From a virus, in IMG/VR virus record IMGVR_UViG_3300037042_001212, positions 1 through 64,000 of that record: a DNA stretch of 64,000 nt; one strand, given 5' to 3'. Below, piece after piece: positions 1 through 64,000 of this stretch. The notes under the pieces were generated by a model. The model was not told where the DNA came from. It did no database searches and was given only the letters and a program-made list of their open reading frames with translations. The translations under genes and the position numbers were made by a program. The first letter of the stretch is position 1, and the number at the start of each line of letters is the position of its first letter.

Positions 1-628
1 TCTCAACCGCCACGCCCATGCAGTCATCAATCGTCGTGCCATTCGGGTCATACAGGAAATTCTTGGGGTTTACAGGCACAATCTTCACCGCAATGCGGCT
101 TTTTTCCACTACGCCAATAGCCGCCTGCCCCATCTCACCAGGAATCGGCTTTGTCGCCGGCTCAAATATCTGCTCCGTCTTGACAATGATCTCGCCAATG
201 CCGGTTCCGTAGATTTCCGCCATCAGTTCAATCTGGTCAATCGACTTGCGGATCTTGTCTACCTTGAAATCCTCCATCATCTGCAATTTCAAGGCTTCAA
301 CGTCCAGCGGATTGCCGTTTACATCCTGCAAATCGTCTTTGATGTCAAAAAAGTCACCCTGGCCAAAGATCGCTTCCATAATCTCAGCATGGCGAGTTTC
401 TACAGCTTGTTGAGTAGCAGGGGTCACAATCCGGCTGCGCTCTGATTCGCGGGTTTTATCTTCTGGCGCCCACTCACCACGGAAAATACGCTCATATTCA
501 AGATACAAGCTCATGAAATTGGTGTTTCGGTAGTCGCGCCACCGGTCGCAGTGGTCAACGACAAACGCTGTCAGTTCTTTGTCGTTATCAGTGGGTTGCT
601 GGTATTCGTTTTGTTCTAGATCGGCCAT
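1..628 (-). CDS. Portal protein, N-terminal part (runs off left edge)
   Basis: An open frame on the reverse strand begins at the ATG at 626-628 and stays open to base 1, giving about 209 visible residues without a stop. A GAGG ribosome site lies about 8 bases upstream. The translation has an acidic, charged N-terminus (MADLEQNEYQ) and, near residues 68-90, the segment RIVTPATQQAVETRHAEI, which resembles the start of podovirus portal (head-tail connector) proteins. It lies directly downstream of the large terminase, the usual position. The portal forms the dodecameric ring through which DNA is packaged and ejected. Portals of this type are commonly 600-750 residues, so well over half is missing. 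Assignment is from sequence memory and synteny. Confidence 0.82.
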   Translation of the reverse strand, partial: MADLEQNEYQQPTDNDKELTAFVVDHCDRWRDYRNTNFMSLYLEYERIFRGEWAPEDKTRESERSRIVTPATQQAVETRHAEIMEAIFGQGDFFDIKDDLQDVNGNPLDVEALKLQMMEDFKVDKIRKSIDQIELMAEIYGTGIGEIIVKTEQIFEPATKPIPGEMGQAAIGVVEKSRIAVKIVPVNPKNFLYDPNGTTIDDCMGVAVE

Positions 629-658
629 CGTTAAACCTCGTATCCGTTATGCGCCACG

Positions 659-1921
659 TTACACACCACTTAAAATGTCCATTGGCTTCCAGATGTAATC
701 TTCGTTTTCTTCCTCAAAGTAGCTTGTCACCGCCAACTGGTCGATATAGCTCAACGCATCCGGCAAATCGTCGTGAACCCCTTGCGCCGGAAACATAATA
801 AGCTGGTCTACAAAATCAGACCAATCCTTCTTGCTGTTCAGAACAATCCGACCATGCTCAAACCTGCCCTGCAATGACCAGATGATTCTATCAGCTTTCT
901 TTCTGTTGCCATGCGTGAGGTCGATGATGTGGCTGTAGACGTTGTTCTTCCGCATCAAGTCCGACAAATACGGCAGCACAGCATTTTTCAACGCCCCACG
1001 CTCAATCCCAACGCTTATCGGCTGGTAATCCCGCATCTTCATCAGTATCTTGGCAGAAGTCTCGCGTATATCCCAACGTCCATGCTCGATCTCCTCCACA
1101 AACCACTGCCCGTCCTCCGTCACCTTCACCACCGCAATCGCAGACTCGTCCAGGCGCTTCTTCACATTCGCAGCCTGCTTCGCCACTTCCTCAAAGCCAG
1201 CCAAGTCTACCGCTACAAAGTAGCTACCATGCTCCGGTGCCTCGCCATACTTCAGCCATTCCTCTTTGAAGATGTCCGATCCCGCATTGCTGAAGCTTGC
1301 CATGTACTCTTGCTTGAAGGAAAAGCTGGATAGCGTCTTTTTCGCAGACTCAATCTCAGTCGGGTCAATCAACGGATTGTCGGCAGTCGTAAAGTGCCAG
1401 GACTTCCAATCGCTATCCTGCTCATCCTGCCCCAAATTCCACAGGTCAAAAAACCAGTTTCGGCCCTTGGGCGTGCCAATGAACATCGCCGCACCCTTCT
1501 TGTCCGACAGACTGGCCCTAATGACCTGCTCCCAGGCCGCTGGCTTAATGTCCGCTACCTCGTCCAACACCGCATACGTTAGTGACACCCCGCGCAAGGT
1601 ATCCGGTCTATCAGCCCCGCGAACATAAATCCTTGCGCCATTGATCATCGTAATATCAAGATTGTTTACGTGGCTGGACTGAATCACCTCCCGGCCCAAG
1701 TCCAGCAGCAAATCCCAAATGATCTGCCGCGACTGCCCCATCGTTGGCGAGACATACAGCACCGCACTACCCGCCGGGCAGCGCAATGCCTCAATCAACA
1801 AAATCGTTGCCGCCAGCCTAGACTTCCCACACCGCCGGCCAGCAGCAATAACCTTGAACCTCGTCCTGTCGGTGTAGACAGTCTGTTGCCAAGGGAGCAG
1901 TTGGAAGTTCAGGTCAGACAT
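659..1921 (-). CDS. terL: Terminase large subunit (packaging ATPase/nuclease)
   Basis: This 420-residue protein is the DNA-packaging motor. The N-terminal ATPase has an adenine-binding WQ at residues 11-12, Walker A GRRCGKS at 28-34, Walker B plus catalytic acid AVLDEVAD at 117-124, and coupling motif FIGTPKG near 147-153. The C-terminal RNase H-like nuclease shows VAVDLAG near 237-242, SVGIERGA near 305, and HDDLPDALSYI near residue 390. The arrangement fits the Terminase_6/6C families, at a slightly short length. The start overlaps the end of the preceding small gene by 8 bases, which suggests translational coupling. The portal follows after 30 bases. Confidence 0.96.
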   Translation of the reverse strand: MSDLNFQLLPWQQTVYTDRTRFKVIAAGRRCGKSRLAATILLIEALRCPAGSAVLYVSPTMGQSRQIIWDLLLDLGREVIQSSHVNNLDITMINGARIYVRGADRPDTLRGVSLTYAVLDEVADIKPAAWEQVIRASLSDKKGAAMFIGTPKGRNWFFDLWNLGQDEQDSDWKSWHFTTADNPLIDPTEIESAKKTLSSFSFKQEYMASFSNAGSDIFKEEWLKYGEAPEHGSYFVAVDLAGFEEVAKQAANVKKRLDESAIAVVKVTEDGQWFVEEIEHGRWDIRETSAKILMKMRDYQPISVGIERGALKNAVLPYLSDLMRKNNVYSHIIDLTHGNRKKADRIIWSLQGRFEHGRIVLNSKKDWSDFVDQLIMFPAQGVHDDLPDALSYIDQLAVTSYFEEENEDYIWKPMDILSGV

Positions 1922-2285
1922 CCGTCACATCCCTCGCGTCGCCCGCGTCAATGGTGGCCGGCTCAACCACCGCACCCAACCCCGTAATATTGATCGTCAC
2001 CGCGCTCCGTTGCTGCTTATCCTTCTCAAACAGGCTCACCGGCAAAGTCCTGTCCATGCACAGCTTTATCATCGCAGCCTGCGCCGGGTGGTTGTCGTTC
2101 ATGGCAATCTCAATAGCCTTCGTCACCACTAACTCACCAGCACCATCCAGCAACAGATTCTTTAGATCGTTAATCTTCTGGTGATTGGTCTTTACCAACA
2201 TTGTTGGTGGTCGACCAATCATTTTCGTGCCGAGAGGCCGACCTACGTTGCGCTTGATCTTGGTTTCGTTCTCAGTCATGTCCAT
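1914..2285 (-). CDS. Small protein before TerL, possible terminase small subunit
   Basis: This 123-residue protein sits immediately upstream of the large terminase and overlaps it by 8 bases, the normal place for a small terminase. The N-terminus is basic with paired G-R-P segments (GRPLGTK, GRPPTM), like an AT-hook or DNA-binding tail. A middle helical part contains AAMIKLCMDRTLPVSLFEKD, followed by AVTINITGLG. I recall similar proteins next to terminases in other podovirus-like phages, usually unnamed. No classical HTH is obvious. Position and basic N-terminus support a DNA-recognition role, but function is inferred. The start could be the first or third codon (both ATG); neither has a strong ribosome site. 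Confidence 0.65.
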   Translation of the reverse strand: MDMTENETKIKRNVGRPLGTKMIGRPPTMLVKTNHQKINDLKNLLLDGAGELVVTKAIEIAMNDNHPAQAAMIKLCMDRTLPVSLFEKDKQQRSAVTINITGLGAVVEPATIDAGDARDVTDV

Positions 2286-2716
2286 GCCCGTAAAGTAGCA
2301 TATTTCCTAGTTTCACTTTTTTTGTGGAGGGGAGGGTGCAACAATAATTCCGCCGAGCGCCAGGCCCACCCCCCCCCATACCGTCGTTTCTGGAATTTGA
2401 CATAATATGCATTATACGATATTGCGCTGCAACAACCTATAAGAATCAATGAGTTATAGCGGTCAACACACTGTCGATCAGCTCAAAAGCCCATGTTGCA
2501 CTGCATTTCGCATAAAAAGTCCACAACCTGAACGCTCGATGCCCACAGTCTGGACAGTCGGAGGCCGAAACCACCCAAAAGTGACAAAAATTGTCACTTT
2601 GTGACAAAAATTGTCAGAAAGTGACGCTGATGGTCACTCCCACGCCATCCTACCCTTCCATATTTAATATCACAATACCCTGAAGAACCGCCAGAACGCT
2701 CACCAGTGCATCCGAA
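2286..2716. other. Gene-free interval with repeats and C9 tract
   Basis: No reading frame here looks like a gene on either strand. The interval contains a run of nine C at 2369-2377, an AT-rich patch around 2400-2460, and the three palindromic repeats at 2581-2637 described separately. It lies between the small leftward gene and the terminase genes, so it probably carries the leader and regulatory signals for the packaging genes or a replication/packaging site. No clear promoter with both -35 and -10 boxes was found for the leftward direction. Confidence 0.6.
2581..2637. repeat. Three palindromic GTGAC-N7-GTCAC repeats, 20-bp period
   Basis: Three units start at 2581, 2601 and 2621, exactly 20 bp apart. 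The first (2581-2597) is a perfect inverted repeat, GTGACAA-AAA-TTGTCAC. The second (2601-2617) matches it except for the last base. The third (2621-2637) keeps only the outer arms GTGAC and GTCAC around a different centre. A period close to two helical turns puts the sites on one DNA face, as for operators of a dimeric repressor or for iterons bound cooperatively by an initiator. The protein that binds is unknown; the small HTH protein at 5177-5359 is one candidate. Confidence 0.8.
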
Positions 2717-2938
2717 TCACTTGCCATGGGGCATGGCTACGCTGACGCACTCCAACGTCATGTCGGGCCTATAGCCGAGGTTGTGGGCATGACGATAGAG
2801 ATCGAGCACCACCAAAAATCCGGCGCTAATATCACCCTCACCAGCCTCAAGCAGAATCTGTCGCTCGATCTGTTTAAGAGTCCGCTGGAAATACTTTGTG
2901 TGCAGCAGAGCTGGCCTGCCGATCCCGTCGATTGCCAT
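2717..2938 (-). CDS. Small conserved-looking hypothetical protein
   Basis: This 73-residue reading frame lies in the leftward group between the primase-helicase and the terminases. The translation is balanced and looks coded, with segments such as GRPALLHTKYFQRTLKQIER and LDLYRHAHNLGYRPDM. It contains no membrane segment or cysteine cluster and is mostly helical and basic. I do not recognise a function. The ribosome site is weak: AGAG about 11 bases before the ATG. The overlapping frame on the other strand is judged a shadow. Its position between two repeat-rich stretches might mean a role linked to packaging or to the origin-like repeats, which is only a guess. Confidence 0.6.
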   Translation of the reverse strand: MAIDGIGRPALLHTKYFQRTLKQIERQILLEAGEGDISAGFLVVLDLYRHAHNLGYRPDMTLECVSVAMPHGK

Positions 2939-3055
2939 ATGTCATTACTCTCTTATCAAGTATTGGTGTAAATTGGTGAAGTCCACAATGTATATAACTT
3001 TACCCCAATTTGTCCGCATCCCATTGCCCCTCCCTGCCCCTAGCCTATAGGCTAT

Positions 3056-3141
3056 AGGGGCGATTAGGGGCGATTTAATGGGCTTTTGCCCCTATTGCCC
3101 CTAACCATCCCTAGGGGCGATTGGGGGAGTTAGGGGCGATT
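3056..3141. repeat. AGGGGCGATT direct repeats with inverted TTGCCCCTA copies
   Basis: The decamer AGGGGCGATT occurs exactly at 3056-3065, 3066-3075, 3113-3122 and 3132-3141. The inverted form TTGCCCCTA occurs in tandem at 3086-3094 and 3095-3103, and related CCCCT units lie at 3024-3042. The two tandem pairs face each other across an 11-base centre and could form a cruciform or RNA stem. The last copy overlaps the 3' end of the primase-helicase gene. Such iteron-like clusters beside a replication gene are typical of origins. Alternatively the RNA hairpins may act as a leftward transcription attenuator, although no U-run follows. Confidence 0.75.
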
Positions 3142-5184
3142 CTTTGCCTCACTTTTCTGCATCATCATTGCACTGGATTGCACCTGATTGATAAAAATCC
3201 AGCCATGTTCGAGTGTCTCTAGCGTGCCTGAGTTGAGGAGTTGAGCGATGATTCCCTCTGGCCTGGATGCCTCGGTTTTGTTCTTGGCGGTGCGCTCGGC
3301 CATGCCATCCTTGACCAGTAGATCGCGCAGCGCCGACCGGCTTATGTAAGGCTGGCCGTTGCGTTCCTCGGTGCCGGATGCCCACCAAGCACGCTCGACT
3401 GTCCGGTTGTTTTCGTCATTTTTTGTGGGTTTTTTGTGTGGTTTTGTGGCATTTGATTCTTCGTCTGGGATGGCCACGCAGGTGGTTGCAGGGCCACCGA
3501 ACTTGGATATTCCCATTTCGACCACTTCCAGCTTGAAGTAGATAGCCTCGCCTTTGCTTGGCAGTTCGCGCTGTTTGGTCACATGGACCATGCGGATGCC
3601 ATCTTTCTCGATCACCTCAATCTCAGTGTCGATGTGCGCTCGGATGCCTGACCAGCCTCGAGCACCTTTGGCTGCGTCCTTGCCGTTATGGTGGATAATC
3701 ATCAGGGCTGCGCCGGTTGCAGTGGCTACCTGGTCGAATCTGGCCATGACCGGCCCCATGTCCTCGCCGCTGTTTTCGTTGGCTCCTGCGCTCATTCTGG
3801 CCAAGGTATCGCCAATGATGAGTCGCACCGGCTTGCCTTTGATCTGCTCAATAGTCCTGACCAGTTCGATCACATCGCTGGCATCCTGATCGCCGTTATA
3901 GAAATTCATCGGGACTGGCACCATTGCAAAATTCTCAAGGCCGCAGGAATGGTATTTTTTAATTGCCTGCATTCTTGATCGGATGCTAGCAGGGGCTTCG
4001 CTGGCCAAATAAACCACCAAGCCAGCATCGGTTTTCCTGCCGTAGCATTTGGTGCCTGTGGCAATGGCAGCGGCCACTGAAAGCGCCCAAAATGTTTTTC
4101 CTGAGTTGCTGTCGCCGTATACCACCACTGAGCTGCCAATGGTCATTAAGCCTTCGACCAGCTCGTCTGGGGCTTCGTAGTCGTTGCCCAGTTGGTCACC
4201 AAATACGACTTTTAGCTTGTCAATTACTACGGTGCCGGTTTGCTGCATCAGGATGGCTGATAGGTTGTTTCCTGCCTGGACGTAGTCGTTTGCATCCATA
4301 CCCTCGATCGGGGGAATAACGACTCTGGCCCCATATTTTGCGCTGGCTTGGTCTGCATACCGTTGCCCCACTCCGTGTTTGTCATGGTCTGCCACGATCA
4401 CAATGTCCTGAGTTGCGCCATACATTTCGCGCAGGTTGGCGGTAACTGGCACCAAACTGCTGGCGCTATAGGCCACCACGCAGGGGCGGCTCGTGGCCTC
4501 ATAAATGGTCGCCGAGGTTGCGAATCCCTCGGCTACATACAAGGTGCCTGGCTCATCCAGTGAGCCTATCATCCAATATTTACCGCCTGTTTGCCCACCT
4601 GGGTGATACAGCTTGCCGCCATCCTCATCGATGTATTGGAGTGTGGCGAGGGTGCCGTCTGCATCGTATAGAGGCACCATCAGTCGCCCATCGCCTGTGG
4701 TGCGGACTCCATGCGTCTGGATGCCCTTGCGTTTGAGATAAGGGTGATCGGGATGAGCTGCGACACCACTGAGCCATATCTTCTCGACCGTCTCACTCGC
4801 CACTTTGTGCTGGCGTTCTTGGGCCGCTTCGCGCAGGACTTTGGACTCGTTTATTCGTCTGGCGTGGGCCATTTCCTCAAATTCGGTCAGCTTTCGCCCA
4901 ACATCTGCACGCCATGTAATTTCCATGCCTGCACGCCAGCAGCCGAACCGCCCTGCCGGGATGCCATCACCGAACACCAGATACCAGCCAGGCTTGTCAC
5001 CGTGGCCGGGGGAGCCTTTGGTGCCTGACCGGAAGCGGTGGATTTTCCCGTCAAAGTGGATTTCCTCTGGCGGTTCCAGACCGGCTGCTTTCATGGCATC
5101 GATCAATTGAGCACCGGGCGGGGCTACCAGCTTCTCAGGGGGTGGGGCCCAAGGGCCACCTAGGACGTTTTCCAGGCTAGACAT
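3130..5184 (-). CDS. TOPRIM primase / RecA-fold helicase
   Basis: This 684-residue bifunctional replication protein has a TraC/phage-primase-like N-terminal region (about 40-190, including HPYLKRKGI) followed by a TOPRIM domain. The TOPRIM domain has LYVAEGFATSATIYEA at 215-230 (catalytic Glu), AYSASSL near 239 and VIVADHDKHGVG at 262-273 (acidic DxD equivalent). A RecA/AAA_25 domain follows, with Walker A YGDSNSGKT at 356-364, Walker B RLIIGDT at 454-460, and MIIHHNGKD near 495-503. This resembles RepA-type hexameric helicases. It probably synthesises primers and unwinds DNA at the fork. The gene overlaps the upstream HTH gene by 8 bases. A second, unrelated primase-helicase lies at 24870-27791, an unusual redundancy. 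Confidence 0.93.
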   Translation of the reverse strand: MSSLENVLGGPWAPPPEKLVAPPGAQLIDAMKAAGLEPPEEIHFDGKIHRFRSGTKGSPGHGDKPGWYLVFGDGIPAGRFGCWRAGMEITWRADVGRKLTEFEEMAHARRINESKVLREAAQERQHKVASETVEKIWLSGVAAHPDHPYLKRKGIQTHGVRTTGDGRLMVPLYDADGTLATLQYIDEDGGKLYHPGGQTGGKYWMIGSLDEPGTLYVAEGFATSATIYEATSRPCVVAYSASSLVPVTANLREMYGATQDIVIVADHDKHGVGQRYADQASAKYGARVVIPPIEGMDANDYVQAGNNLSAILMQQTGTVVIDKLKVVFGDQLGNDYEAPDELVEGLMTIGSSVVVYGDSNSGKTFWALSVAAAIATGTKCYGRKTDAGLVVYLASEAPASIRSRMQAIKKYHSCGLENFAMVPVPMNFYNGDQDASDVIELVRTIEQIKGKPVRLIIGDTLARMSAGANENSGEDMGPVMARFDQVATATGAALMIIHHNGKDAAKGARGWSGIRAHIDTEIEVIEKDGIRMVHVTKQRELPSKGEAIYFKLEVVEMGISKFGGPATTCVAIPDEESNATKPHKKPTKNDENNRTVERAWWASGTEERNGQPYISRSALRDLLVKDGMAERTAKNKTEASRPEGIIAQLLNSGTLETLEHGWIFINQVQSSAMMMQKSEAKNRP

Positions 5185-5359
5185 TGGCTGTTTCCTGACT
5201 TGTCAGGTAATCACTCAGCAATTTGACCGTTTCGTAGGATGGCTGGCTGTCAGGCTGCATAAAACGATAAACCGTGGCCGGATGAACACCAGCTTTTACC
5301 GCCACACGTCGCAAATTAGCGTCCGTAAGCCTTTGTTTTACTTCATTAATTGTTAGCAT
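5177..5359 (-). CDS. Small helix-turn-helix regulator (Cro-like)
   Basis: The start is placed at the internal ATG at 5357-5359 because AAGGA sits correctly upstream (AAGGAAGCGCAC then ATG). The longer frame from 5404 has no ribosome site and would cover the operator. The 60-residue product has an HTH of the phage regulator type: RRVAVKAGVHPATVYRFMQP at about 17-36, then YETVKLLSDYL. It is transcribed away from the rightward early genes and overlaps the primase-helicase gene by 8 bases. It probably binds the 5372-5385 palindrome and controls the divergent promoters. No integrase or CI-type repressor is present, so it may be an early/late switch rather than a lysogeny repressor. Confidence 0.83.
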   Translation of the reverse strand: MLTINEVKQRLTDANLRRVAVKAGVHPATVYRFMQPDSQPSYETVKLLSDYLTSQETANV

Positions 5360-5371
5360 GTGCGCTTCCTT

Positions 5372-5385
5372 GTAAATATATTTAC
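5372..5385. promoter_or_regulatory. 14-bp perfect palindrome, probable operator
   Basis: GTAAATATATTTAC is a perfect inverted repeat. It lies 12 bases upstream of the HTH gene start and 8 bases upstream of the -35 box of the rightward promoter. This is the expected place for an autoregulatory operator that controls both divergent transcripts. Binding by the HTH protein is inferred. Confidence 0.6.
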
Positions 5386-5393
5386 GAATATGC

Positions 5394-5422
5394 TTGCACA
5401 TCATATCACAAACGATTATATT
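5394..5422 (+). promoter_or_regulatory. Rightward sigma70-type promoter
   Basis: A -35 box TTGCAC at 5394-5399 and a -10 box TATATT at 5417-5422 are separated by 17 bases, the optimal spacing. The site is in the AT-rich divergent interval and points at the rightward operon that begins at 5478. It is the best promoter seen in the window and probably drives the early/replication genes. Confidence 0.7.
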
Positions 5423-5477
5423 ATCTACATCGCCTCACCCAGACATTTCTGACCGAGGCATAAAAGGAGAAGCAAAG

Positions 5478-5783
5478 ATGAACACTTCCAAAAAAATCAC
5501 ACTCGCGACGTTTAAATCTTTTGTCAAAAAAAATCGTGAGCAATTGCTGATCAACGTCGGCAGCAAATTTGACGGAATGACCGATTGCGTTCAATCGACA
5601 AACCACGGTGGCTTTTCCGCAGCACTTAATTCTGACACGCCGTTTAGTAACAATCTCGGCATCGCTGGTGTGTGGCTTGTTGGCGGTTCGCGTGATTATT
5701 TTTCCCCGATCAACGAAAACGGACTCAGCGGCATCAGAGCATCAAATTGCTGCGGTTCATTCACGATCGCTGTCCGCGCCTAA
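5478..5783 (+). CDS. Conserved hypothetical protein, first gene of rightward operon
   Basis: The start at 5478 is chosen for the AGGAGA ribosome site 7 bases upstream; the frame is open further upstream but that part is the promoter. The product has 101 residues and begins MNTSKKITLATFKSFVKKNR. It contains a basic helical N-terminus and a C-terminal part rich in Gly, Asn and aromatic residues (GVWLVGGSRDYF). I recall similar small proteins, unnamed, on plasmids, integrative elements and phages of Proteobacteria. Its position right after the early promoter suggests an early host-takeover or regulatory role, but no function can be read from the sequence. Confidence 0.8.
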   Translation: MNTSKKITLATFKSFVKKNREQLLINVGSKFDGMTDCVQSTNHGGFSAALNSDTPFSNNLGIAGVWLVGGSRDYFSPINENGLSGIRASNCCGSFTIAVRA

Positions 5784-5790
5784 TAACCGC

Positions 5791-5806
5791 CGCCCCTTCG
5801 GGGGCG
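5791..5806 (+). terminator. UUCG hairpin between early genes (attenuator?)
   Basis: A perfect 6-bp stem CGCCCC/GGGGCG closes a TTCG tetraloop just after the stop codon at 5783. No U-run follows on either side, so it is not a full intrinsic terminator. It may stabilise the 3' end of the short first transcript or act as a partial attenuator. The same loop recurs at 24392-24409. Confidence 0.45.
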
Positions 5807-5834
5807 CACTCAACCGATTAAGCGAGGAAATAAA

Positions 5835-6212
5835 ATGCAAACACCAGAACGCTGCATGTGCGGTGCCACCGATTGCCCTCGCTGCTATCCGGGCAACCGC
5901 CCAGAGCCGAGCGATCGGCACATAGAGCTGGCGCTGGATACGGTGATTGATATTGCGTTGGATTACGGCCAGTGGCCTCCAAATGGTCGAGCCAGATTCG
6001 ATCTTTACGATTTTCTGCTTGAGGAGCGCGACCCGTCTTTCGCGTGGGAAATGTATGTGGCCAGTTTTTCATCCAACACGGAAGCGTTTGCCGACCGCAT
6101 CGAGCGTGAGAGCAAGAAAGTCAGATGCATGATCGAAGATCATCTGATCGACTCCGACATCGTTTACGACTTGGCCTGTGAATACGCCGCCGAGCAGGAG
6201 GACGAACAATGA
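5835..6212 (+). CDS. Hypothetical acidic protein with N-terminal Cys cluster
   Basis: This is a 125-residue protein with a good ribosome site (GAGGAAATAAA before the ATG). The N-terminus has four cysteines, CMCGATDCPRC at residues 7-17, which could bind zinc. The remainder is acidic and helical (IELALDTVIDIALDYG, ERESKKVRCMIEDHLIDS). I do not recognise the family. Its stop overlaps the start of a 28-residue membrane peptide (ATGA), so the two are likely translated together. As one of the first genes of the rightward operon, it could be an early host-interaction protein. Confidence 0.75.
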   Translation: MQTPERCMCGATDCPRCYPGNRPEPSDRHIELALDTVIDIALDYGQWPPNGRARFDLYDFLLEERDPSFAWEMYVASFSSNTEAFADRIERESKKVRCMIEDHLIDSDIVYDLACEYAAEQEDEQ

Positions 6213-6295
6213 GTATTTCCGAGGTTTCTTTTTGGGCTTGCGTTGTTTTAGGAATAGTTGTTTTTGCAATCTTAATTTTTACTGAGGGAAAATAA
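6209..6295 (+). CDS. 28-residue single-pass membrane peptide
   Basis: The short frame starts in an ATGA overlap with the upstream gene (6209-6212) and stops in a TAATG overlap with the next gene (6293-6297). The product MSISEVSFWACVVLGIVVFA continues with a few more residues, giving one hydrophobic helix from about residue 8 to 24 and the polar end TEGK. Coupling at both ends is strong evidence that it is translated. It would insert in the inner membrane. The function is unknown; superinfection exclusion or host-membrane modification is only a guess. Confidence 0.65.
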   Translation: MSISEVSFWACVVLGIVVFAILIFTEGK

Positions 6296-6972
6296 TGGCT
6301 GTCAAACTGAAAAACACAGGAAGCCTTGCTGAGAATGGGGTGAAGCTGCTGGTATACGGTGCCGCTGGTGCCGGTAAGACCACCCTGATCAAGACCCTGC
6401 CGAACGTGATTGTGCTGAGTGCCGAGGGTGGACTGCTCTCCATCCAGGACGCCAATTTACCCTACATCGAGATCGGCAGCATGGACGATCTGCGGGAAGC
6501 CTTTACTTGGTGCAAGGAAACCAAGGAGGCCACTGGCTTTGAATCTGTGGTGCTGGACAGTATTTCCGAAGTGGCCGAGGTGGTGCTGCACGAAGAACTG
6601 AAACGCCAGAAAGACGGGCGGGCAGCATATGGTGAGATGAACACCACGATGCAGGACTTGATCCGCGCCTTCCGCGACCTGCCCGGCAAGCACGTTTTTA
6701 TGACCGCCAAGCTGGAAAAGTCAGCCGACGAAATGGGGAGAATTCTCTACAACCCTGGAATGCCGGGCAAAAGCCTGACCCAAGGCTTGCCCTACTTTTT
6801 CGATGAAGTCTTGGCGCTGCGGGTTGAGAAGGATGCCGAAGGCACGACCCAACGCGCTTTGATGTGTGACTCTGACGGGCTGTGGCTGGCCAAAGATCGG
6901 TCGGGCAAGCTGGAAGCCTGGGAAGCGCCTGATCTGGGTGCCATCATTGCCAAGATTGCGGCAAAAGCATGA
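6295..6972 (+). CDS. AAA_24 / Sak4-like RecA-fold ATPase
   Basis: This 225-residue RecA-core ATPase has Walker A YGAAGAGKTTLI at 21-32 and Walker B SVVLDSISEV at 84-93. A segment KHVFMTAKLEKS near residues 135-146 precedes the C-terminal part, as in phage nucleotide-binding proteins of the AAA_24 family. Members such as Sak4 assist single-strand annealing recombination and are usually encoded beside an SSB-like gene, as here (DUF669-type gene at 7361) and an exonuclease (7921). This suggests a recombination module. The start is in a TAATG overlap with the membrane peptide and the end overlaps the next gene by ATGA. Confidence 0.86.
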   Translation: MAVKLKNTGSLAENGVKLLVYGAAGAGKTTLIKTLPNVIVLSAEGGLLSIQDANLPYIEIGSMDDLREAFTWCKETKEATGFESVVLDSISEVAEVVLHEELKRQKDGRAAYGEMNTTMQDLIRAFRDLPGKHVFMTAKLEKSADEMGRILYNPGMPGKSLTQGLPYFFDEVLALRVEKDAEGTTQRALMCDSDGLWLAKDRSGKLEAWEAPDLGAIIAKIAAKA

Positions 6973-7355
6973 GCGACCTTAAAACCCTGAGTGCCGAGTG
7001 GCTGGTCTTTAAATACGCCGAGGAAAAGGCCACGGCAGATCGCCGCAAGGTTGAAGATCAGATGGTCAAGCTGCTGGCGATTCCGCCAGACTTTGAGAGC
7101 ACCGAGACCGCCAAGCCGGAAGGCTTTGTGGTCAAAGTCTCTGGCCGTATCGACCGAAAAGTTGATTCGGTGAAGCTCCAAGAGTTGGCCACTGAAGCCG
7201 GATTGTTAGATCACCTTCCTAACCTTTTCAGGTGGAAGCCTGAGATCAACATGGCGATTTGGAAGGCATCCGACGAATCAATCACCCGCCCTTTAGCTGC
7301 TGCAATCACGGCCAAGCCTGGCCGCCCGTCTTTTAAAATTACTTTCAAGGAATAA
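6969..7355 (+). CDS. Hypothetical protein of the recombination module
   Basis: The 128-residue product starts in an ATGA overlap with the Sak4-like gene. The N-terminal half is helical and charged (SAEWLVFKYAEEKATADRRK), and the C-terminal half contains FRWKPEINMAIWKA and ends FKITFKE. It contains no cysteine. I recall small phage proteins of this type between AAA_24 ATPase and DUF669 genes. It may be an accessory subunit for annealing or SSB loading, but this is inferred from position alone. Confidence 0.78.
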   Translation: MSDLKTLSAEWLVFKYAEEKATADRRKVEDQMVKLLAIPPDFESTETAKPEGFVVKVSGRIDRKVDSVKLQELATEAGLLDHLPNLFRWKPEINMAIWKASDESITRPLAAAITAKPGRPSFKITFKE

Positions 7356-7360
7356 ATATC

Positions 7361-7870
7361 ATGGCTTTTTTAACTGAAGAATTTAACGTCGATGAACTGC
7401 CGCAAGGCAATGGTAACTTTGAGCCGCTGCCGGCTGGCTGGTATTCCGCCACCATCTCGCAAAGTGAACTCAAAGACACGAAGGCCGGGAACGGTCAATA
7501 CATCAAGCTGCGCTACGACATCACTGGCCCCACGCACCAGGGCCGGGTGGTGTTTGGGAACTTGAACATCAAGAATAAGAACCCGAAAGCCGAGGAAATC
7601 GGGAGACAGCAGTTGGGTGACATCATGCGAGCCATCGGGCTGGCCAAGGTGACCGACACTGATCAGCTCATTGGCGGCGAGATCGTGATCAAGCTGGAAG
7701 TTAAGCAGGACGAGCAGTATGGGGCCGGGAACGAGGTCAAAGGCTTTAAGTCTGCCTCCGGCAGTCCGGCACCTGCTGCGGCGGTAATCCCTGCCAAGGT
7801 CGCTTCAAAGGCACCTGCACCTGCAGCAGCGCCTGCCAAGGCCGCACCGCCTTGGGCCAGTAAGAAGTAA
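7361..7870 (+). CDS. DUF669-type ssDNA-binding protein
   Basis: This 169-residue protein matches the DUF669 pattern: an N-terminal stretch FEPLPAGWYSATISQSELKD, then GQYIKLRYDITGPTHQGRVV, then KAEEIGRQQLGDIMRAIGL. The family is thought to act as phage single-stranded DNA-binding protein (OB-like fold). The tail after about residue 128 is an Ala/Pro/Lys-rich flexible linker ending PPWASKK, not the acidic tip seen in bacterial SSBs. It follows the Sak4-like gene, a common pairing. A second, larger SSB-like protein is encoded at 23339-24379. Confidence 0.85.
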   Translation: MAFLTEEFNVDELPQGNGNFEPLPAGWYSATISQSELKDTKAGNGQYIKLRYDITGPTHQGRVVFGNLNIKNKNPKAEEIGRQQLGDIMRAIGLAKVTDTDQLIGGEIVIKLEVKQDEQYGAGNEVKGFKSASGSPAPAAAVIPAKVASKAPAPAAAPAKAAPPWASKK

Positions 7871-7873
7871 GAC

Positions 7874-7906
7874 AAAAAAAGCCCCGGCCTGGATTCCAGC
7901 CGGGGC
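7874..7906 (-). terminator. Intrinsic terminator facing leftward inside rightward operon
   Basis: A GC-rich hairpin (7-bp stem GCCCCGG/CCGGGGC, one bulged C, then 4 more pairs, ATT loop; 7881-7906) is flanked on its left by seven A (7874-7880). Read on the reverse strand this is a textbook terminator: stem then T7. Read rightward there is no U-run, so only weak pausing is expected. No leftward gene ends here, so it would block antisense transcription. Confidence 0.7.
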
Positions 7907-7920
7907 AACTTGGAGACGAT

Positions 7921-8943
7921 ATGAAAATTCCTGAATCAGAGCATACCATTCAAAGCCTGATTGACAAGCACCATGAGGGCCAGGCCGAGGTGCCGCGCCC
8001 ACACCTTGGTGCCAGCACGCTTGGCCACCCCTGCGACCGCTGGCTGTGGCTGTCGTTCCGCTGGGCGGTGCAGCCGAGCTTTCCTGGCCGAATCCTGCGC
8101 CTGTTTCGCCGGGGCCGTGAGGAAGAAGTTAACATTATCAACGACCTGCGTGCCATTGGGATGGACGTTCGGAAAGTGTCGAGCCAGCATCGGGTGGACT
8201 TTGGGAGCCATGTGTCGGGAAGCCTCGATGCCATCATTGATTCTGGCGTGCCGGAAGCGCCGAAGGCAAAACACATTGCCGAGTTCAAAACTGCGTCAAG
8301 AAAGGCATTTGATGATCTGGTCAAGCAGGGCGTAGAGAAGTCCAAGCCAGAGCACTTTATTCAGATGCAGGTTTACATGGCTGGCACAAAGATCGACCGC
8401 GCCCTGTATCTGACCGTCTGTAAAGACGATGACCGCATCCACACCGAGCGAGTCAAATACGATAAGGCTGTTGCAACCAAGGCCATTGAGCGAGGCAAAC
8501 GCATTGCTCTGGCTGACCGGATGCCGGAACCGATCAGTTCAGACCCGTCCTGGTATCAGTGCAAATTCTGCGATGCTCACGACTTCTGCCACGAATCCAA
8601 GATCACCAAGCATGTGAACTGCCGCACCTGCGCCCATGCTACGGCATTGCAGGATTCGACATGGCATTGCGCCAGATGGGATGCTGTAATTCCTCTAGAT
8701 ACCCAAAAAGAAGGCTGTGAATCTCACGTTCTGCACCCTGATCTGGTGCCGTGGAAACGGAAAGACGGGCCGGATGAATGGACAGCAGTTTATGAAATCA
8801 ATGGGGTCGATCTGGCCAACGGCGAGGGTGACGCGAATGTTTACACCAGTAAAGAGTTACTGGCCAACCCTGCTGCCTGCGCTGGTGGAGATCCGTTTGT
8901 CGCTGAGTTGAGGCAGGACTTTGATGGGAGGGTGGTGGGGTGA
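7921..8943 (+). CDS. PD-(D/E)XK exonuclease, Cas4/AddB-like with Fe-S cysteines
   Basis: This is a 340-residue nuclease of the PDDEXK_1/Cas4-like group. Visible motifs are the first cluster Cys in STLGHPCDRWLW (C38), catalytic Asp in VSGSLDAII (D103), the E-x-K pair in IAEFKT (E121, K123), and a Q-x3-Y box in HFIQMQVYM. A C-terminal group WYQCKFCDAHDFC (about 212-224) would complete a four-cysteine iron-sulphur site. More Cys/His follow (NCRTCAH, WHCARW), perhaps an extra zinc ribbon. It probably resects double-strand ends for the Sak4/DUF669 annealing system. The end overlaps the methyltransferase start by 4 bases (GTGA). Confidence 0.85.
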   Translation: MKIPESEHTIQSLIDKHHEGQAEVPRPHLGASTLGHPCDRWLWLSFRWAVQPSFPGRILRLFRRGREEEVNIINDLRAIGMDVRKVSSQHRVDFGSHVSGSLDAIIDSGVPEAPKAKHIAEFKTASRKAFDDLVKQGVEKSKPEHFIQMQVYMAGTKIDRALYLTVCKDDDRIHTERVKYDKAVATKAIERGKRIALADRMPEPISSDPSWYQCKFCDAHDFCHESKITKHVNCRTCAHATALQDSTWHCARWDAVIPLDTQKEGCESHVLHPDLVPWKRKDGPDEWTAVYEINGVDLANGEGDANVYTSKELLANPAACAGGDPFVAELRQDFDGRVVG

Positions 8944-9734
8944 TAGAACAAGGGGAATTAAATGAGTTGGCTCTTTTCGCAGGCGCTGGTGGAGGAATTC
9001 TCGGCGGCAAGCTGCTTGGATGGAAAACCGTCTGCGCTGTTGAGTGGGAACCCTATCCAGCAAGCGTATTGTGCGCCCGACAAAATGACGGACTTCTCTC
9101 GCCTTTCCCGATTTGGGATGACGTTCAAACCTTTGACGGCAGACCGTGGCGAGGCATTGTTGATGTCGTATCTGGCGGGTTTCCATGCCAAGACATCTCC
9201 GCAGCAGGAAAAGGAGCAGGAATCACCGGCAGCAGGTCAGGACTCTGGTCTGAAATGGCAAGGATTATTGGCGAAGTACAACCACGCTACGCGTTCGTGG
9301 AAAACAGCCCAGTCCTCACTTCTCGCGGACTTGGAACAGTCCTTGGAGATTTGGCCGCGTTGGGGTTCGATGCGAAATGGGGTGTCGTATCAGCAGCAGA
9401 CGTTGGTGCGCCGCACCTCAGAGAAAGAATCTGGATTATGGCCTACCCCCGATACACGGGGATTTGTAAACGAAGGCAGCATAGCGATGTTGGCGAAAAA
9501 GGCTGGCAGTCATGCGGAATATGTGGCGATGGGTTATCGGGCAGCTGCGAAGAAGAAAGAAAAATATTGGCCGACACCTTCTGCAAGCGACAACAGAGAT
9601 CGGGGCAATCTTTCAACTCCAGCCATTCAGCGCAGATTATCCAAAGGGAAGCAATTGATGCTTTCAATGGTTGTGTCGGAGGTCAGTGGGCAACTGAACC
9701 CAACGTGGGTGGAAAAGTTGATGGGATGGCCTGA
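8940..9734 (+). CDS. C5-cytosine DNA methyltransferase, truncated before motif X
   Basis: The 264-residue enzyme starts at a GTG overlapping the upstream stop. Motif I ALFAGAGGGILGG is at 11-23, the catalytic motif IV GGFPCQDIS at 79-87, motif VI ENS at 121-123, and motif VIII RERIWIMAYP at 161-170. The frame ends TEPNVGGKVDGMA then TGA, exactly where other enzymes of this group continue with a motif IX/X segment. That segment is found 430 bases downstream in a different frame (10165-10272), beyond an inserted HNH gene. Without motif X the SAM pocket is incomplete, so activity is doubtful unless the missing part is supplied. Nearly the whole gene is overlapped by a second coding frame (8962 onward). 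Likely role when intact: protecting phage DNA from restriction. Confidence 0.88.
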   Translation: MIEQGELNELALFAGAGGGILGGKLLGWKTVCAVEWEPYPASVLCARQNDGLLSPFPIWDDVQTFDGRPWRGIVDVVSGGFPCQDISAAGKGAGITGSRSGLWSEMARIIGEVQPRYAFVENSPVLTSRGLGTVLGDLAALGFDAKWGVVSAADVGAPHLRERIWIMAYPRYTGICKRRQHSDVGEKGWQSCGICGDGLSGSCEEERKILADTFCKRQQRSGQSFNSSHSAQIIQREAIDAFNGCVGGQWATEPNVGGKVDGMA

Positions 9735-10272
9735 TGATTGGACTTCGCTGCAACCCATGAGCCATGTTAAAATGTGCTTTTGGCTTATGGGTTCGCACAA
9801 TGGAACGGAAACCGGAAGAAGCGAAGTTCTGCGAGTGTTGCGGATTGGAAATGCAGCGCAAGAGATTCAACGGGAGATTGGAAGACCTGTCGGTGTTCAT
9901 GAAGCGGCGCTTTTGCTCGCTGAGTTGTGCGAACACGCGAACCGACCTGACGAAGCACGGGTATTCATGGCGTGCGCGAAAGCACTTGAAGAAGAATTGC
10001 GAGGCGTGCAGCTACGCGAGGGCACTACAGGCGCACCACATCGACCAAGACAAAACCAACAACGAGCCGGAGAACATCCAGACTCTGTGCAAGCACTGTC
10101 ACGATTTCTGGCACACCACGGCCAAACGTATTGGCAGGACGGTCGCTGGGAGGATGCCACGCTTCGAGTGGCTCATGGGGTGGCCGCTAGGGTGGACAGA
10201 CTTAAATCCATTGGAAACGGACAAGTTCCAGCAGTGGCTGCAACAGCATGGAGAATCTTGAATGCTCCGTGA
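8962..10272 (+). CDS. Protein overlapping the methyltransferase in another frame
   Basis: The frame starts 22 bases into the methyltransferase with its own ribosome site (AGGGGAATTAA then ATG) and is open for 436 codons. The first 265 or so residues resemble a protein I recall beside phage C5 methyltransferases: MSWLFSQALVEEFSAASC, KMTDFSRLSRFGMTF, ATRSWKTAQSSLL, WPRWGSMRNGVS, ESGLWPTPDTRG and LMGWPDDWTSL. Residues after about 266 (base 9760 on) look like a shadow of the HNH gene. The last 35 (RVAHGVAARVDRLKSIGN and on) are the displaced methyltransferase motif-X segment. The open frame is therefore a chimera of three origins. Function is unknown; dual coding with the methyltransferase is the notable point. 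The true product may end differently in relatives without the insertion. Confidence 0.7.
   Translation: MSWLFSQALVEEFSAASCLDGKPSALLSGNPIQQAYCAPDKMTDFSRLSRFGMTFKPLTADRGEALLMSYLAGFHAKTSPQQEKEQESPAAGQDSGLKWQGLLAKYNHATRSWKTAQSSLLADLEQSLEIWPRWGSMRNGVSYQQQTLVRRTSEKESGLWPTPDTRGFVNEGSIAMLAKKAGSHAEYVAMGYRAAAKKKEKYWPTPSASDNRDRGNLSTPAIQRRLSKGKQLMLSMVVSEVSGQLNPTWVEKLMGWPDDWTSLQPMSHVKMCFWLMGSHNGTETGRSEVLRVLRIGNAAQEIQREIGRPVGVHEAALLLAELCEHANRPDEARVFMACAKALEEELRGVQLREGTTGAPHRPRQNQQRAGEHPDSVQALSRFLAHHGQTYWQDGRWEDATLRVAHGVAARVDRLKSIGNGQVPAVAATAWRILNAP
9800..10261 (+). CDS. HNH homing-type endonuclease fused to tail of the overlapping protein
   Basis: The 153-residue product begins MERKPEEAKFCECCGLEMQR. The start at 9800 is chosen by similarity to phage HNH proteins; the upstream ATG at 9764 is possible and neither has a strong ribosome site. 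Zinc ligands are suggested by C11/C14, C39/C43, NCEAC (67-70) and LCKHC (97-100). The HNH core is QAHHIDQD (H79, H80), N92 and H101/H105. After residue 120 the sequence changes to FEWLMGWPLGWTDLNPLETD, which is the C-terminus expected for the protein that overlaps the methyltransferase. The endonuclease has therefore been inserted into, and fused with, that dual-coding gene. It overlaps the next helicase gene start closely. Confidence 0.83.
   Translation: MERKPEEAKFCECCGLEMQRKRFNGRLEDLSVFMKRRFCSLSCANTRTDLTKHGYSWRARKHLKKNCEACSYARALQAHHIDQDKTNNEPENIQTLCKHCHDFWHTTAKRIGRTVAGRMPRFEWLMGWPLGWTDLNPLETDKFQQWLQQHGES
10165..10272 (+). pseudogene. Displaced motif IX/X segment of the C5 methyltransferase
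   Basis: In the frame of the 8962 reading frame this stretch reads RVAHGVAARVDRLKSIGNGQ, then VPAVAATAWRIL and a stop at 10270-10272. The R-L-x-x-(I/L)-G-N-x-x-V-P pattern is motif X of C5-cytosine methyltransferases, which packs against the SAM site. It is out of frame with the 264-residue methyltransferase and separated from it by the HNH domain. The frame offset between this segment and the overlapping LMGWPLGWTDL tail equals the offset in the main dual-coding region, so both were moved together. Confidence 0.75.
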
Positions 10273-11863
10273 ATACCAACAACGCACCATTGACCAACTC
10301 TACGCATGGTTTGAGGCAGGCAACGCTGGCAATCCTTGCTTGGTGCTGCCGACCGGTTCAGGCAAGAGCCACATCGTGGCTGCGCTGTGCAAGGATGCCA
10401 TCCAGAACTGGCCCGAAACCGTTGTGCTGATGCTGACTCATGTGAAGGAATTGATCGAGCAGAACGCTGAGAAGATGCGCCAGCACTGGCCGGGTGCGCC
10501 GCTTGGCATCTACAGCGCCAGCATTGGCCGCAAGGACTTGGGTGAGCCGATTACCTTTGCCGGAATCCAGTCAGTGCGAAACAAGGCAAAGGAGCTGGGC
10601 CATGTCGATCTGGTGATCATCGACGAGTGCCACTTGGTCAATCATAAGGATGAGGGCGGCTACCGCAAGCTGTTGGGCGAGTTGAAGGCCATCAATCCGC
10701 ACCTGCGGGTGATCGGTCTGACCGCCACGCCATACCGGTTGGGGCATGGCCTGATCACCGATGAGCCTGCCCTGTTTGACGATCTGATCGAGCCGGTCAG
10801 CATCGAGGAGCTGGTGTTTAAGGGCTACCTTGCCACCCTGCGGAGCAAGATCACCAAGGCCAAGCTGGACACGACTGGGGTGCATAAGCGCGGGGGGGAG
10901 TTCATTGAGTCCGAGTTGCAGGCCGCTGTTGATACCAAGGAAAACAACGAGCGCGTGGTGCGCGAGATCGTCGAGCTGGCAGACGAGCGTAAAGCATGGT
11001 TGGTGTTTTGCACAGGCGTACAGCACGCGGAGCACATTGCCTCAGTCCTGCGCCAGCATGGGGTGGCAACAGAGTGCGTGCTGGGAGAAACGCCGAAAAA
11101 AGAACGTGAGCAAATAATTGCAGATTTTAAGGCTGGTCGAATCAGAGCATTAACAAACGCAAATGTGCTGACCACGGGATTTGATTACCCTGACATTGAT
11201 CTGATTGCCATGCTGCGCCCGACCATGAGCGCCAGTTTATATGTGCAGATGGCTGGCCGCGGCATGAGGGTCAAGAGCCACACCGATCACTGTTTGGTGC
11301 TGGACTTTGCCGGTGTAGTGGCAAGTCACGGGCCGATCACCAACGTGCAAATATCAAAAAAAAGCGGCACTGGCAACGGAGAGATGCCGGTCAAGGTCTG
11401 CGACAAATGCGGAGAGCTTGTCCATATTTCGATAATGATCTGCCCGGCCTGCTTGCATCCATTCCCTGAGCCTGAGCACAAAAAGCTGGAACTGCACCAC
11501 GATGACATTATGGGCTTAGAAGGCAAAGACCTTGAGATTAAAAGCTGGAACTGGCGCATTCATACCAGCAAAGCAAGTGGGAAACTGATGCTGGCCTGCA
11601 CGTATTACGGTGACTTGTCTGATAAGCCAATAACCGAATACCTGCCGGTGCTGCATGACGGCTATGCAGGGCAAAGGGCAATGCAGCAATTGTTCACGAT
11701 GGCCGCATCGTCTCGTGCCAATCTTGCCCCGGCATACACCCTGCAAGATGAAGATTCGTTGAATTATATTTCAACAGAGATGAGCAATTCAGAGCCGCCA
11801 AAGCTGATTGAATACCGCAAGGATGGGAAGTTCTTTCGAGTCATTAAAAGGAATTGGGAATGA
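10262..11863 (+). CDS. SF2 DEAD/DEAH-box DNA helicase with zinc ribbon
   Basis: This 533-residue superfamily 2 helicase has a Q-motif-like REYQQRTID at the start, motif I PTGSGKS at 30-36, motif II DECH at 122-125, motif III TATP at 155-158, motif V near LTTGFDYPDID (304-314) and motif VI QMAGRGMR at 330-337. A zinc ribbon CDKC...CPAC follows at 381-398, then a C-terminal domain of unknown type. It resembles UvsW/RadD-like phage helicases used in recombination and fork restart. It is coupled to the nuclease/annealing genes upstream. The next gene overlaps by ATGA. A second SF2 helicase at 21310-22887 is of a different, SNF2-like kind. Confidence 0.93.
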   Translation: MLREYQQRTIDQLYAWFEAGNAGNPCLVLPTGSGKSHIVAALCKDAIQNWPETVVLMLTHVKELIEQNAEKMRQHWPGAPLGIYSASIGRKDLGEPITFAGIQSVRNKAKELGHVDLVIIDECHLVNHKDEGGYRKLLGELKAINPHLRVIGLTATPYRLGHGLITDEPALFDDLIEPVSIEELVFKGYLATLRSKITKAKLDTTGVHKRGGEFIESELQAAVDTKENNERVVREIVELADERKAWLVFCTGVQHAEHIASVLRQHGVATECVLGETPKKEREQIIADFKAGRIRALTNANVLTTGFDYPDIDLIAMLRPTMSASLYVQMAGRGMRVKSHTDHCLVLDFAGVVASHGPITNVQISKKSGTGNGEMPVKVCDKCGELVHISIMICPACLHPFPEPEHKKLELHHDDIMGLEGKDLEIKSWNWRIHTSKASGKLMLACTYYGDLSDKPITEYLPVLHDGYAGQRAMQQLFTMAASSRANLAPAYTLQDEDSLNYISTEMSNSEPPKLIEYRKDGKFFRVIKRNWE

Positions 11864-12057
11864 AAACAAGACCGCCAGCGCCGCAATTCGTCACCGACTA
11901 CCGGGAATGGGTCAAGGCTGGCCCTCCGAAATGCTGCCATACGTGCGAGAGTTACGGCACTGATGGACTGTGCACCGAGTTCTTCATGGAGCCGCCGGCA
12001 GAGTTTGCTGAGACCGTCGATGTTTGCCCGAAGTGGGAATGTGAAGTTCCTTTTTGA
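11860..12057 (+). CDS. Small cysteine-rich (zinc-binding) protein
   Basis: The ATG at 11860 (ATGA overlap with the helicase stop) has AAAGGA upstream and is preferred to the TTG at 11854. The 65-residue product contains CCHTCESYGTDGLC and a later VCPKWEC, a pattern likely to bind one zinc ion. It is short and acidic toward the C-terminus. I recall small phage proteins with similar cysteine spacing of unknown function. Coupling to the helicase suggests a role in the same module. Confidence 0.77.
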   Translation: MKTRPPAPQFVTDYREWVKAGPPKCCHTCESYGTDGLCTEFFMEPPAEFAETVDVCPKWECEVPF

Positions 12058-12073
12058 TGAATAGGAAAATAAA

Positions 12074-12259
12074 ATGAACGAAAAACTAGAGGCTGCAATC
12101 GCTTACCTGCGGAGCCGCAACAAATACGTGCTTGATGCAGGCTGCAACTTTGTGCCAACGAAATCAGTGCAGACCGATGTTGCCGAGACAATTCGCATTT
12201 ATCGGCGGGAGGTTGAGGAGGTCAAGCCGATCAGCCTGGTGAAAGGCAAGAAGAAATGA
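12074..12259 (+). CDS. Small paralogous protein, copy A
   Basis: The 61-residue product begins MNEKLEAAIAYLRSRNKY and contains GCNFVPTKSVQTDVAETIR. It is about 60% identical by eye to the 62-residue protein at 16656-16844 (EAAIAYLRGRKKY, VPTKPVQTDVAETIR). It looks like a short helical protein with a basic end (GKKK). The paired copies, each followed by a zinc-ribbon gene and a VRR-NUC gene, suggest block duplication or joining of two related phage modules. No family name is recognised. The ribosome site is weak (AGGAAAATAAA before ATG). Confidence 0.82.
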   Translation: MNEKLEAAIAYLRSRNKYVLDAGCNFVPTKSVQTDVAETIRIYRREVEEVKPISLVKGKKK

Positions 12260-12534
12260 AGTGTGACTGCGGGTCAAAAACGCGTGTGCTGGACAGCAGG
12301 GGGGTCAGCCGGCGCAGGGAGTGCCTGAAATGCTTTATGCGTTTTTCGACAGAGGAAGTTGTTGTCACCAAGCCGGTCAAGTTTATTGAGAAAAAGAAAC
12401 GCCAAACTAAAAAGCGCGTCAAAAACATCTTGCCGACAAACAACTGGCAACAAGTGGCAAAGAACATTAGCGCACGCCGGAAGCTGGAAGAACTGCGCGA
12501 CAACGTAAAAGAGGGTGACTATGAAAATTATTGA
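12256..12534 (+). CDS. NrdR-type zinc ribbon with basic tail
   Basis: The 92-residue protein opens MKCDCGSKTRVLDSRGVSRR then RECLKCFMRFST. The CDC...(R)VLDSR...RRRxCLKC...RF(S/T)T pattern is the zinc ribbon of the NrdR repressor of ribonucleotide reductase genes. The ATP-cone that follows in NrdR is absent; instead there is a Lys/Arg-rich tail (KKKRQTKKRVKN). It probably binds DNA and could be a phage transcription regulator or an NrdR decoy. It starts in an ATGA overlap and its end overlaps the VRR-NUC gene. Confidence 0.8.
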   Translation: MKCDCGSKTRVLDSRGVSRRRECLKCFMRFSTEEVVVTKPVKFIEKKKRQTKKRVKNILPTNNWQQVAKNISARRKLEELRDNVKEGDYENY

Positions 12535-12880
12535 CCGGATTCCGACAGAGCACGAAGAACAGCGTCTGCTGGTGTGGTGGTTCCGCCGTAAATGGCCTGA
12601 CGTTCGCATCTTTGCCATCCCTAACGGCGGGGCAAGAAGCATTATTACCGCAGGGCGGTTGAAGGCCGAGGGCGTGTCTCCGGGCGTTCCTGACCTGTTT
12701 ATACCGGCCTGGAAGCTATGGATTGAGATGAAACGGGCCAAGGGGGGGAGTTTAAGTGCCGAACAAAAGGATTTCATCAAATACCTTGAAAGTGTTGGAT
12801 TCTCGTGTATAGTGGGAAAAGGTAATCAGGATGCACAGGACAAGATTACTGCCTTTTTCACCAAAAACGAGGGGTTATGA
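12521..12880 (+). CDS. VRR-NUC endonuclease, copy A
   Basis: The start at ATG 12521 is favoured by GAGG 7 bases upstream, over the GTG at 12515. The 119-residue product has the VRR-NUC signature: HEEQRLLVWWFR, AIPNGGARS, GVSPGVPDLFIP (catalytic Asp), WIEMKRAKGG (E-x-K), and SAEQKDFIKYLESVGF. VRR-NUC domains are PD-(D/E)XK nucleases that act on branched or flap DNA, such as Holliday junctions. Freestanding forms are common in phages. A second VRR-NUC protein is at 17203-17529. The gene overlaps the zinc-ribbon gene by 14 bases. Confidence 0.9.
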   Translation: MKIIDRIPTEHEEQRLLVWWFRRKWPDVRIFAIPNGGARSIITAGRLKAEGVSPGVPDLFIPAWKLWIEMKRAKGGSLSAEQKDFIKYLESVGFSCIVGKGNQDAQDKITAFFTKNEGL

Positions 12881-12881
12881 A

Positions 12882-13061
12882 ATGAAAAACGAAATTATTG
12901 ATATTGGTGGCCAAAATTGGCTGGTTAAAGAATCTGTGTCAAAGGATGAAGCCCTGAACGCAATTGCACACGCTCGTTGCACTGGAAGCCTTGGCTCTAA
13001 ACACGTTGAGAATTGCAACGGCATTGAGCGAGTGTTGGCTGACGTTAGCCGATCTAACTAA
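12882..13061 (+). CDS. Small hypothetical protein
   Basis: The start is placed at ATG 12882, which has GAGGGG about 8 bases before it. The product has 59 residues: MKNEIIDIGGQNWLVKESVS, then DEALNAIAHARCTG and VENCNGIERVLADV. It contains two cysteines and is otherwise helical. The family is not recognised. It lies just after the VRR-NUC gene with only one base between stop and start, and before a ribbon-helix-helix gene. Confidence 0.62.
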   Translation: MKNEIIDIGGQNWLVKESVSKDEALNAIAHARCTGSLGSKHVENCNGIERVLADVSRSN

Positions 13062-13074
13062 TGGATTTAATGAA

Positions 13075-13230
13075 ATGACCACCAAAATCAAAGACCGCTA
13101 CATGACCATCCGGCTTCCTGCCGACATCGAGCGCGAGCTTCGCAAGATGGCCGAAGCGAATACTCGCACGCTGGCTGCGGAGATTCTGCACTGCGTGAAG
13201 ATCGAGATTGCAAAAAAAGAACAATCATGA
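13075..13230 (+). CDS. Arc-like ribbon-helix-helix DNA-binding protein
   Basis: The ATG at 13075 gives a 51-residue protein: MTTKIKDRYMTIRLPADIER, then ELRKMAEANTRTLAAEILH. A short beta strand with alternating residues (YMTIRLP) followed by two helices is the ribbon-helix-helix fold of Arc/MetJ-type repressors. Such proteins bind operators as dimers of dimers. It might recognise one of the repeat arrays described here; that is inference. Its stop overlaps the next start by ATGA. Confidence 0.83.
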   Translation: MTTKIKDRYMTIRLPADIERELRKMAEANTRTLAAEILHCVKIEIAKKEQS

Positions 13231-13394
13231 ACATGAGCAAACAATACAACCACGACCCGCGACATTTCCGCTTTCCACGCACGATGGAGAACACCGGCTA
13301 TGCAATTCAGGACTGCACCGGCCAGAGTCGATTGGCCGACAAGATTGTTTTTGTTGGCGCAATGGCCATTTTTCTGATGTTGGTTTTGGTATGA
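13227..13394 (+). CDS. 55-residue membrane-anchored small protein
   Basis: The frame starts in an ATGA overlap with the ribbon-helix-helix gene and ends in an ATGA overlap with the next gene. The product starts MNMSKQYNHDPRHFRFPRTM, is basic and aromatic, then ends with a hydrophobic helix KIVFVGAMAIFLMLVLV reaching the last residue. A C-terminal tail anchor in the inner membrane is likely. Function is unknown. Coupling at both ends supports that it is expressed. Confidence 0.7.
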   Translation: MNMSKQYNHDPRHFRFPRTMENTGYAIQDCTGQSRLADKIVFVGAMAIFLMLVLV

Positions 13395-13555
13395 GTGCCA
13401 ATCAAGTGTGCAACGGCAACTGCAACCAAGGCCGAAGCTGCGACTGCGTGACGGATTACGTATTCGATGGCCTGTTTACTTTGGGTTTCTTGGTGACGGT
13501 GCTGGCGGTTGGCGGCATCGTCGGGTTTTTAATTGGCTATCTGATGGGGGAGTGA
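13391..13555 (+). CDS. 54-residue Cys-rich membrane protein
   Basis: The ATG at 13391 overlaps the previous stop. The N-terminal half has four cysteines, NQVCNGNCNQGRSCDCV, and the C-terminal half is a long hydrophobic segment LFTLGFLVTVLAVGGIVG then FLIGYLMGE, one transmembrane helix. Together with the preceding tail-anchored protein it forms a pair of coupled small membrane proteins, as expected for a two-part membrane function such as exclusion or lysis control. This role is speculative. Confidence 0.72.
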   Translation: MSANQVCNGNCNQGRSCDCVTDYVFDGLFTLGFLVTVLAVGGIVGFLIGYLMGE

Positions 13556-13556
13556 A

Positions 13557-14153
13557 ATGAAAACAACACTAAACGCAATTCGCAAGCATGACCCATGCGC
13601 TGATGGCTGGAAAAAACTGTTGCAATACTTGGGCAAAACCGAGGCTGATGACGAACCACTTTTAATCAGCACAATCTTGAGCAGCAACGGCCTCGATGAT
13701 GCGCTGTGGTGCTTATGCGCCGTTGATGGTCACGACAAAGAGATACGTCTCTTGGCTGTGGCGTATGCCCGGAAAGTGCAGCACTTGATGACTGACAACC
13801 GAAGCATTGCGGCACTTGATGTCGCAGAGCGACATGCTCATGGCAAAGCATCTGACGATGATTTGGCTGCTGCGGGGGCTGCGGCGGGGGCTGCGGTGGA
13901 TGCGGCGTGGGCTGCGAGGGCTGCGGCGAAGGATGCGGCGATGGCTGCGGCGTGGGATGCGAGGGCTGCGGCGAGGGATGCGGCGTGGGATGCGGCTGCG
14001 GTGGATGCGGGGGATGCGGCGTGGGATGCGGCGAGGGATGCGAGGGATGCTGCGAGGGCTGCGGCGAGGGATGCGGCGAGGGATGCGGAAAAAGAATCGC
14101 AGGCAATCATGCTGCTGGATGTTTGTAAAACGATAGAGGAGACTGAGAAATGA
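13557..14153 (+). CDS. Protein with Ala/Asp/Arg low-complexity repeat domain
   Basis: The 198-residue product has an ordinary N-terminal part (residues 1-102, [20 protein letters not shown] onward, with HAT-like helical segments). A run of about 75 residues follows, made of imperfect units [13 protein letters not shown] and AKDAA (103-177), then a short normal C-terminus. The repeat should form a long amphipathic helix. I recall phage proteins with this N-terminus and variable Ala-Asp repeats, of unknown function. The DNA repeat (GATGCGGCG-type units) is prone to slippage, so length may vary between relatives. Ribosome site GGGGGAG is strong. Confidence 0.8.
13867..14088 (+). repeat. GC-rich tandem repeat coding for Ala/Asp helix
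   Basis: About 220 bases consist almost only of GCTGCG, GATGCG, GAGGGATGCG and GTGGGATGCG units in multiples of three. Several frames stay open across it, which explains the many overlapping shadow frames. It lies wholly inside the gene at 13557-14153. Expansion or contraction by unit would keep the frame. Confidence 0.8.
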
Positions 14154-14620
14154 CCGACACGAAGCCGACGATTGAGGAACAGATTGAATGGGCCGAAGTA
14201 TTGATTAAGTGCGATAGCGGTATTGCACCAGCAGTCCTCGCCAGCCTCAAGCGACTGCAAGCTATTGAGGCGCAGCCGGTGCCGGTGGAGCCTGCTTATA
14301 TCCGTCATTTACGCGCATTGTTAGGAGGGAAATGTGCAGATTTTTACGACATTGGATCAGATAATTTAAAGCTGATACTCGCGCATATCGACTCCCTGCA
14401 ATCCGCGCTACAGGTGGCGCAGCAGGAATTAGAAGTGCAAATGGTAGGCTGGTCTGACTGCGAAGAAAAACTCACAAAAGCCGAGGCCTGCAACAAGCAA
14501 CTGGTGGAGTTGTTGAAGGAATTGCTAGGTGCGCTGAAACATCCGGTGCCGCCGACACAAAAACAGTGGGATGCAATCGGGGTCGTATCAGACAACATTC
14601 TGCGGGAGATGGGGAAATGA
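14150..14620 (+). CDS. Coiled-coil hypothetical protein
   Basis: The 156-residue product begins in an ATGA overlap. The N-terminal third has TIEEQIEWAEVLIKCDSG, the middle LKLILAHIDSLQSALQVAQQ and QELEVQMVGWSDCEEKLTKA, then ELLKELLGALKHP. The heptad-like spacing of Leu and Ala suggests a coiled coil at residues 80-135. Proteins built from such modular leader and coil pieces are common in variable phage early regions. Function is unknown. Confidence 0.68.
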   Translation: MTDTKPTIEEQIEWAEVLIKCDSGIAPAVLASLKRLQAIEAQPVPVEPAYIRHLRALLGGKCADFYDIGSDNLKLILAHIDSLQSALQVAQQELEVQMVGWSDCEEKLTKAEACNKQLVELLKELLGALKHPVPPTQKQWDAIGVVSDNILREMGK

Positions 14621-14829
14621 TCAGCCATCCAGACAGAGTAGAACTTTACGGTAACGGGAAACTACTTGTTGCTCTTGACTCGTCAATAGTTCCGGCAGTC
14701 GGCAGTTTTGTCAGTATTCGCGGAGAAACGTGGAAAGTTGACCGCGTGACTTACGCCGTCGATTACGCTGACAAAATGATGGAGAGATACATGCGGGCAA
14801 ATGTTGAAATGAAAAAGGCTAAGAAATGA
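14617..14829 (+). CDS. Small hypothetical beta-rich protein
   Basis: The ATG at 14617 lies in an ATGA overlap with the upstream stop. The 70-residue product has strand-like segments VELYGNGKLLVALDSSIVP, FVSIRGETWKVDRVTYAVD, then a charged helix MMERYMRANVEMKKAKK. The pattern resembles a small barrel or SH3-like fold with a basic tail. Function is not recognised. It is coupled at both ends to its neighbours. Confidence 0.68.
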   Translation: MISHPDRVELYGNGKLLVALDSSIVPAVGSFVSIRGETWKVDRVTYAVDYADKMMERYMRANVEMKKAKK

Positions 14830-15155
14830 CCCTACCAACTGACAAGGTAAACGCTTTGTGGGTCAAAGCATCCGATGATGCGGAAGGTATGCGACTAGGT
14901 TACACAATGCAGCATCATTATTTCGCCGCCCTGATTCAGCGGGAGATGGATGCCGAGAACGCGGAACTGCGGAAGGATGCTATTAAATGGCTTGAAGATA
15001 ATCACACGCTGCATACATCAGTAGAAATTCTCTACGTTGTTGACGGCTATGAGGTTACAGTAATGCACGAAAACGGAGTCACGCCGCTTTCTAAAACTTA
15101 TCACGGCGAGACTTTGCTTACCGCCATCGACAGAGCAAGGAGCGCAAATGAGTAA
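14826..15155 (+). CDS. Hypothetical protein with ENAELRKDA linker
   Basis: The 109-residue product starts in an ATGA overlap. Residues 1-40 are helical (KVNALWVKASDDAEGMRLGY, YFAALIQREMDAENAELRKD) and 55-100 look beta-rich (VEILYVVDGYEVTVMHENG). The short coil AENAELRKDA is encoded by a 29-base DNA segment that is repeated exactly in the next gene. This kind of coil joins variable N- and C-terminal pieces in phage early proteins. Function is unknown. Confidence 0.7.
   Translation: MTLPTDKVNALWVKASDDAEGMRLGYTMQHHYFAALIQREMDAENAELRKDAIKWLEDNHTLHTSVEILYVVDGYEVTVMHENGVTPLSKTYHGETLLTAIDRARSANE
14952..14980 (+). repeat. 29-bp exact repeat, copy 1 (copy 2 at 15256-15284)
   Basis: The 29 bases starting GCCGAGAACGCGGAACTGCG are identical in two neighbouring genes, in the same frame, coding AENAELRKDA. 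The flanks differ. It may be a site of homologous exchange between modular genes; recombination between copies would delete 304 bases. Confidence 0.85.
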
Positions 15156-15420
15156 CGAAGCACTTGTAAAGCAGCTACGGAAGCTGGCACCTATATGCCG
15201 AGGCAAATCAGAGATTTACATTGAAAAGGCAGCGGACGAAATTGAACGGCTGCTGGCCGAGAACGCGGAACTGCGGAAGGATGCGGAACGGGAGTGGGTA
15301 GGTCTGGCGGATGAAGAGATCAAGGACATCGTAGGGCGCAATGACCCCGGTGGAATTGGTCGATACACACGGGATTTGTTCATGAAGATTGAGGATAAGT
15401 TAAGGGAGAAGAACGGATGA
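15148..15420 (+). CDS. Hypothetical protein with ENAELRKDA linker, second
   Basis: The 90-residue product has a good ribosome site (AAGGAGCGCAA before ATG) and overlaps the previous gene by 8 bases. It consists of a helical N-terminus (ALVKQLRKLAPICRGKSEIY, IEKAADEIERLLAENAELRK) and a C-terminal part with WVGLADEEIKDIVGRNDPGG and FMKIEDKLREKNG. The WxGLTDEEI-like motif at the junction is frequent in small phage proteins. Function is unknown. Confidence 0.7.
   Translation: MSNEALVKQLRKLAPICRGKSEIYIEKAADEIERLLAENAELRKDAEREWVGLADEEIKDIVGRNDPGGIGRYTRDLFMKIEDKLREKNG
15256..15284 (+). repeat. 29-bp exact repeat, copy 2
   Basis: Identical to 14952-14980 and in the same coding frame; see that entry. 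The direct orientation means a crossover would fuse the two genes in frame. Confidence 0.85.
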
Positions 15421-15623
15421 AACTGTTCATGAAGTCGCACTTTGAGAAGGAAGCGCGTGAGGTGAAGCCTCCGCTGGACTACGAAGCGGTCTGCGTGTCA
15501 TGCGCGGGCAAGCTGGGTGGTAAGGTGGATCGCTGGTTGAAGTCCAAATGGACACATGCGAAGTGCGATGTGTGCGGTCACAAGACTGAAGTGACAACCC
15601 CGAAAGAATTCATCTGGAGATAA
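15417..15623 (+). CDS. Zinc-ribbon small protein
   Basis: The 68-residue product starts in an ATGA overlap. It has two Cys pairs, AVCVSCAGKLGG (about 25-36) and AKCDVCGHKTEV (about 48-59), the spacing of a zinc ribbon, and ends TTPKEFIWR. Many phage early operons contain such ribbons, which may bind nucleic acid or a host protein. No closer assignment is possible. Confidence 0.75.
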   Translation: MKLFMKSHFEKEAREVKPPLDYEAVCVSCAGKLGGKVDRWLKSKWTHAKCDVCGHKTEVTTPKEFIWR

Positions 15624-15625
15624 TT

Positions 15626-15880
15626 ATGGAAATCTTTAAAATTATTATAGTGGTTGTTGCTATGGCCCTTGCGGTTTGGGTTTTGTACACGCTGGTTAAA
15701 CTGTCGGACAAAGCGAAGGATATGCCTGATGAAGCACCATACAAACTTGAAGCTACCGAAGACGTGGCCGTTTCTAATAAACCCAAGCGCAATTACACCA
15801 AGCGCAGCAGCTACTGGACAGCCAAGCGGAAAAAAGCAGCGGCCAGCAAAGCCAAGAAGCAAACCAGTAAATCTAAATGA
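15626..15880 (+). CDS. Single-pass membrane protein with basic cytoplasmic tail
   Basis: The 84-residue product has one N-terminal transmembrane helix, IFKIIIVVVAMALAVWVLY (about 3-22), an acidic stretch, and a strongly basic C-terminus with repeated Lys/Arg/Ala (YTKRSSYWTAKRKKAAASKA). It could anchor DNA or a replication complex to the inner membrane; this is inference. The ribosome site GGAGATAATT is good. No relation to the lysis genes is apparent. Confidence 0.72.
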   Translation: MEIFKIIIVVVAMALAVWVLYTLVKLSDKAKDMPDEAPYKLEATEDVAVSNKPKRNYTKRSSYWTAKRKKAAASKAKKQTSKSK

Positions 15881-15892
15881 GGAGGCATTGCT

Positions 15893-16465
15893 ATGAAGTG
15901 GGAAGAACGAATACTGGCGTATGAAAAAGCAACTGGTTTTCCACGCAGTATGTTTGTCGCAGCGGATGGCAGGGTTGTCGGTACATGGATCATGGGGAAC
16001 GACTACCGAGTGAAGTCAACATACTACGGCGGCTACCCTGCGGGATACCTTCGTAGAATCAAGGCGCTGTTTCCCGACAAGCAAAAGGTTCTGCACTTGT
16101 TCTCCGGCAAAGTAGACACGGCGCTGTTTCCGGGGGACACGGTGGATATCTTAGCTGCAAACAACCCTACATATGTAGACGACGCGCAAACGCTGACGAA
16201 GGTTCCGTTGCACTCTTACGATTTGGTTATGGCTGACCCCCCGTATAGCGTGGAAGACTGCGAACACTATCAGACCACAATGATAAAGCGTAACGTGGTG
16301 ATGCGTAGTCTCGGGGAGCGCTGTAGCCCGGGGGCGCATGTCGTGTGGCTGGATCAGGTGCTCCCCATGTATCGTAAAGACCAATGGGTTATGGAAGCAG
16401 TGATCGGTATGGTGAAAAGCACCAACCACCGGTTCCGCGTTATAACTATTTTTAGGAGGCGTTGA
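15893..16465 (+). CDS. DPPY-type DNA N-methyltransferase
   Basis: This 190-residue Rossmann methyltransferase has a SAM-binding motif VLHLFSGKVD (about 66-75) and the catalytic box LVMADPPYSVEDC (about 109-121, DPPY), typical of N6-adenine or N4-cytosine DNA methyltransferases. It lacks a large target-recognition domain. The order is SAM motif then DPPY. It likely modifies phage DNA against host restriction. The strong ribosome site GAGGAGG precedes the ATG. It is separate from the C5 enzyme at 8940. Confidence 0.83.
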   Translation: MKWEERILAYEKATGFPRSMFVAADGRVVGTWIMGNDYRVKSTYYGGYPAGYLRRIKALFPDKQKVLHLFSGKVDTALFPGDTVDILAANNPTYVDDAQTLTKVPLHSYDLVMADPPYSVEDCEHYQTTMIKRNVVMRSLGERCSPGAHVVWLDQVLPMYRKDQWVMEAVIGMVKSTNHRFRVITIFRRR

Positions 16466-16466
16466 T

Positions 16467-16646
16467 ATGATTACGCGAGACATCACTACAAACGGCATCA
16501 AGCGGACAATAACCGGCAAGCTCTTTGACGAGGAGTTGCGCGTCTACAGGATCGAAGGCGACATCACTGACACAGAAGAACTCAAGGCAATGGCACAGGA
16601 GCTGGCCTTCATGTTTAACTGCAGCAAAGTAACGCTGCGTATCTGA
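16467..16646 (+). CDS. Small hypothetical protein (59 aa)
   Basis: The start follows an excellent ribosome site, TAGGAGG, 7 bases before the ATG and immediately after the methyltransferase stop. The product begins MITRDITTNGIKRTITGKLF and ends in FNCSKVTLRI. Alternating strand-like and helical segments (VYRIEGDITDTEELKAMAQE) suggest a small alpha/beta fold. Family and function are not recognised. Confidence 0.7.
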   Translation: MITRDITTNGIKRTITGKLFDEELRVYRIEGDITDTEELKAMAQELAFMFNCSKVTLRI

Positions 16647-16655
16647 GGAGAAACC

Positions 16656-16844
16656 ATGAGACAAGACAAACTTGAAGCCGCCATCGCATACCTACGCGGT
16701 CGCAAGAAGTACAGCGTTGACCCCGGCTGCACGTTCGTGCCGACCAAGCCGGTGCAAACCGATGTGGCCGAGACCATCCGCAAGTACCGTATGGAGGTGG
16801 AGCAGGTGCCCATCATGACGTTTGTGCGTGGGAGAAAAAAATGA
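16656..16844 (+). CDS. Small paralogous protein, copy B
   Basis: The 62-residue product MRQDKLEAAIAYLRGRKKYS, with GCTFVPTKPVQTDVAETIR and the basic end RGRKK, is clearly a paralog of 12074-12259. The genes differ at many third positions, so the copies are old or came from two related phages. A strong ribosome site (GAGGAG) precedes it. The downstream order, a short gene, a zinc ribbon, then VRR-NUC, parallels copy A. Confidence 0.85.
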   Translation: MRQDKLEAAIAYLRGRKKYSVDPGCTFVPTKPVQTDVAETIRKYRMEVEQVPIMTFVRGRKK

Positions 16845-17023
16845 GACGCGTCTTTGCAGATGATGACGTTCCAAGAGACGCACCTCGCGAATTAAAACCG
16901 TGGGGTAAACCGTTTCGGTTGCAGACCGCTTGGCACACAGCGTTCCCGTGGGCTGATCTGGATAATGTTGGAAAAGAAGATACTGATGATATCTCGAAAG
17001 CAGTTGTCGTATGCCCGGAGTAA
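16841..17023 (+). CDS. Small hypothetical protein
   Basis: The 60-residue product starts in an ATGA overlap. Sequence pieces include RRVFADDDVPRDAPRELKPW and FRLQTAWHTAFPWADLDN, then an acidic end. It is aromatic- and proline-rich with no clear domain. Function is not recognised. Its 3' end overlaps the next zinc-ribbon gene by 13 bases. Confidence 0.6.
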   Translation: MRRVFADDDVPRDAPRELKPWGKPFRLQTAWHTAFPWADLDNVGKEDTDDISKAVVVCPE

Positions 17024-17190
17024 AGAACAAGCTGGCCACCGAAGCGGTTACGCGCACTACCGGAACACGCTGGTGCAGTCACTGTCAGAGACACAAGCCC
17101 ATTGAAGGCGGGCGCATGACGGGCGAGTCAAAGAAACCGCAGTACCGGCGCTGGATATGCGCCGGGTGTAACGCACGACGTACACACTAA
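17011..17190 (+). CDS. 59-residue zinc-ribbon protein
   Basis: The frame from ATG 17011 reads MPGVKNKLATEAVTRTTGTR and contains WCSHCQRHKPIEGG and, later, WICAGCNARRTH. The CxxC...CxxC arrangement with basic residues is a nucleic-acid-binding zinc ribbon or HNH-remnant-like fold. It precedes the VRR-NUC gene by 12 bases, matching the zinc-ribbon/VRR-NUC pair at 12256-12880. Confidence 0.7.
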   Translation: MPGVKNKLATEAVTRTTGTRWCSHCQRHKPIEGGRMTGESKKPQYRRWICAGCNARRTH

Positions 17191-17202
17191 AAGGAGTAAC
17201 AC

Positions 17203-17529
17203 ATGGCATCAACACCGGAGTCGAAAGTGAAGCGTAAAGTCAATGCGATACTTTCCGCGCTGGATTGCTACTTCTTTTACCCGATGACCGGGGGGTATGG
17301 CCGGTCTGGTGTGCCTGACATCATCGGGTGCTACAAGGGTTTGTTTTTTGGTATCGAGTGTAAAGCGGGCAAGGGCAAAGCCACCGCGCTGCAGTGCGCC
17401 AACATTGATGAGATCAACCGCACTGAGGGGCATGCGTTTGTTGTCCGCGAAGATACCGCCACGCTGGAGTTTATTCGAGAGGAACTGGATCATGGCCTTG
17501 CCAATGTCCGCGCTGTCGGAAGACAGTGA
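17203..17529 (+). CDS. VRR-NUC endonuclease, copy B
   Basis: The 108-residue product has the VRR-NUC core: MTGGYGRSGVPDIIGCYKG (catalytic Asp in GVPD), FFGIECKAGKGKAT (E-x-K) and ALQCANIDEINRTEGHAFVV. It is closer to phage-type VRR-NUC proteins than to copy A at 12521, with only motif-level similarity between the two. It probably cleaves branched intermediates in replication. Ribosome site AAAGGAGTAAC precedes it. The next gene overlaps its end by 38 bases. Confidence 0.9.
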   Translation: MASTPESKVKRKVNAILSALDCYFFYPMTGGYGRSGVPDIIGCYKGLFFGIECKAGKGKATALQCANIDEINRTEGHAFVVREDTATLEFIREELDHGLANVRAVGRQ

Positions 17530-17743
17530 AGAATCAAAGCAGGAGCACCTCAACTACATCACCAGTATCGTCTGTGAGTGCCTGTGGGGAGAGAACGGTC
17601 ATAAAGCGGTGCTCATACACTGCAATCCCGAAAACAAAGCGCTCGGGGTTTACGCGCTGAACGCTAACAACGAAGAGGTACAGATCATGATTCACGCTGT
17701 TGCACAGCACTACATCCAGCCGCGCCCCGAGGTGCTGCAATGA
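17492..17743 (+). CDS. Small protein upstream of DNA polymerase
   Basis: The start at ATG 17492 has GAGAGGA upstream and gives 83 residues: MALPMSALSEDSEESKQEHL, then CECLWGENGHKAVLIHCNPE and IMIHAVAQHYIQ. It overlaps the VRR-NUC gene by 38 bases and the polymerase start by ATGA. It contains no known domain. Tight coupling to the polymerase suggests a replication accessory role, which is inferred. Confidence 0.65.
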   Translation: MALPMSALSEDSEESKQEHLNYITSIVCECLWGENGHKAVLIHCNPENKALGVYALNANNEEVQIMIHAVAQHYIQPRPEVLQ

Positions 17744-19722
17744 GTCAGCCGTTTGAAGACCTGATCGTTTTGGACTTTGAGACTGCGTGGGACAAGAAGG
17801 AATACACGCTGTCGAAGCTGTCTACCGAAGCGTATATCAGAGACAAGCGCTTCAAGGCGTGGGGGTTGAGCTGGAAGTATTACGGGGAGGGGGTGGCTCA
17901 GTGGGTGAGCCACCGGGACATCCCTGCGTTCTTTCAGAGCATCGACTGGTCGAAGACTGGGGCGCTGGCGCACAACGCACAGTTCGACATCGCCATCATG
18001 TCGTGGGTCTACGGGCACATCCCGTGCTTCATTGTGGACTCGCTGAGCATGGCCCGGGCGCTACGCGGGGTGGAGGTGGGCAACAGCCTGCGCCGCCTCG
18101 CTGAGCAGTTTGGTCTACCCCCCAAGGGTGACGCTATCCACAGCACGGACGGCATACTGGACACGCTGCCGCTGCACGTTGAGCGAGAGCTGGCGGAGTA
18201 CTGTAACCACGACGTGTTTCTGTGCGAGGGGGTCTTCGATAACCTGCTCCCCGGGTACCCCGCCAGTGAGCTGCGTCTGATCGACCTGACCCTGCGCATG
18301 TTCGTGGACCCGGTGTTGAAGCTGGACCCGCACATGCTGACAGTGGCGATCGAGGAGGAGCGCGTCAAGCGGGAGGGGCTGCTCAACCGTCTGGGCGTGG
18401 TAGACAAGGACTTGGCCAGCAACGACAAGTTCGCCACGCTGCTGCGCTCCCTCGGCGTCGAGCCGCCCCTGAAGAAAAAGAAGCCGACGCCCAAGACCCC
18501 GAACCCGGAGGGCATGATCTTCGCGTTCGCCAAGAACGACGCCATGTTCCAAGCGCTGACCAACAGCGACAACGAGGACATCGCGCTGCTCTGCGAGGCA
18601 CGGCTGGCTGTCAAGAGTACGTTGGAGAGAACGCGGGCGCAGCGGTTCTTGGATATTTCTCAGCGAGGCACGCTCCCCGTACCGCTGAACTACTACGGGG
18701 CACACACTGGACGGTGGGCTGCGTCTCGTGGGTCGGGTTTAAATATGCAGAACCTGAAGCGGGGGTCGTTCCTCCGCCGCTCCATCATGGCCCCTCCGGG
18801 CCACCTGATCGTTGTGGCTGACCTCTCCCAGATCGAGCCCCGCGTGCTGGCGTGGCTGGCTGGATATCGAGACTTGCTGCAGATTTTTGCTTCAGGACAG
18901 GATGCCTACGCGGCGTTCGGTGCCAAGATGTTCGGCATACCCGGCATGACCAAGACGACGCACCCCGACCTGCGGCAGTCCGCCAAGTCCGCGCTGCTGG
19001 GCGCAGGGTTTGGGTTGGGGTGGGCGTCCTTCGCTGCCCAGCTGCTCACCGGCTTCCTCGGTGCACCGCCCACGCGCTACGACAGGGCGTTTGCAAAACA
19101 GCTTGGGGTAACCGGCGGTATGGTCAAGGACTTCATAGCCTATGAGCCCAACATGATCAAGGCGCTGGAGATTCCCCGACTGTGCACTGATGAAGAGATT
19201 GTTGTGCACAGCGTTGCAGCCAAGAGGATCATCGACGTGTATCGCGACGAGGCGAAGCCGGTGGGGGACTTCTGGGGTTTGTGCGATGACGTTCTGGTGA
19301 GATCGCTAGTGGGTGGGCGCGAGTACAAGCACAAGTGCCTGACCTTCCAGAAGGAGGCGATCCTGTTGCCAAACGGTTTACATCTGCGGTATCCTGATCT
19401 CACAGGAAAACCCGACGAAAAAGGCCGGGTGCAGTGGACTTACGGCGACAAGCACAAGAAGCTTTATGGAGGGAAGCTTACCGAAAATGTCGTGCAAGCT
19501 GTTGCTCGCTGCGTTATGACGGACGGCATGCTGCGGATACAGAAACGGTATCCCTGTGTTTTAACCGTGCACGATGAAGCTGTGGTGCTGGTGCCAGAGA
19601 ACGAAGCAGTTGAAGCAGAGAAGTGGGTGTTGGAACAGATGATCAAGGAGCCGAAGTATCTCCCGGGTATTCCACTAGACGCAGAGACAGGAGTGGGAGA
19701 ACGCTACGGTGACGCTAAATAA
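17740..19722 (+). CDS. Family A DNA polymerase with 3'-5' exonuclease
   Basis: This 660-residue replicative polymerase has an N-terminal proofreading exonuclease with Exo I LDFET (D12, E14), Exo II HNAQFD (79-83) and Exo III YCNHD (154-158). The polymerase domain has NYYGAHTGRWAAS (318-329), motif A VADLSQIEPRVLA (359-371) and motif C TVHDEAVVLV (about 610-619). There is no 5'-3' exonuclease domain. This layout is typical of phage PolA-type enzymes. The gene is coupled to an upstream small gene. It is the only DNA polymerase in the window. Confidence 0.96.
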   Translation: MSQPFEDLIVLDFETAWDKKEYTLSKLSTEAYIRDKRFKAWGLSWKYYGEGVAQWVSHRDIPAFFQSIDWSKTGALAHNAQFDIAIMSWVYGHIPCFIVDSLSMARALRGVEVGNSLRRLAEQFGLPPKGDAIHSTDGILDTLPLHVERELAEYCNHDVFLCEGVFDNLLPGYPASELRLIDLTLRMFVDPVLKLDPHMLTVAIEEERVKREGLLNRLGVVDKDLASNDKFATLLRSLGVEPPLKKKKPTPKTPNPEGMIFAFAKNDAMFQALTNSDNEDIALLCEARLAVKSTLERTRAQRFLDISQRGTLPVPLNYYGAHTGRWAASRGSGLNMQNLKRGSFLRRSIMAPPGHLIVVADLSQIEPRVLAWLAGYRDLLQIFASGQDAYAAFGAKMFGIPGMTKTTHPDLRQSAKSALLGAGFGLGWASFAAQLLTGFLGAPPTRYDRAFAKQLGVTGGMVKDFIAYEPNMIKALEIPRLCTDEEIVVHSVAAKRIIDVYRDEAKPVGDFWGLCDDVLVRSLVGGREYKHKCLTFQKEAILLPNGLHLRYPDLTGKPDEKGRVQWTYGDKHKKLYGGKLTENVVQAVARCVMTDGMLRIQKRYPCVLTVHDEAVVLVPENEAVEAEKWVLEQMIKEPKYLPGIPLDAETGVGERYGDAK

Positions 19723-19734
19723 CGAAAGGTGAAT

Positions 19735-20190
19735 ATGAAGACTTTGCAAATTGGTAGCCGCGACTACCAGATACATGTTGTTAATTACATACGCGGTGCT
19801 CTGGGTCAGATTTACTACAAAGCAGGAGTGATCGAGTTGGCGGAGCGTTGTGCTGTGAGCGGGTATAAATACTCAAAGCACGAACGCACGGTAGCGTTCT
19901 GGCACGAGGTAGTTCACGGCATCTTGGAAGATATGAAGAGCCTTGCCGCGTACGACGAGCGCTTCGTTACCAAGTTTTCTAGAGTCTTAACCGAAGTTCT
20001 TAAACAGGCGTATCCCAATGAACGTAACATGGTCACACAGCTCCTTAAAGGAGTTCGAGCAGTGCGCAAGAAAGTACCACGAGACAAAGGTGCTGAAGAA
20101 CTACCCGTTCGTAAAAAGCAAGGAAGCAGCATACGGCGACCTCGCACACAAAGCCGCCGAGATGTACCTAAAAGGAAACCCGCTCGATAA
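19735..20190 (+). CDS. HExxH zinc-metallopeptidase-like protein
   Basis: The ATG at 19735 (AAAGG upstream) is preferred over the GTG at 19729; the product is 151 residues. FWHEVVHGILEDM (H57, E58, H61) is an HExxH zinc site in a helical context, as in ImmA/IrrE-like and gluzincin-like phage proteins. The third ligand is not obvious. Residues after about 94 are read from the same DNA as the N-terminus of the downstream nuclease: 173 bases overlap, and this tail is highly basic (RKKVPRDKG, SIRRPRTQSRRD). Most of the conserved-looking part is before the overlap. It could cleave a host or phage regulator; not proven. Confidence 0.75.
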   Translation: MKTLQIGSRDYQIHVVNYIRGALGQIYYKAGVIELAERCAVSGYKYSKHERTVAFWHEVVHGILEDMKSLAAYDERFVTKFSRVLTEVLKQAYPNERNMVTQLLKGVRAVRKKVPRDKGAEELPVRKKQGSSIRRPRTQSRRDVPKRKPAR

Positions 20191-20677
20191 GGAGTTCGAG
20201 TTCATGCAGCCGGTGCTCGACGCACTGATCGCCAAGTCCGGTTCCAAGCATGCGGAGCTGAAGCTGGCAGCGACCAAGGACTTCGAGCCATGCAGCTGGT
20301 TCTCTAAAGAGACATGGGTGCGGGGCATCATCGACCTGTTGATTTTGGATGAAGAGAACAAAGTGGCGTGGGTTGTGGACTACAAGACCGGCAGCGACAA
20401 GTACCCAGATCGGGATCAGCTGGAGTTGATGGCGTTGCTGACGTTCGCGCACTACCCGCAGGTAGAGAAGGTCAACGCTGCGCTGCTGTTCGTTGTCAAG
20501 AACAGCATGACCAAGCACAAAGTGGACGCTGCGAGCACAGACAAGATTCTGTGGAGCTACCGAGAGCGTGTTGCGCGAATCGAAGATGCTTATGAGGCAG
20601 GTGTGTGGAACCCCAAGCAATCGGGGCTCTGCCCGTGGTGCCCTGTCAAGACCTGTGAATTTCACCCTGACCATTAA
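20018..20677 (+). CDS. PD-(D/E)XK nuclease, Cas4-like
   Basis: This 219-residue nuclease of the PDDEXK_1 group has N-terminal SHSSLKEFEQCARKYHE (C16 as first cluster cysteine), catalytic D106 in WVRGIIDLLIL, D-x-K in VVDYKTGSD (D121, K123), and Gln in DRDQLELMAL (Q134). A C-terminal GLCPWCPVKTCEF completes four cysteines for an iron-sulphur cluster. This is the compact Cas4/RecB-nuclease form common in phages. Its N-terminal 57 codons overlap the HExxH gene in another frame. A second nuclease of this class lies at 7921. Confidence 0.88.
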   Translation: MNVTWSHSSLKEFEQCARKYHETKVLKNYPFVKSKEAAYGDLAHKAAEMYLKGNPLDKEFEFMQPVLDALIAKSGSKHAELKLAATKDFEPCSWFSKETWVRGIIDLLILDEENKVAWVVDYKTGSDKYPDRDQLELMALLTFAHYPQVEKVNAALLFVVKNSMTKHKVDAASTDKILWSYRERVARIEDAYEAGVWNPKQSGLCPWCPVKTCEFHPDH

Positions 20678-20688
20678 AGGAGAACGGC

Positions 20689-20955
20689 ATGCCCTACGTG
20701 AACAAGAAGCGCCCCTACAAACGCGAGAACGAGCTTTACAAGAGCAAGCCCGAGCAGATCGAGAAGCGTGTGCAACGCAACGCCGCCCGCCGTGAACTCA
20801 TGCAGGAGGGTGTTGTAGAAAAGGGCGACGGTAAAGAAGTGGATCACATCAAGCCGCTGAGTGCTGGCGGCACTAACAAGCGCAGTAACCTGCGCGTCAA
20901 GACAGCGAAGGACAACCGATCGTATGCAAGAAAGGCTAATCACAAGCCTAAGTAG
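20689..20955 (+). CDS. HNH endonuclease
   Basis: The 88-residue basic protein has the HNH core EVDHIKPLSAGGTNKRSNLR and VKTAKDNRSYARKA, which contains D-H at the metal site, the Asn in SNLR, and K-x-x-N at the end in place of the last His. Upstream residues are Lys/Arg-rich. A very good ribosome site (AAAGGAG) precedes the ATG. Small phage HNH proteins of this size may act with terminase or be homing enzymes. Here it sits among replication genes. Confidence 0.82.
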   Translation: MPYVNKKRPYKRENELYKSKPEQIEKRVQRNAARRELMQEGVVEKGDGKEVDHIKPLSAGGTNKRSNLRVKTAKDNRSYARKANHKPK

Positions 20956-21307
20956 TCGCGGGGTGTCGAAAGCTTTCGCATCGATAGACCGGTATTTCTT
21001 AGGCATCCGAGGAAGCGTTTGCGCCGCGCACCCGGATATTTTTAGCAAGTGGGGCGTAGACGAGTTGGAGACACTGTGGCGAGCTAAGTTTGGCTATGTC
21101 TGCAGACTGCATTTACCGGAATCCGTAGTAGCGGACTTCGGCCACTATGGGTCGGATGGACACGCAAGAGTGGCGCATACAGTTGAAGAGTTGTTTTGGT
21201 TGGCCGTGTCACTCCGCCTGTTCTTCGAGAAAAAACTGACACGAAGGGACACGCACGAGATGGCTGGAGCGTGTGTACAAATAGCATTTACAATAAACGA
21301 AGGGTAG
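20924..21307 (+). CDS. Hypothetical protein
   Basis: The start at ATG 20924 (AAGGACA upstream) is chosen; the longer frame is a shadow of the HNH gene. The 127-residue product includes VSKAFASIDRYFLGIRGSVC, FSKWGVDELETLWRAKFGY, HGRVAHTVEELF-like helices (TVEELFWLAVSLRLFFEKK) and an N-terminal basic patch. It resembles small phage proteins between nuclease and helicase genes that I cannot name. It ends just before the SNF2-like helicase. Confidence 0.65.
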   Translation: MQERLITSLSSRGVSKAFASIDRYFLGIRGSVCAAHPDIFSKWGVDELETLWRAKFGYVCRLHLPESVVADFGHYGSDGHARVAHTVEELFWLAVSLRLFFEKKLTRRDTHEMAGACVQIAFTINEG

Positions 21308-21309
21308 AA

Positions 21310-22887
21310 ATGGAGATTGTTGAAAACAAAGCGCTTGTACTCCGCACACGCAACCCCTCCAAGTTCGACATCATCCCGCGCAGCAAGCACATTGGGGAGA
21401 TCGGTAACGGCGTGCATGAGGTGGCCGTCTATTGGGGCTTGGATGAGGCGCGTGTACTGAAGAACTTGGGCGTGCGCGATGTGCCATCGCCCATCCTGCG
21501 CAAGTACAACTGGCCGGGGAAGTACAAGCCGTTCGAGCACCAGATAGAGACAGCATCGTTCTTAACGCTACACCGCCGCGCTTTCTGCTTCAGTGAGCCC
21601 GGCACCGGTAAGACGCTTTCAGCACTGTGGGCGGCGGACTACCTGATGTCCGTTGGTGCGGTGCGGCGCTGCCTCGTCATCTGCCCGTTGTCGATCATGC
21701 AGTCCGCGTGGTTGGGCGACATATCCAAGAGCGTTGTGCACCGCACCGCTGCCGTGGCGTATCACACCCAAGCAAGTCGGCGTATCGAGGTGGTGCAGAA
21801 CGATTACGAGTTTGTGATCTGCAACTTTGACGGGCTGGCTATTCTGGCGAACACGATTTTGGAAGACGGTCGCTTCGACCTGATCATCGGAGACGAGGCC
21901 AACGCTTGGAAAAACGCCAGCACGGATCGCTGGAAGTACCTGAATAAGCTGCTGAAGCCTGAGACAACCCTCTGGCTGATGACAGGCACTCCGGCTGCGC
22001 AGTCCCCGCTAGATGCGTATGGGCTGGCTAAGCTGGTCAACCCTACGTCGGTGCCCAAGTTCGCTACGGCGTGGCGTGATCGAGTCATGCTCCAGCTCAG
22101 CAAGTTCAAATGGATACCAAAAGAAGATGCCGACACCACTGTGCACACAGCGCTTCAACCCGCAATACGCTTTACCAAAGCACAGTGCTTGGACCTACCA
22201 CCAGTTGTTACGGTGACGCGTGAAGTCCCCCTTACGGCACAACAGCTAAAGTGCTACCGCAACTTGCGCGACTTGATGATGATTCGGGCAGCGGGTGAGA
22301 CCGTCACCGCAATCAACGCTGCGGCGATGGTGAACAAGCTCCTGCAGATATCTGCGGGTGCCGCCTACACCGACGCCAACGAAGTCATCGAGTTCGACTG
22401 CAAGCCTCGGCTGAACGTGTTGCTGGAGGTACTGGCAGAGACACCCCGCAAGGTGCTGGTGTTCGCGCCCTACCGTCACAGCATCGACACGATCAGCGAC
22501 TTCCTGACCAAAGAGAAAGTGCCCTTCGCCAAGATACATGGAGACGTTAGCGCAAGCGCCCGGAGCCGGATATTCGAGCAGTTTCAGACCACCCCGGAGC
22601 CCCGCGTGTTGGTGATACAACCCCAAGCGGCATCGCACGGGGTGACGTTGACGGCGGCGGACACCGTAGTGTTCTGGGGGCCGGTGATGTCTGTTGAGAC
22701 CTACATCCAGTGCTGTGCTCGATCAGACCGGCAGGGGCAAGACTCAGACAAGGTTACTGTGGTGCACATTCAAGGGAGTGATATAGAACGGCGTATGTTT
22801 AAGAGACTAATGGGCCGGGTATTGGATCACGGCGAGATGGTTAAACTTTACGAAGAGGAGCTTGCAGACCCAGAAGTAGGTGTGTAA
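21310..22887 (+). CDS. SNF2-like SF2 helicase/ATPase
   Basis: The start at ATG 21310 (AGGG upstream) gives 525 residues. Motifs: PFEHQIETASFL (Q-like), SEPGTGKTLSA (motif I, 95-105), motif II GDEAN (194-198, with Asn in place of His), LMTGTPAAQ (motif III), KVLVFAPYRHSI (motif IV), and ARSDRQGQDS (motif VI, near 474). The DR-x-GQ form of motif VI and the PxTxxxxxW-like segment mark SNF2-type translocases. In phages these act in replication or transcription control. It differs from the UvsW-like helicase at 10262. Confidence 0.92.
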   Translation: MEIVENKALVLRTRNPSKFDIIPRSKHIGEIGNGVHEVAVYWGLDEARVLKNLGVRDVPSPILRKYNWPGKYKPFEHQIETASFLTLHRRAFCFSEPGTGKTLSALWAADYLMSVGAVRRCLVICPLSIMQSAWLGDISKSVVHRTAAVAYHTQASRRIEVVQNDYEFVICNFDGLAILANTILEDGRFDLIIGDEANAWKNASTDRWKYLNKLLKPETTLWLMTGTPAAQSPLDAYGLAKLVNPTSVPKFATAWRDRVMLQLSKFKWIPKEDADTTVHTALQPAIRFTKAQCLDLPPVVTVTREVPLTAQQLKCYRNLRDLMMIRAAGETVTAINAAAMVNKLLQISAGAAYTDANEVIEFDCKPRLNVLLEVLAETPRKVLVFAPYRHSIDTISDFLTKEKVPFAKIHGDVSASARSRIFEQFQTTPEPRVLVIQPQAASHGVTLTAADTVVFWGPVMSVETYIQCCARSDRQGQDSDKVTVVHIQGSDIERRMFKRLMGRVLDHGEMVKLYEEELADPEVGV

Positions 22888-22927
22888 AATGTTTGACGTA
22901 GCATAAAAAACCAAGGAGATCACAACG

Positions 22928-23329
22928 ATGGAAGAGCAATCGATACCAATGGATAAACTCGCCAAAGTTTATCTGAAGATTCGCACCGAGATTCAAATGC
23001 GCACCAAGGCGTTCGAGGAAGAAATCAGCGTTCTTGAAGAGCAGAAGAAGGAAGTGTCCGACGCTATGCGGGAGCAGATGAAGGCTATCGGTTCCAAGTC
23101 TGTGCGCACGGACTTCGGCACAGTGGTCATGAAAGTGAAGACTGTGTTCGGCATGCAGGACTGGGACGGCTTCAAGCATTTCATTGTGGAACACAACGCA
23201 CTGGACTTGCTGCAGCGGCGCATAGCGCAAAAGAACATGGAGGCGTTTCTGGAGAGCACTCCCGACGTGCAGGTGCCGGGACTGACCTCCAACTCCGAGT
23301 ATGAAATCACTGTTACTAAACCGAAATAA
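22928..23329 (+). CDS. Coiled-coil phage protein upstream of SSB-like gene
   Basis: The 133-residue product has a strong ribosome site (AAGGAG). The N-terminal two thirds are helical and charged (RTKAFEEEISVLEEQKKEVS, AMREQMKAIGSKS), followed by FGTVVMKVKTVFGMQDWDGF and FIVEHNALDLLQRR. I recall proteins of this shape just before the SSB-like gene in other phages; they resemble host-nuclease inhibitor Gam only in the coil. Function is not established. Confidence 0.75.
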   Translation: MEEQSIPMDKLAKVYLKIRTEIQMRTKAFEEEISVLEEQKKEVSDAMREQMKAIGSKSVRTDFGTVVMKVKTVFGMQDWDGFKHFIVEHNALDLLQRRIAQKNMEAFLESTPDVQVPGLTSNSEYEITVTKPK

Positions 23330-23338
23330 GAGGACATC

Positions 23339-24379
23339 ATGGGAACCAACGTAGCAGCATTCAACGCAGCAAAACTCCCCTCGTTTGCCAAGAAGCGCAG
23401 CGGCCCCCCTTCGGCGCTGACCAAGGCTCTTGCTGGCAGCGGTGGTGGTGGATACCCCCGTAAGATTTCGATCAAGGGCGGCGTGTTCCGCTTGGTCGCG
23501 GACGGCAAGGAAGTGGCGGCGATCGAGGAGCGCTACCTCGACGTGGTGCTGGTCAACGCTGCGCCGACCGTTTCGCGGGCGTACTACGACAAGAAGTTCA
23601 AAGACTCCGAAAGCTCCGCGCCGGTGTGCTGGTCGGACAACGGTGATGCGCCTGACACCACGGTGCCGAGCCCCCAAGCTGCGCAGTGCGCCAAGTGCCC
23701 GATGAACATTAAGGGCTCGGGCGAGGGTGACACTCGTGCGTGCCGCTTCAACCAGCGTATTGCGGTAGTGCTGGCTAACGACATGCAGGGCGAGATCATG
23801 CAGATGACGGTGCCCGCCAAGTCGCTGTTCGGCAAGGAAGACAACGGCAACTTCCCGCTTCAGGCGTATGCACGGTGGCTGTCGGCACAGGGCATCGAGC
23901 CGAACGAAGTCATCACGCGCATGAAGTTCGACACCAAGGAAGAATCGCCCAAGCTGTTCTTCAAGACCATGCGCTGGTTGGAGGACGAAGAGTTTGAGAT
24001 GGTGGACGTGCAGTGTAAAGCTGAGAACGCCACCAAGGCTATCGAGACTCCGACGTACGGTAATTCGGGCACCAAGCAGTTGGCTGCTCCCAAGGCCAAG
24101 GCCAAGGCCGAGGACGACGAAGAGGAGTTCGAGACCAAGAAGAAGGCTCCGGCACCCACGGACGACGAGGACGCGCCGCCTCCGGTGCAGAAAAAGAAAG
24201 CCGCTCCTTCTGATGACGAGGACGCGCCGCCCCCGCCCGCAGCCAAGAAAAAGAAAGAGGCTGAGCCCGAAGACGAAGACGCTCCCGAGCCGACCAAGAA
24301 GAAGTCGGCGGCTGCACCGGCACCGACGGGGCGCAAGGCTCTGGGTGCTCTGGTCTCCGACTGGGATACCGACGACTAA
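23339..24379 (+). CDS. Large SSB-like protein with acidic C-terminal tip
   Basis: The 346-residue protein has a conserved-looking core (residues 40-220) with IEERYLDVVLVNAAPTVSRA and Cys in AQCAKCPMNIKGSGEGD, possibly zinc-binding. A long low-complexity linker follows, with repeated DDEDAPPP/KKK units, and the end is LGALVSDWDTDD. A disordered linker ending in an acidic-aromatic tip is the classic partner-binding tail of single-strand DNA-binding proteins. It is probably the main SSB for the polymerase module. The DUF669 protein at 7361 would be a second SSB. Confidence 0.83.
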   Translation: MGTNVAAFNAAKLPSFAKKRSGPPSALTKALAGSGGGGYPRKISIKGGVFRLVADGKEVAAIEERYLDVVLVNAAPTVSRAYYDKKFKDSESSAPVCWSDNGDAPDTTVPSPQAAQCAKCPMNIKGSGEGDTRACRFNQRIAVVLANDMQGEIMQMTVPAKSLFGKEDNGNFPLQAYARWLSAQGIEPNEVITRMKFDTKEESPKLFFKTMRWLEDEEFEMVDVQCKAENATKAIETPTYGNSGTKQLAAPKAKAKAEDDEEEFETKKKAPAPTDDEDAPPPVQKKKAAPSDDEDAPPPPAAKKKKEAEPEDEDAPEPTKKKSAAAPAPTGRKALGALVSDWDTDD

Positions 24380-24391
24380 TCAACTAAAGGG

Positions 24392-24409
24392 CGGGGGCTT
24401 CGGCCCCCG
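24392..24409 (+). terminator. UUCG hairpin after SSB-like gene
   Basis: A perfect 7-bp stem CGGGGGC/GCCCCCG encloses TTCG, 12 bases after the stop of the SSB-like gene and 7 bases before the next start. It has no U-run. It probably protects the 3' end of the abundant SSB message or lowers read-through. It resembles the hairpin at 5791-5806. Confidence 0.55.
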
Positions 24410-24416
24410 TACACTT

Positions 24417-24695
24417 ATGCCTTACGCACCTAAGCTTTCAAAAGACATCCGCCGCGCCCCTGTTTCATTGGGGAATACGCTTGGCCTACAGGCACTTAGG
24501 CTTGACCTCTCCGTCATACGTATCTCCAAGTCAACCGGCGCTACGCGACAAACTATTTACAATTGGTTCGTCGGTGGTAAAGTAGCGCCCTTCTACCGGG
24601 AACGTGTATCAGCGCTCGTTGATATCATGTCCAAATCCAAGACTGCTGAACACGCATGGAGGACCGCATGCTCTCGTTTCAACCTACGCACATGA
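24417..24695 (+). CDS. HTH regulator, 92 aa
   Basis: The start at ATG 24417 lies just beyond the hairpin. The product includes GLQALRLDLSVIRISKSTGA then TRQTIYNWFVGGKVAPFYRE, a helix-turn-helix of the phage regulator type with recognition helix TRQTIYNWF, followed by a helix RVSALVDIM. It may regulate the late leftward region or the polymerase module. Its 3' end overlaps the next small gene by 28 bases. Confidence 0.8.
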   Translation: MPYAPKLSKDIRRAPVSLGNTLGLQALRLDLSVIRISKSTGATRQTIYNWFVGGKVAPFYRERVSALVDIMSKSKTAEHAWRTACSRFNLRT

Positions 24696-24856
24696 TGACC
24701 AGTGAGCTTCTCCGTAGCGTACACATGTCCGCTGATAAGGTGTCTGAAGCAACAGTCACCGATCTGCGGCTTCGCTTGGAAGAGGTCGCAGACATTGTTA
24801 CTTCGCGCACGGACCCGGATACCAAGATAATCCAACTCCGCCGACTGATGGCCTAA
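24668..24856 (+). CDS. Small hypothetical protein before primase
   Basis: The start at ATG 24668 has GGAGG 5 bases upstream and is chosen over 24656. The 62-residue product is MLSFQPTHMMTSELLRSVHM, then DKVSEATVTDLRLRLEEVAD and KIIQLRRLMA, mostly helical. No family is recognised. It ends 13 bases before the large primase-helicase. Confidence 0.6.
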   Translation: MLSFQPTHMMTSELLRSVHMSADKVSEATVTDLRLRLEEVADIVTSRTDPDTKIIQLRRLMA

Positions 24857-24869
24857 CACTCGGGGTAAC

Positions 24870-27791
24870 ATGAAACCGCTTGAATTTGTAGCGGCTGTCG
24901 TGCCGTCAGCGGGTGTTTTATGCGTGGCGGAGTTCAGCTCAAAAAAGAAACAACATGTATTCGCGGAAGACGTCGAAGGTCTCGCCCCCGCGATCAAGCA
25001 ATTTACCGATGAGAAAAAGGATGTGTACTTCGCGCTGGCCAGCTTTGTCGAGAGCGGCAAGCGCACCGCTGGTAACGCCCTGTTCATGCGCTCTGCGTTC
25101 ATGGACATCGATTGCGGAGAGGGCAAGGCGTATCCCAACAAGAGCACGGCAGGGACTGCGCTGTATGACTTTCTGCAGAATACAGCACTAGGAACGCTGG
25201 GCAACCCGTGGGTAGTCTCTTCGGGCGGGGGCATTCACGTCTACTGGCCGTTCACGGAGAACGTGCCGATCATTGAGTGGCGCGTGGCTGCGGAGAACCT
25301 GAAGCGGCTGTGCAAAGAGAACGACCTGCACATCGATTTCACAGTTACAGCCGATGCAGCGCGGGTGCTGCGTGTTCCGGAAACGATCAACTGGAAATAC
25401 AAGGACAAGCCCCGCAAGGTCAAGGTGCTGGAACACGGTGCCAAGTTCACGTTCGCGGAGTTCTGCGTGGTAGTGCAGCCGGTCAACGGGGTGGCGCATC
25501 CAGTGAGCCGCCCCCCCACGCTGGCATCGATCCCCGGCAAACGCCCTACCCGCAATCGGGAGAACGCGACCCAGATTAAGATCATAGAGAACAGCGTCAC
25601 CAAGTTCCGCAACATCATCACGCGCACCGAGCAGGGCACGGGCTGCAAGCAGTTGGCCTACTATGCCGAGAACGCCCAGAAGGATGGCATGGAGCCGCTG
25701 TGGCGGGGGCTGCTGTCGTTGGCCAAGTCGTGCGAGGATGGGGAGAAGGCTGCACGCATTCTCTCAAAGATGCACCCGTATGATGAAGACCGGATGCACC
25801 AGAAGCTGCGCGAGATCAAGGGCCCTTACTCGTGCATCAAGCTCGACAGCGAGAACCCGGGCGTCTGCACGGGGTGCCCGCACTTTGGGAAGATCACCAA
25901 CCCGCTCATGCTGGGCCGGGAGCTGGCGACCGACAACGCCCCCAAGGAAGTTGTTATCGAGCAGCATAGTGACTCGGTATCCAAGTCCCCAGACCAGATC
26001 AGGGTGACGCGTGCCAAGCCCCCACGCGGCTTCTCCTATGGGAAGAACGGTGGCGTATACCGTGAGGCGGAGGTGCAGGACGAAGAGGGCAGCACGATTA
26101 AGAAACAGGTTCTGGTATTGCCCTATGACCTGTTTGCCGTCGATCTCCTGAACGTGCAGGGGGAGCACATGGTGCACATGCTGGCCACGCGGCCCGATGG
26201 TGCAGTCAACATCACCCTGCCGCAGAAGGCTGTGGTGAGCAAGGACGATACGGTCAAAGCGCTGGCTTCCCAGAACATCATCGCGGCTTACGGCTCGGGC
26301 AACGACAAGAACCTGTTCGACTACGTTAGGGGTTGTGTAGAAGATATTTCTACAAACAAGCATGCGATAGCCGTGCCCAGCAGCTACGGCTGGCAACCGG
26401 ATGGTGGCTTCGTTGCGGGGGGCAAGGTCTTCCTGCTCGACGGCACTGTGCGGCAGATACCGATGCCGGGGCTGGAGAACCTGACGCATGCCTGCCGTAG
26501 CCGGGGGGACTTGGAGGCGTGGCGCAAGTACGTCAACATCTTCGTGTCACGCAAGCTGTGGGACATTCTGGCGATCGGGGCCGGGGTTGGCTTCGGCTCT
26601 CCCTTGATGGAGTTCTCCGGGCTTGATGGGCTGACCTTCCACGCGGGCTCCACGCAGTCGGGCACCGGCAAGACCCAGATACTGCAGATGGCCGCATCGA
26701 TCTGGGGGCACCCGAGAGACTACTGCGTCAACAAGAGCACGTCAGCTGTTGCGATGCAGCAACGGGCCGGGCTGCTGCGCAACCTCCCGCTGATCAGCGA
26801 CGAGATCACCAGCAAGAACCGGCGCGACATGGAGTGGTTTCCAGAGTTTGTTTTTGAGATAGCAGAGGGCCGCGCCAAGGAGCGCATGGAGTCCGGGGCG
26901 AACAAGGAACGCCTGAACACTTCAGTCTGGGCGCTGCTGGCGATCGTCTCGTCCAACACTCACGTCATGGACTACATGACCGGGGGGCGCAAGCACTCCT
27001 CCGAGGGGGAGATTCGCCGGATGCTGGAGTGGACCACCACGGAGTCGCTGACGTGGGACATCCACGAGGTCGAGGTGATCAAGTCGCTGCGCCAGAACTA
27101 CGGCCACGCGGGAGACATCTACGGCAAGTGGCTCGCGCTCAACCGCGCCACGGCGATGTCGGTCTACCAGCAGGTCTATGCCAAGATTCGCGACGAGTTT
27201 CAGATGTCGAACGACGAGCGCTACTGGCACGCTGCCGTTGCCGCTTGTCTGGCGGGGTGCATCCTTGCCGGATCGCAGTATTCAGGCGTGGTGGACATGC
27301 CGATCCAGCCTTTGATCGACAGCATGAAGCGTCTGGTGGAGAAGGCCCGGGGCACGGTTCGGGCCAACGTGCGCAGCGCAGAGGATGTGCTGAACGCCTA
27401 CATCCGGGAGCACTACGGCAAGTTCATCAGCGTGCGCGTGACCAACGACGGCACGATCGAGGCGACCTACGCCAACTCCCAGATCACTGACGAGTCCCTT
27501 ACCCGGACACAGGTGTTTGGGCGTGTAGAGCGCCACATCACCCCCGGTTTCGTAAACTTCTTTATAGAAGAGGCACTACTGAAGAACTACTGCTCCAGTA
27601 TGAGCTTCGGCTACGCCGATCTGCGGCGCGACTTGGAGAAGCTATACCGGGTTGACTACGTGAAGAAGGACATGTTGGCCAAGACCAAGGGCCCTCAGAT
27701 GCGCGTCAACGCGCTGAAGATCAGCCGTCCCGAGTCCGACGTGTTTGAGATGAACATCGATGCGCCTCAAAGTCCACTACCCGTGGCCTAG
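24870..27791 (+). CDS. AEP-type primase fused to DUF927-like helicase
   Basis: This is a 973-residue replication protein. The N-terminus is like an archaeo-eukaryotic primase: FMDIDCGEG with the metal-binding D-x-D at 79-81, SSGGGIHVYW at 117-126, HIDFTVTADAARVLRVP at 154-170. A Cys cluster GVCTGCPHFG near 331-340 may bind zinc. The C-terminal ATPase resembles DUF927: HAGSTQSGTGKTQILQ (about 591-606, Walker A), LPLISDEITSK (about 637-647, Walker B), and IVSSNTHV sensor. It probably primes and unwinds for the family A polymerase. It is unrelated in sequence to the TOPRIM primase-helicase at 3130. Confidence 0.9.
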   Translation: MKPLEFVAAVVPSAGVLCVAEFSSKKKQHVFAEDVEGLAPAIKQFTDEKKDVYFALASFVESGKRTAGNALFMRSAFMDIDCGEGKAYPNKSTAGTALYDFLQNTALGTLGNPWVVSSGGGIHVYWPFTENVPIIEWRVAAENLKRLCKENDLHIDFTVTADAARVLRVPETINWKYKDKPRKVKVLEHGAKFTFAEFCVVVQPVNGVAHPVSRPPTLASIPGKRPTRNRENATQIKIIENSVTKFRNIITRTEQGTGCKQLAYYAENAQKDGMEPLWRGLLSLAKSCEDGEKAARILSKMHPYDEDRMHQKLREIKGPYSCIKLDSENPGVCTGCPHFGKITNPLMLGRELATDNAPKEVVIEQHSDSVSKSPDQIRVTRAKPPRGFSYGKNGGVYREAEVQDEEGSTIKKQVLVLPYDLFAVDLLNVQGEHMVHMLATRPDGAVNITLPQKAVVSKDDTVKALASQNIIAAYGSGNDKNLFDYVRGCVEDISTNKHAIAVPSSYGWQPDGGFVAGGKVFLLDGTVRQIPMPGLENLTHACRSRGDLEAWRKYVNIFVSRKLWDILAIGAGVGFGSPLMEFSGLDGLTFHAGSTQSGTGKTQILQMAASIWGHPRDYCVNKSTSAVAMQQRAGLLRNLPLISDEITSKNRRDMEWFPEFVFEIAEGRAKERMESGANKERLNTSVWALLAIVSSNTHVMDYMTGGRKHSSEGEIRRMLEWTTTESLTWDIHEVEVIKSLRQNYGHAGDIYGKWLALNRATAMSVYQQVYAKIRDEFQMSNDERYWHAAVAACLAGCILAGSQYSGVVDMPIQPLIDSMKRLVEKARGTVRANVRSAEDVLNAYIREHYGKFISVRVTNDGTIEATYANSQITDESLTRTQVFGRVERHITPGFVNFFIEEALLKNYCSSMSFGYADLRRDLEKLYRVDYVKKDMLAKTKGPQMRVNALKISRPESDVFEMNIDAPQSPLPVA

Positions 27792-27993
27792 TGTGCCGGA
27801 AGGGGGCAGCTTCTTCGTCCCCTCGCTGGCCCCGTTCAAAACAAAAGAAGCAGGACTGAAGGCTGCGCTACATCACCGCGTGGCGGCTAAGGCAACCTTC
27901 GGCCTGCTGAACGGTCAGCACGGCGTGCTGTTTACGCGGCCTCGCGCAGTGCGTCGCGGTAAGCCTTTGCAGTCTCAATCTTCTGACGCCTGA
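27760..27993 (+). CDS. Small protein ending the rightward operon
   Basis: The 77-residue product begins MRLKVHYPWPSVPEGGSFFV and contains PSLAPFKTKEAGLKAALHHR, FGLLNGQHGVLFTR. I recall a phage family with the GESFFVPTL...G..A...R...G..V.R pattern, unnamed. It overlaps the primase-helicase by 32 bases and converges with the giant virion gene, sharing 62 bases tail to tail. The C-terminal 20 residues are read from the antisense of that gene's end, so they may be poorly conserved. The ribosome site is weak. Confidence 0.65.
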   Translation: MRLKVHYPWPSVPEGGSFFVPSLAPFKTKEAGLKAALHHRVAAKATFGLLNGQHGVLFTRPRAVRRGKPLQSQSSDA

Positions 27994-30900
27994 TCTCGTC
28001 CAGTTTCTCCCGCTTCTCTGAGGGCAACATCTCTTCGTCGGCACGAATAGCCTTCTCATAGTCCGTCAGCTGCTTCATCGCGTCCTTGAAGTTAGGCTCA
28101 CTGTCAGCCAGCATGATGCGGTCGATGTTCGCGTTGAGATACGCCTCAGCCTTGTCCTCACGCTTTTCTTCCAACAGCTTGGTATACGTGTTCTTTGCCT
28201 GAACAGCTTCTTCCATTTTCTCGTATACGCGATCGATGACGGCCCCGGCGTCGGTAGGCTGGAACATGCCGCCAACTAACGGATACTTGGAAGGCTTCAT
28301 CGACGCCGACGGCGGGTTATCTCCGGCCAGCAGCGGGTTGGCAAGCGACACTAAGGACAGCAACGTGCCGGAGCCAATATCCTTGATGAATTGATCGATG
28401 CGTGCGGGGGAGATATTGGCCCCCGCGCCCAGCATCTTGGCCAGCTCGGTGGTGCCTTCCTTATACCTCTCAGCAGGATCAAGCTTCTGCATGGCGGGAG
28501 TCTCGACATTAGCGCCCGTGAACAAATCAACGCCCGTTGCCTGACTGATTATTGGTTTGGCGATCTGGGGCATAAAGTAGCTACCCGCTCCCGGTATGGA
28601 GTTAGCCGCCATCTTGGCAAGCGCCTTGCCTACTGGAGCAAAATCTTCTTTGGAGAACGCAGCGTGGTAAATAGCTTCGGGGATTGCTTTAAACAGCAGT
28701 CCGTATTCAAACGGAATCGGAATTTTCAGCGGCGCGTCAACACCCGGGATGCGCACAAACCAGTTGGCCAGTCGTGCTTCGGGGGAGGCATTCTGATACG
28801 CCTCATCATCTTGCATCATCGCAGCATACGCAAGCGTCATAGCGCCAAGAGTGAGACCACGACGAATAAATTTATCTTGAATTTTTAACCGGTCGTTCAT
28901 CGGCATGCGCCCAGACATGGCGCGGTACATGATGCTCAAACCTTGGAGCTGAGTAGCAAAGAAAGGATACATCGTGTTGGCAATGTAAATCATCGGGGAC
29001 GTACCCTTGCGGTTGTAGTCCATGATCTCATTGGTTGCCACCCAAGCACGCACAGGGTTTAGCTTTTGCTTAATGAAGCTGTCGTACGCTGTTGCGCGGA
29101 TGGCCGTGTCCGACAGCATGCTCGTGGCTTCCAACCACGCAAGCGCAGTGTTCCACGTAGTTTTTCCACTGGAGATAGAACGAAGAATTTTTGCCATTTC
29201 TTCGTTACCGGATATTCCCGACAGCAGCTGGCCACCGCCAAGCCCCTCACGCTGTAGCTTTTCAACCGTCTCACTTTTTTTACTTACCGCTTTAGCCAAA
29301 TTTTTGATCGGATCAAGGATAGGCGTGAAATCAGCGCCGGAAGTACCCCACGCGGACAGGGACTCGCGAATTATTGAACGGATCGGGTATATTGGGCTCA
29401 AGACAATAAAATGGCGCAGTAGCTTGGCAGGTAACCCAAGCAGCCGCAGCGTGGGCGGAAAGGTAGTTTTAATACCCTCCATACCTTTCACCAGCAACTC
29501 AGCCGGAATCTCCTCGAAGATCGTGCCTTCCGTCTTTACTTTTATGTATACGTCTTCGCCGTCTAGTTTAAAGCGCAATATGTTCGGGCCTGCAGAACCC
29601 ATGCCCTTAAATATCGTGTTTTTCTGGTCGGGTTTTTTCTTGCTGGTGTAGGTCTCTGTCATACCAAGTTTGGACAGCAGCATCGCTGTGTCTTTAGTCG
29701 CCAAATTGCGCAGAGCCATATCTGTAAGCATGCGAGTGTTTTGCACCGCGCTTTGAAAAATAGGCAGTATGCGCTGATCTCCACCAACAAGTTCGTGTAG
29801 ATACGGTTGGTCTTTTATGTTGCCTATGCTAATAGGCGTAGAACCGTCGTCAAACACAAGCTCAAACTCGCCGTTTTTTTCCCGGTAAAACGGAATAAAG
29901 TCTTTCTTTGCTTTTAATACAGCTGCCAGTTCTTTGCTAAGCGCTCCTGCTTGGACAGCAAAGTTTATAAGGCCCTCGTTATACGCATTGTAAATACGCC
30001 GGGCTTCCTCAAACGCATCGGATACTTTTTTGTTTGACGCAATTTCTTTTTCAAACTTTGTCAGCTTTTCTTCCGTAACTAACAAGTTCCCGTTTTTGTC
30101 TTTACGGTAGCTCAACTTGGCAATGCCAACGCCTTCGTTCTTGATGCGCTTCGACGCCAGAAACAACGTAAACAGCGAGTCGTATTGTTCTGGAGTAAAA
30201 CCTGATTTATCCAACGAAGCAAATACTTTAAGCAACGTCGGGACGTCTTTGCCTTCTTTTCTTGTAACCTGCCAGTACTTCTCGCCATCTTGTTCTTTAT
30301 ACACAAGCTCACGCGGTCCGTTTTGCACGGTGTCCAGTGTATGGTTGGTAACCTTGCCGTGCTGTGACAAGGTGTAGATGTTCTGCACCGCTTCCATATC
30401 GGAGATAAGGCCCTTCTTCACCCCAATTTCCGCAGCCATCTTTACTGGAGCTTTGCTATCAAACGCAGTTGTCGCTGCAATACCAAGCAACTTAGCTTTG
30501 GTTTGGTCCTGCCAGCGCTTACCGTCGCTTCCAACCAACGCGTTCGTGAGTTCCCACGCGTCGTCCGACATACCTTCGGGTTTAGAGGTAGCGCTTCTAA
30601 ATACGATCTGCCCGTCAGGTGACTTGTAAATGCCCAAGCGACCACGCGACAGCGCTCGCTCAGCGTCATTGAGAATCTTCTGGATTGCCTTGGTGTCTGC
30701 CTTGGCCAAGTTGCTGAGCCCCGCGTTGCGGAAGAATCCACGCACCTTGGAGATCACGTCACGGATGAACGTCTTGACCTTCTCTGCAAAACGTGGTGCA
30801 ACACGACGCCCCTCGGCAGCGTGGGCAATCATCTCACGAACAAGAACGGTCATAACCTGTTCGTTTGGCTTGGTCGGCATGGCCATGCGAGCCGTGGTGA

Positions 30901-33900
30901 CATCCGGGAATAAACCCAGACCCGTGGCCACCTCGGCAATGTGGTCCAGACCCTTCTTGGTCATGTCGGCAACCATCGCCTTCATGCCCTCGGGGCCCAG
31001 CACCATGTCGGCACCGTAGTGGCCGATCAGTTCATGCGCGATGGTCTCTTCAACGTCTTTGGGAGAGCTGTGCGCTTCACCAATAACGACGACACGGCCA
31101 TCCGGCATGACTGCGCCCTTGGCAGCTTTACGCCCAGATGCAGCAACAGCTTCTTGAAAAGCAGCGGGGGCGTCGGCCAGCGTGGGGGCGTATATGAAGT
31201 CCACGCCCTCCGGCAGCGCAGCTTTTACCCGATCGGCTATCGCCTGTGCTTCGGCAAGATCAACCCCGGTGTCTGCGTCCGTGGCGTCGCGGAAGTCAAC
31301 GCCGTCGTCCGCTGCGCGGCGCTGCTGGCCCAAACCAGCTTGATCTACGGTGTCACGGTCCGTGGTGAACTCCGGGGTGTATCCCGGAAGCCCAGTCTTT
31401 AGTGGCGCGGGGGTGCGCTTGCCTTGGCGGTTTTCTGCAAATATCGTTTCACGCACGACGCGGGCTTGAAGAGCCTCTGACTTTTTAGCATTGCTTGATA
31501 TACCGAATCCCGCGTCACTCAGCGTCTTGGTCATTTTTGCCAACGTCTCTGCGCCACGACCTAACAGCGCCCGCACTTCTTTTGCGCGTTCAAGAGCTTT
31601 CTTAGCGCTGAGAAGTTCAGCTTCTCTTTGCCTAACTTTTCCCGCTTCTGCCCATGCTTTACTTGACGCCGTTTCGCCAAAACTGGCAACCTCAGCCGCC
31701 CCTTTCTTGGCGCTTTCCAAAGTCTCCGTAGTTTTTTCTACATCGGCGGTGCGGGCTTTTACATTTTCATTTGTACCAAGTCTACGATCCTCGATAGCTT
31801 TCGTTACCTTGGCTGCAAGCGCAGCCCGCTGACGACGCAACTTTAACAGTATTTCTTCTTGCGCAGCCTCCTTAGCACGCTCCTTTGCGGTTGTACCAGT
31901 TTCAATATCCGTTTGCCCCGCCTCTATTTCGGATAAATCCGACGGGCCTTCCAGCGACTTTTGTTGGTAAACAACCCCGATAGTTCGTTTAAGTTCTTTA
32001 ATGCGCCTACGCAGCGCTGCAGCAGGGCGTTTCTTCGGGTCTAGTTTACGTAGCTGGTCTTCAAGGTCTGTGACTTCCTGTTCTTCTTTAAGCGTAAGCG
32101 TCTTCTTTGGGACACCGCGCAAACCTTCAGACCCTTTAATACTTCCTTGTGCGATGTCCGCCAGAATATCTTCTACACGCCTAGTTTCAGCAACCTGTGC
32201 TTCTTTCGTGCGCTGCATGCTGGCGGCTACGGCATCGAGAGACTTCAATACTCGCGCCCGTAAAGCTTTTACGCGTTGCTCTTGGGCAATTGATGCTTCT
32301 TTTTTTTGCAACGCCTTCAGCTGTTCTTTAAACGGCTTCAAATCTGCTTTGGCCTTCTGCAGTACCGCGTTTTCTTTTCGCAGCTTCTGCCTAAAACTTT
32401 CTAAGGAAACCACTTTCCTATACGCGTTTGCATACCTAATATTGATCCGCGCTTCAGTCTTTAGCTTGGCAATATCAGCATCTGACAACCCCGCCGCAAA
32501 CTCCATGTCTGCAAGCAACTCCAAATCCTGACGAGCATACCCTCGCCCTTTCAGCGTGTCGGAAAAGTCTTCAGCTAAAATGTCATCAATACGTTTAATC
32601 TCTGCGTCTATTGTTTCTTCAGCCTCGGCCACAAACGCTTCTTGCGTCTCAACACGCTCGCGTATATTTGTCATCGCGTCGCGATCGGCTTGTTCTTCTG
32701 GAGTAACTTTTTTAGCGGGGGGGCGGCTGTCTTCAGGAGTAATGACCTGACCTGCAGGCACAAACTGCTTGGGTTTTTGTTTTTCCTGTAAAGCTGCAGT
32801 AGCTTTTTCTCTCTTATCAGCGGTAGCTACTTCAGCCTGTGTTTTTGTAATCAGAGCGTTTACCGCATTAAGTTGAGCGTCCAACCCACGCAAATATTGT
32901 TTTGTCTCACCGCTTAACTGAACGCTCGTAAGTTTGCTCAAGCTATCAAAGCTTTTAAGCTTGATTTTTGATTTTTGCGATTCTTTAAGAACCTGACGGG
33001 TAAGCCGATCACGTTGCTCCGGTTCGAGCCCGTCTGCGTACTCTATGTTTGCTAAAACAGATTCAGCCAATGGAGCCAAACGCTCGGCCTCTGCATCCGC
33101 TTTGGCTTTGGCAATTTCATTCTCCAGCTTGTCTTTCAGGGTGACAAGACTTGCCAGCCGCTCTTTAGCGTTGCGCTTGCTAACTTCCTTCTGCTCCGCC
33201 CGCAGCTTTTGCCGGATGTCTGCCATAAGCGCACGACGTTCCAGCCTGCGCTTTTTCTTTTCTTTCTCCGTAGCTACTTTCTGCAGCAGCGCTTTGGTTT
33301 CTTCCAGCTTCGCCTGCTTCTTGCTCTCCACAGTCGCGGTGCGTTTCTCCACGGCTTGCTTCTTCTTGGTGACCTCTGTCACCGACCCCGGGAACATTTC
33401 CCGCTGTTTGCCGCTAAGGTCAGGCTCCGGCGCTTCTTCCGGCACCGCTGCCGCTTGCTGCGCGTCGTAGCGATCCGACAACACCGCTGCGGACTGCTGC
33501 GTAAGCCCGAACGGGCCCTTCTGCTTCTTCGGCTTCTCCCGTTTGTATTTCTCAACCGCCCGCAGGATCAAACGATCGACGCCTTGCTGCAGCCGAGCCA
33601 ATTCACCGGTTTTAGTGTCGGTAATGGTCATGCCGCGATCGATAGCGCCTTGTTTTACACCTAGCTTATCCCGCAGCTCGTTTTGCAAAGCCCCCTCGGG
33701 TTCTCCCGGCTTGGCATTCTTGGTTATCCGGCTCAACCACAGCTTCACTTCCTGCTCAAGACGTTCCTGCGCGGGTATCGACATCTGCACGCCCGTCTGC
33801 TCAACGCGCTTGGCCGCTTCCATTTTGGCCAGCAGTGCAATCTGCTCAGCACGCAGCTCCGCTGCACGGCGGGATACATCCCCTACGTTGTCGCCTTTAC

Positions 33901-36340
33901 GCAGAGAGTCAATCTCGTTGCCCCAGTTAAACATCTGATCACTGCGCTGCTCCGCAAACTTGCTAATATCCGTGGCGCGTTTGAGTGCGGCTGCTTTTTT
34001 CTTTTCTTGCTGCTCGGCTGAAACCTCCCCCTTCCCAGTGGTCGCCTCCAATACACCCAACAACCCTGATTCTGCTGGAGATAGCCCAGTTTTCTGCACA
34101 GTACTCTGCGCCGCAAGCTGCAGGCGTTTCAACTCCCCGATCGTGGCTTCCACCCCCATGAGGCGCTGCCCGTCTTCAGTAAGCATCCCGTTTTTAACCA
34201 GCTCTTTGTCCGGAAACTCCGTTATGCGTGCTTGGTTAAGCTCACGTAGACGCGTCTCGATTACTTGAAGCGCCTGTGCAGCTTGATCCGGCTTGGACAG
34301 GTCGAAGCTTGCGCGGGAGAGGCCCAGCAAAGACGCAACCTTCCCGGTTATTTTTCCCGAGTCAATTACTTTCTGCAGCTTGTCTAAGCGCTCCTGCATG
34401 GTGTCAAGATTGCCGACCTTGATCCCGCGCCCGAAGAGGATCGCTTTAAGCGGTTGCGTTCTGGAAAAGCTCTCCGCCCGCCCGCCGACCTGATCGATAT
34501 CGGCCAACTCCTCTTGCTGGCGTTTGTACTCCTCGTAACGCCGCACTTTATCTTGCTGCGCGGCGTCCAGCTGGTCCATGATCTCGTCCGCAAACAGGGT
34601 GTCTTGCTTCGGCTGCTGTTGAACCTGCGCCTGCGGGTTGCGCTCATCGAAGTCGATGTTTGTGCGGTCTGTGGCGGTGAGCATATCCAGCTCAGGCACA
34701 CCAGCGAGAAGGTCCCCGCTCTGCGCCAAATCCTGCTTGAGTTTAACCACCTGCTTAGTAAGCTGACTAACTGCGGCTATATCGCCCTCTGTCTTGGCTT
34801 TCTCCATCTGCTTGTTCAGCGCTTTGAGCTTCTTCTCTGCTTGCTCACGCGACGAGCTGGGAGGTGCCTGCTTGATCAGCGCATCCACACGCACCAATTC
34901 CCGCGCAAGCGCTTCGTCTTTTTTGAGTATCGCGTCTATACCGTCGGAATCTTTTCCCGCCAGCGCGTTAGCCTGATCAGTGAGCGCATCCCTAGCATCT
35001 AACAGCTGCTGCCGACGCTGCGCCAACGCTTCCGGGTCATTTAGTTCACTCTGCAGCCGTTGCATGTCGTTGCGCAGCTGCGAGGCCCGTTGTGTATCGC
35101 CGTTAGCCTCAGCCTCTTGCATCTGTTTGTAGAGCTGCTGCATGTTGCCCGCCACCGGCAGAGGTGTTGCCTCTCCACCAAACAGACGCCCTTGACCCTC
35201 GGGGGCGTACCCGGCCTCAACCGTGGCCTGCCGCTGCTGTTGGAGAGCTTGTTTTTGCTGCTCCGCAACAAAGGCCTGTTGCTGCGCAATTTGTGCTGCT
35301 CGCGCATCGCGTTGGTTACTCAGCTCCTGCAACTTGTCCCGTGCCGCGCTGCGACCAGAAATACCACCGGCAACGCCAAACACAGCGCCCGGGCCAGCCA
35401 CGCCTACAGCCGTCGCCTCGTATTCTTTGCGGGCGTCTTCATCGAACAGGTTGAGCCCTGCTTGTGCCCTCTCCAAAACAGCTTGTGCAATCTCCGTCGG
35501 CATCTCGACCGCGACACCCTTCGCAGCGCCCGTCGCCCCGGTGCGCAGCAAGCTTGCCTGCGCGGTGCGGGCCAGCACCTCTTCTGCTTTTTTGATGCCT
35601 ACTTTCTCAGCAATACCTTCCAGAGTCTTGGTGAGGGTAGCGCCCATGCCCAGCTTGCCCAGCACAAACAGCGTGCTGATCGCATCCACCCCGGCTTGAG
35701 GCACCGCTGCTGCCGTCGCGATGCCGTAGTCCAGCGCTTCTTTTTTACCCGCTTTCTCTTGCTCGTCGGCCTGCCGCTTGACGTTGGAGCCGATGAAGCC
35801 CGGGATGCTTGCGCCGAGAGCGCCCAGTGCGCCACCAACCAGAGGTGCAACAGGGGCTGCTGGGCCAAGGAAGGGTGATGCCAGCGCACCCGCTCCAGCG
35901 CCAAGCCGCGCTCCAGCTATCGTAGCGCCCATCTGCGGTAACGACTCACCTAGCTGCCCACGCCACATGCGCATGAGCTGGCTCAACCCACCGCGCTGTT
36001 CTTCCTTCTCGCCACCAAACACGCCGTATTTGGCAGCGGCTTCCTTTACCTCTTCATAGTTTGGCGTCTTCGATGTTTCCATCTGCCGCGCCTGATCTTG
36101 TGCGATCATGCGGCGGGTTTGATCGTCTGACATGCCGAGGAGCGGTGCCGCAGCTGTCGCCACGTTGGAGGCCAGCCCCATCGCTCCCGATTTGATGCTG
36201 GGGATCAGACCTTCCTCGGCCTTGCGAGTGTCAGCGAACTCTTTGGGAAACTTGCTTTTGGCGAGATCAAGCGCCTCTTCGTCAGACAGACCTTCAGGGA
36301 CTTTGATCAGCTTACCGCTGAGAGCACGAATGAACGGCAT
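27932..36340 (-). CDS. Giant polyvalent internal virion protein with HExxH peptidase and LPD38-like end
   Basis: This 2802-residue protein is by far the largest in the window. The N-terminus, PFIRALSGKLIKVPEGLSDE, is a motif seen at the start of phage polyvalent proteins. Residues about 115-185 are Ala/Gly-rich and hydrophobic, as in membrane-crossing ejection proteins. Residues about 320-1650 are long Lys/Glu/Ala coiled-coil regions. ETIAHELIGHYGADMVLG near residue 1770 is an HExxH zinc-peptidase site. The last 600 residues (RHFIVLSPIYPIRSIIRES, YPFFATQLQGLSIMYRAM) match what I remember of large polyvalent domain 38. It is probably ejected into the host with the DNA, like T7 gp16. It starts with AGAGGAC as ribosome site. 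Confidence 0.85.
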   Translation of the reverse strand: MPFIRALSGKLIKVPEGLSDEEALDLAKSKFPKEFADTRKAEEGLIPSIKSGAMGLASNVATAAAPLLGMSDDQTRRMIAQDQARQMETSKTPNYEEVKEAAAKYGVFGGEKEEQRGGLSQLMRMWRGQLGESLPQMGATIAGARLGAGAGALASPFLGPAAPVAPLVGGALGALGASIPGFIGSNVKRQADEQEKAGKKEALDYGIATAAAVPQAGVDAISTLFVLGKLGMGATLTKTLEGIAEKVGIKKAEEVLARTAQASLLRTGATGAAKGVAVEMPTEIAQAVLERAQAGLNLFDEDARKEYEATAVGVAGPGAVFGVAGGISGRSAARDKLQELSNQRDARAAQIAQQQAFVAEQQKQALQQQRQATVEAGYAPEGQGRLFGGEATPLPVAGNMQQLYKQMQEAEANGDTQRASQLRNDMQRLQSELNDPEALAQRRQQLLDARDALTDQANALAGKDSDGIDAILKKDEALARELVRVDALIKQAPPSSSREQAEKKLKALNKQMEKAKTEGDIAAVSQLTKQVVKLKQDLAQSGDLLAGVPELDMLTATDRTNIDFDERNPQAQVQQQPKQDTLFADEIMDQLDAAQQDKVRRYEEYKRQQEELADIDQVGGRAESFSRTQPLKAILFGRGIKVGNLDTMQERLDKLQKVIDSGKITGKVASLLGLSRASFDLSKPDQAAQALQVIETRLRELNQARITEFPDKELVKNGMLTEDGQRLMGVEATIGELKRLQLAAQSTVQKTGLSPAESGLLGVLEATTGKGEVSAEQQEKKKAAALKRATDISKFAEQRSDQMFNWGNEIDSLRKGDNVGDVSRRAAELRAEQIALLAKMEAAKRVEQTGVQMSIPAQERLEQEVKLWLSRITKNAKPGEPEGALQNELRDKLGVKQGAIDRGMTITDTKTGELARLQQGVDRLILRAVEKYKREKPKKQKGPFGLTQQSAAVLSDRYDAQQAAAVPEEAPEPDLSGKQREMFPGSVTEVTKKKQAVEKRTATVESKKQAKLEETKALLQKVATEKEKKKRRLERRALMADIRQKLRAEQKEVSKRNAKERLASLVTLKDKLENEIAKAKADAEAERLAPLAESVLANIEYADGLEPEQRDRLTRQVLKESQKSKIKLKSFDSLSKLTSVQLSGETKQYLRGLDAQLNAVNALITKTQAEVATADKREKATAALQEKQKPKQFVPAGQVITPEDSRPPAKKVTPEEQADRDAMTNIRERVETQEAFVAEAEETIDAEIKRIDDILAEDFSDTLKGRGYARQDLELLADMEFAAGLSDADIAKLKTEARINIRYANAYRKVVSLESFRQKLRKENAVLQKAKADLKPFKEQLKALQKKEASIAQEQRVKALRARVLKSLDAVAASMQRTKEAQVAETRRVEDILADIAQGSIKGSEGLRGVPKKTLTLKEEQEVTDLEDQLRKLDPKKRPAAALRRRIKELKRTIGVVYQQKSLEGPSDLSEIEAGQTDIETGTTAKERAKEAAQEEILLKLRRQRAALAAKVTKAIEDRRLGTNENVKARTADVEKTTETLESAKKGAAEVASFGETASSKAWAEAGKVRQREAELLSAKKALERAKEVRALLGRGAETLAKMTKTLSDAGFGISSNAKKSEALQARVVRETIFAENRQGKRTPAPLKTGLPGYTPEFTTDRDTVDQAGLGQQRRAADDGVDFRDATDADTGVDLAEAQAIADRVKAALPEGVDFIYAPTLADAPAAFQEAVAASGRKAAKGAVMPDGRVVVIGEAHSSPKDVEETIAHELIGHYGADMVLGPEGMKAMVADMTKKGLDHIAEVATGLGLFPDVTTARMAMPTKPNEQVMTVLVREMIAHAAEGRRVAPRFAEKVKTFIRDVISKVRGFFRNAGLSNLAKADTKAIQKILNDAERALSRGRLGIYKSPDGQIVFRSATSKPEGMSDDAWELTNALVGSDGKRWQDQTKAKLLGIAATTAFDSKAPVKMAAEIGVKKGLISDMEAVQNIYTLSQHGKVTNHTLDTVQNGPRELVYKEQDGEKYWQVTRKEGKDVPTLLKVFASLDKSGFTPEQYDSLFTLFLASKRIKNEGVGIAKLSYRKDKNGNLLVTEEKLTKFEKEIASNKKVSDAFEEARRIYNAYNEGLINFAVQAGALSKELAAVLKAKKDFIPFYREKNGEFELVFDDGSTPISIGNIKDQPYLHELVGGDQRILPIFQSAVQNTRMLTDMALRNLATKDTAMLLSKLGMTETYTSKKKPDQKNTIFKGMGSAGPNILRFKLDGEDVYIKVKTEGTIFEEIPAELLVKGMEGIKTTFPPTLRLLGLPAKLLRHFIVLSPIYPIRSIIRESLSAWGTSGADFTPILDPIKNLAKAVSKKSETVEKLQREGLGGGQLLSGISGNEEMAKILRSISSGKTTWNTALAWLEATSMLSDTAIRATAYDSFIKQKLNPVRAWVATNEIMDYNRKGTSPMIYIANTMYPFFATQLQGLSIMYRAMSGRMPMNDRLKIQDKFIRRGLTLGAMTLAYAAMMQDDEAYQNASPEARLANWFVRIPGVDAPLKIPIPFEYGLLFKAIPEAIYHAAFSKEDFAPVGKALAKMAANSIPGAGSYFMPQIAKPIISQATGVDLFTGANVETPAMQKLDPAERYKEGTTELAKMLGAGANISPARIDQFIKDIGSGTLLSLVSLANPLLAGDNPPSASMKPSKYPLVGGMFQPTDAGAVIDRVYEKMEEAVQAKNTYTKLLEEKREDKAEAYLNANIDRIMLADSEPNFKDAMKQLTDYEKAIRADEEMLPSEKREKLDEIRRQKIETAKAYRDALREAA

Positions 36341-36351
36341 GGACAGTCCTC

Positions 36352-38895
36352 TTACTTTGTTGCGTCGAAGTAGCTACCTGCAGCAGCGTCGGGGATTTGA
36401 ATGCTTGTTGGCGCTGCTGAGGCAAAAGAGTAACCCTCCGGTGATAGAGACGTAAGCTCCTCTTGGTATGCACGGTTCTGTAGTTCCGCCACGCCCACTC
36501 CGGGGTTCTTCTTCTTGTAGTCCATCAGCCATTGCATATTCTTAAAGTTTTTGGCTACGTTGTCTTTTGCTTTGTCCTTGATAGCCGATTCTTGAGCAGA
36601 CGTTAAACGTCCTTTACCCTCTGCCCGAGCCATTCCGGTATCACGAAGCATAGCCGTATGCGCCGCCTGCGCTTTCTCCGTAGCCCGGTTGTGGCGCTGC
36701 TGCTCGGTTAGTTGTGTGCCTTGTAGTGCAACCATTGCCTCGCGATACACCGTCTGCGCAGCCAGCTCCGCCGCCTTTATCTTCCGATCCTGCGACTGGC
36801 CCATCAACTTGGAGCCCAGCTCGAAGTCACCCTGTTTGAAGGCCAAGTCCGCCTTGGCCATATCCATCCGTGACTTGTCCAAGTCTTTTTCAAACCCGCG
36901 CTTCTCCTTGCCGTATGCAGCTCCGGTCTCACCAGCGGCACCGAAGGCGGCACCAAGCGATTCGATACCCCCTCGACCGCGTTTACCCAGTTCAGCGGCA
37001 GCACGCAAGGCAGCTACGCCACGCGATTCGTCCCGCAGTGCAGCAAGACCTGTCTCGCCCTTTGTCTGCGACTCCTGCTCCGCTCTGCGCAGTGCTTCAC
37101 GTTCGGACTTCGTATAGGTGCCCGCCTGCTCAGCGAACCGCTTGAGCATGTCCTCATCGGATTCTTGCGCAGCACGAGACAACCCCGGGGCCATTCCCTG
37201 AACCGACGACGGGCCGTCTGCGGCAGCATCCGGTTCGCCACCTGAAGACGGTATCAGTGCAGCGATACCCGGTTTGCTGACAGGAGCGCGTGGAGCGTTA
37301 TTACGTGGGGCGTTTCTACCCTGCGCCGGAGTAGCCGCAACGTCTGCAGCCGTAGGCTCGGGTAAACCCCCTTGAACATCCATATTCCCCTCCCCGGGGA
37401 TAACTCGCAGCCCAGTCGAAGACTCTTGAAACAAAGAGGCGGGGTCTTGTTCCGGGGGCGGGCCCATCGGATACCCAAACTCGGGATAGGGCAGGGGCTT
37501 ACCCGCCTTCGCCGCAATTTCATTCTGTTTCTGGCGTGTAATACGTTCGGCCCGTTGCATGGGGTTAAGCGTGGCGGGCTCTCCGGTCAAGTATCGACCT
37601 GTCCTGCCGCCAACCTGATACCGACGTATTTCTCCGCCCTCAAACATCGCGACGGGCTCTTCTTCACCGGCAATCCCACCATCTGGGATGTCCATGTTTT
37701 CAACCGGAACGGCTTCAAGGCCAGCCTGTGCAACTTGTTGCTGCAAGACGGACGGCTGGTTCGCTTCAGACTGCGCAGCCATGCCGTCTTGCGCAACTTG
37801 TGTTTTCTTCTTGAGGGTGTGCGCCAGCATGGCCGAGGTCACATCCACCGGCCCCGGTTCCCCGCGCATAATTGCTTCGAGGCGAGCCATTGGCATCGTA
37901 AGCGCAAGTTCGTATTGCTGCTGCGGAGAGGTACCACCAACGATACCACCAACGGCGTAGCCCTTAATTTCACCGCCATCCTTAGCACCAAACAGCTTGG
38001 ACGTGCCATACGCGCCCAGACCAAGTGAGGCTATTTGATTTGCGGCGGTTGCTGGGGCCTGATACTGATACATCGTCTGGTTCGGGCTCACGGGGACACC
38101 ACGGAGGAGTGAACTGTAGAACTGAAGCTGTGACTGCGGGAACGTCTGCTGCTGCATGAAGTCTTCGTAACGCCTGTTGAGGACGTCCTGCGACTGCGCT
38201 TGCTGCGTTGCACCAGCCGCTTGTTGAGCCTGAGCTGCAGCTGCCTGTTGACCAAACGCCGTCTGACCCAGTTGACCGAACTGCTGGCCCATCTGGCCAG
38301 CCAGCCCCAGACCTTGAAGCCCAAGCTGGGAGCCAAACTGCAGGTTCTTGTTGGCTTGTTCAAACGCTCGTTGTGAGCCTTGGGCTTGAATGTCGCCAAG
38401 CGTGTTCTGCAGGTTGCGCTGGGCTTCCGACTCCACGATCGCCTGACGAGAACCACCAAAGGCCCCTGCGCGGGATGCCGCCGCTTGTTGACCCGGGAGC
38501 TGCCGACCGTAGTCGTCAACGGCTTGCGTCTTCTGAAAGTCCACCACGTTCTGCATGTAGGGCGACATGTAGGCTTGCATGGAGCCGGGGGACGTTGCCT
38601 GCTGTGCGTAGTTCTGACCTGCGCCAAGAGCACCAAGCCCAGCCGCGCCTGTCATTCCAGCAGCTGGTGCGTTTAGCGCAGAAGGGCCGAGGCCCTGAAC
38701 CCCCTGAAACCCCTGCTGCTGCAACGGGCTGAACCCCGCAGTTCGCTCCCCACCATACGGCTGGTACTGCACTTGCGAGGCCGTTTGGCCGCGCTGCATG
38801 AGGTCCTCAAAATAAGGACGTGCATACTCCGGCAGGTTGCTCTGGTTTACCTGCGAAGTGGTTGGTGCCGGTGATCCGCCGCCGCCTTTACCCAT
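36352..38895 (-). CDS. Internal virion / ejection protein, Gln-Gly rich
   Basis: The 847-residue product has a Gly-rich start (MGKGGGGSPAPTTSQVNQSN) and LPEYARPYFEDLMQRGQ, a signature I recall from podovirus internal or tail proteins upstream of the large ejection protein. Residues 90-260 are Ala/Gln-rich helices (AQQAAGATQQAQSQD). GGEIKGYAVGG and GGEIRRYQVGGRTGRY motifs follow, then a charged helical C-terminus. It sits between a GNAT-like gene and the giant protein, the place of T7 gp14/gp15-like core proteins. The exact role is inferred. Confidence 0.75.
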   Translation of the reverse strand: MGKGGGGSPAPTTSQVNQSNLPEYARPYFEDLMQRGQTASQVQYQPYGGERTAGFSPLQQQGFQGVQGLGPSALNAPAAGMTGAAGLGALGAGQNYAQQATSPGSMQAYMSPYMQNVVDFQKTQAVDDYGRQLPGQQAAASRAGAFGGSRQAIVESEAQRNLQNTLGDIQAQGSQRAFEQANKNLQFGSQLGLQGLGLAGQMGQQFGQLGQTAFGQQAAAAQAQQAAGATQQAQSQDVLNRRYEDFMQQQTFPQSQLQFYSSLLRGVPVSPNQTMYQYQAPATAANQIASLGLGAYGTSKLFGAKDGGEIKGYAVGGIVGGTSPQQQYELALTMPMARLEAIMRGEPGPVDVTSAMLAHTLKKKTQVAQDGMAAQSEANQPSVLQQQVAQAGLEAVPVENMDIPDGGIAGEEEPVAMFEGGEIRRYQVGGRTGRYLTGEPATLNPMQRAERITRQKQNEIAAKAGKPLPYPEFGYPMGPPPEQDPASLFQESSTGLRVIPGEGNMDVQGGLPEPTAADVAATPAQGRNAPRNNAPRAPVSKPGIAALIPSSGGEPDAAADGPSSVQGMAPGLSRAAQESDEDMLKRFAEQAGTYTKSEREALRRAEQESQTKGETGLAALRDESRGVAALRAAAELGKRGRGGIESLGAAFGAAGETGAAYGKEKRGFEKDLDKSRMDMAKADLAFKQGDFELGSKLMGQSQDRKIKAAELAAQTVYREAMVALQGTQLTEQQRHNRATEKAQAAHTAMLRDTGMARAEGKGRLTSAQESAIKDKAKDNVAKNFKNMQWLMDYKKKNPGVGVAELQNRAYQEELTSLSPEGYSFASAAPTSIQIPDAAAGSYFDATK

Positions 38896-39319
38896 TGCTA
38901 TCTCCTAGTGGTAACTCACAGGTTACCCATCGAAAGTTATTGCCGTCACCGGCGAAGATTTTGGCCCAGCCTTTGCGCCCTGTGAATTCAATGGCGTCGC
39001 ACTGCGTATCCGTAGCCCAGCGGCGCAGTATCGCCAGCATGGGTTCTTTCCATCGTTCAAGCTCTTCACCCCCACAAAAGTGCATATTCAGCACCCGCTT
39101 GTTGGGGTATTCAGTGAACCCGGTCACCACAGCGCCATAGTAGGTCGGACCGTCGTCGAAGGCAACCCACAGGTGATGATCATCCCGCTGTGTTACAAGG
39201 TCAAAAATGTCCTCGTCGTGGAACCGCCCGTGAGTCTGCTTCGCCGCCATCTCCATGTAGGGCTTAACATACTCCCAGCAGCTATGGACGTGCCCCGGTG
39301 GCACCATACTTACTTTCAT
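38888..39319 (-). CDS. GNAT-like protein in T7 gp13 position
   Basis: This 143-residue protein has an acetyltransferase-like pattern: EYVKPYMEMAAKQTHGRFHD, DDHHLWVAFDDGPTYYGAVV (substrate strands), LNMHFCGGEELERW, and AIEFTGRKGWAKIF. In T7-like phages the corresponding internal virion protein A is a GNAT-fold protein, apparently without an acetyl-CoA site. I see no clear Q/R-x-x-G-x-G/A acetyl-CoA loop here, so it may be structural. It overlaps both neighbours by 4-8 bases. Confidence 0.72.
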   Translation of the reverse strand: MKVSMVPPGHVHSCWEYVKPYMEMAAKQTHGRFHDEDIFDLVTQRDDHHLWVAFDDGPTYYGAVVTGFTEYPNKRVLNMHFCGGEELERWKEPMLAILRRWATDTQCDAIEFTGRKGWAKIFAGDGNNFRWVTCELPLGDSNG

Positions 39320-40545
39320 GCGGCACGGCGCTTCGCGTCTTGCTCGGCTTGGCGCATCAGGGCATACAACCGCTTCGCCCCGCCAGCCTGTTTGACACGT
39401 TTCCTCGGTACATAAGCTTCGCCGTTGGACACTTTGGCAGGCCGCACCCCGTCGATCGTCGTTGGAATAGAGTCGCTGGTACCAGTTCCCGGGCCCCTGA
39501 TGGGGATCGCCCCAAGACCGGCAGCAGCTTCACGTTGCCCACCCATGCCATCCACCGCCTTCTTGGTGAGAACGAAACCGCCATCCTCGAGCTCCGGCAC
39601 GGAGTGCATCTCACCACCCTTGGCAGCATAGGTTGGCTGCAGGGTGCCGTAGTCAGTGAAAAGGTTACGCTCGGGGTCGTAGGGCCGACGGACAGGGCCG
39701 GAGAGTCTGGCTGTTGAACGCGGTTCCTGCGGCATCTCGGGGAGTCCGGGCTGGTCAAACGCACCTACCATGCCAAGAGCGCCAAGACCCGCAGCACCCT
39801 TGCTCATGCCGGTTGGGAACTGCTGGCCGAGGGCATCCGTGAAGGATGGTTTGGAGTAGGTTTCCATCCCCGGGCTGCGAGCACCAATAGCCCCGTCAAT
39901 AGCGTATGGATCGACGGCTGTGGCGGCAGGTTGGGCCAAAGTAGGCACACTGGCCAAATTCGGGTTTGTGGACATTGCGTTGGTGATGCCAGATGTGCGG
40001 GCGGCGGATTCAGCTGCGTTCAACGCTTCAATCTGGGAGGCGTTACCCCCCGAGAGCCCGACATCAGCCATCCCAGCACCAGCAGCCTCAGTACCCCCAA
40101 ACAACCCTGACTGCATACCCGCACCCATACCGCCGCCGACGCCGTAGCCACCAAGCCCACCCATCAACGCACCCTGTAACCGGTTCTCTTTGTTGGTTAG
40201 CGCCCCTGTCGCGGCTCCAGCCAGAGCCCCTGTTTGTGCGGCAGTCAACCCCATAAGTCCTGCTGTACCAGCAGCACCAGTAACAGCACCCGCAGCAGCA
40301 GCACCCGGAGCAGCAGCTAAAGCAGCGCCACCCGTAAAATAGACCGCAGCCGCAGCCGCGATAGCGGGGAGGATGTTCTTCAGGAACCCAGCCTCTGCAA
40401 GTCCGGTATGTGGGTTGATGGTCAAAGAGCCGCCGTGAGCGAGCGCAATAGCTTGAAGACCTCGCACCTCGCCGGGGGTCATGTGAACAAGCATTTTGTC
40501 TTCGCCACGACCGAGGGCGGCAAGTCCGGCAGCAGTTCGTTTCAT
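39316..40545 (-). CDS. Ala/Gly-rich virion protein with hydrophobic N-terminus
   Basis: The 409-residue product begins MKRTAAGLAALGRGEDKMLV and HMTPGEVRGLQAIALAHGG. A long Ala/Gly hydrophobic block (about 54-130, including AAAAAVYFTGGAALAA) follows, then an acidic/Ser middle, and AAKGGEMHSVPELEDGGFVL near the C-terminus. The HMTPGEV and GGFVLTKKA motifs are typical of phage virion proteins adjoining tail genes. It may be an internal core or pilot protein. Starts have a GAGGG ribosome site. Confidence 0.7.
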   Translation of the reverse strand: MKRTAAGLAALGRGEDKMLVHMTPGEVRGLQAIALAHGGSLTINPHTGLAEAGFLKNILPAIAAAAAVYFTGGAALAAAPGAAAAGAVTGAAGTAGLMGLTAAQTGALAGAATGALTNKENRLQGALMGGLGGYGVGGGMGAGMQSGLFGGTEAAGAGMADVGLSGGNASQIEALNAAESAARTSGITNAMSTNPNLASVPTLAQPAATAVDPYAIDGAIGARSPGMETYSKPSFTDALGQQFPTGMSKGAAGLGALGMVGAFDQPGLPEMPQEPRSTARLSGPVRRPYDPERNLFTDYGTLQPTYAAKGGEMHSVPELEDGGFVLTKKAVDGMGGQREAAAGLGAIPIRGPGTGTSDSIPTTIDGVRPAKVSNGEAYVPRKRVKQAGGAKRLYALMRQAEQDAKRRAA

Positions 40546-40575
40546 AGGTAAACCCTCAAGATTTTTAACATATTA

Positions 40576-41229
40576 TCACGCGTAGATACTCGAAACCACA
40601 TCCGAAACCCGGGTGGCAGTTAGGATCACCGAAGGCACAGCTGGACGGGTTGGGCTTGTGCCTGCAACGTAGTGTTCGATCCGAGCGTCAACGCTTGTGG
40701 TATTCCACATCAGCTGGATGTAGTCGGCAGCTTGAACGGTAACCAAGAAATTCAGAGCCGCAACGATGTGGTACGGATCACCGACTCCTTTTCTGGCGGC
40801 AAGGCCAAACCGGCTGTTTGAGTTGGCGATGTCCGTCCCGTTCTTCCGGAACCAGATGTCAATGTCCTGCGGAGCAGTTGATAGGCTAGACAGTTGTATG
40901 CTGAACTGAATGTTGTATACCCCGGCATCTGCAAAGGTAAGCTGCGAGGAACTTGCAATCGATACCCCCTGCGAGATATCAGTGGTGTTCAGCGTTATTG
41001 CATAGGCCACCGTGGTGCTGACAGCGGTCTGATCCGTGGTGTCGTAGAACGACCCGTAGGAAAACGTCAGGTAGTCTCCACCTTTCGGGCCAAATACCGC
41101 CTGCAACGCATTGTCCAGCGTGTTGAAGTAGACCCGAAGCTCCCGGTAGGTCTGGTCGTAGTAACGCGCCTCATACTCCTGCGGCGCATTGATTAGGTTT
41201 GGAGCCTTGGTGGCGCGGAGGACAGCCAT
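40576..41229 (-). CDS. Tail/fibre protein with C1q-like beta sandwich
   Basis: The 217-residue product starts with helical N-terminal DQTYRELRVYFNTLDNALQA, a module found in podovirus fibres and collars. A beta-rich domain follows, with FADAGVYNIQFSIQLSS and DIDIWFRKNGTDIANSN, the pattern of C1q/TNF-like sandwiches used as carbohydrate-binding or trimer tips. It overlaps the nozzle-like gene by one base (TAATG). It probably decorates the tail as receptor-binding or stabilising protein. Confidence 0.75.
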   Translation of the reverse strand: MAVLRATKAPNLINAPQEYEARYYDQTYRELRVYFNTLDNALQAVFGPKGGDYLTFSYGSFYDTTDQTAVSTTVAYAITLNTTDISQGVSIASSSQLTFADAGVYNIQFSIQLSSLSTAPQDIDIWFRKNGTDIANSNSRFGLAARKGVGDPYHIVAALNFLVTVQAADYIQLMWNTTSVDARIEHYVAGTSPTRPAVPSVILTATRVSDVVSSIYA

Positions 41230-43376
41230 TACTTGCGACCGTCAGGGCGAATATCTACACGCGGCACACCCAGTTGCCATGCCACACCCTGCTCCGTTGA
41301 CCTGATCTCAAACGACATCTGACGGCCCCGCACCCTCGTGTAGACCTGACCCGTGTATTGCTGCACGGCGTATACCCGCTCTGTGTTGTAACTCTGGGCG
41401 CTGGTGACATCCGGCGAGCTTGGTGTTCCATATGCCGAGCCTGAGAACTGCCGGGGTTTGCATACCATCGTCACTGCGGGGTAGTTCGGTGCCGGAGTTG
41501 TAGAGCCGTCGAACGTCAGGTCGGGGATAATCCGCCAGACAAACCCAAAGTTGTGGCCATCACCAATGTCAAAGTCCGAAGAACTGACATACGCCTCAAT
41601 CGGGACGGCGGTGGGGGTAGTCAAGTCATCGTTGCCAGACTCGTGGAACATAACCTGATTAGGTATCACCAACCCTGCCGTTGAGTAGGCAACATGGGAG
41701 GCAGCGGTAGTGCTGTTTAAACCGCGAGTACAGCCGCTTAAAGCCGTGGTCGTCCGGCTGGTGTAAGAGATTTGCTCGCTATCAATGAGCACAACACCAA
41801 CGTATGGGTAGGAGGCGCAGTCAATGACGTTCAGCGTGGTATCCGTGGATAGAGCTGCGGCGGACAGGTAGGTCGTCCGGACACTGAACGAAGCCATCGG
41901 GCGCTGACGCAGGGGAGAGTCCAGCCACGCTGCTCGGTTCATTAGGCCGTAATACCACGCGTTGTCGAGGTAGTTGTAGATGACGTAACTATCATTCACA
42001 TTGCTGCCAGCGGAAGGGTAGTGCCACCAGACCTCACTGTATTGCTCGTTGCCACCGGCAATCACCTGAAAGCTCTGGTCGAAGTTGAAGTTGTCAAAGA
42101 CGTATTGCCGCACTGTGCAGGGGAGCGTTTGGACACGACCGTCGTACATATAGAACTTGTCCACACCCATCCAGAACATCAGGTTGCTCGCGCCCACTAC
42201 TGCGTTGGGGGAAGCAATTGATATCCCATCCATTAGCAGGTTCACACCCCAGACATAGGGTGGCCCAAGATACTGCATGGAGTAGATGGCACTGTCAGAC
42301 CAGACCACAAACTCCTGCCGACCATGCCTTCCCGTGACCAACTGGGAGCCGTGCGAGAAGCGAAGCTCACCAGCCTGATTGTCCGCAGCAGGAACCCACT
42401 GGTAGATGTTCTCTTGGTCAGACCAGCGCACCAACATAGGGTCAAAAGTTGTCTCAGCGTCCAATGGATCATATGGGTTAGCGCCGATACAAATACCAAA
42501 ACGCTGAACACCGGAAGTATGAATCTCGTAAACCCTGTTGGGGACAAACGTACCGCCGTAACCTGCTGCGGTAGCAAGACTCTCCAGCGTTACCGCCCGA
42601 GGCGGTGCGGTAGTTGTATCCGCAGCCCAGTAGTAGATAGCGCCTTCCCGGATAGCTGATATCAAGTCCTGCCCGTAGTTATCGAGCGACCACAGACGTA
42701 GCTGAGTTGTTTCTTGAACAATGGCAGTCCCGGAATACTCTTCGCCCCAGCCATCTCGACTCCACGGGCCGGTGCCCCAGCCTGTGCCAACCGATGCAAC
42801 CGAGTTGCCGGAGTTCACCTGATAGGCGGCGCTCACTACAGCACCACCACCAGAACCAGTTGCGGCGGCGGCGGTCGGGAGGATGATCTGGTAGCTGTTC
42901 GCATTAACAACAACGACCACCTCAAACTCAGCGTTGAAGGCGGTGTAGTTTGCCCCGGTTGCGCCAGAGAACGTCACATAAGTGCCGACGGTTACGCCGT
43001 GCGCGGTGTCTGTTACGACTGCCAGCTTGGAGCCGTTGGTTATAGCAAATGGGTTGTTGTTGATCGTGCTGGTGTCCCGGATCGGGGTGATGTCATAGTA
43101 AGCCCCGCCATTCTCGACGTAGAGCTTCTGTTCCGTCCCCAGAGCCAGCAGGTTGCTACTGTTCAGTGTGATCCAGTTCCACAGGTTACGGCACACACCT
43201 TTAAACGTGTTGGCCGTGCCCGACACGAAAGCCGCGAAGTTCTGCCAGCCACCGATCTTCTCCGGGAACCCAGAGCGGAAGCGAATCTTGTCCCCGTCGT
43301 ACCAACCCCCCTCACCGGCGTAGTTGGTGTTCTCTCTGTTGATCCCGGGCTTGAACTGGAGTTTGGATAATGGCAC
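41229..43376 (-). CDS. Tail nozzle / stabilisation protein-like
   Basis: The 715-residue beta-rich protein begins MPLSKLQFKPGINRENTNYA then GGWYDGDKIRFRSGFPEKIG. This N-terminus is characteristic of P22 gp10/T7 gp12-like nozzle or tail-stabilisation proteins in many podovirus-like genomes. Internal segments such as FWMGVDKFYMYDGRVQTLPC and WWHYPSAGSNVNDSYVIYNY fit a beta-propeller-like fold. Together with the adaptor-like proteins at 51889 and 53333 it would form the short tail tube. Confidence 0.83.
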   Translation of the reverse strand: MPLSKLQFKPGINRENTNYAGEGGWYDGDKIRFRSGFPEKIGGWQNFAAFVSGTANTFKGVCRNLWNWITLNSSNLLALGTEQKLYVENGGAYYDITPIRDTSTINNNPFAITNGSKLAVVTDTAHGVTVGTYVTFSGATGANYTAFNAEFEVVVVVNANSYQIILPTAAAATGSGGGAVVSAAYQVNSGNSVASVGTGWGTGPWSRDGWGEEYSGTAIVQETTQLRLWSLDNYGQDLISAIREGAIYYWAADTTTAPPRAVTLESLATAAGYGGTFVPNRVYEIHTSGVQRFGICIGANPYDPLDAETTFDPMLVRWSDQENIYQWVPAADNQAGELRFSHGSQLVTGRHGRQEFVVWSDSAIYSMQYLGPPYVWGVNLLMDGISIASPNAVVGASNLMFWMGVDKFYMYDGRVQTLPCTVRQYVFDNFNFDQSFQVIAGGNEQYSEVWWHYPSAGSNVNDSYVIYNYLDNAWYYGLMNRAAWLDSPLRQRPMASFSVRTTYLSAAALSTDTTLNVIDCASYPYVGVVLIDSEQISYTSRTTTALSGCTRGLNSTTAASHVAYSTAGLVIPNQVMFHESGNDDLTTPTAVPIEAYVSSSDFDIGDGHNFGFVWRIIPDLTFDGSTTPAPNYPAVTMVCKPRQFSGSAYGTPSSPDVTSAQSYNTERVYAVQQYTGQVYTRVRGRQMSFEIRSTEQGVAWQLGVPRVDIRPDGRK

Positions 43377-43386
43377 GTTTAAACTC

Positions 43387-43827
43387 TCACGAGAAAGGGC
43401 GGACGCCCTGCTTGTCGATAATCAACCGGGAATTGCGCGGTTGGGCTCCTTCAAGGCTCGGCACCGAGATATGCGTCCATGAATCAAACTCAAGGATGAT
43501 CTGGTCGAACGGGACTTCCGCCTTGATACAAGCCTCCACAACCTCGCGGGGCTTCATGCCCGGCACCCGGATATCGGCAGCACATCCAATCCGGTGCTGG
43601 CTGCTGTCTTTGGAACCTACGGAGTCGTTCACCTTCTTCGACCGGAAGCCGGAATTGATCATGATCGGCTTGCCCCCCAAGGCCGTCTTAACCTGTTGCA
43701 AAAGGATAGCCAATCGATTCAGGTTCGCCGTTTCCTGCTCGTTGGGGGTGTTGTCCCATCCGTTGCGATCCGCAGCCTCTGAGCGCGTCAGTTCCTCAAG
43801 AGAGAAGTTTGCCGTCAGTTGGGTCAT
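43387..43827 (-). CDS. Endolysin, M15 peptidase (D-Ala-D-Ala carboxypeptidase family)
   Basis: The 146-residue enzyme starts FSLEELTRSEAADRNGWDNT, the usual N-terminus of phage M15A peptidases. Metal and catalytic residues are in SSQHRIGCAADIRV (H and D) and FDSWTHISV (second His). IMINSGFRSKKVN supplies the Arg/Ser part of the active site. It cleaves the peptide part of peptidoglycan at lysis. It has no signal peptide, so it depends on the holin encoded next (43824-44297, ATGA overlap). Confidence 0.93.
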   Translation of the reverse strand: MTQLTANFSLEELTRSEAADRNGWDNTPNEQETANLNRLAILLQQVKTALGGKPIMINSGFRSKKVNDSVGSKDSSQHRIGCAADIRVPGMKPREVVEACIKAEVPFDQIILEFDSWTHISVPSLEGAQPRNSRLIIDKQGVRPFS

Positions 43828-44297
43828 TTCTTGTCCTTCTCCTTGCTACCAATCGAAGAGCCAAGCCAGAAGTTCAGCATCGTTGCAATCACGGTTCCAA
43901 GCAGGAAGCCGAGGATGGTGTCTGCGAACCTTACGTTGTTGGCAGGAATTTCGCTGAACGTCACAAAGCCAATATAAATAACGGCTGCAGCACTCCAAAA
44001 CATCGTCAGATACATGACGAACCGCTTGGAGAATTTGTCGTCTTGTTGCAGAGCAATCTTCTGCATATCCCGAGCATCGGCAGTGTTCTTATTGCTTTGC
44101 TCGATCATGAATTCTTCGTGCTTCATAGCGGCCTGCTTTGTGGCCTCAATCTCCTGCGGACTCATGTCAGGCTTTAGCTCAACACCGAGCTTATCGCTAA
44201 CGTAATCAATGCCCTTATCAACCACAGCCTGCGCCACTTTAGGCAGGTTGTTCTGCAACAGCATACTGACAACGCCAGAGATAAGAGCCGGGATCAT
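43824..44297 (-). CDS. Holin-like membrane protein (GTA/3TM type)
   Basis: The 157-residue protein has a hydrophobic N-terminus MIPALISGVVSMLLQ, a charged helical middle (EIEATKQAAMKHEEFMIEQS), and two C-terminal membrane segments, VMYLTMFWSAAAVIYIGFV and ADTILGFLLGTVIATMLNFW, then a basic end KEKDKK. This layout is that of holins of the gene-transfer-agent/3TM class. It overlaps the endolysin start and the spanin-like gene stop by 4 bases each, forming a lysis cassette. Confidence 0.82.
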   Translation of the reverse strand: MIPALISGVVSMLLQNNLPKVAQAVVDKGIDYVSDKLGVELKPDMSPQEIEATKQAAMKHEEFMIEQSNKNTADARDMQKIALQQDDKFSKRFVMYLTMFWSAAAVIYIGFVTFSEIPANNVRFADTILGFLLGTVIATMLNFWLGSSIGSKEKDKK

Positions 44298-44557
44298 TTT
44301 GCTTTCTGCCTTTCTTCAGTCATTCGGGTTCGCACATGAAGTTCGTGAAGTTCTTTAAATACTTCTTCCTTGAGTTTGTGCCGCGCTTCTGCGGACAACG
44401 GACTATCGGTAGGAACGCCAGCGGGCGTAATCAGTGCGGGCATCTGCCCTTCGATCTTGGTCAGTCGCGTATTAAAAGAGCTAACTTCCCCCAGCAGCCA
44501 TGCCAACGAGGCCACCACTATGGGGATTACAGCCTTCAGTACGTCAGACCAGTTCAT
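44294..44557 (-). CDS. Rz/i-spanin-like small membrane protein
   Basis: The 87-residue product has one N-terminal transmembrane helix (VLKAVIPIVVASLAWLLGEV, residues about 6-25) and then a charged, partly coiled periplasmic part (LKEEVFKELHELHVRTRMTE). This is the shape of an inner-membrane spanin or a small lysis accessory protein. It is coupled to the holin by ATGA. No separate o-spanin lipoprotein was recognised, so the spanin role is a guess from shape and position. Confidence 0.7.
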   Translation of the reverse strand: MNWSDVLKAVIPIVVASLAWLLGEVSSFNTRLTKIEGQMPALITPAGVPTDSPLSAEARHKLKEEVFKELHELHVRTRMTEERQKAK

Positions 44558-44773
44558 TTAACCTTCTACCGAAGAACCACTAAACGGAATCTCGGAGAAC
44601 GCTGCGCCAGCGAAAGCCCCAGACGAATTATCCGATGGGTATACCTGACTCCATACTCCGCTCTGCTTGATGTAAATGGCTGCTGGGGACTTCCAAGTGC
44701 CCGCGTCCTTTACATAGGCTTGAACCACGGGCTTGAAGACTCCGCCTTGCTTTACGGAGATGGAACGCGGCAT
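44558..44773 (-). CDS. Small virion protein ending in an AFS-PFS motif
   Basis: The start at the ATG 44771-44773 overlaps the upstream stop (TAATG), and the longer frame upstream is a shadow. The 71-residue product is MPRSISVKQGGVFKPVVQAY then WKSPAAIYIKQSGVWSQVYP, and ends with AFAGAAFSEIPFSGSSVEG. That end matches the AFSxxPFS modules that occur seven times in the 1147-residue repeat protein at 46573. The VKQGG..KPV...YVK..G.WK segments are like small tail-tip domains. It is probably a tail-fibre component or chaperone. Confidence 0.72.
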   Translation of the reverse strand: MPRSISVKQGGVFKPVVQAYVKDAGTWKSPAAIYIKQSGVWSQVYPSDNSSGAFAGAAFSEIPFSGSSVEG

Positions 44774-45405
44774 TACGAAGCAACCCGGTACCAGATGTCT
44801 CCATCGGCACCACCAGTCGGAGTGCTTGTTGACACCGTTCTCGTTCCGTAGCCGTTGGAGGTGGCAGTGGAGATGGTTATTGGCCACGCCCCGGTTGCGC
44901 CGGTTCCATCAAGAGCAGGAACCCCAAGGCTAGTCCGCGCATTTGCAGCGGTGGTAGCGCCCGTGCCGCCATACAGAACCGGAAGCTGGGATATTTGCGG
45001 AACAACATTGGTGCCATCGACGTAAACCACAAGGTATGTGCCGCTTGCTACGGTGACCCCGGTTCCCGCAGAGGTCTTGACGACAATGCTCTGGGAGCCT
45101 GTGGTGTTGTTGCGGATCAGATACGCTTTTTGAATCGTCGGGACAATCAGGTTCCGCGTAGTCGTGAGCGATCCAGTGGAGGTGACATTCAGTGCAAGGT
45201 TCCGTGCCACTTGCGTAGCATTGGAATCCGTCAGGGTGATCGTAAGGTCGGCATCGGTCGTGAAGTTCGGATTGCCGTAGCCCACAATGGCTTGCTCAAG
45301 CGCAGTACCAAGGTTGGCGTTGGTGGTAGTGCCCCAAGAGCCTGTCTGGTCACCGAGCGACATAAGCTCGATCTTGAGGTTAGTAGAGTAGGTCGATCCG
45401 GGCAT
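44773..45405 (-). CDS. Tail fibre-like protein
   Basis: The 210-residue product begins TYSTNLKIELMSLGDQTGSW and WGTTTNANLGTALEQAIVGY, a motif very common at the N-terminus of phage tail fibre or collar-attached proteins. VLYGGTGATTAANARTSLG in the middle is the typical repeat linker before a receptor-binding tip. The C-terminus is short (GGADGDIWYRVAS). It probably forms or anchors a side fibre. Confidence 0.78.
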   Translation of the reverse strand: MPGSTYSTNLKIELMSLGDQTGSWGTTTNANLGTALEQAIVGYGNPNFTTDADLTITLTDSNATQVARNLALNVTSTGSLTTTRNLIVPTIQKAYLIRNNTTGSQSIVVKTSAGTGVTVASGTYLVVYVDGTNVVPQISQLPVLYGGTGATTAANARTSLGVPALDGTGATGAWPITISTATSNGYGTRTVSTSTPTGGADGDIWYRVAS

Positions 45406-45432
45406 GTATTCCCCCGCCTTTATCTGATGTTT

Positions 45433-45678
45433 TTAAGGCCGCGGCGCATTAACAACTGGATTGATTTCCCCTAAAACCGTGTCATACCAAAATTGGTCGG
45501 CAACAACGGAAGGATCGCAATCTACCCAAAATAAAGGCTCGGATACTGGGAAATCAGTATCTGAAACTTCGCAAACCCTAGCACTATCCGGATAGGTCGC
45601 ATACACAGGTTCAAGCGGGGTTCCGCTCCAGTTTTCGACATACTGAACGGGAAAACGATTATCAATTAGTGCTTTCAT
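45433..45678 (-). CDS. Small tail-associated hypothetical protein
   Basis: The 81-residue acidic protein MKALIDNRFPVQYVENWSGT, with PLFWVDCDPSVVADQFWYDT and ending GEINPVVNAPRP, resembles small proteins between fibre genes that I have seen in phages of aquatic Proteobacteria. It could be a fibre chaperone or a short tip domain. No signal peptide or membrane segment is visible. Confidence 0.7.
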   Translation of the reverse strand: MKALIDNRFPVQYVENWSGTPLEPVYATYPDSARVCEVSDTDFPVSEPLFWVDCDPSVVADQFWYDTVLGEINPVVNAPRP

Positions 45679-45681
45679 GGG

Positions 45682-46563
45682 TTATCCAATATATTGAATG
45701 TAAACAGCGCCACCGGTGCCGCCAGAAGCATCGGATGCGGTAGTTCCACCAGCACCAGTTGCGCCGGGAACGCGGTTTAGAGCCGCAGTCCATGTTACAG
45801 CCGCCGTAGCAGATGCCCCATTTGCGCGTGCTGTCAAACCAACAAAGTCACCGCCAGCGCCATAAAGGACAGAACTGTTGGCAGTAACCCCGCTTGTGCC
45901 AGCGCCAGCCGCGCCATCAGCGCCGCTACTGTTTCCAGAAACTCCACCACTGCCCCCGGTTGCGGACAACAACGAGCCTAAAGAACTGGTTGCGCCAGCA
46001 CTACCGTTTGTTGATGCTGTATTTGTGCCTGCCCCGCCAGCGCCAACGGTTGCTACGTAGCCAGTGCCGGGAACTACTGTGTAAATGCCGACAGCAATTC
46101 CGCCAGCACCGCCACTGCCGCCGTTATTAGGGCCACCAGCATCATGGTTGCCACCACCGCCACCGCCGCCGATACAGATAACTTTGACTCTAGTAACTCC
46201 GGTAGGAGCAGTCCAAGTCGTTGCGCCAGAAGTGTATAGGTCGTATTGCGGCTGCTGCAGAGCTACACCAGCAGGAAATGTGCAGAATACGTCTTTGGTT
46301 CCGGCAGAAAAGTTCACCAGCGACCCGGAGTTCGATGACGACAAAACTGTGGTTCGAGACAGCGTGGTTCCAGACGAGGTGTAGGTTCCAATGCCAACCT
46401 CAAACTCTGATGTTCCTTGGCCAGCAATGCAGTAGTAGGTCTCGTTGGCGTTACCGATGACGGAGAACGATTGAAACCCAGTAGCCGCACCAGATAAAGT
46501 AACGGTTCCTGTGCTAGTAGTGGTGGTTGTCTCTTTAACTCGATCCTTCACGACGAATGCCAT
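45682..46563 (-). CDS. Glycine-rich tail fibre / adhesin tip
   Basis: The 293-residue protein has an N-terminal module DRVKETTTTTSTGTVTLSGA and GFQSFSVIGNANETYYCIAG, common at the front of phage fibre proteins. A C-terminal domain follows, starting VTRVKVICIGGGGGGGNHDA, that is Gly/Ala/Ser-rich, typical of glycine-rich receptor-binding tips made of polyglycine-II-like helices. It sits between the repeat adhesin and a small accessory gene. It probably contacts the host surface. Confidence 0.8.
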   Translation of the reverse strand: MAFVVKDRVKETTTTTSTGTVTLSGAATGFQSFSVIGNANETYYCIAGQGTSEFEVGIGTYTSSGTTLSRTTVLSSSNSGSLVNFSAGTKDVFCTFPAGVALQQPQYDLYTSGATTWTAPTGVTRVKVICIGGGGGGGNHDAGGPNNGGSGGAGGIAVGIYTVVPGTGYVATVGAGGAGTNTASTNGSAGATSSLGSLLSATGGSGGVSGNSSGADGAAGAGTSGVTANSSVLYGAGGDFVGLTARANGASATAAVTWTAALNRVPGATGAGGTTASDASGGTGGAVYIQYIG

Positions 46564-46572
46564 ACTATCTCC

Positions 46573-49500
46573 TTATGTTTCGGTTACTTCCCAGTCAGGC
46601 TGTTGCTGAGTATCGATATCTTCCCAGTCATCAGCACTCGGTGTTGTTGCAGTAGACCATGCCGCTGATTGTGTATTCGGAATATTGACCCAACCGCTGC
46701 CACCGCTACCCTGAATCGTTGACCACCCGGAACCCTGTGCAGTTCCAACCGGGCTCCAAGTCGTTGACCCGCTGGGGTCAATCATACTCCAGCTTACTGC
46801 CTGCGTAGTGCTGACTGCCGTCCAGCTACCGTCCGGGCCCGCCGCAACCAGACTCCAACCAGCGGACTGCGTAACCCCCACTGGCGTCCAGCCGCTGCCA
46901 CCGGAGGTGCCTATATTTTGCCAGTTTGGGGTCTGATTGTCACTGATCAGTTCCCACGGCGGCGGGGCGAAAACGAACCCAACGGCACCGGTGGCAAACA
47001 CCCCGGTCAGGGTTGCACCGTAAACGACTTGAACGCCACCAACTTCACCCGCAGCCGAGACGCCCGACAGGGCTACGGTCAGGAAAACGCCGAAATCCCC
47101 AACAGACCCTACCAACTGGACGCCTGACAGAAGTTGTCCGCCTTCAACCGTTCCGACTTCCCCGGATGCGAATACCCCAGTCAGGGCTACCGTAACGCTC
47201 ACCTCCGGGGTTCCGGCCTCGCCGGTGGCCTCTACACCGATTAGGGTGACCGGCGTTGACGCTTCTATGTCACCAACCTGCCCTTCCGCTTGGACAAGCG
47301 GCATCCCTGCATAGCCACTGAATGGCGCAAAGGCGAAGGGCGAATCACCAAAGGCACCGGCACCCGCATACCCGCTATTGATCTCCACGGTAATGGAGGG
47401 GGTAACGCTACCGACTTCTCCGGTGGACTCAACACCGGTAAGGTCTTCTTCAGGGACTACATAACCAACCTCGCCAGTGGCGGATACCCCGGACAAGGTA
47501 ATGTCCAATACCGCGCCAACAGCGCCGATCTCGCCACGAGCGACCGCGCCGGAGGATGCGTCATCACCGCTAAACGCTGTTTCAGAGAAAGCCCCGCTGC
47601 TGAACCCGCCACTCGAAACGTAGGCGGTGATCGGAACGGTCAGGGACGGGGCTTGGGTGCCGGTGCCTGAAACTGCTTCAACACCGGTAAGGTCTTTTTC
47701 AGGGGTTACATAGCCAACCTCACCGGTTGTAGAGACACCCGTAATATCAACCGGGAAGGTGGAAGTAACGTCCCCGACCTCACCGATTGAGACGGCCCCG
47801 GAGTAGGAGGAGACGCCGCTAAATGCGTCTTCAGAGAACGCGCCGCTGCTGAACCCGCCGCTGGATATGTATTGCGTGATCGGGACTGACAGGGAAGGCG
47901 TAAGCGAACCGACACTAGTTGCAAGCGATACACCGCTTATTTCTACGGTTGCTTCCGTCCCGACATTACCGACTTGGCCGGTGGCTATTACCCCGTCTTC
48001 TTGTTCAGAGGTAGAGCCGGTAATATCACCAACAGCACAGGTTGACTCAACACCTGTCAGCGATATCGTGGTGCTGGGGGTTAAGCTGCCAACATCACCT
48101 GTGGCCTCTACCCCGGTAACGACTATGTTGTATTCGACATCCCCAACCTGACCGGAGGCGTAGACCCCGGGCGGAATGGACTCACCACCAAACGGGGTGG
48201 CAGAGAACGATGCGTCACTGAAGGCACCGATGCTGCTCCACGCGCTGATCTCGACGGTCGTGGATGGGGATTGGTTGCCAGCGGCACCGGTGGCATCGAC
48301 ACTAGTTAAAGCAGGAGCGGACTCAGCAGATACGTTCCCTACCGAGCCCGTAGCCTCAACGCCGGTAACGGATACGCTAAGGTTGGCCGTGACATTGCCA
48401 GCAGACCCAGTTGCTGAGACACCGGATATCTCCACTGAATACAGAACATCACCGACCTCACCTGTAGCTGACACCCCGCTCAGTGTTACGGAGGACGATG
48501 GCGTCACACTACCAACATCGCCGGTTGCCGCTACACCGCTGATCGTTACATCAATGTTCGCTGTGACGCCGCCTACCGCACCGGTTGCCTCTACGCCGGT
48601 CAGGGCAACTGTAGTGCTTGGTGCTACGGTTCCGACGCCGCCTGTCGATTCAACGCCGGATATCGAATACGTCTTCTCGCCAACTACGTCCCCTGTTTCA
48701 CCGGTGGCCTGAACAAGTGGCATCCCGGCATAGCCACCGAACGGTGCAAAGGAGAACGAGGCATCACTGAAGGCACCAGCGCCTTCGTAGCCGCTATTGA
48801 TCCCAACGCTGATGTCTACAGATACGCTGCCGACACTGCCAGTCGCTTCTGTGCCAGTTATACCTACCGTGGACTCAGTGCCAACATTGCCGACCTGACC
48901 CGTGGCAATAACACCGTCTTCCTGCTCAGAGGTAGAGCCGGTAATATCACCAACAGCGCAGGCGGAAGAGACGCTAGTTAGAGCAACACTGGTCGACGGG
49001 GCTACATTCCCAACGCTACCTGTGGCCTCTACTCCAGACAGGCCCACCGCATACTGAACATCACCAACGCTACCTGTTGCGGATACACCGGTTACATCAA
49101 GAGTGGTACTGGGTGAAACAGAACCGACAGCCGCCGTTTCTTCAACTCCGGATAGAGCGACAAGACGCTCGCCCATCGATACGACACCAACGTCGCCGGT
49201 GGCCGAAACTCCGTCTTCATCGACCGTGGTGTTGGCGGTTACAGAGCCAACCGCGCCGGATGCTTCAACCCCGGATATGGGGACTGCGTAGCCAACGTCT
49301 CCCACCGCGCCCGTTGCTGAGACGCTGGTAAGGGCAACATCAACCTGAACGCCGGTGTTACCTACCTGACCTGTAGCAGTAACCCCAGTGAGGGCTACAT
49401 CGACGCTCCCTGTGACGCCGCCTACCGCGCCGGTAGCCTCTACGCCGGTCAGGGCAACTGTAGTGCTGGGGGTTACGGTGCCAACACCACCAGTGCTTTC

Positions 49501-50016
49501 AACGCCGGTGAGGGCGGCTTCTTGGGTGATTACCGCGACTACATTACCGACCTGACCAACGGCAGAAACGCCCGGGCCACCGAGAGTCCCGGTAAACGGT
49601 ATCGTAGAGAACGGGGAATCACTGAATGCACCATCAGCACTAGACGATGCCGTGGGGACGGTAGTGGTTGGCGGAAGAGTCCCGGCACTGACCGTAGACG
49701 CAACGCCAGATAGGGCAACGGTGTAACTCAGGTTGTCTACAGCGCCAGTGGCCGCTACACCACTGATCGCTATATTAGGGTTTGGTGATGCAGTCCCAGC
49801 ATCTACGGTCGCCGTAACGCCGTTTAAACTGGTTGTGGAGGTTACGCCAAGACTGTCTACGGCACCGGTGGCCGTATTACCCGTGGCAGCTACGGATACT
49901 GACGGCGAGACTGTGCCTACCGCCCCGCTGGCGGATACGCCAGATAGAACAACAAACGCCAGTACCGCTGCTGTGGCACTGAATGGCGTTGCTGAAAACG
50001 GGGCGTCACTGAACAT
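46573..50016 (-). CDS. 1147-residue tandem-repeat virion adhesin
   Basis: The protein is built of about 40 imperfect 17-18-residue repeats with the core GVxATGxVGxVTPSxTVALT. Seven FSDxPFSxxPF modules separate them (first at residues 1-14). The last 110 residues switch to another repeat, with Trp every 13-16 residues (WTPVGVTQSAGWSLV-like units). Strand-turn repeats of this kind would form a long beta-solenoid or filament. The AFSxxPFS motif is shared with the small protein at 44558. It is probably a long fibre or adhesin. The coding DNA is repetitive enough to recombine. The repeats exclude a globular enzyme. Confidence 0.8.
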   Translation of the reverse strand: MFSDAPFSATPFSATAAVLAFVVLSGVSASGAVGTVSPSVSVAATGNTATGAVDSLGVTSTTSLNGVTATVDAGTASPNPNIAISGVAATGAVDNLSYTVALSGVASTVSAGTLPPTTTVPTASSSADGAFSDSPFSTIPFTGTLGGPGVSAVGQVGNVVAVITQEAALTGVESTGGVGTVTPSTTVALTGVEATGAVGGVTGSVDVALTGVTATGQVGNTGVQVDVALTSVSATGAVGDVGYAVPISGVEASGAVGSVTANTTVDEDGVSATGDVGVVSMGERLVALSGVEETAAVGSVSPSTTLDVTGVSATGSVGDVQYAVGLSGVEATGSVGNVAPSTSVALTSVSSACAVGDITGSTSEQEDGVIATGQVGNVGTESTVGITGTEATGSVGSVSVDISVGINSGYEGAGAFSDASFSFAPFGGYAGMPLVQATGETGDVVGEKTYSISGVESTGGVGTVAPSTTVALTGVEATGAVGGVTANIDVTISGVAATGDVGSVTPSSSVTLSGVSATGEVGDVLYSVEISGVSATGSAGNVTANLSVSVTGVEATGSVGNVSAESAPALTSVDATGAAGNQSPSTTVEISAWSSIGAFSDASFSATPFGGESIPPGVYASGQVGDVEYNIVVTGVEATGDVGSLTPSTTISLTGVESTCAVGDITGSTSEQEDGVIATGQVGNVGTEATVEISGVSLATSVGSLTPSLSVPITQYISSGGFSSGAFSEDAFSGVSSYSGAVSIGEVGDVTSTFPVDITGVSTTGEVGYVTPEKDLTGVEAVSGTGTQAPSLTVPITAYVSSGGFSSGAFSETAFSGDDASSGAVARGEIGAVGAVLDITLSGVSATGEVGYVVPEEDLTGVESTGEVGSVTPSITVEINSGYAGAGAFGDSPFAFAPFSGYAGMPLVQAEGQVGDIEASTPVTLIGVEATGEAGTPEVSVTVALTGVFASGEVGTVEGGQLLSGVQLVGSVGDFGVFLTVALSGVSAAGEVGGVQVVYGATLTGVFATGAVGFVFAPPPWELISDNQTPNWQNIGTSGGSGWTPVGVTQSAGWSLVAAGPDGSWTAVSTTQAVSWSMIDPSGSTTWSPVGTAQGSGWSTIQGSGGSGWVNIPNTQSAAWSTATTPSADDWEDIDTQQQPDWEVTET

Positions 50017-50047
50017 ACGCTACACGGGGTTCCCCCCGCGCCCCGGG

Positions 50048-50506
50048 TTACGCGAGGCGAATAAGAGCAGTCGCCGCTGCGTTGGCTGGCATCGTCAGCG
50101 TGAACGTACCGGCAGTCACCGTCTGCGAACCAAACGTATGAACGCTCACTGCGCGGTTGCCCTGCGTGTTGTTATAGATCAGCACCGCATCAAACGCGGT
50201 AGTCAGCGTCACGGTCGTGTAGGTAATGCTGCCCGTTGGCGTAGTGAACCCGGTTGTGCCGCTGGTTGACGGAGCGTTCCATGCGCCGGTAGTAACGCCA
50301 CCAGCCGTGTAGCCAGTGCCCGACACTTCGCTGGTAGCCGTGTAAGCCGTGGCGGTAGCGTTCATCGTGGCTGATGCTAGATACAGTGCCGCTTTAAACG
50401 CGTCAGCCGTATTGAGAGTATGCGCGGGGTTGGCTGCGCTAAAGTTGTGATAAGCGTTCAGGAGTTCACCCTTGAACGAAGTTGCCATTGCTTGGGTATT
50501 TGCCAT
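50048..50506 (-). CDS. Beta-rich virion protein, paralog 1 of 3
   Basis: The 152-residue protein MANTQAMATSFKGELLNAYH, with VSGTGYTAGGVTTGAWN and FDAVLIYNNTQGNRAVSVHT, ends TMPANAAATALIRLA. The GTGYTAGG motif and the closing FxVxxPxxAxxxxxLRLA pattern recur at 51441 and more distantly at 60194. I recall this family, unnamed, in many phage virion regions. It is predicted to be a small beta-sandwich, probably a capsid or tail decoration protein. Confidence 0.78.
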   Translation of the reverse strand: MANTQAMATSFKGELLNAYHNFSAANPAHTLNTADAFKAALYLASATMNATATAYTATSEVSGTGYTAGGVTTGAWNAPSTSGTTGFTTPTGSITYTTVTLTTAFDAVLIYNNTQGNRAVSVHTFGSQTVTAGTFTLTMPANAAATALIRLA

Positions 50507-50525
50507 TGCGGTTTCCTTTTTTAAA

Positions 50526-50720
50526 TTAGGCGATCATTGCTGCAACGCCATCTGCCAAAACATTCTTTTTAAGAACAACATGAACAGAGCGGTGAACAAG
50601 TTCACCTTCAAGCCAGTATTCAATCCATTGAGTCATCTCATGATCGTTATCGATCATGCCTTCTTTTTTCTCAAGAAGTGACTCGTCCATCTCGCCTTTT
50701 GTCGTTGTCACTATTGCCAT
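50526..50720 (-). CDS. Small hypothetical protein
   Basis: The 64-residue product MAIVTTTKGEMDESLLEKKE, with EYWLEGELVHRSVHVVLKKN, has a good ribosome site (AGAGG). Its start overlaps the end of the glycosyltransferase-like gene by 50 bases. Similar short proteins with an ExxYWLxGxLVHRSxHV motif occur in virion regions of other phages, function unknown. Confidence 0.72.
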   Translation of the reverse strand: MAIVTTTKGEMDESLLEKKEGMIDNDHEMTQWIEYWLEGELVHRSVHVVLKKNVLADGVAAMIA

Positions 50721-51444
50721 ATGTCGCCTCTTTAATTACTGGAACAGCCGAACCTTCAAACAAATACGACCCAGCATGGCCGAGCCGAACCCAAGGAGCA
50801 ACGTGTATTTTAATCCCGTTCTGTCTGCACAGGTAGCAAAACGCGTAGTCTTCCGAAAGCTGCCTCCCGGTCTCCGGGTCTTTCATAAGAAAGAAGAAGC
50901 TGTTTACGGTCTTCTCGCTGGTACTGTCAACGTAGGTATCTGTGTGGGGCGCTAGAGCCTCAAAAACAGACCGCTTAATCAGCATAAACCCCGTGCCAGC
51001 GCCAAAAACTTCAGCGGGGTCATTGACGCTGACCACCCGCTCCTTCTCGTTGTTCAGCAGGTTTACCACCAGCGTTCCAGTATACCGAGACAGATCATCC
51101 GGCCCCGCGCCAGCCAGCGCCATCTTATGAACCATATGCCAGTTGATTTCCTTCTTGGGGTATACCCCGGCGATCACATCCTTGTCGGCCTGCAGCATCT
51201 TCCAAATATCGGCAGCGTCAAATTTGATGTCCGCATCGATGAAAATCATGTGGGTGAAGTCATGCTGCAACAGGATTGCGGCAAGCTGATCCCGGGCGCT
51301 GGTGATCAAGCTGTTGTTGTAGATGTAAGCGAACGCAACATCAACGCCGTGTCCGTTAAGGGTCGGGATGATGCCAAGAGACGAGCGTGCGTATTCACCC
51401 GCACACATCCCACCAAACATCGGCGTAGCCACAAGGAGTTTCAT
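50671..51444 (-). CDS. GT-A glycosyltransferase-like protein 1
   Basis: This 257-residue protein has a GT-A type nucleotide-sugar fold: MKLLVATPMFGGMCAGEYAR, NNSLITSARDQLAAILLQHD, and the D-x-D motif in MIFIDADIKFDAADIWKM (about residues 69-86). Then VIAGVYPKKEI and a late acidic EDYAFCYLCRQNGIKI, a base-like ED-Y motif. It may glycosylate virion proteins or host surface polysaccharide. It is related in layout to the protein at 56070. Such genes inside a virion cluster are unusual. It overlaps the downstream small gene by 50 bases. Confidence 0.8.
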   Translation of the reverse strand: MKLLVATPMFGGMCAGEYARSSLGIIPTLNGHGVDVAFAYIYNNSLITSARDQLAAILLQHDFTHMIFIDADIKFDAADIWKMLQADKDVIAGVYPKKEINWHMVHKMALAGAGPDDLSRYTGTLVVNLLNNEKERVVSVNDPAEVFGAGTGFMLIKRSVFEALAPHTDTYVDSTSEKTVNSFFFLMKDPETGRQLSEDYAFCYLCRQNGIKIHVAPWVRLGHAGSYLFEGSAVPVIKEATYGNSDNDKRRDGRVTS

Positions 51445-51887
51445 GCAAGCCTCAGAATCGCTGAAGTGCTGGATGCTGTCGGGAACTGCACTTGGAACGT
51501 GGTCGTTGAGGTCTTGTCAGAACCGAAGTCTAGAACAAAAACCGCAGGGTTGGTCGTGCCGTTAAACTTGTAAACCAGCGCTCCGCGAGCGGTGATAGCA
51601 CCAGACCACGACGCATTCGAGAAAGAGATATACGCTGAAGCACCGCTTCCGGTCTGAGCCCCGATGGTCGGCACTTGGCTGATGGTCAGGGTCGCACCAC
51701 CTGCGGTGTACCCGGAGTCAGTAACCTCACCCGTAACGGTGTAGGCGGTCGTGTCGGAGTCCAGTGTCGCAGCGTTGGTATACAGCGCGATCTTGTAGAC
51801 ATCAGTCGTGCCTGTGCCGAAGTCGTAGGTGCCGTCCAACAGGCCGGTCTTGAATACGTTACACGCTGCATTTCCGGTAAAGGCCAT
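51441..51887 (-). CDS. Beta-rich virion protein, paralog 2 of 3
   Basis: The 148-residue product MAFTGNAACNVFKTGLLDGT has KIALYTNAATLDSDTTAYTV, DSGYTAGGATLTI and ends FPTASSTSAILRLA. It is a clear paralog of 50048-50506 (DSGYTAGG, ILRLA). It starts next to the adaptor-like gene and overlaps the glycosyltransferase-like gene by ATGA. It probably forms a small beta-sandwich in the capsid or tail. Confidence 0.8.
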   Translation of the reverse strand: MAFTGNAACNVFKTGLLDGTYDFGTGTTDVYKIALYTNAATLDSDTTAYTVTGEVTDSGYTAGGATLTISQVPTIGAQTGSGASAYISFSNASWSGAITARGALVYKFNGTTNPAVFVLDFGSDKTSTTTFQVQFPTASSTSAILRLA

Positions 51888-51888
51888 A

Positions 51889-52593
51889 TCAGCTTACAGG
51901 GACGCGAGGCGTCCCGCTCCGGTATTGATCTTGCTTCTCCATGCCATCACCAAGGCGCTTTGCCATCATCAACGAGTCCTGATACTTCTTCTCGTAGGTG
52001 GTAATCATGTCGGCCTCACCTTTCATAAAGGTGTACGCCTCCACCAGAGAGCCATACAGCAGCACCGGATCAAAGTTCTCAGCAAGCCAGCTATTGCCAC
52101 TTGCCGCGACCGTGATGGACTCGGGCACATAATAGTAATGTAGCTCCACCACATAGGCAGCGTCAGGCGTAGGCCCAAGAAGGAACGTCAGTTCAGTCTC
52201 GTCCGTGGATAGCGGGCCGAACATGGAGTAATACTGCGGTAGGCCAGTAACAGCTGGAACCGGAAATGCCGCACGGATAAAGCTCACATCCTTGTTCAAC
52301 AAGAACTCATAAGCCCCGGTGCCATCCACCACCGCCATCGAAAAGACGGCGAGGAAGTCTGTCGGACAGTTCAGATACTTGTTGCTGGCCGTAGTAGAGC
52401 CGGTAACATTTTTCCGCAGTGCGGGGAACAGGACGGTGTTGTAGATTCGCTGTTCGGCCTGCGTGATGAAGATGTTGATCTGCTCGGCACTGGTGATGGC
52501 GACCGTCGATCCGGTGCTACCAGTAAAGCTGGTAGTTGGGAACTCATTCTCAAGATATCCCTTGATCGTTGTAAACAGTGTCGAGTAGTTCAT
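51889..52593 (-). CDS. Head-tail adaptor-like protein 1
   Basis: The 234-residue protein MNYSTLFTTIKGYLENEFPT has EQINIFITQAEQRIYNTVLF and FPALRKNVTGS, PTDFLAVFSMAVVDGTG, and WLAENFDPVLLYGSLVEAYT followed by FMKGEADMITTYEKKYQD. This helix-loop-helix architecture matches phage adaptor/collar proteins such as T7 gp11 and P22 gp4 analogues. It probably joins the portal to the nozzle. A second adaptor-like gene is at 53333. Confidence 0.78.
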   Translation of the reverse strand: MNYSTLFTTIKGYLENEFPTTSFTGSTGSTVAITSAEQINIFITQAEQRIYNTVLFPALRKNVTGSTTASNKYLNCPTDFLAVFSMAVVDGTGAYEFLLNKDVSFIRAAFPVPAVTGLPQYYSMFGPLSTDETELTFLLGPTPDAAYVVELHYYYVPESITVAASGNSWLAENFDPVLLYGSLVEAYTFMKGEADMITTYEKKYQDSLMMAKRLGDGMEKQDQYRSGTPRVPVS

Positions 52594-52601
52594 GCTTCAC
52601 C

Positions 52602-52796
52602 TCACGCCATCGGGCCGCGAGCGGTAGTCCCTTTGGTAGCCGCACCGTTGCCACGAGTCTTGATACCCGAAGACTTCGGCTCGGCGTAACCCTTGCTGCT
52701 CAGATTAGCAACGGAGACCCGCAGGTCGTTGATGGTCTTCTGATTGTCAGCAGCGCCAACCTTGACAGGGGCTACTTTCTTGATCTTGTCCATCAT
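52602..52796 (-). CDS. Small basic KGT-type protein
   Basis: The 64-residue protein MMDKIKKVAPVKVGAADNQK, with TINDLRVSVANLSSKGYAEP, ends SSGIKTRGNGAATKGTTARG then PMA. The ending follows the G-I-x-(T/S)-R-G...K-G-T pattern of several tiny Lys/Gly-rich proteins at 52793-55425. Function is unknown; it may be a small virion-packaged protein. Its ATG overlaps the upstream stop. Confidence 0.75.
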   Translation of the reverse strand: MMDKIKKVAPVKVGAADNQKTINDLRVSVANLSSKGYAEPKSSGIKTRGNGAATKGTTARGPMA

Positions 52797-52939
52797 TTGC
52801 CCCTTTGGTTTTTGGCACGAGCCATGTTGCGGCCAACAGCCTTCATTGCCGCCGAGGTCACGCCACCCTTCTTAAAGGTCGCGGTCTTGCCCGGATGCAT
52901 GTTCTTTTCGTGCTTTGTGACTGCTTTCTTTGCGTCCAT
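52793..52939 (-). CDS. 48-residue basic KGG protein
   Basis: The short frame starts at ATG 52937-52939 after a strong ribosome site (AGGAGAACCAC) and ends overlapping the next start (ATGA). The product MDAKKAVTKHEKNMHPGKTA, then TFKKGGVTSAAMKAVGRNMA and RAKNQRGK, is very basic with the KKGG core seen in neighbours. It probably binds nucleic acid or another virion protein; function is unknown. Confidence 0.72.
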   Translation of the reverse strand: MDAKKAVTKHEKNMHPGKTATFKKGGVTSAAMKAVGRNMARAKNQRGK

Positions 52940-52948
52940 GTGGTTCTC

Positions 52949-53329
52949 CTAGGTAACCGCTATTGTAACCGTGCCAATACTAACCGTTAAAGCCAAATTA
53001 TTTGGGGTCAACGCCGCATTAGAGCCGCCCACCGGGTTCCAGCCCCACTGGATGATCCTGCTACCCCCGCTAGGGTATCCATCGCCCCCTACCCCGGACG
53101 TTACATAGCTCGTATCAGGGCGGGGGTTGCGTACAGCCTGTGGGTCGTTGACCGGATATAGACCCAGCGACAACTGCGGCTGGTCAGGCTCCCAGCATGT
53201 CGGGCAAACGAGGATATTGGTTATTTTCGTCTTGATCGTTAGCGGCTTCAGCGCAGTCAATTTATACCGGAACCCGCACCTATCGCACTCGGCTATGGAA
53301 TTTCTAGCACTGGCAAATTGATTGGGCAT
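52949..53329 (-). CDS. Zinc-ribbon virion-region protein
   Basis: The 126-residue product has a zinc ribbon CDRCGFRYKLTALKP...NILVCPTCWEPDQPQ (Cys pairs near 15-18 and 42-45), then a beta-rich C-terminus with GVGGDGYPSGGSR and LTVSIGTVTIAVT. I recall this protein between adaptor genes in many podovirus-like phages, unnamed. It could be a small structural connector. Confidence 0.8.
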   Translation of the reverse strand: MPNQFASARNSIAECDRCGFRYKLTALKPLTIKTKITNILVCPTCWEPDQPQLSLGLYPVNDPQAVRNPRPDTSYVTSGVGGDGYPSGGSRIIQWGWNPVGGSNAALTPNNLALTVSIGTVTIAVT

Positions 53330-53332
53330 TCC

Positions 53333-54055
53333 CTACCCTATGAACATCTGGCGCGGAACAAAGCGCACCGGAGCCTTCTCCCGGTCTTCTTCGGCGGCAA
53401 GGGCAAACTGTTGCTCATAGTCAGCCTTCAGCTCCATCCGCCGCCCCGGGTCTACATTCGGCAGCTTCATGGACAGGTAGTAGGCCAAACCCGCCACCAT
53501 GCACGGAAGGAACCGGAAGGGGATGTCTTGCCCGTTGATGCCGTTGCCAGCGTCCTGCATACGCCGCAGCCGCCAGTAGACAAAGGTGTAGGTCTGGGAG
53601 TTGTCGGGAGTCGGCCAGACGTGAATCTGGGGGTACTCGACGACGTTGGTGGAGTCCGTTGCCCCGGTCTTGCGCTGGAACCACAGCTGAATCGGGCGAC
53701 CCGTAGCGTTCTTGTTCGGGATCGTGGCGTAGGTCGAAACGCTGATCCGGGAGATGTTGATGTCCGTCTGGTTGGTGCCGGTGCCGGTGCGGATAACGTG
53801 ATCCAGAAGGTCAATGGTGTCCACCGGCATGTCGTAATCTGCCGTTCCGGAAGTCAGCACCTGCGACCCCTGCTCAATAGTCCACAGGTTAATGCCGCGA
53901 TTGGCCCACTCGATGGTCAACAGGTTAAGCGACCGCCGCGCAGTGCGTAGATCGTAGCCGGAGCGGAGTTCCGCCCCGCAGCGCTCGAACGACTCCTCAA
54001 CCAGCTGGTTCAGGTCAAGGTTGAACGCGGTTGTATCAGTGGTTTTCAGGGCCAT
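53333..54055 (-). CDS. Head-tail adaptor-like protein 2
   Basis: The 240-residue protein begins LDLNQLVEESFERCGAELRS and GYDLRTARRSLNLLTIEWAN, with DIPFRFLPCMVAGLAYYLSM later and a helical end ADYEQQFALAAEEDREKA. This is the typical composition of a phage adaptor/collar (gp4-like) protein with helices flanking a beta insertion. It ends RFVPRQMFIG. It overlaps the DUF5872-like gene by one base. It likely binds under the portal. Confidence 0.8.
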   Translation of the reverse strand: MALKTTDTTAFNLDLNQLVEESFERCGAELRSGYDLRTARRSLNLLTIEWANRGINLWTIEQGSQVLTSGTADYDMPVDTIDLLDHVIRTGTGTNQTDINISRISVSTYATIPNKNATGRPIQLWFQRKTGATDSTNVVEYPQIHVWPTPDNSQTYTFVYWRLRRMQDAGNGINGQDIPFRFLPCMVAGLAYYLSMKLPNVDPGRRMELKADYEQQFALAAEEDREKAPVRFVPRQMFIG

Positions 54056-54288
54056 TATCTATATCCCGCTGTTTTTCTAGCTACGCTCTTGGGTTGAGCT
54101 ACAAATTGCTTACCTGCTGCCTTGCCTTTGCGTTTAGCCTTGGTAGTAGCAGCATACTCAGCGGGACTGAGAGCCTTGATAGCGGCTTCCGGCAAATACC
54201 GCTCCCCGGTCTTACTGGAGGGCTTACCTGACTTAGTGCGCCATTTCTGGTCGCCCCAACTCTTAAGGGATTGCTGAGGGGCTTTCAT
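54055..54288 (-). CDS. DUF5872-like small basic protein
   Basis: The 77-residue product has LKSWGDQKWRTKSGKPSSKT, GERYLPEAAIKALSPAEYAA and TTKAKRKGKAAGKQFVAQPK. The KSWxDQKWRTKSGKPS...RYLPxxAxxxLxxxEYxxTTxxK pattern matches DUF5872, found in phages and large viruses, function unknown. It is strongly basic and could bind DNA inside the virion. It overlaps both neighbours by 1-4 bases. Confidence 0.83.
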   Translation of the reverse strand: MKAPQQSLKSWGDQKWRTKSGKPSSKTGERYLPEAAIKALSPAEYAATTKAKRKGKAAGKQFVAQPKSVARKTAGYR

Positions 54289-54875
54289 CCTTTGTACCCG
54301 CCGCCCTTGGCCTTGTAATTCTTTGCCAACAGCTGTGCCTTACGAGCACTCCACTGACCTGCACCCGTACCCTGCACCGCCCGAGCCTTGATGCTTTTGA
54401 ACATCGACTCGCGCATACCGGGTTTAGTGTAGTTGCCTGCCTGATTAACTTTAGATTTGGTAGTTGCGCCGCCGGACTTAAACCGCTTGTTATACACCAC
54501 GCCTGCACCCGTAGCCCGGCCCGTTAGTTTATGGTCTTCGGGCTTGACAACGAACCCTTGAATGTAGGGAGATAGAGTAGCGTTTATGCCTACCGGCATG
54601 TCGTAACTTAGACGCCCGCCCACACTTGTCGCGTACTTATCTTTGCCACCACTGCCTTCAAAACGGAGGCCAGAAGGGTTATCACGACGTTGTTTTCGTT
54701 CTTCTACATCCTGCGCCATATCCTTCTTGTCGGACTTGCCGCCCTCGTTAAAGCGCCGCACCTTGCCGCCCTTCTTGTAGAGCTTTACAGGCTCGTCCCC
54801 ATCCCGCTTCTTCACGGTCCGGGTTCTGGGCATTTTACTGGGGGCAATCGCCCCCATGCCGCGAGAGGGGCGCAT
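54285..54875 (-). CDS. Basic virion-region protein with KKGG motif
   Basis: The 196-residue product begins MRPSRGMGAIAPSKMPRTRT, then LYKKGGKVRRFNEGGKSDKK. The RGMGAIxPSKMP plus KKGGKVRRFNEGG start is one I recall from other podovirus-like genomes. The middle has GSGGKDKYATSVGGRLSYDM and a beta-rich segment like outer-membrane strands (ATLSPYIQGFVVKPEDHKL). The C-terminus is basic (WSARKAQLLAKNYKAKGGG). Function is unknown; its neighbours suggest a virion component. Confidence 0.75.
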   Translation of the reverse strand: MRPSRGMGAIAPSKMPRTRTVKKRDGDEPVKLYKKGGKVRRFNEGGKSDKKDMAQDVEERKQRRDNPSGLRFEGSGGKDKYATSVGGRLSYDMPVGINATLSPYIQGFVVKPEDHKLTGRATGAGVVYNKRFKSGGATTKSKVNQAGNYTKPGMRESMFKSIKARAVQGTGAGQWSARKAQLLAKNYKAKGGGYKG

Positions 54876-55129
54876 CAGCAGGCCCGACCGCCCTTAGCCA
54901 TCTTGACCATCGTACCCTTGGTTTTGCCGCGAGACTCAATACCGCCGCCCTTGGCGAACTTCGGGGTCTTCTCTTCATCCTTTTTCTTGAAAAGGAAAAA
55001 CGGTTTCTTGCCCGACTTTTTTTCAGCTTTCATGTTCCCACCTTTCGACTTGGTTGACTCAAATGGCATGTCAAGCTTCCCATGCGCGGTGTCGGGTCGG
55101 TTGATCTTGGCTTGAGTGCTGGCACCCAT
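54875..55129 (-). CDS. Small KGG protein
   Basis: The 84-residue product has a Lys-rich middle KAEKKSGKKPFFLFKKKDEE, FAKGGGIESRGKTKGTMVKM and ends AKGGRAC. The GGxIESRGKTKGTMV element matches GGSIKSS...GIATKGKTKGRMI in the next gene. The DNA is A-rich in the Lys part. It overlaps both neighbours by one base. Function is unknown. Confidence 0.75.
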   Translation of the reverse strand: MGASTQAKINRPDTAHGKLDMPFESTKSKGGNMKAEKKSGKKPFFLFKKKDEEKTPKFAKGGGIESRGKTKGTMVKMAKGGRAC

Positions 55130-55425
55130 CAGATCATCCGGCCCTTGGTCTTGCCCTTGGTCGCAATGCCGTCAGCGCGGCGGGATGCGGAGGATTTTAT
55201 GGAACCACCCTTCTTGAACAGCTTACCCTTGCCCATTTCAGTTCGGGTCGTTGGAGCGGTTTTGTAACCCTTATCTGTCAACCTATCCATTTCTCGGTAC
55301 GCAGCGTCAAGCTCTGGGACAGGTTTCCCCGCCTTTCGATCCGCTTCCAAAGCGCGAATCCGGTCTTCCAATGGTAGTTTAGGCGCAGGCGGGGGTGTGG
55401 GCGCGGGTGTAGATTTATCAGCCAT
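55129..55425 (-). CDS. Small KGG protein with Pro-rich start
   Basis: The ATG at 55423-55425 is preferred because GGAG lies 6 bases upstream (the frame opens at 55437). The 98-residue product begins MADKSTPAPTPPPAPKLPLE, then DRIRALEADRKAGKPVPELD (helix), and ends LFKKGGSIKSSASRRADGIA then TKGKTKGRMI. The end motif defines the KGG family here. Function is unknown. Confidence 0.75.
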   Translation of the reverse strand: MADKSTPAPTPPPAPKLPLEDRIRALEADRKAGKPVPELDAAYREMDRLTDKGYKTAPTTRTEMGKGKLFKKGGSIKSSASRRADGIATKGKTKGRMI

Positions 55426-55446
55426 ATCATTCTCCATTTGCTTCGT

Positions 55447-55638
55447 TCATATTGATTTATCCCTAACAAATAGTTTACTGATGGGTTTGCCCGAGACCAT
55501 CTCGATAATCCGCATACCTGTCCAGATGATACTAAACAGCGCCGCGATGGCAGGCAACATCTCAAAAAAAGCACCGAACGCTGTAAAGATTGAAGCGGCG
55601 TCAATGAGTGACTTTACTTGATCCGTGGGTTCCGTCAT
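55447..55638 (-). CDS. Probable class II holin-like membrane protein
   Basis: The 63-residue product MTEPTDQVKSLIDAASIFTA has one or two membrane segments, AFGAFFEMLPAIAALFSII then WTGMRIIEMVSG, and a basic end. The LPAIxxLxSIIWTxxRIxE pattern is like class II phage holins of T7-like phages. It lies apart from the main lysis cassette at 43387-44557, so it may be the true holin while the 157-residue protein has another role, or a second holin. Confidence 0.68.
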   Translation of the reverse strand: MTEPTDQVKSLIDAASIFTAFGAFFEMLPAIAALFSIIWTGMRIIEMVSGKPISKLFVRDKSI

Positions 55639-55639
55639 G

Positions 55640-55888
55640 TCAGCATTTCCATGCTCGAAGGCTCTTGTTAATTCTGCTGTTCGGGTCGTTCGCGGTCTTC
55701 TTGGAAGTCAGCTTCTTTTTCATACCGGACATTCTGGCACAGAAGCTGTCTTTCCTTGAGCCACCCTCGGGCTGCGGCGCTTTCAATCCGGGCTTTCCGG
55801 GATTGGCCGCGTTGTAAGAAGCCCTCCCTCTCGCGTTCAGACCACCCTTGGGGTTCTTGCCTTCTTTTCTTGTCCATGCTTGTGTCAA
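55640..55888 (-). CDS. DUF6321-like small basic protein (TTG start)
   Basis: The start is placed at TTG 55886-55888, which overlaps the previous stop (TTGA) and has GGAG 6 bases upstream. The 82-residue product includes GLNARGRASYNAANPGKPGL, KAPQPEGGSRKDSFCARMSG and KLTSKKTANDPNSRINKSLR. This is a strong match to the pattern I remember for DUF6321: (G)LxxxGRxxYN...GxLKAPxxxGxxxRRxSFCARMxGMKKKLTS. It is found in phages and large viruses; function is unknown, possibly DNA packaging. Confidence 0.85.
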   Translation of the reverse strand: MTQAWTRKEGKNPKGGLNARGRASYNAANPGKPGLKAPQPEGGSRKDSFCARMSGMKKKLTSKKTANDPNSRINKSLRAWKC

Positions 55889-56073
55889 TTTCCGCTCCAA
55901 ACTGGTTTCGGGTAAACGTCTTCCGTTTCTTCTACGAGGCCGCACTTGTCGCAAACATGGGTGAACGGCTTATCCTTATACTTAACACTGAACTTGTGCT
56001 GGAACTCACCGCCACAGTCACACATCAGGCGCTCTACCACCCAAGTAATCGGGGATACTGTTACGTTGCTCAC
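55885..56073 (-). CDS. Zinc-ribbon small protein
   Basis: The 62-residue product MSNVTVSPITWVVERLMCDC has Cys pairs MCDCGGEFQHKFSVKYKDKP and HVCDKCGLVEETEDVYP, a zinc ribbon. It overlaps the glycosyltransferase-like gene by ATGA and the DUF6321 gene by TTGA. Function is unknown. Confidence 0.76.
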   Translation of the reverse strand: MSNVTVSPITWVVERLMCDCGGEFQHKFSVKYKDKPFTHVCDKCGLVEETEDVYPKPVWSGN

Positions 56074-56822
56074 GCCGCGTCACTCATGGTTTGCTGCGAG
56101 ATCATGGACGGGTACAGCACGTCAGCACCAAAGTCGCTCTTATGCTCAATCACACCCATGTGACCCAGCTTGATAGTCGGGTCAACCCACACCTCAAACC
56201 CAGCCTCACGCGCACGATCACAGAAGAGGAAGTCCTCGCCAATCATGCCTTCAGGGGTAACCAAGAAGTCAAAGAAGCTGTAGAGCGTTTGCGGGCTGTT
56301 GGTATCCATATGCTTCCACTCAGGATGCTGTTCCGCCAGCGTGGTGAAGACTTGCTTCTGGATCATCATAAACCCAGTGGCCACGCGGAAAGCCCTAACA
56401 AGACCGTCTTCGTCCATCGTGACTTTGCCGCGAGCGCCGTTGATTCCGTCACCACCATCCAGCGACAGGATGTAGGTCTTCGGTTCTTTGCGGGCTAAGT
56501 AAGCACCGGCAACAATCCCACGGGTCTGGCCCCATGCCATCAACCGAATGACTGACTCAGGCTCAAACGTCATGTCCGCATCGATGAACATCAGGTGATC
56601 ACAATCAGACTCCAAGAACTGCTTGGCAATGACGTTACGCGCACGGGAGACAACAGAACAACCACAGATGCTATTCACCTGTATATCAATCCCGTGCTGC
56701 AACACGATCTGGCTGAGTTTCATCAACGAAACCGCCATGCTTACAGTTACTTTATGATCGTAAGCCGGAAGGCCAATCATCAGCTTCTTACCGGCCAGAT
56801 TAAACCCTTTGTTGGTTTGCAT
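56070..56822 (-). CDS. GT-A glycosyltransferase-like protein 2
   Basis: The 250-residue protein has KKLMIGLPAYDHKVTVSMAV, VVSRARNVIAKQFLESDCDH, and the D-x-D in LMFIDADMTFEPESVIRLMA. VATGFMMIQKQVFTTLAEQ and GEDFLFCDRAREAGFEVWVD (ED base motif) follow. These are the elements of GT2-like enzymes. It shares the order of motifs with the protein at 50671, though they are not close copies. It may glycosylate fibres or modify host receptors. A probable promoter at 56860-56887 precedes it. Confidence 0.82.
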   Translation of the reverse strand: MQTNKGFNLAGKKLMIGLPAYDHKVTVSMAVSLMKLSQIVLQHGIDIQVNSICGCSVVSRARNVIAKQFLESDCDHLMFIDADMTFEPESVIRLMAWGQTRGIVAGAYLARKEPKTYILSLDGGDGINGARGKVTMDEDGLVRAFRVATGFMMIQKQVFTTLAEQHPEWKHMDTNSPQTLYSFFDFLVTPEGMIGEDFLFCDRAREAGFEVWVDPTIKLGHMGVIEHKSDFGADVLYPSMISQQTMSDAA

Positions 56823-56859
56823 TGCGTTCCTATTTCGCAGGGGGGTAGTGTGCGTCCAT

Positions 56860-56887
56860 ATTATCCGTATTTCGAGCTAAGTTGCAA
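56860..56887 (-). promoter_or_regulatory. Possible leftward promoter before glycosyltransferase-like gene
   Basis: In the 70-base gap upstream of 56822, the reverse strand has TTGCAA (56882-56887) and GATAAT (56860-56865), 16 bases apart. GATAAT matches the -10 consensus in five positions and TTGCAA matches the -35 in four. It could give a separate late transcript. A chance match is possible. Confidence 0.4.
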
Positions 56888-56892
56888 CCCGC

Positions 56893-57699
56893 CTAATCGT
56901 CAAATATGTAGATCGGCCGCATGGCTGCAGGCGGCGCGTAGGTGCCTGTGTAGATACCACCGGGGCCGTAAATAACTCCCAAACGAACGTCAGCTTCTGC
57001 AGGATACGGTGAAAAGTAAACAAGAGTCGCGTTATTCCCGGTATAGGCATACGCCCCAGCGTTGGCCGTCAGGAACCGACCCCTTGCCAGTGACGCATTC
57101 TGACCCGTGTAGGCATAAGCTCCGGCGCTGGCAATAATCCCCCGAGCAACCTGCAGAATCGCTGACTGTCCGGTGTAGGCATAAGAGCCGGTGCTGGCAG
57201 TGAGAGTCCGCCCTCTGGACAGGGATGCGTTCTGACCGGTGTATGGGTAGCTCCCGGCATTGGCAGTGAGTGATTGGGCGACGTTTAGTGCTGCTGTCTG
57301 GCCCGTATACGCGTACGAACCAGCGTTGGCCGTTAGCGTGTAGTTAGTTGACCCAGCCGTGTAGGTGAGGTCTGCGGTCTGTCCGGTGTAGGCGTAAGCA
57401 CCGGCATTGGCAGTTAGGGCATATGCACGACCTAGAACTGCTGTCTGGCCTGTGTATGCGTAGGAGCCAGCGTTAGCGGTGAGGGAGTAGCTCCTCCCAA
57501 GCGTTGCTGTCTGACCGGTGTAGGCGTAAGAGCCTGCATTCGCCGTAAGCGTATACGCAACCGGCCCAACATCACTGATGTTGATCGGCGGATTCGGATC
57601 GTGCCCTGCGGTTCCCGGTTGCCACTGCCAGCTAGGTGCAAGCTGGTCGTTTTGCAGGAATACTGCAACGCCGTTAGGGGCTACTACCCTGTTTGTCAT
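56893..57699 (-). CDS. Repeat protein with eight TANAGSYAYTGQ units
   Basis: The 268-residue product has a short N-terminal domain (MTNRVVAPNGVAVFLQNDQL). Eight tandem units follow with core LTANAGSYAYTGQTAxL, period about 18 residues, separated by short spacers such as GRSYS and GRAYA. The C-terminal domain is RLGVIYGPGGIYTGTYAPPA. The repeats suggest stacked beta hairpins. Its place between capsid-region proteins and a glycosyltransferase-like gene suggests a virion surface protein. The DNA repeats should permit copy number change. Confidence 0.82.
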   Translation of the reverse strand: MTNRVVAPNGVAVFLQNDQLAPSWQWQPGTAGHDPNPPINISDVGPVAYTLTANAGSYAYTGQTATLGRSYSLTANAGSYAYTGQTAVLGRAYALTANAGAYAYTGQTADLTYTAGSTNYTLTANAGSYAYTGQTAALNVAQSLTANAGSYPYTGQNASLSRGRTLTASTGSYAYTGQSAILQVARGIIASAGAYAYTGQNASLARGRFLTANAGAYAYTGNNATLVYFSPYPAEADVRLGVIYGPGGIYTGTYAPPAAMRPIYIFDD

Positions 57700-57716
57700 G
57701 GGCTACCCCTTACGCG

Positions 57717-58853
57717 TCAGCCGCTAAGTAGCGTTATGAATCCCGCATAAGTCGTTGCAGTTGTGGCGCTCTTGAAGTATTCGAGGAACGTCAAGGCGGC
57801 ATCGTCGTAGATGCGCTCCAGATTGAACGACGAGTTAATACCGTCAAGAACGACTGACTGGTGGGCCACACCGGCGGCGGGAAGCAGTGCAATCGGGTGG
57901 GCGATCATCTGATCCACGTTACCGGTCGCTGCGGCGGACAGGTTGTGAACGGTGATGTTTCTCAGTCCGGTATCCCCGCTGTTCAACGGGTAAAACCAAA
58001 CAGGCTGCGTATACGGTATGGTGCCGACCGCCGAGGATACCCGAATTGCTAACGCTGACCCTGCTTCAGCGGTATTGCCGTCCTGATCCACATAAGTCAG
58101 GGTAAGGTTATTGGAGGTAGCGTTAAGAACGGTAGTGACATTAGCGGAGATAAAGTTCCCCGGCGCTGTCGTGGCAGTCTGATACCGCGTCGGAACACCG
58201 GACACCGCGACGTTGCCACTGGTCGCCATGTTGAAGTTGGCACCAAAAAGCAAGTCCACGAGCATCAGGCTCGTGCCACCGGCAAGGGTGTTGGTGCCAA
58301 TCCAGTTGACAAAGTGGAGCGTGTCGCCCACACCAGCATTAAACTGTTTCAAAGCGCCGGTGGTTGCGTTGGTGTATACAGTTCCGCCCGGGGCAACGGC
58401 AGCAACTGCGCCGGAGCTTGGGAGTGTGGCATTACGCCACAGCCATTGCGAGGAGCCAATCGCTGGCGCAGTTGCGCCGACCTTCTGATAAATCGATGTC
58501 TGCTTCTTACTGCTAACCGTGGCTTCCGAGATCATGTCGGACAGTGAGGTGAACCCGGCGTTTAAACTGCCATGCCGAACCCGTGCGGCTCGCTTTACCC
58601 GGCCTGCGATGTAATCAACCAGATTGCCGTAATAGCCGCCACGTATGGGGCCGCAGAAATCGCCATCCCCGCAGGCGTAGACGCGCCCGGGAACACCAGC
58701 AATAGGCACGGGAGGGCCATACCAACCCTTCATCCGCTTCGATATGGACTCCACTTCTTCCGCCCCAAGCCAACGCTCCAGCTTCTGCGCCGGGGTGGCC
58801 CTAACCAGATAGCGGTCAATATCGAGGGTGTTGTCGCTGAATACAGTTTTCAT
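57717..58853 (-). CDS. Virion protein, tandem duplicate 1
   Basis: The start is placed at ATG 58851-58853, overlapping the upstream stop (TAATG). The 378-residue product begins MKTVFSDNTLDIDRYLVRAT then PAQKLERWLGAEEVESISKR. It is clearly a paralog of 58853-60031: it shares PAQKLERWLG, GVPTRYQTATTAPGNF, LTYVDQDGN, SAVGTIPYT and NLERIY with conservative changes. Virion proteins with a central beta-rich domain containing GVPTRYQTAT are common in phages of this type. Function is unknown, possibly a capsid-associated or fibre-base protein. Confidence 0.82.
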   Translation of the reverse strand: MKTVFSDNTLDIDRYLVRATPAQKLERWLGAEEVESISKRMKGWYGPPVPIAGVPGRVYACGDGDFCGPIRGGYYGNLVDYIAGRVKRAARVRHGSLNAGFTSLSDMISEATVSSKKQTSIYQKVGATAPAIGSSQWLWRNATLPSSGAVAAVAPGGTVYTNATTGALKQFNAGVGDTLHFVNWIGTNTLAGGTSLMLVDLLFGANFNMATSGNVAVSGVPTRYQTATTAPGNFISANVTTVLNATSNNLTLTYVDQDGNTAEAGSALAIRVSSAVGTIPYTQPVWFYPLNSGDTGLRNITVHNLSAAATGNVDQMIAHPIALLPAAGVAHQSVVLDGINSSFNLERIYDDAALTFLEYFKSATTATTYAGFITLLSG

Positions 58854-60031
58854 TAGCCACTCGCAAGCATGATGGTTCCGGTATAGGAAGTCGCCCCAGT
58901 CCCGCCCTTGTAGAACTCCATCAAGGCCAAGCAAGCGCCATTATATACGCGCTCAAATTGAAACGCGCTATTTACGCCGTCAATGACAGACCATGCTTGG
59001 CCGGTGATAGCGCCCCCCTGATTGATTGGAATGATAGCCAAAGGATGGGCGATCATACGGGCTACATAGCCGCCGTTTCCTGCGCTGAAGGCGATGTTTG
59101 TTGCGTTACGCAAGCCAGTATCACCAGCGTTTAAGTTAACAAACCAAATTGGCGGGGTATGCGGAATAGTCCCGACTGCAGAGTTGATTCGGATTGGAAG
59201 CACCGTAGCCATGGCTTCAGGGGCATTGCCATCCTGATCGACGTAGGTGACAGTTAGGTTGGCAGCGGTAGCGCCTAGCGTCGCAGTAGTATCGCCAGAC
59301 ATAAAGTTTCCGGGAGCGGTAGTCGCTGTTTGATACCTTGTCGGAACACCGGTGATGGGGTTGCTCGTCACGTTGTATTGGACGTTGGCGTCCCACAGAT
59401 AATCCACCAACATCAAAGAGCCACAGGCTGCGGTTTGAGCGCCAACGCCAGCGCCACTGATGAAGAATGTAGTATTTGTTCCGGCATCTGATATTTGCCT
59501 GAACCCGCCGACAGACGTATTGGTGTAGGCGGTGCCCCCGGGCGTGGTTGCAACGGAACCCGGAGCAGCCCTTTGGATTGGAACGGCCCCTTGGTGAAAC
59601 AACCATGCTGATGCGGATGCAGAGGGCTGGGTAACGCCGGTCTTGTAGAAGTTGAACTTCTGACCAAGGCCACCGTATTTTACGTCGTTAATGAGGGCTT
59701 CCAGCGAAGCAAAGCCCGAGTTTAACTGATACTGAGGACGCGCAGAGACTCGCAGGAAATTGCGAACTCGTGAAGCAGAGAATTCGAGAAGATTACCAAA
59801 GTAACCGCCATAAATAGGGCCGCAGAAATCACCGCCTGCACAGGCATACACCCTCCCCGGAATACCAGCGACAGGAATTGGCGGGCCATACCAATTCCGC
59901 ATCTTCATTGAAATGCCTTCGACGGTCTCAGTCCCAAGCCAACGCTCCAGCTTTTGGGCTGGCGTAGCTCTCAACAAATACCTGTCGAGGTCAACGGTGT
60001 TACCTGAAAATACGCTCTTTACGCTACGCAA
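58853..60031 (-). CDS. Virion protein, tandem duplicate 2 (TTG start)
   Basis: The 392-residue product opens RSVKSVFSGNTVDLDRYLLR and continues PAQKLERWLGTETVEGISMK. The frame opens at a TTG at 60029-60031 without a strong ribosome site; the position equal to the ATG of the paralog is a GTA, so TTG is the best start. Paralogous segments match 57717-58853 along the whole length. Its stop overlaps the start of that gene. Divergence is large, so the duplication is old or one copy came from another phage. Confidence 0.8.
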   Translation of the reverse strand: MRSVKSVFSGNTVDLDRYLLRATPAQKLERWLGTETVEGISMKMRNWYGPPIPVAGIPGRVYACAGGDFCGPIYGGYFGNLLEFSASRVRNFLRVSARPQYQLNSGFASLEALINDVKYGGLGQKFNFYKTGVTQPSASASAWLFHQGAVPIQRAAPGSVATTPGGTAYTNTSVGGFRQISDAGTNTTFFISGAGVGAQTAACGSLMLVDYLWDANVQYNVTSNPITGVPTRYQTATTAPGNFMSGDTTATLGATAANLTVTYVDQDGNAPEAMATVLPIRINSAVGTIPHTPPIWFVNLNAGDTGLRNATNIAFSAGNGGYVARMIAHPLAIIPINQGGAITGQAWSVIDGVNSAFQFERVYNGACLALMEFYKGGTGATSYTGTIMLASG

Positions 60032-60228
60032 GGGCCAGCCCAGTCTTCAACGGGCTCCGGAACCACCCAAGAGCCAGAGCCATCAGGAACCGGATTAGGT
60101 GAACCGTAATCCGGGTGAACAAACTCAATAGTAACGCCGCACAAGGAGCAGTTGAAAGTTACCCCGTGTGGTGCGTCAGAAACTACTGAGAAATTATGGG
60201 CCAACTGTGAAGACTCCGTTCGCGGCAT
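60019..60228 (-). CDS. Small protein with Cys pair
   Basis: The 69-residue product SSQLAHNFSVVSDAPHGVTF has a Cys pair in NCSLCGVTIEFVHPDYG and an acidic end EPVEDWAGPCVA. The ATG at 60226-60228 has no ribosome site; a TTG eight codons later (with GGAG upstream) is an alternative. It overlaps the preceding gene by 35 bases and the next by 13 bases. Function is unknown. Confidence 0.62.
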   Translation of the reverse strand: MPRTESSQLAHNFSVVSDAPHGVTFNCSLCGVTIEFVHPDYGSPNPVPDGSGSWVVPEPVEDWAGPCVA

Positions 60229-60613
60229 CCAACGTCACGGCAAACGTATCGCCTGAAGTCAGCGTGATGGACGAGCCGTAGTCCCAGTAAGCAATTGGCT
60301 GCAAAGTCGTGCTGTTCCAGAGAATCGCGTAGCGAAGCGGCCCAACGGAGCCGGTGGCCGTCCACGTTGTCGGGGAGTTCAGCACCAGCTTATAGACCCC
60401 AGCCGTCTGCGTGGATGTAGACGTTGTGGCAGGACTGCCCCCTGCTGTGTACCCGTTACCGGTAGCAAGGTCAGTCGTGCCTGAAGTGAAGGTAGTGTCG
60501 GCGATGTTGACAGTATTCGCCAAAGCAACATACCACGCATTGGTTCCAGCGTTGATCCCTTCGACAAGGAACTCAACACCAGAGGTGTATTTGACATAAG
60601 AAGCGGTTGGCAT
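60194..60613 (-). CDS. Beta-rich virion protein, paralog 3 of 3
   Basis: The 139-residue product MPTASYVKYTSGVEFLVEGI has AWYVALANTVNIADTTFTSG, GNGYTAGGSPATTS and ends GDTFAVTLDAANGVFTVGP. The NGYTAGG motif, the preceding YxVALxxT strand and DYGSSITLTSGDTFAVT mark it as a distant relative of 50048 and 51441. It probably forms a small beta-sandwich of the virion surface. Confidence 0.8.
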   Translation of the reverse strand: MPTASYVKYTSGVEFLVEGINAGTNAWYVALANTVNIADTTFTSGTTDLATGNGYTAGGSPATTSTSTQTAGVYKLVLNSPTTWTATGSVGPLRYAILWNSTTLQPIAYWDYGSSITLTSGDTFAVTLDAANGVFTVGP

Positions 60614-60614
60614 T

Positions 60615-60956
60615 TCAGATTTCCTCTAGAAGAAAGGTGACAGCCACCTCGGCGGCTTCACTCAAATTCACAATCAGTGAGGCATCGACTGCACCGGTGG
60701 TCATTTGCCTCTTGCTAATCGCATACACCCTGTATTTCTCCTGCGCCCCGAGAAATATCTTGATCAACGGAGACGCCGCCGAACCGGGGTCATTGATAGC
60801 GTAGCTCCATCGCAATCGAACGCGCTTGCCTGATGCCGGGGTGTATATAGTCGTGCTACCGGATGCAATGATAGTGCCGACAATATGAGTAAACTCTTGT
60901 TCAGCACTGTCACCGTCATAGTAGTAGCTCATGCCACTGCCGACTACCCCAGCCAT
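60615..60956 (-). CDS. Small virion protein
   Basis: The 113-residue product begins VVGSGMSYYYDGDSAEQEFT, then IYTPASGKRVRLRWSYAIND and ends AAEVAVTFLLEEI. The pattern TPxSGKRVRLRWxYAINDP is common in small phage virion proteins between capsid and fibre genes. It is probably beta-rich. Function is unknown. Confidence 0.75.
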   Translation of the reverse strand: MAGVVGSGMSYYYDGDSAEQEFTHIVGTIIASGSTTIYTPASGKRVRLRWSYAINDPGSAASPLIKIFLGAQEKYRVYAISKRQMTTGAVDASLIVNLSEAAEVAVTFLLEEI

Positions 60957-60957
60957 A

Positions 60958-61476
60958 TCAGCCGATCTTCGCTTTCAGGCTTTCAAGTGCGTCTTCGATT
61001 GACTTCTTCTTGGCTTCAAGCGCCGTAATCTCAACTTCGAGATCGGCCTTCTGCTGCTTGGCCTCGGCGTTGGCCTTGGCTTTTGCAACAGCGGCTTCAC
61101 GCTCTACGGACTGCAACTCGGAACCGGCAGCGGTAGCCTTCGCTTTGATGCGGGCAACCTCCACCTCAACCTCTTCGTCAATCTTAACGATGTGAGCCTT
61201 GGCGTCAGCAACATACTTATCGTATCCGCTCTTGGCTTCGGCTTGGCTCTCATTCAGCTTCTGGATGTTCGCGGCAACGGACTCACGAACCGGATCGATG
61301 CGGGCCTCTTCGTCAGCAATTTTCTGCTGGACAGCTTGAAGCTGCCGTTCGATGGTAGCAACACCGCGCTTTAACTCTTCCTCACGATCAGCGGCCTCAA
61401 TAACCGCAGGCAAAGCCTGAAGCATCGGTGCCCACAGATCGTAAAACTTCTGAAGCTCTCTTGGATTGAGATTCAT
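60958..61476 (-). CDS. Coiled-coil virion-region protein
   Basis: The ATG at 61474-61476 has AGAGG 6 bases upstream (the frame opens 6 bases earlier at a GTG). The 172-residue product is almost entirely heptad coil: DREEELKRGVATIERQLQAV, then AEAKSGYDKYVADAKAHIVK and ADLEVEITALEAKKKSIEDA. It may be a scaffold or long helical virion protein, or a protein packaged with the capsid. No enzyme motif is seen. Confidence 0.75.
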   Translation of the reverse strand: MNLNPRELQKFYDLWAPMLQALPAVIEAADREEELKRGVATIERQLQAVQQKIADEEARIDPVRESVAANIQKLNESQAEAKSGYDKYVADAKAHIVKIDEEVEVEVARIKAKATAAGSELQSVEREAAVAKAKANAEAKQQKADLEVEITALEAKKKSIEDALESLKAKIG

Positions 61477-61484
61477 GCTCACCT

Positions 61485-61820
61485 CTAACCGTTAGCCACG
61501 CCAGCCTGCACAGCGGTCATTGTTGCGGTTCCGCTTGCCCAGACAGTCACATTAAGTCGAATCGCCGTCACCGGGTAGGCGTAGTTTCCGTCGAACGAGG
61601 TCGTTTTATTGACCATCGTTGCGTGGGAAAACCAGTTTGCCGTAGCCGGATCAAACGTGGAAGACCAGATATCGTCAAACGTATGCTGCACCGTGTAGGT
61701 CAGGGAAGCGCCAGCACTGAGGCTGACGCCAATACCGATGTTAAACGGCGAGATGTACTGGTCGAGCGGGATGGTGTTGGATGCCGCAACCGCGCCAACT
61801 GTTACTCGAATGGGTCTCAC
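61485..61820 (-). CDS. Small beta-rich virion protein
   Basis: The 111-residue product MRPIRVTVGAVAASNTIPLD has GIGVSLSAGASLTYTVQHTF and FDDIWSSTFDPATANWFSHA, ending TATMTAVQAGVANG. I recall it as a common small beta-sandwich virion protein (pattern LTYTVQHTxDD). It likely decorates the capsid or tail. Confidence 0.78.
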   Translation of the reverse strand: MRPIRVTVGAVAASNTIPLDQYISPFNIGIGVSLSAGASLTYTVQHTFDDIWSSTFDPATANWFSHATMVNKTTSFDGNYAYPVTAIRLNVTVWASGTATMTAVQAGVANG

Positions 61821-61832
61821 GACACCCCCTTA

Positions 61833-62372
61833 TTAGGACGTAGCAAACGGAGTAGCGACGACGCCAGAACCCAGAGCAACACCGTTGACCATGTACTTCA
61901 GCGCGTCGATGGCGAAAATCTCCACCCACGTACCAGCAACGCCACCGGTGGTGCCACCATTGAAGTTGATGAAGTCATCCGAAGCGCCAGCGATAAATCC
62001 TACAACAGCACCAGAAGTGTCGGTGTCAATTGACAAAACAGAACCAACAAACTTGTCTGTGCCGTCCGTGCCGATCTTCAGGCTGCTGGTGGCGATGGTG
62101 GTCGGAACCCAGATCGTGTAGACCACACCTTCGTTGTTCAGGGTGTTCGGGTCATTACCCGGGCCGGAGGCGGAGGTGTTGGCCGAGGCAATGATCGGCG
62201 GCAGGGTCAGTACTACGTCCGCCGCCAGAGTGCCGCCAACGGCGATGATGCGACCGGCGTGAGCGGTGGGGTTCAGGGTGGTGCTGGAAGTGATCGTAAC
62301 AATGGTGGACGGGCCTTGCTGAAACAAACCGCCAAGCGAGCGGATCGGGCCGTCAAAAGACGTAATAGCCAT
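61833..62372 (-). CDS. Capsid-decoration-like virion protein
   Basis: The 179-residue product MAITSFDGPIRSLGGLFQQG has TSSTTLNPTAHAGRIIAVGG and ADVVLTLPPIIA, then VSVDTDTSG-like strands and TWVEIFAIDALKYMVNGVAL. It is a Thr/Gly-rich beta protein just downstream of the major capsid gene. Its size and place fit a head decoration or fibre protein. Function is inferred. Confidence 0.75.
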   Translation of the reverse strand: MAITSFDGPIRSLGGLFQQGPSTIVTITSSTTLNPTAHAGRIIAVGGTLAADVVLTLPPIIASANTSASGPGNDPNTLNNEGVVYTIWVPTTIATSSLKIGTDGTDKFVGSVLSIDTDTSGAVVGFIAGASDDFINFNGGTTGGVAGTWVEIFAIDALKYMVNGVALGSGVVATPFATS

Positions 62373-62462
62373 GAATATCTCCTAGTGTGTTAGCACATCC
62401 GCATAGAGTCTCTAACAAGTCTGCTGGGGCAGTCGCTATGCGTAAAAAATCCCAGATAAAAG

Positions 62463-62538
62463 AACAAGGGTGGCTGCGTGGTAACGGGCTTATCGTTCCT
62501 GTCCACACTCCAGATGCTGCCAGATCACCACCCTTGTT
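62463..62538 (-). terminator. Long-loop inverted repeat after the capsid gene
   Basis: AACAAGGGTGG (62463-62473) and CCACCCTTGTT (62528-62538) form an 11-bp inverted repeat around a 54-base centre. On the leftward transcript the stem is followed by CTTTTATC and, further on, six U. It lies in the 181-base gap downstream of the major capsid gene and could end or attenuate that abundant message. The loop is unusually long for an intrinsic terminator. Confidence 0.45.
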
Positions 62539-62553
62539 TACATCATACTACAG

Positions 62554-63462
62554 TTACGAAGAACCAGACGCGCCGAAGATACCCAGCGGGTCAGAAGCGC
62601 CGAAGCTGTAACGCTCACGGGACTTGTAACGTACGTTGCCCGTATCAAAATCTCCATCCATGGAGTTAGACAGAGGCGTACGCACGAAGTGTTTCAGACC
62701 GTTCGGTACATCCGTGGTCAGGAACCAAGCATTGGTATCAGTCAAGAAGTGATTGATGCAATACCCGCCCGGGATCGAGCCATTGTTCTTCAGTGCATTG
62801 ATGTCGTTGTTGTTGGTGCTAACACGCAGTTCCGTTTCCAGAAGACGCGTTCCAACAAACATCAGTGCCGGAGGAAGAACCAGCTTGACCGGCTTCGCAG
62901 CGATGAGCAGACCGCGCTCATCCGTCCAACCAGCGATCTGAATGACAGCAGCCTCAAGCGAGGTTTCATTCAGGTCAGCGGCACCACCCGTGTTGCTGTT
63001 CGTACCGCCAGAAACCAGCGGGTGGGCAGCGGAACACAGGACAACGCCGTCGCCGTAGGTCGGGCCACCAGCAAATGCGGTGTTAAGGATTGTAGCGGCC
63101 TTAACTTGCTTGGTGTACGCCATGGCACGAGCCAGACCTTTGGTATAACGAGCCGACAGGCTGTCATACAGGTTGTCTTCCACCGCTTCTTCAGTGATGG
63201 AGAAACCCAAGGCAATGGTTTCGTGTTGGTAACGGGCAGTCCATGCTTCTTGGGCGTTGTCATAGGCGATTGCACTGCCTTCAGACTTGACCGGAGCAGC
63301 CGAGAAACCCGACAGTTTTGTTTCTTCTTCAAAAGAACGCTCAGAAGTCTCAGTTTCAAAGATTTCCTTGTGCTCTTCACCATACTTCTTGTACTCAAGA
63401 CCAAACAAGGCATTCAGCCCCGGAAGGAGTTCTTTAAGTAGTTGTGCGCGTGAGATAGCCAT
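62554..63462 (-). CDS. Major capsid protein (Mu gpT-like group)
   Basis: The 302-residue product begins MAISRAQLLKELLPGLNALF and includes EEETKLSGFSAAPVKSEGSA, RYQHETIALGFSITEEAVED, NLYDSLSARYTKGLARAMAY, then GVVLCSAAHPLVSGGTNSN. This order is that of the Mu-like prophage major head subunit (gpT) type of HK97-fold capsid. The length agrees with about 300 residues. The neighbours, small decoration-like proteins, support it. It forms the icosahedral shell. Confidence 0.88.
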   Translation of the reverse strand: MAISRAQLLKELLPGLNALFGLEYKKYGEEHKEIFETETSERSFEEETKLSGFSAAPVKSEGSAIAYDNAQEAWTARYQHETIALGFSITEEAVEDNLYDSLSARYTKGLARAMAYTKQVKAATILNTAFAGGPTYGDGVVLCSAAHPLVSGGTNSNTGGAADLNETSLEAAVIQIAGWTDERGLLIAAKPVKLVLPPALMFVGTRLLETELRVSTNNNDINALKNNGSIPGGYCINHFLTDTNAWFLTTDVPNGLKHFVRTPLSNSMDGDFDTGNVRYKSRERYSFGASDPLGIFGASGSS

Positions 63463-63473
63463 TATTTATTCTC

Positions 63474-64000
63474 CTAGACCGCAGTTGCAAGGCGGTATTG
63501 ATGAATGCCTTGGTTCCACGACACCAGAACTTCGACAAAGGAACCGGTAGCCGGTGCGGTATCCGGCACAACATCCACAACTTTACACGGGATTGCTGCC
63601 GTGGTTGCAGTGCTGTTCAGAACGCAATGTGCGCTGTTGCCGGTGGTATTACTACCAGCATTAACCACCAGCGAAGCATTGCCACCAACCATAGTCGCAC
63701 GGGTAGCTTGAGCGACAACAGTAGTGCCAGAAACAATCGCGGTCTTCATCACCAGATCGGGATCATCCGCAACATACGCGGTAATCGCGCTCGTGGTGTC
63801 CGGGGTGCCGGTAGTCAGGGCGGGGTAATACTGAGCAAAAATGCGCTGGCCCGATGAGTTGATGTAGCTGCAACCCATAAAGATACCAACGACATTAACC
63901 GTGGTAGCGGTCAGGACAGCCGTAGTGATACAGCCGTTCGAGGACATCAGAACCACGTCACCAAAGTAGATGCTGGTGCCGTGTGCCGTTTGGATCGGAA
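63474..64000 (-). CDS. Virion protein upstream of capsid gene (partial, enters from right edge)
   Basis: The reverse-strand frame is open from 64000 without a start in view; 175 residues are visible. They include TSIYFGDVVLMSSNGCITTA, MGCSYINSSGQRIFAQYYPA, DDPDLVMKTAIVSG and end NQGIHQYRLATAV. I recall this protein immediately before the major capsid gene in related phages (IFFGDxVxL...GCxYxD...FxxxYP...DDPD). It probably stabilises or decorates the capsid. The N-terminus lies beyond the window. Confidence 0.8.
   Translation of the reverse strand, partial: PIQTAHGTSIYFGDVVLMSSNGCITTAVLTATTVNVVGIFMGCSYINSSGQRIFAQYYPALTTGTPDTTSAITAYVADDPDLVMKTAIVSGTTVVAQATRATMVGGNASLVVNAGSNTTGNSAHCVLNSTATTAAIPCKVVDVVPDTAPATGSFVEVLVSWNQGIHQYRLATAV

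Follow-up and report, generated by a model that had tools for sequence, protein, structure and literature searches.

The genes-in-pieces arrangement nrdA/mobE of Aeromonas phage Aeh1 is an enzyme split by a homing endonuclease gene that is still functional in two pieces, but unlike the locus described here it is not known to have subunit frames nested in each other or a frame that is read through the endonuclease gene. In the C5-cytosine methyltransferase (C5 MTase) M.EcoHK31I, the β subunit is also encoded in another reading frame within that of α. This enzyme (motifs I to VIII and X on one chain, motif IX on the other) and M.AquI (motifs I to VIII on one chain, IX and X on the other) are two-polypeptide C5 MTases in which the second chain supplies motif IX (M.EcoHK31I) or the distal recognition region together with motifs IX and X (M.AquI) (PMC3404938). 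Out-of-frame HNH insertions in phage methylases have also been published already: the ShiLan domain is an HNH gene concealed in an alternative reading frame of a methylase gene whose own frame stays open through it, with neither intron nor intein and with a start of the insert that resembles the 3' flank (PMC11855218).

The locus that we analyzed lies in a stretch of 64,000 nucleotides (the window) taken from a virus record of 80.5 kb in IMG/VR. As with the ShiLan domain, its HNH gene occupies an alternative frame within a methylase gene, a host frame is open through the HNH gene with no sign of an intron or intein, and the start of the insert resembles the 3' flank (LMGWP copies at 9718 and 10172). 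However, the through-frame of the ShiLan domain is the methylase's own, whereas the MTase of the window stops at 9734 and the frame running through the HNH gene is that of a partner, here called P2. The host gene of the ShiLan insertion, gp65 (L481:1786-4668), additionally differs in that it looks like an amino-methylase with a DPPY motif rather than a C5 MTase, and in that it has no P2. In its distribution of motifs, the window resembles M.AquI with motifs IX and X on the second chain, while P2 loci that are uninterrupted resemble M.EcoHK31I, where motif X belongs to the large chain. Unlike these two enzymes, the window has its putative second chain encoded in the +1 frame across almost the entire first gene, and an HNH gene lies between motifs IX and X. 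What is new are the nested subunit frames, a through-frame that now belongs to the partner subunit, and a plausible way for the HNH gene to be translated. We read this locus as a nested-frame two-subunit phage C5 MTase in which an HNH insertion has probably moved motif X from α to β, and we put the probability of this reading at about two in three.

Organization of the locus

The MTase, P2, and HNH reading frames and their associated features are arranged as follows:

8940 to 9734, plus strand: C5 MTase, putative catalytic subunit α, 264 aa, motifs I to VIII (PF00145, 1e-31; phrog_363, 3e-59)
8950 to 8955, plus strand: AAGGGG, Shine-Dalgarno-like, 6 nt upstream of the P2 ATG (from the sequence)
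8962 to 10272, plus strand: 436-aa ORF comprising P2, a linker read from the -1 frame of the HNH gene, and MTase motif X (phrog_1008)
9718 to 9750, plus strand: LMGWPDDWTSL, C-terminal motif of P2 (first copy), equivalent of motif IX (homology to the C-terminus of single-chain MTases)
9754 to 9791, plus strand: hairpin CCCATGAGCC...GGCTTATGGG immediately 5' of the HNH start (pairing kept across 13 loci)
9764 to 10261, plus strand: HNH ORF in the third frame, probable initiation at ATG 9800, followed by an HNH/zinc-finger core until ~10150 and a P2-like tail (phrog_1271, 4e-10)
10165 to 10272, plus strand: MTase motif X segment RVAHGVAARVDRLKSIGNGQVPAVAATAWRILNAP (also given as RVDRLKSIGNGQVP) in the P2 frame ([IL]GNGQVP in 18/18 loci with the P2 frame passing through)
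10172 to 10258, plus strand: repeat of the LMGWP motif (LMGWPLGWTDL...QQHGES) in the HNH frame, interpreted as a remnant of the 3' end of uninterrupted P2 (overlap constraint released in P2-through loci)

The MTase ORF opens with a GTG codon that shares bases with the stop codon of the preceding gene, ends with TGA (9732 to 9734), and contains motifs I, IV (PCQ), VI (ENV/ENS), and VIII in the order of PF00145 enzymes. Motifs IX and X, which PF00145 enzymes have on the same chain together with the recognition domain, are absent from these 264 aa and are both found in the P2 frame. P2 opens at ATG 8962 in the +1 frame relative to the MTase and matches PHROG 1008 at 1e-22; the P2 (β) part of the 436-aa ORF consists of an N-terminal part, WPTP repeats, and the motif-IX-like LMGWP. 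The HNH ORF matches PF01844 at 4e-4, slightly below the Pfam cut-off. The two LMGWP copies at 9718 and 10172 are spaced by 454 nt, which is 1 mod 3. The original prediction, made from the sequence of the window, had correctly recognized this duplication and an MTase that stops short of motif X, though the ORF ending at 9734 lacks motif IX as well. It had assigned motif X to another frame, but this segment lies in P2's own frame within the single ORF from 8962 to 10272. The fusion of motif X to P2 had been missed, and so had the kinship of P2 with the C-terminal half of C5 MTases, the stop-free -1 frame of the HNH gene, and the recurrence of the arrangement in ~20 loci.

Dual coding of the methyltransferase and P2

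The MTase and P2 share coding DNA from 8962 onwards as originally proposed, and this observation is confirmed as real and more than a product of chance. Both frames are kept in >200 viral and bacterial loci, and stops in the P2 frame as well as third-position change are far below what MTase coding alone permits. Among 80 loci chosen by the N-terminal part of the MTase alone, the P2 frame is open across 160 codons in all 80 and the P2 ATG is found at the same base in 77, whereas the third frame is open in none of the same loci (mean of 9.1 stops). With synonymous codons permuted at 150 loci, the P2 frame is expected to have 4.6 stops (median) but has none, and the median probability of an open frame is 0.0005 per locus. 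These P values are not independent of each other, and since they were obtained on open stretches of P2-selected loci, the unbiased figure is the 80/80 open frames. At fourfold codons of conserved MTase residues, third positions agree in 61% of pairs compared to 27% expected from composition alone (81 non-redundant loci). Similarly, third positions of the MTase in the motif X segment of intact genes vary no more than first positions (0.168 versus 0.172).

With P2 or MTase queries, the pair was detected in viral contigs, phage records, and GTDB genomes ranging from Proteobacteria to Verrucomicrobiota and Planctomycetes; no paper on the overlap was found for the literature search terms tried. The frame of P2 relative to the MTase is always +1 across 80 genomic loci, with full nesting in 70 of them. 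In 59 of 72 relatives the MTase starts just 4 nt upstream of the P2 ATG (RTGAATGAG), and a Shine-Dalgarno sequence for P2 is present in 57 of the 72. Given this 4-nt spacing of the two starts, a single ribosome-binding site may serve both.

Several GTDB loci, isolate genomes included, have an intact P2 but an interrupted overlapping MTase frame (L244, L263, L276, L277, L298, and L304), which could reflect decay, sequencing error, or a separate role of P2. At other loci (L150, L129, L045, L151, L317, and L138), the MTase and P2 parts are found in one frame via apparent single-indel swaps. In L150, motifs I to VIII are joined to the P2 C-terminus in a protein of 263 aa, and such indel fusions may be sequencing errors.

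P2 as the probable second subunit

No relative of P2 was found in Pfam, PDB, or PADLOC; its family, phrog_1008, carries the label DNA methyltransferase. An AlphaFold model of P2 alone is of low confidence (mean pLDDT 56.5). The MTases that are accompanied by P2 align to M.HhaI and PF00145 over motifs I to VIII only, and the M.HhaI-type match of an intact relative ends at motif VIII. Judged by profile and motif comparisons, P2 shares homology in its C-terminal half with the C-terminal half of single-chain phage C5 MTases, which comprises the target-recognition region and motif IX, and also with the second gene of split MTases, e.g., Hammer gp91/gp90. ShiLan gp70 is such a single-chain C5 MTase with the P2 C-terminal half in frame between motifs VIII and X (LPTP repeats ... 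RLAPAFSEWMMGWPAGW), and a canonical MTase profile places the P2-like segment of gp70 at motif IX and the downstream IGNGVVP at motif X. Comparison of P2 with 17 single-chain MTases by hhalign gave a match of 97.2% (E 3.7e-11), and phrog_1008 matches both residues 196-388 of gp70 (2e-61) and Hammer gp90 (6e-73). The predicted structure of a single-chain enzyme (pTM 0.70, with a confident C-terminal part) aligns with M.HhaI over the full length with a probability of 1.00. Direct profile comparison of P2 with the canonical motif IX, using 6 or 40 canonical MTases, was not significant, and the link of P2 to these enzymes therefore runs via the single-chain phage MTases.

The motifs are distributed differently among relatives of this family. 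Hammer and Darrell each have two annotated overlapping genes with motifs I to VIII followed by motifs IX and X in the +1 frame. Sorted by motif pattern, 77 relatives of gp70 include 19 single-chain enzymes, 25 in which the +1 frame carries both motifs IX and X, and 27 in which it carries motif IX while motif X is on the MTase. Hammer gp91/gp90 and ShiLan gp70 share the domains of the window enzyme, either split (+1 frame) or as a single chain, but differ in that motif X stays with motif IX, that the overlap is short or absent, and that there is no HNH gene.

Considering this homology to the C-terminal halves of single-chain and split MTases together with the known two-polypeptide C5 MTases, P2 is best read as a β subunit. 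As in those enzymes, the second polypeptide would carry motif IX, judging from the homology of its C-terminal half to the single-chain enzymes, and this same homology displaces the view of P2 as a protein of unknown family. The widespread and mostly unannotated overlapping frame is therefore probably the second subunit of phage C5 MTases, which means that many MTase annotations in phages and prophages would describe half an enzyme.

The existence of single-chain relatives is also compatible with programmed +1 frameshifting from the MTase into the P2 frame after motif VIII, which would generate one chain of motifs I to VIII, recognition region, motif IX, linker, and motif X, and a single such shift would indeed yield the canonical motif order both in the window and in Hammer-type genes. 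We consider this unlikely since P2 starts at a conserved ATG of its own (77/80) behind a Shine-Dalgarno sequence and has a conserved N-terminal half that would be needless in a frameshift product, while a single shift cannot cover both motifs IX and X in uninterrupted genes and the position of the MTase stop varies between relatives.

HNH insertion between motifs IX and X

An HNH gene is found at exactly the site of the window, between motifs IX and X, in ~20 viral relatives, and at least two kinds of HNH gene are involved among the ~20 loci in which the arrangement recurs. The HNH gene of the window has ~60 viral relatives, nearly all of them within C5 MTases, and a wider search that overlaps this first set listed 79 loci, again nearly all in C5 MTases between motifs IX and X. 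These insertions come in two phases. In the first one, the MTase frame passes through the HNH gene, which is the published ShiLan-like arrangement and is seen in 39 relatives but not in the window. In the second one, the P2 frame passes through to motif X (~16 window-like loci as well as L370, L035, L110, L200, and L237). L035, L110, L200, and L237 have a different HNH gene that contains an additional zinc finger. We rejected a single origin for the P2-through phase because the starred branches force at least two changes.

Relatives without an HNH gene are the majority, in line with the original view of an overlapping pair that occurs in intact form. Because these HNH-free relatives are uninterrupted, the alternative that all relatives might share a truncated, HNH-free arrangement does not hold. 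One of them, L007 (also listed as L162), shares 98% identity with the window across the catalytic part yet has no HNH gene and an uninterrupted MTase, and this near-identical allele represents the uninterrupted state. The insertions share one site and are patchily distributed, and the HNH gene may be capable of homing. The original interpretation is supported with regard to the conserved pair, the HNH insertion at a fixed site, and a probable two-piece enzyme. Its proposal of a functional endonuclease fused to the LMGWP tail was not sustained, as a stop codon separates the HNH part from this tail in most relatives and the frame is open only in the window, L088, and L094.

Relatives of the HNH gene are also found out of frame inside an intein of the phage terminase large subunit (L389, L390, L391, L393, L394, L396, and L399). 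The frame of this terminase intein (..GGN/CFVAGT .. FFAEGFLVHN/C.., with slashes at the intein borders) is stop-free across the HNH gene.

A stop-free through-frame and the probable transfer of motif X

The -1 frame of the HNH gene (the "antiframe") is devoid of stops in 19/19 loci of the first set, where 2.5 to 7.7 would be expected. In every MTase-borne HNH copy, the frame leading to motif X contains 0 stops compared to 2 to 10 expected, whereas 5 HNH relatives outside such hosts (L380, L392, L395, L398, and L161) have stops at the expected number. The amino acid sequence of the through-frame is barely more conserved than that of the unused frame (0.655 versus 0.635) and thus behaves as a linker that needs only to be translatable. 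In the 18 P2-through loci, motif X is conserved at 0.76 and under purifying selection, and its third-position change rises from 0.168 in intact genes to 0.402. Identity of the LMGWP frame at the second copy falls from 0.785 in intact genes to 0.555 in these loci, as expected if motif X has moved to the P2 chain and this copy has become free of overlap.

The conservation of motif X together with that of the N-terminal MTase argues that both pieces still work together. It could be objected that phage MTases are often dispensable and that the MTase frame is broken in several genomic P2 loci, in which case the split MTase would be dead or dying and the open frame from P2 to motif X coincidental. 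This seems very unlikely to us given that the catalytic part in the 18 P2-through loci has an identity of 0.77 versus 0.72 in intact genes with the same pattern across codon positions, that motif X is conserved, and that the through-frame has no stops. Least probable of all is an unrecognized self-splicing element that excises ~454 nt, because even though exact excision between the LMGWP copies would restore both frames (454 = 1 mod 3) with no stretch lost and there is a hairpin at the 5' end, no Rfam model of a group I or group II intron matches here (nor for ShiLan; PMC11855218), the -1 frame is kept stop-free in every MTase-borne copy although this would be pointless after excision, and constraint on the second LMGWP copy is lost.

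We return to the reading of a nested two-subunit MTase with motif X handed from α to β. In uninterrupted relatives, the frame-0 chain (α) would have motifs I to VIII and X, while the +1-frame chain (β, i.e., P2), which begins 4 nt after α in most loci, would have the target-recognition region and motif IX. A homing-type HNH gene would then have entered between the DNA for motif IX and the DNA for motif X. The phase of insertion seen in the window would cut motif X off α and add it to β via the -1 frame of the HNH gene, which would be held stop-free so that translation gets to motif X. The resulting enzyme would be composed of α (motifs I to VIII, 264 aa) and β (recognition region, motif IX, linker, and motif X, 436 aa), two chains that presumably bind each other and methylate DNA with a motif split as in M.AquI. 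With motif X naturally switching chains, subunit complementation is directly testable at such loci.

These results suggest that selfish genes can enter working enzymes via an unused reading frame. We lean, if only slightly, towards a more general model of frame-transparent homing genes, in which HNH genes would settle by means of a stop-free -1 frame and the host frame would be translated across them as a linker. In nested MTases, such genes would hand a motif between subunits, repeatedly and with unrelated HNH genes, and translation of the HNH gene would be coupled to that of the overlapping subunit, the final codons of which would serve as the ribosome-binding site of the HNH gene. The same model would extend to terminase inteins.

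Translation of the HNH gene

No ribosome-binding site was found for the ShiLan HNH gene, and leaderless initiation has been suggested (Arsenault et al. 2025, PMC11855218). In the MTase-through loci, the P2 stop codon abuts the HNH start and the last codons of P2 form a purine-rich site (e.g., AGGAAGAAATAA directly followed by ATG), which suggests that the HNH gene may be translated by coupling or reinitiation at these loci. A P2 stop and Shine-Dalgarno sequence at the HNH start in this methylase-through class would offer a possible answer to the question of how hidden HNH genes come to be translated, which had been left open. In the window class, the HNH start is instead preceded by a conserved hairpin (9754 to 9791), which stands between it and the first LMGWP copy. 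Across 13 loci, the pairs of this hairpin are preserved in 90.8% of cells compared to 19% to 53% when slid, with modest covariation, and a similar hairpin with another loop is found in L106/L342, L343, L347, and L348.
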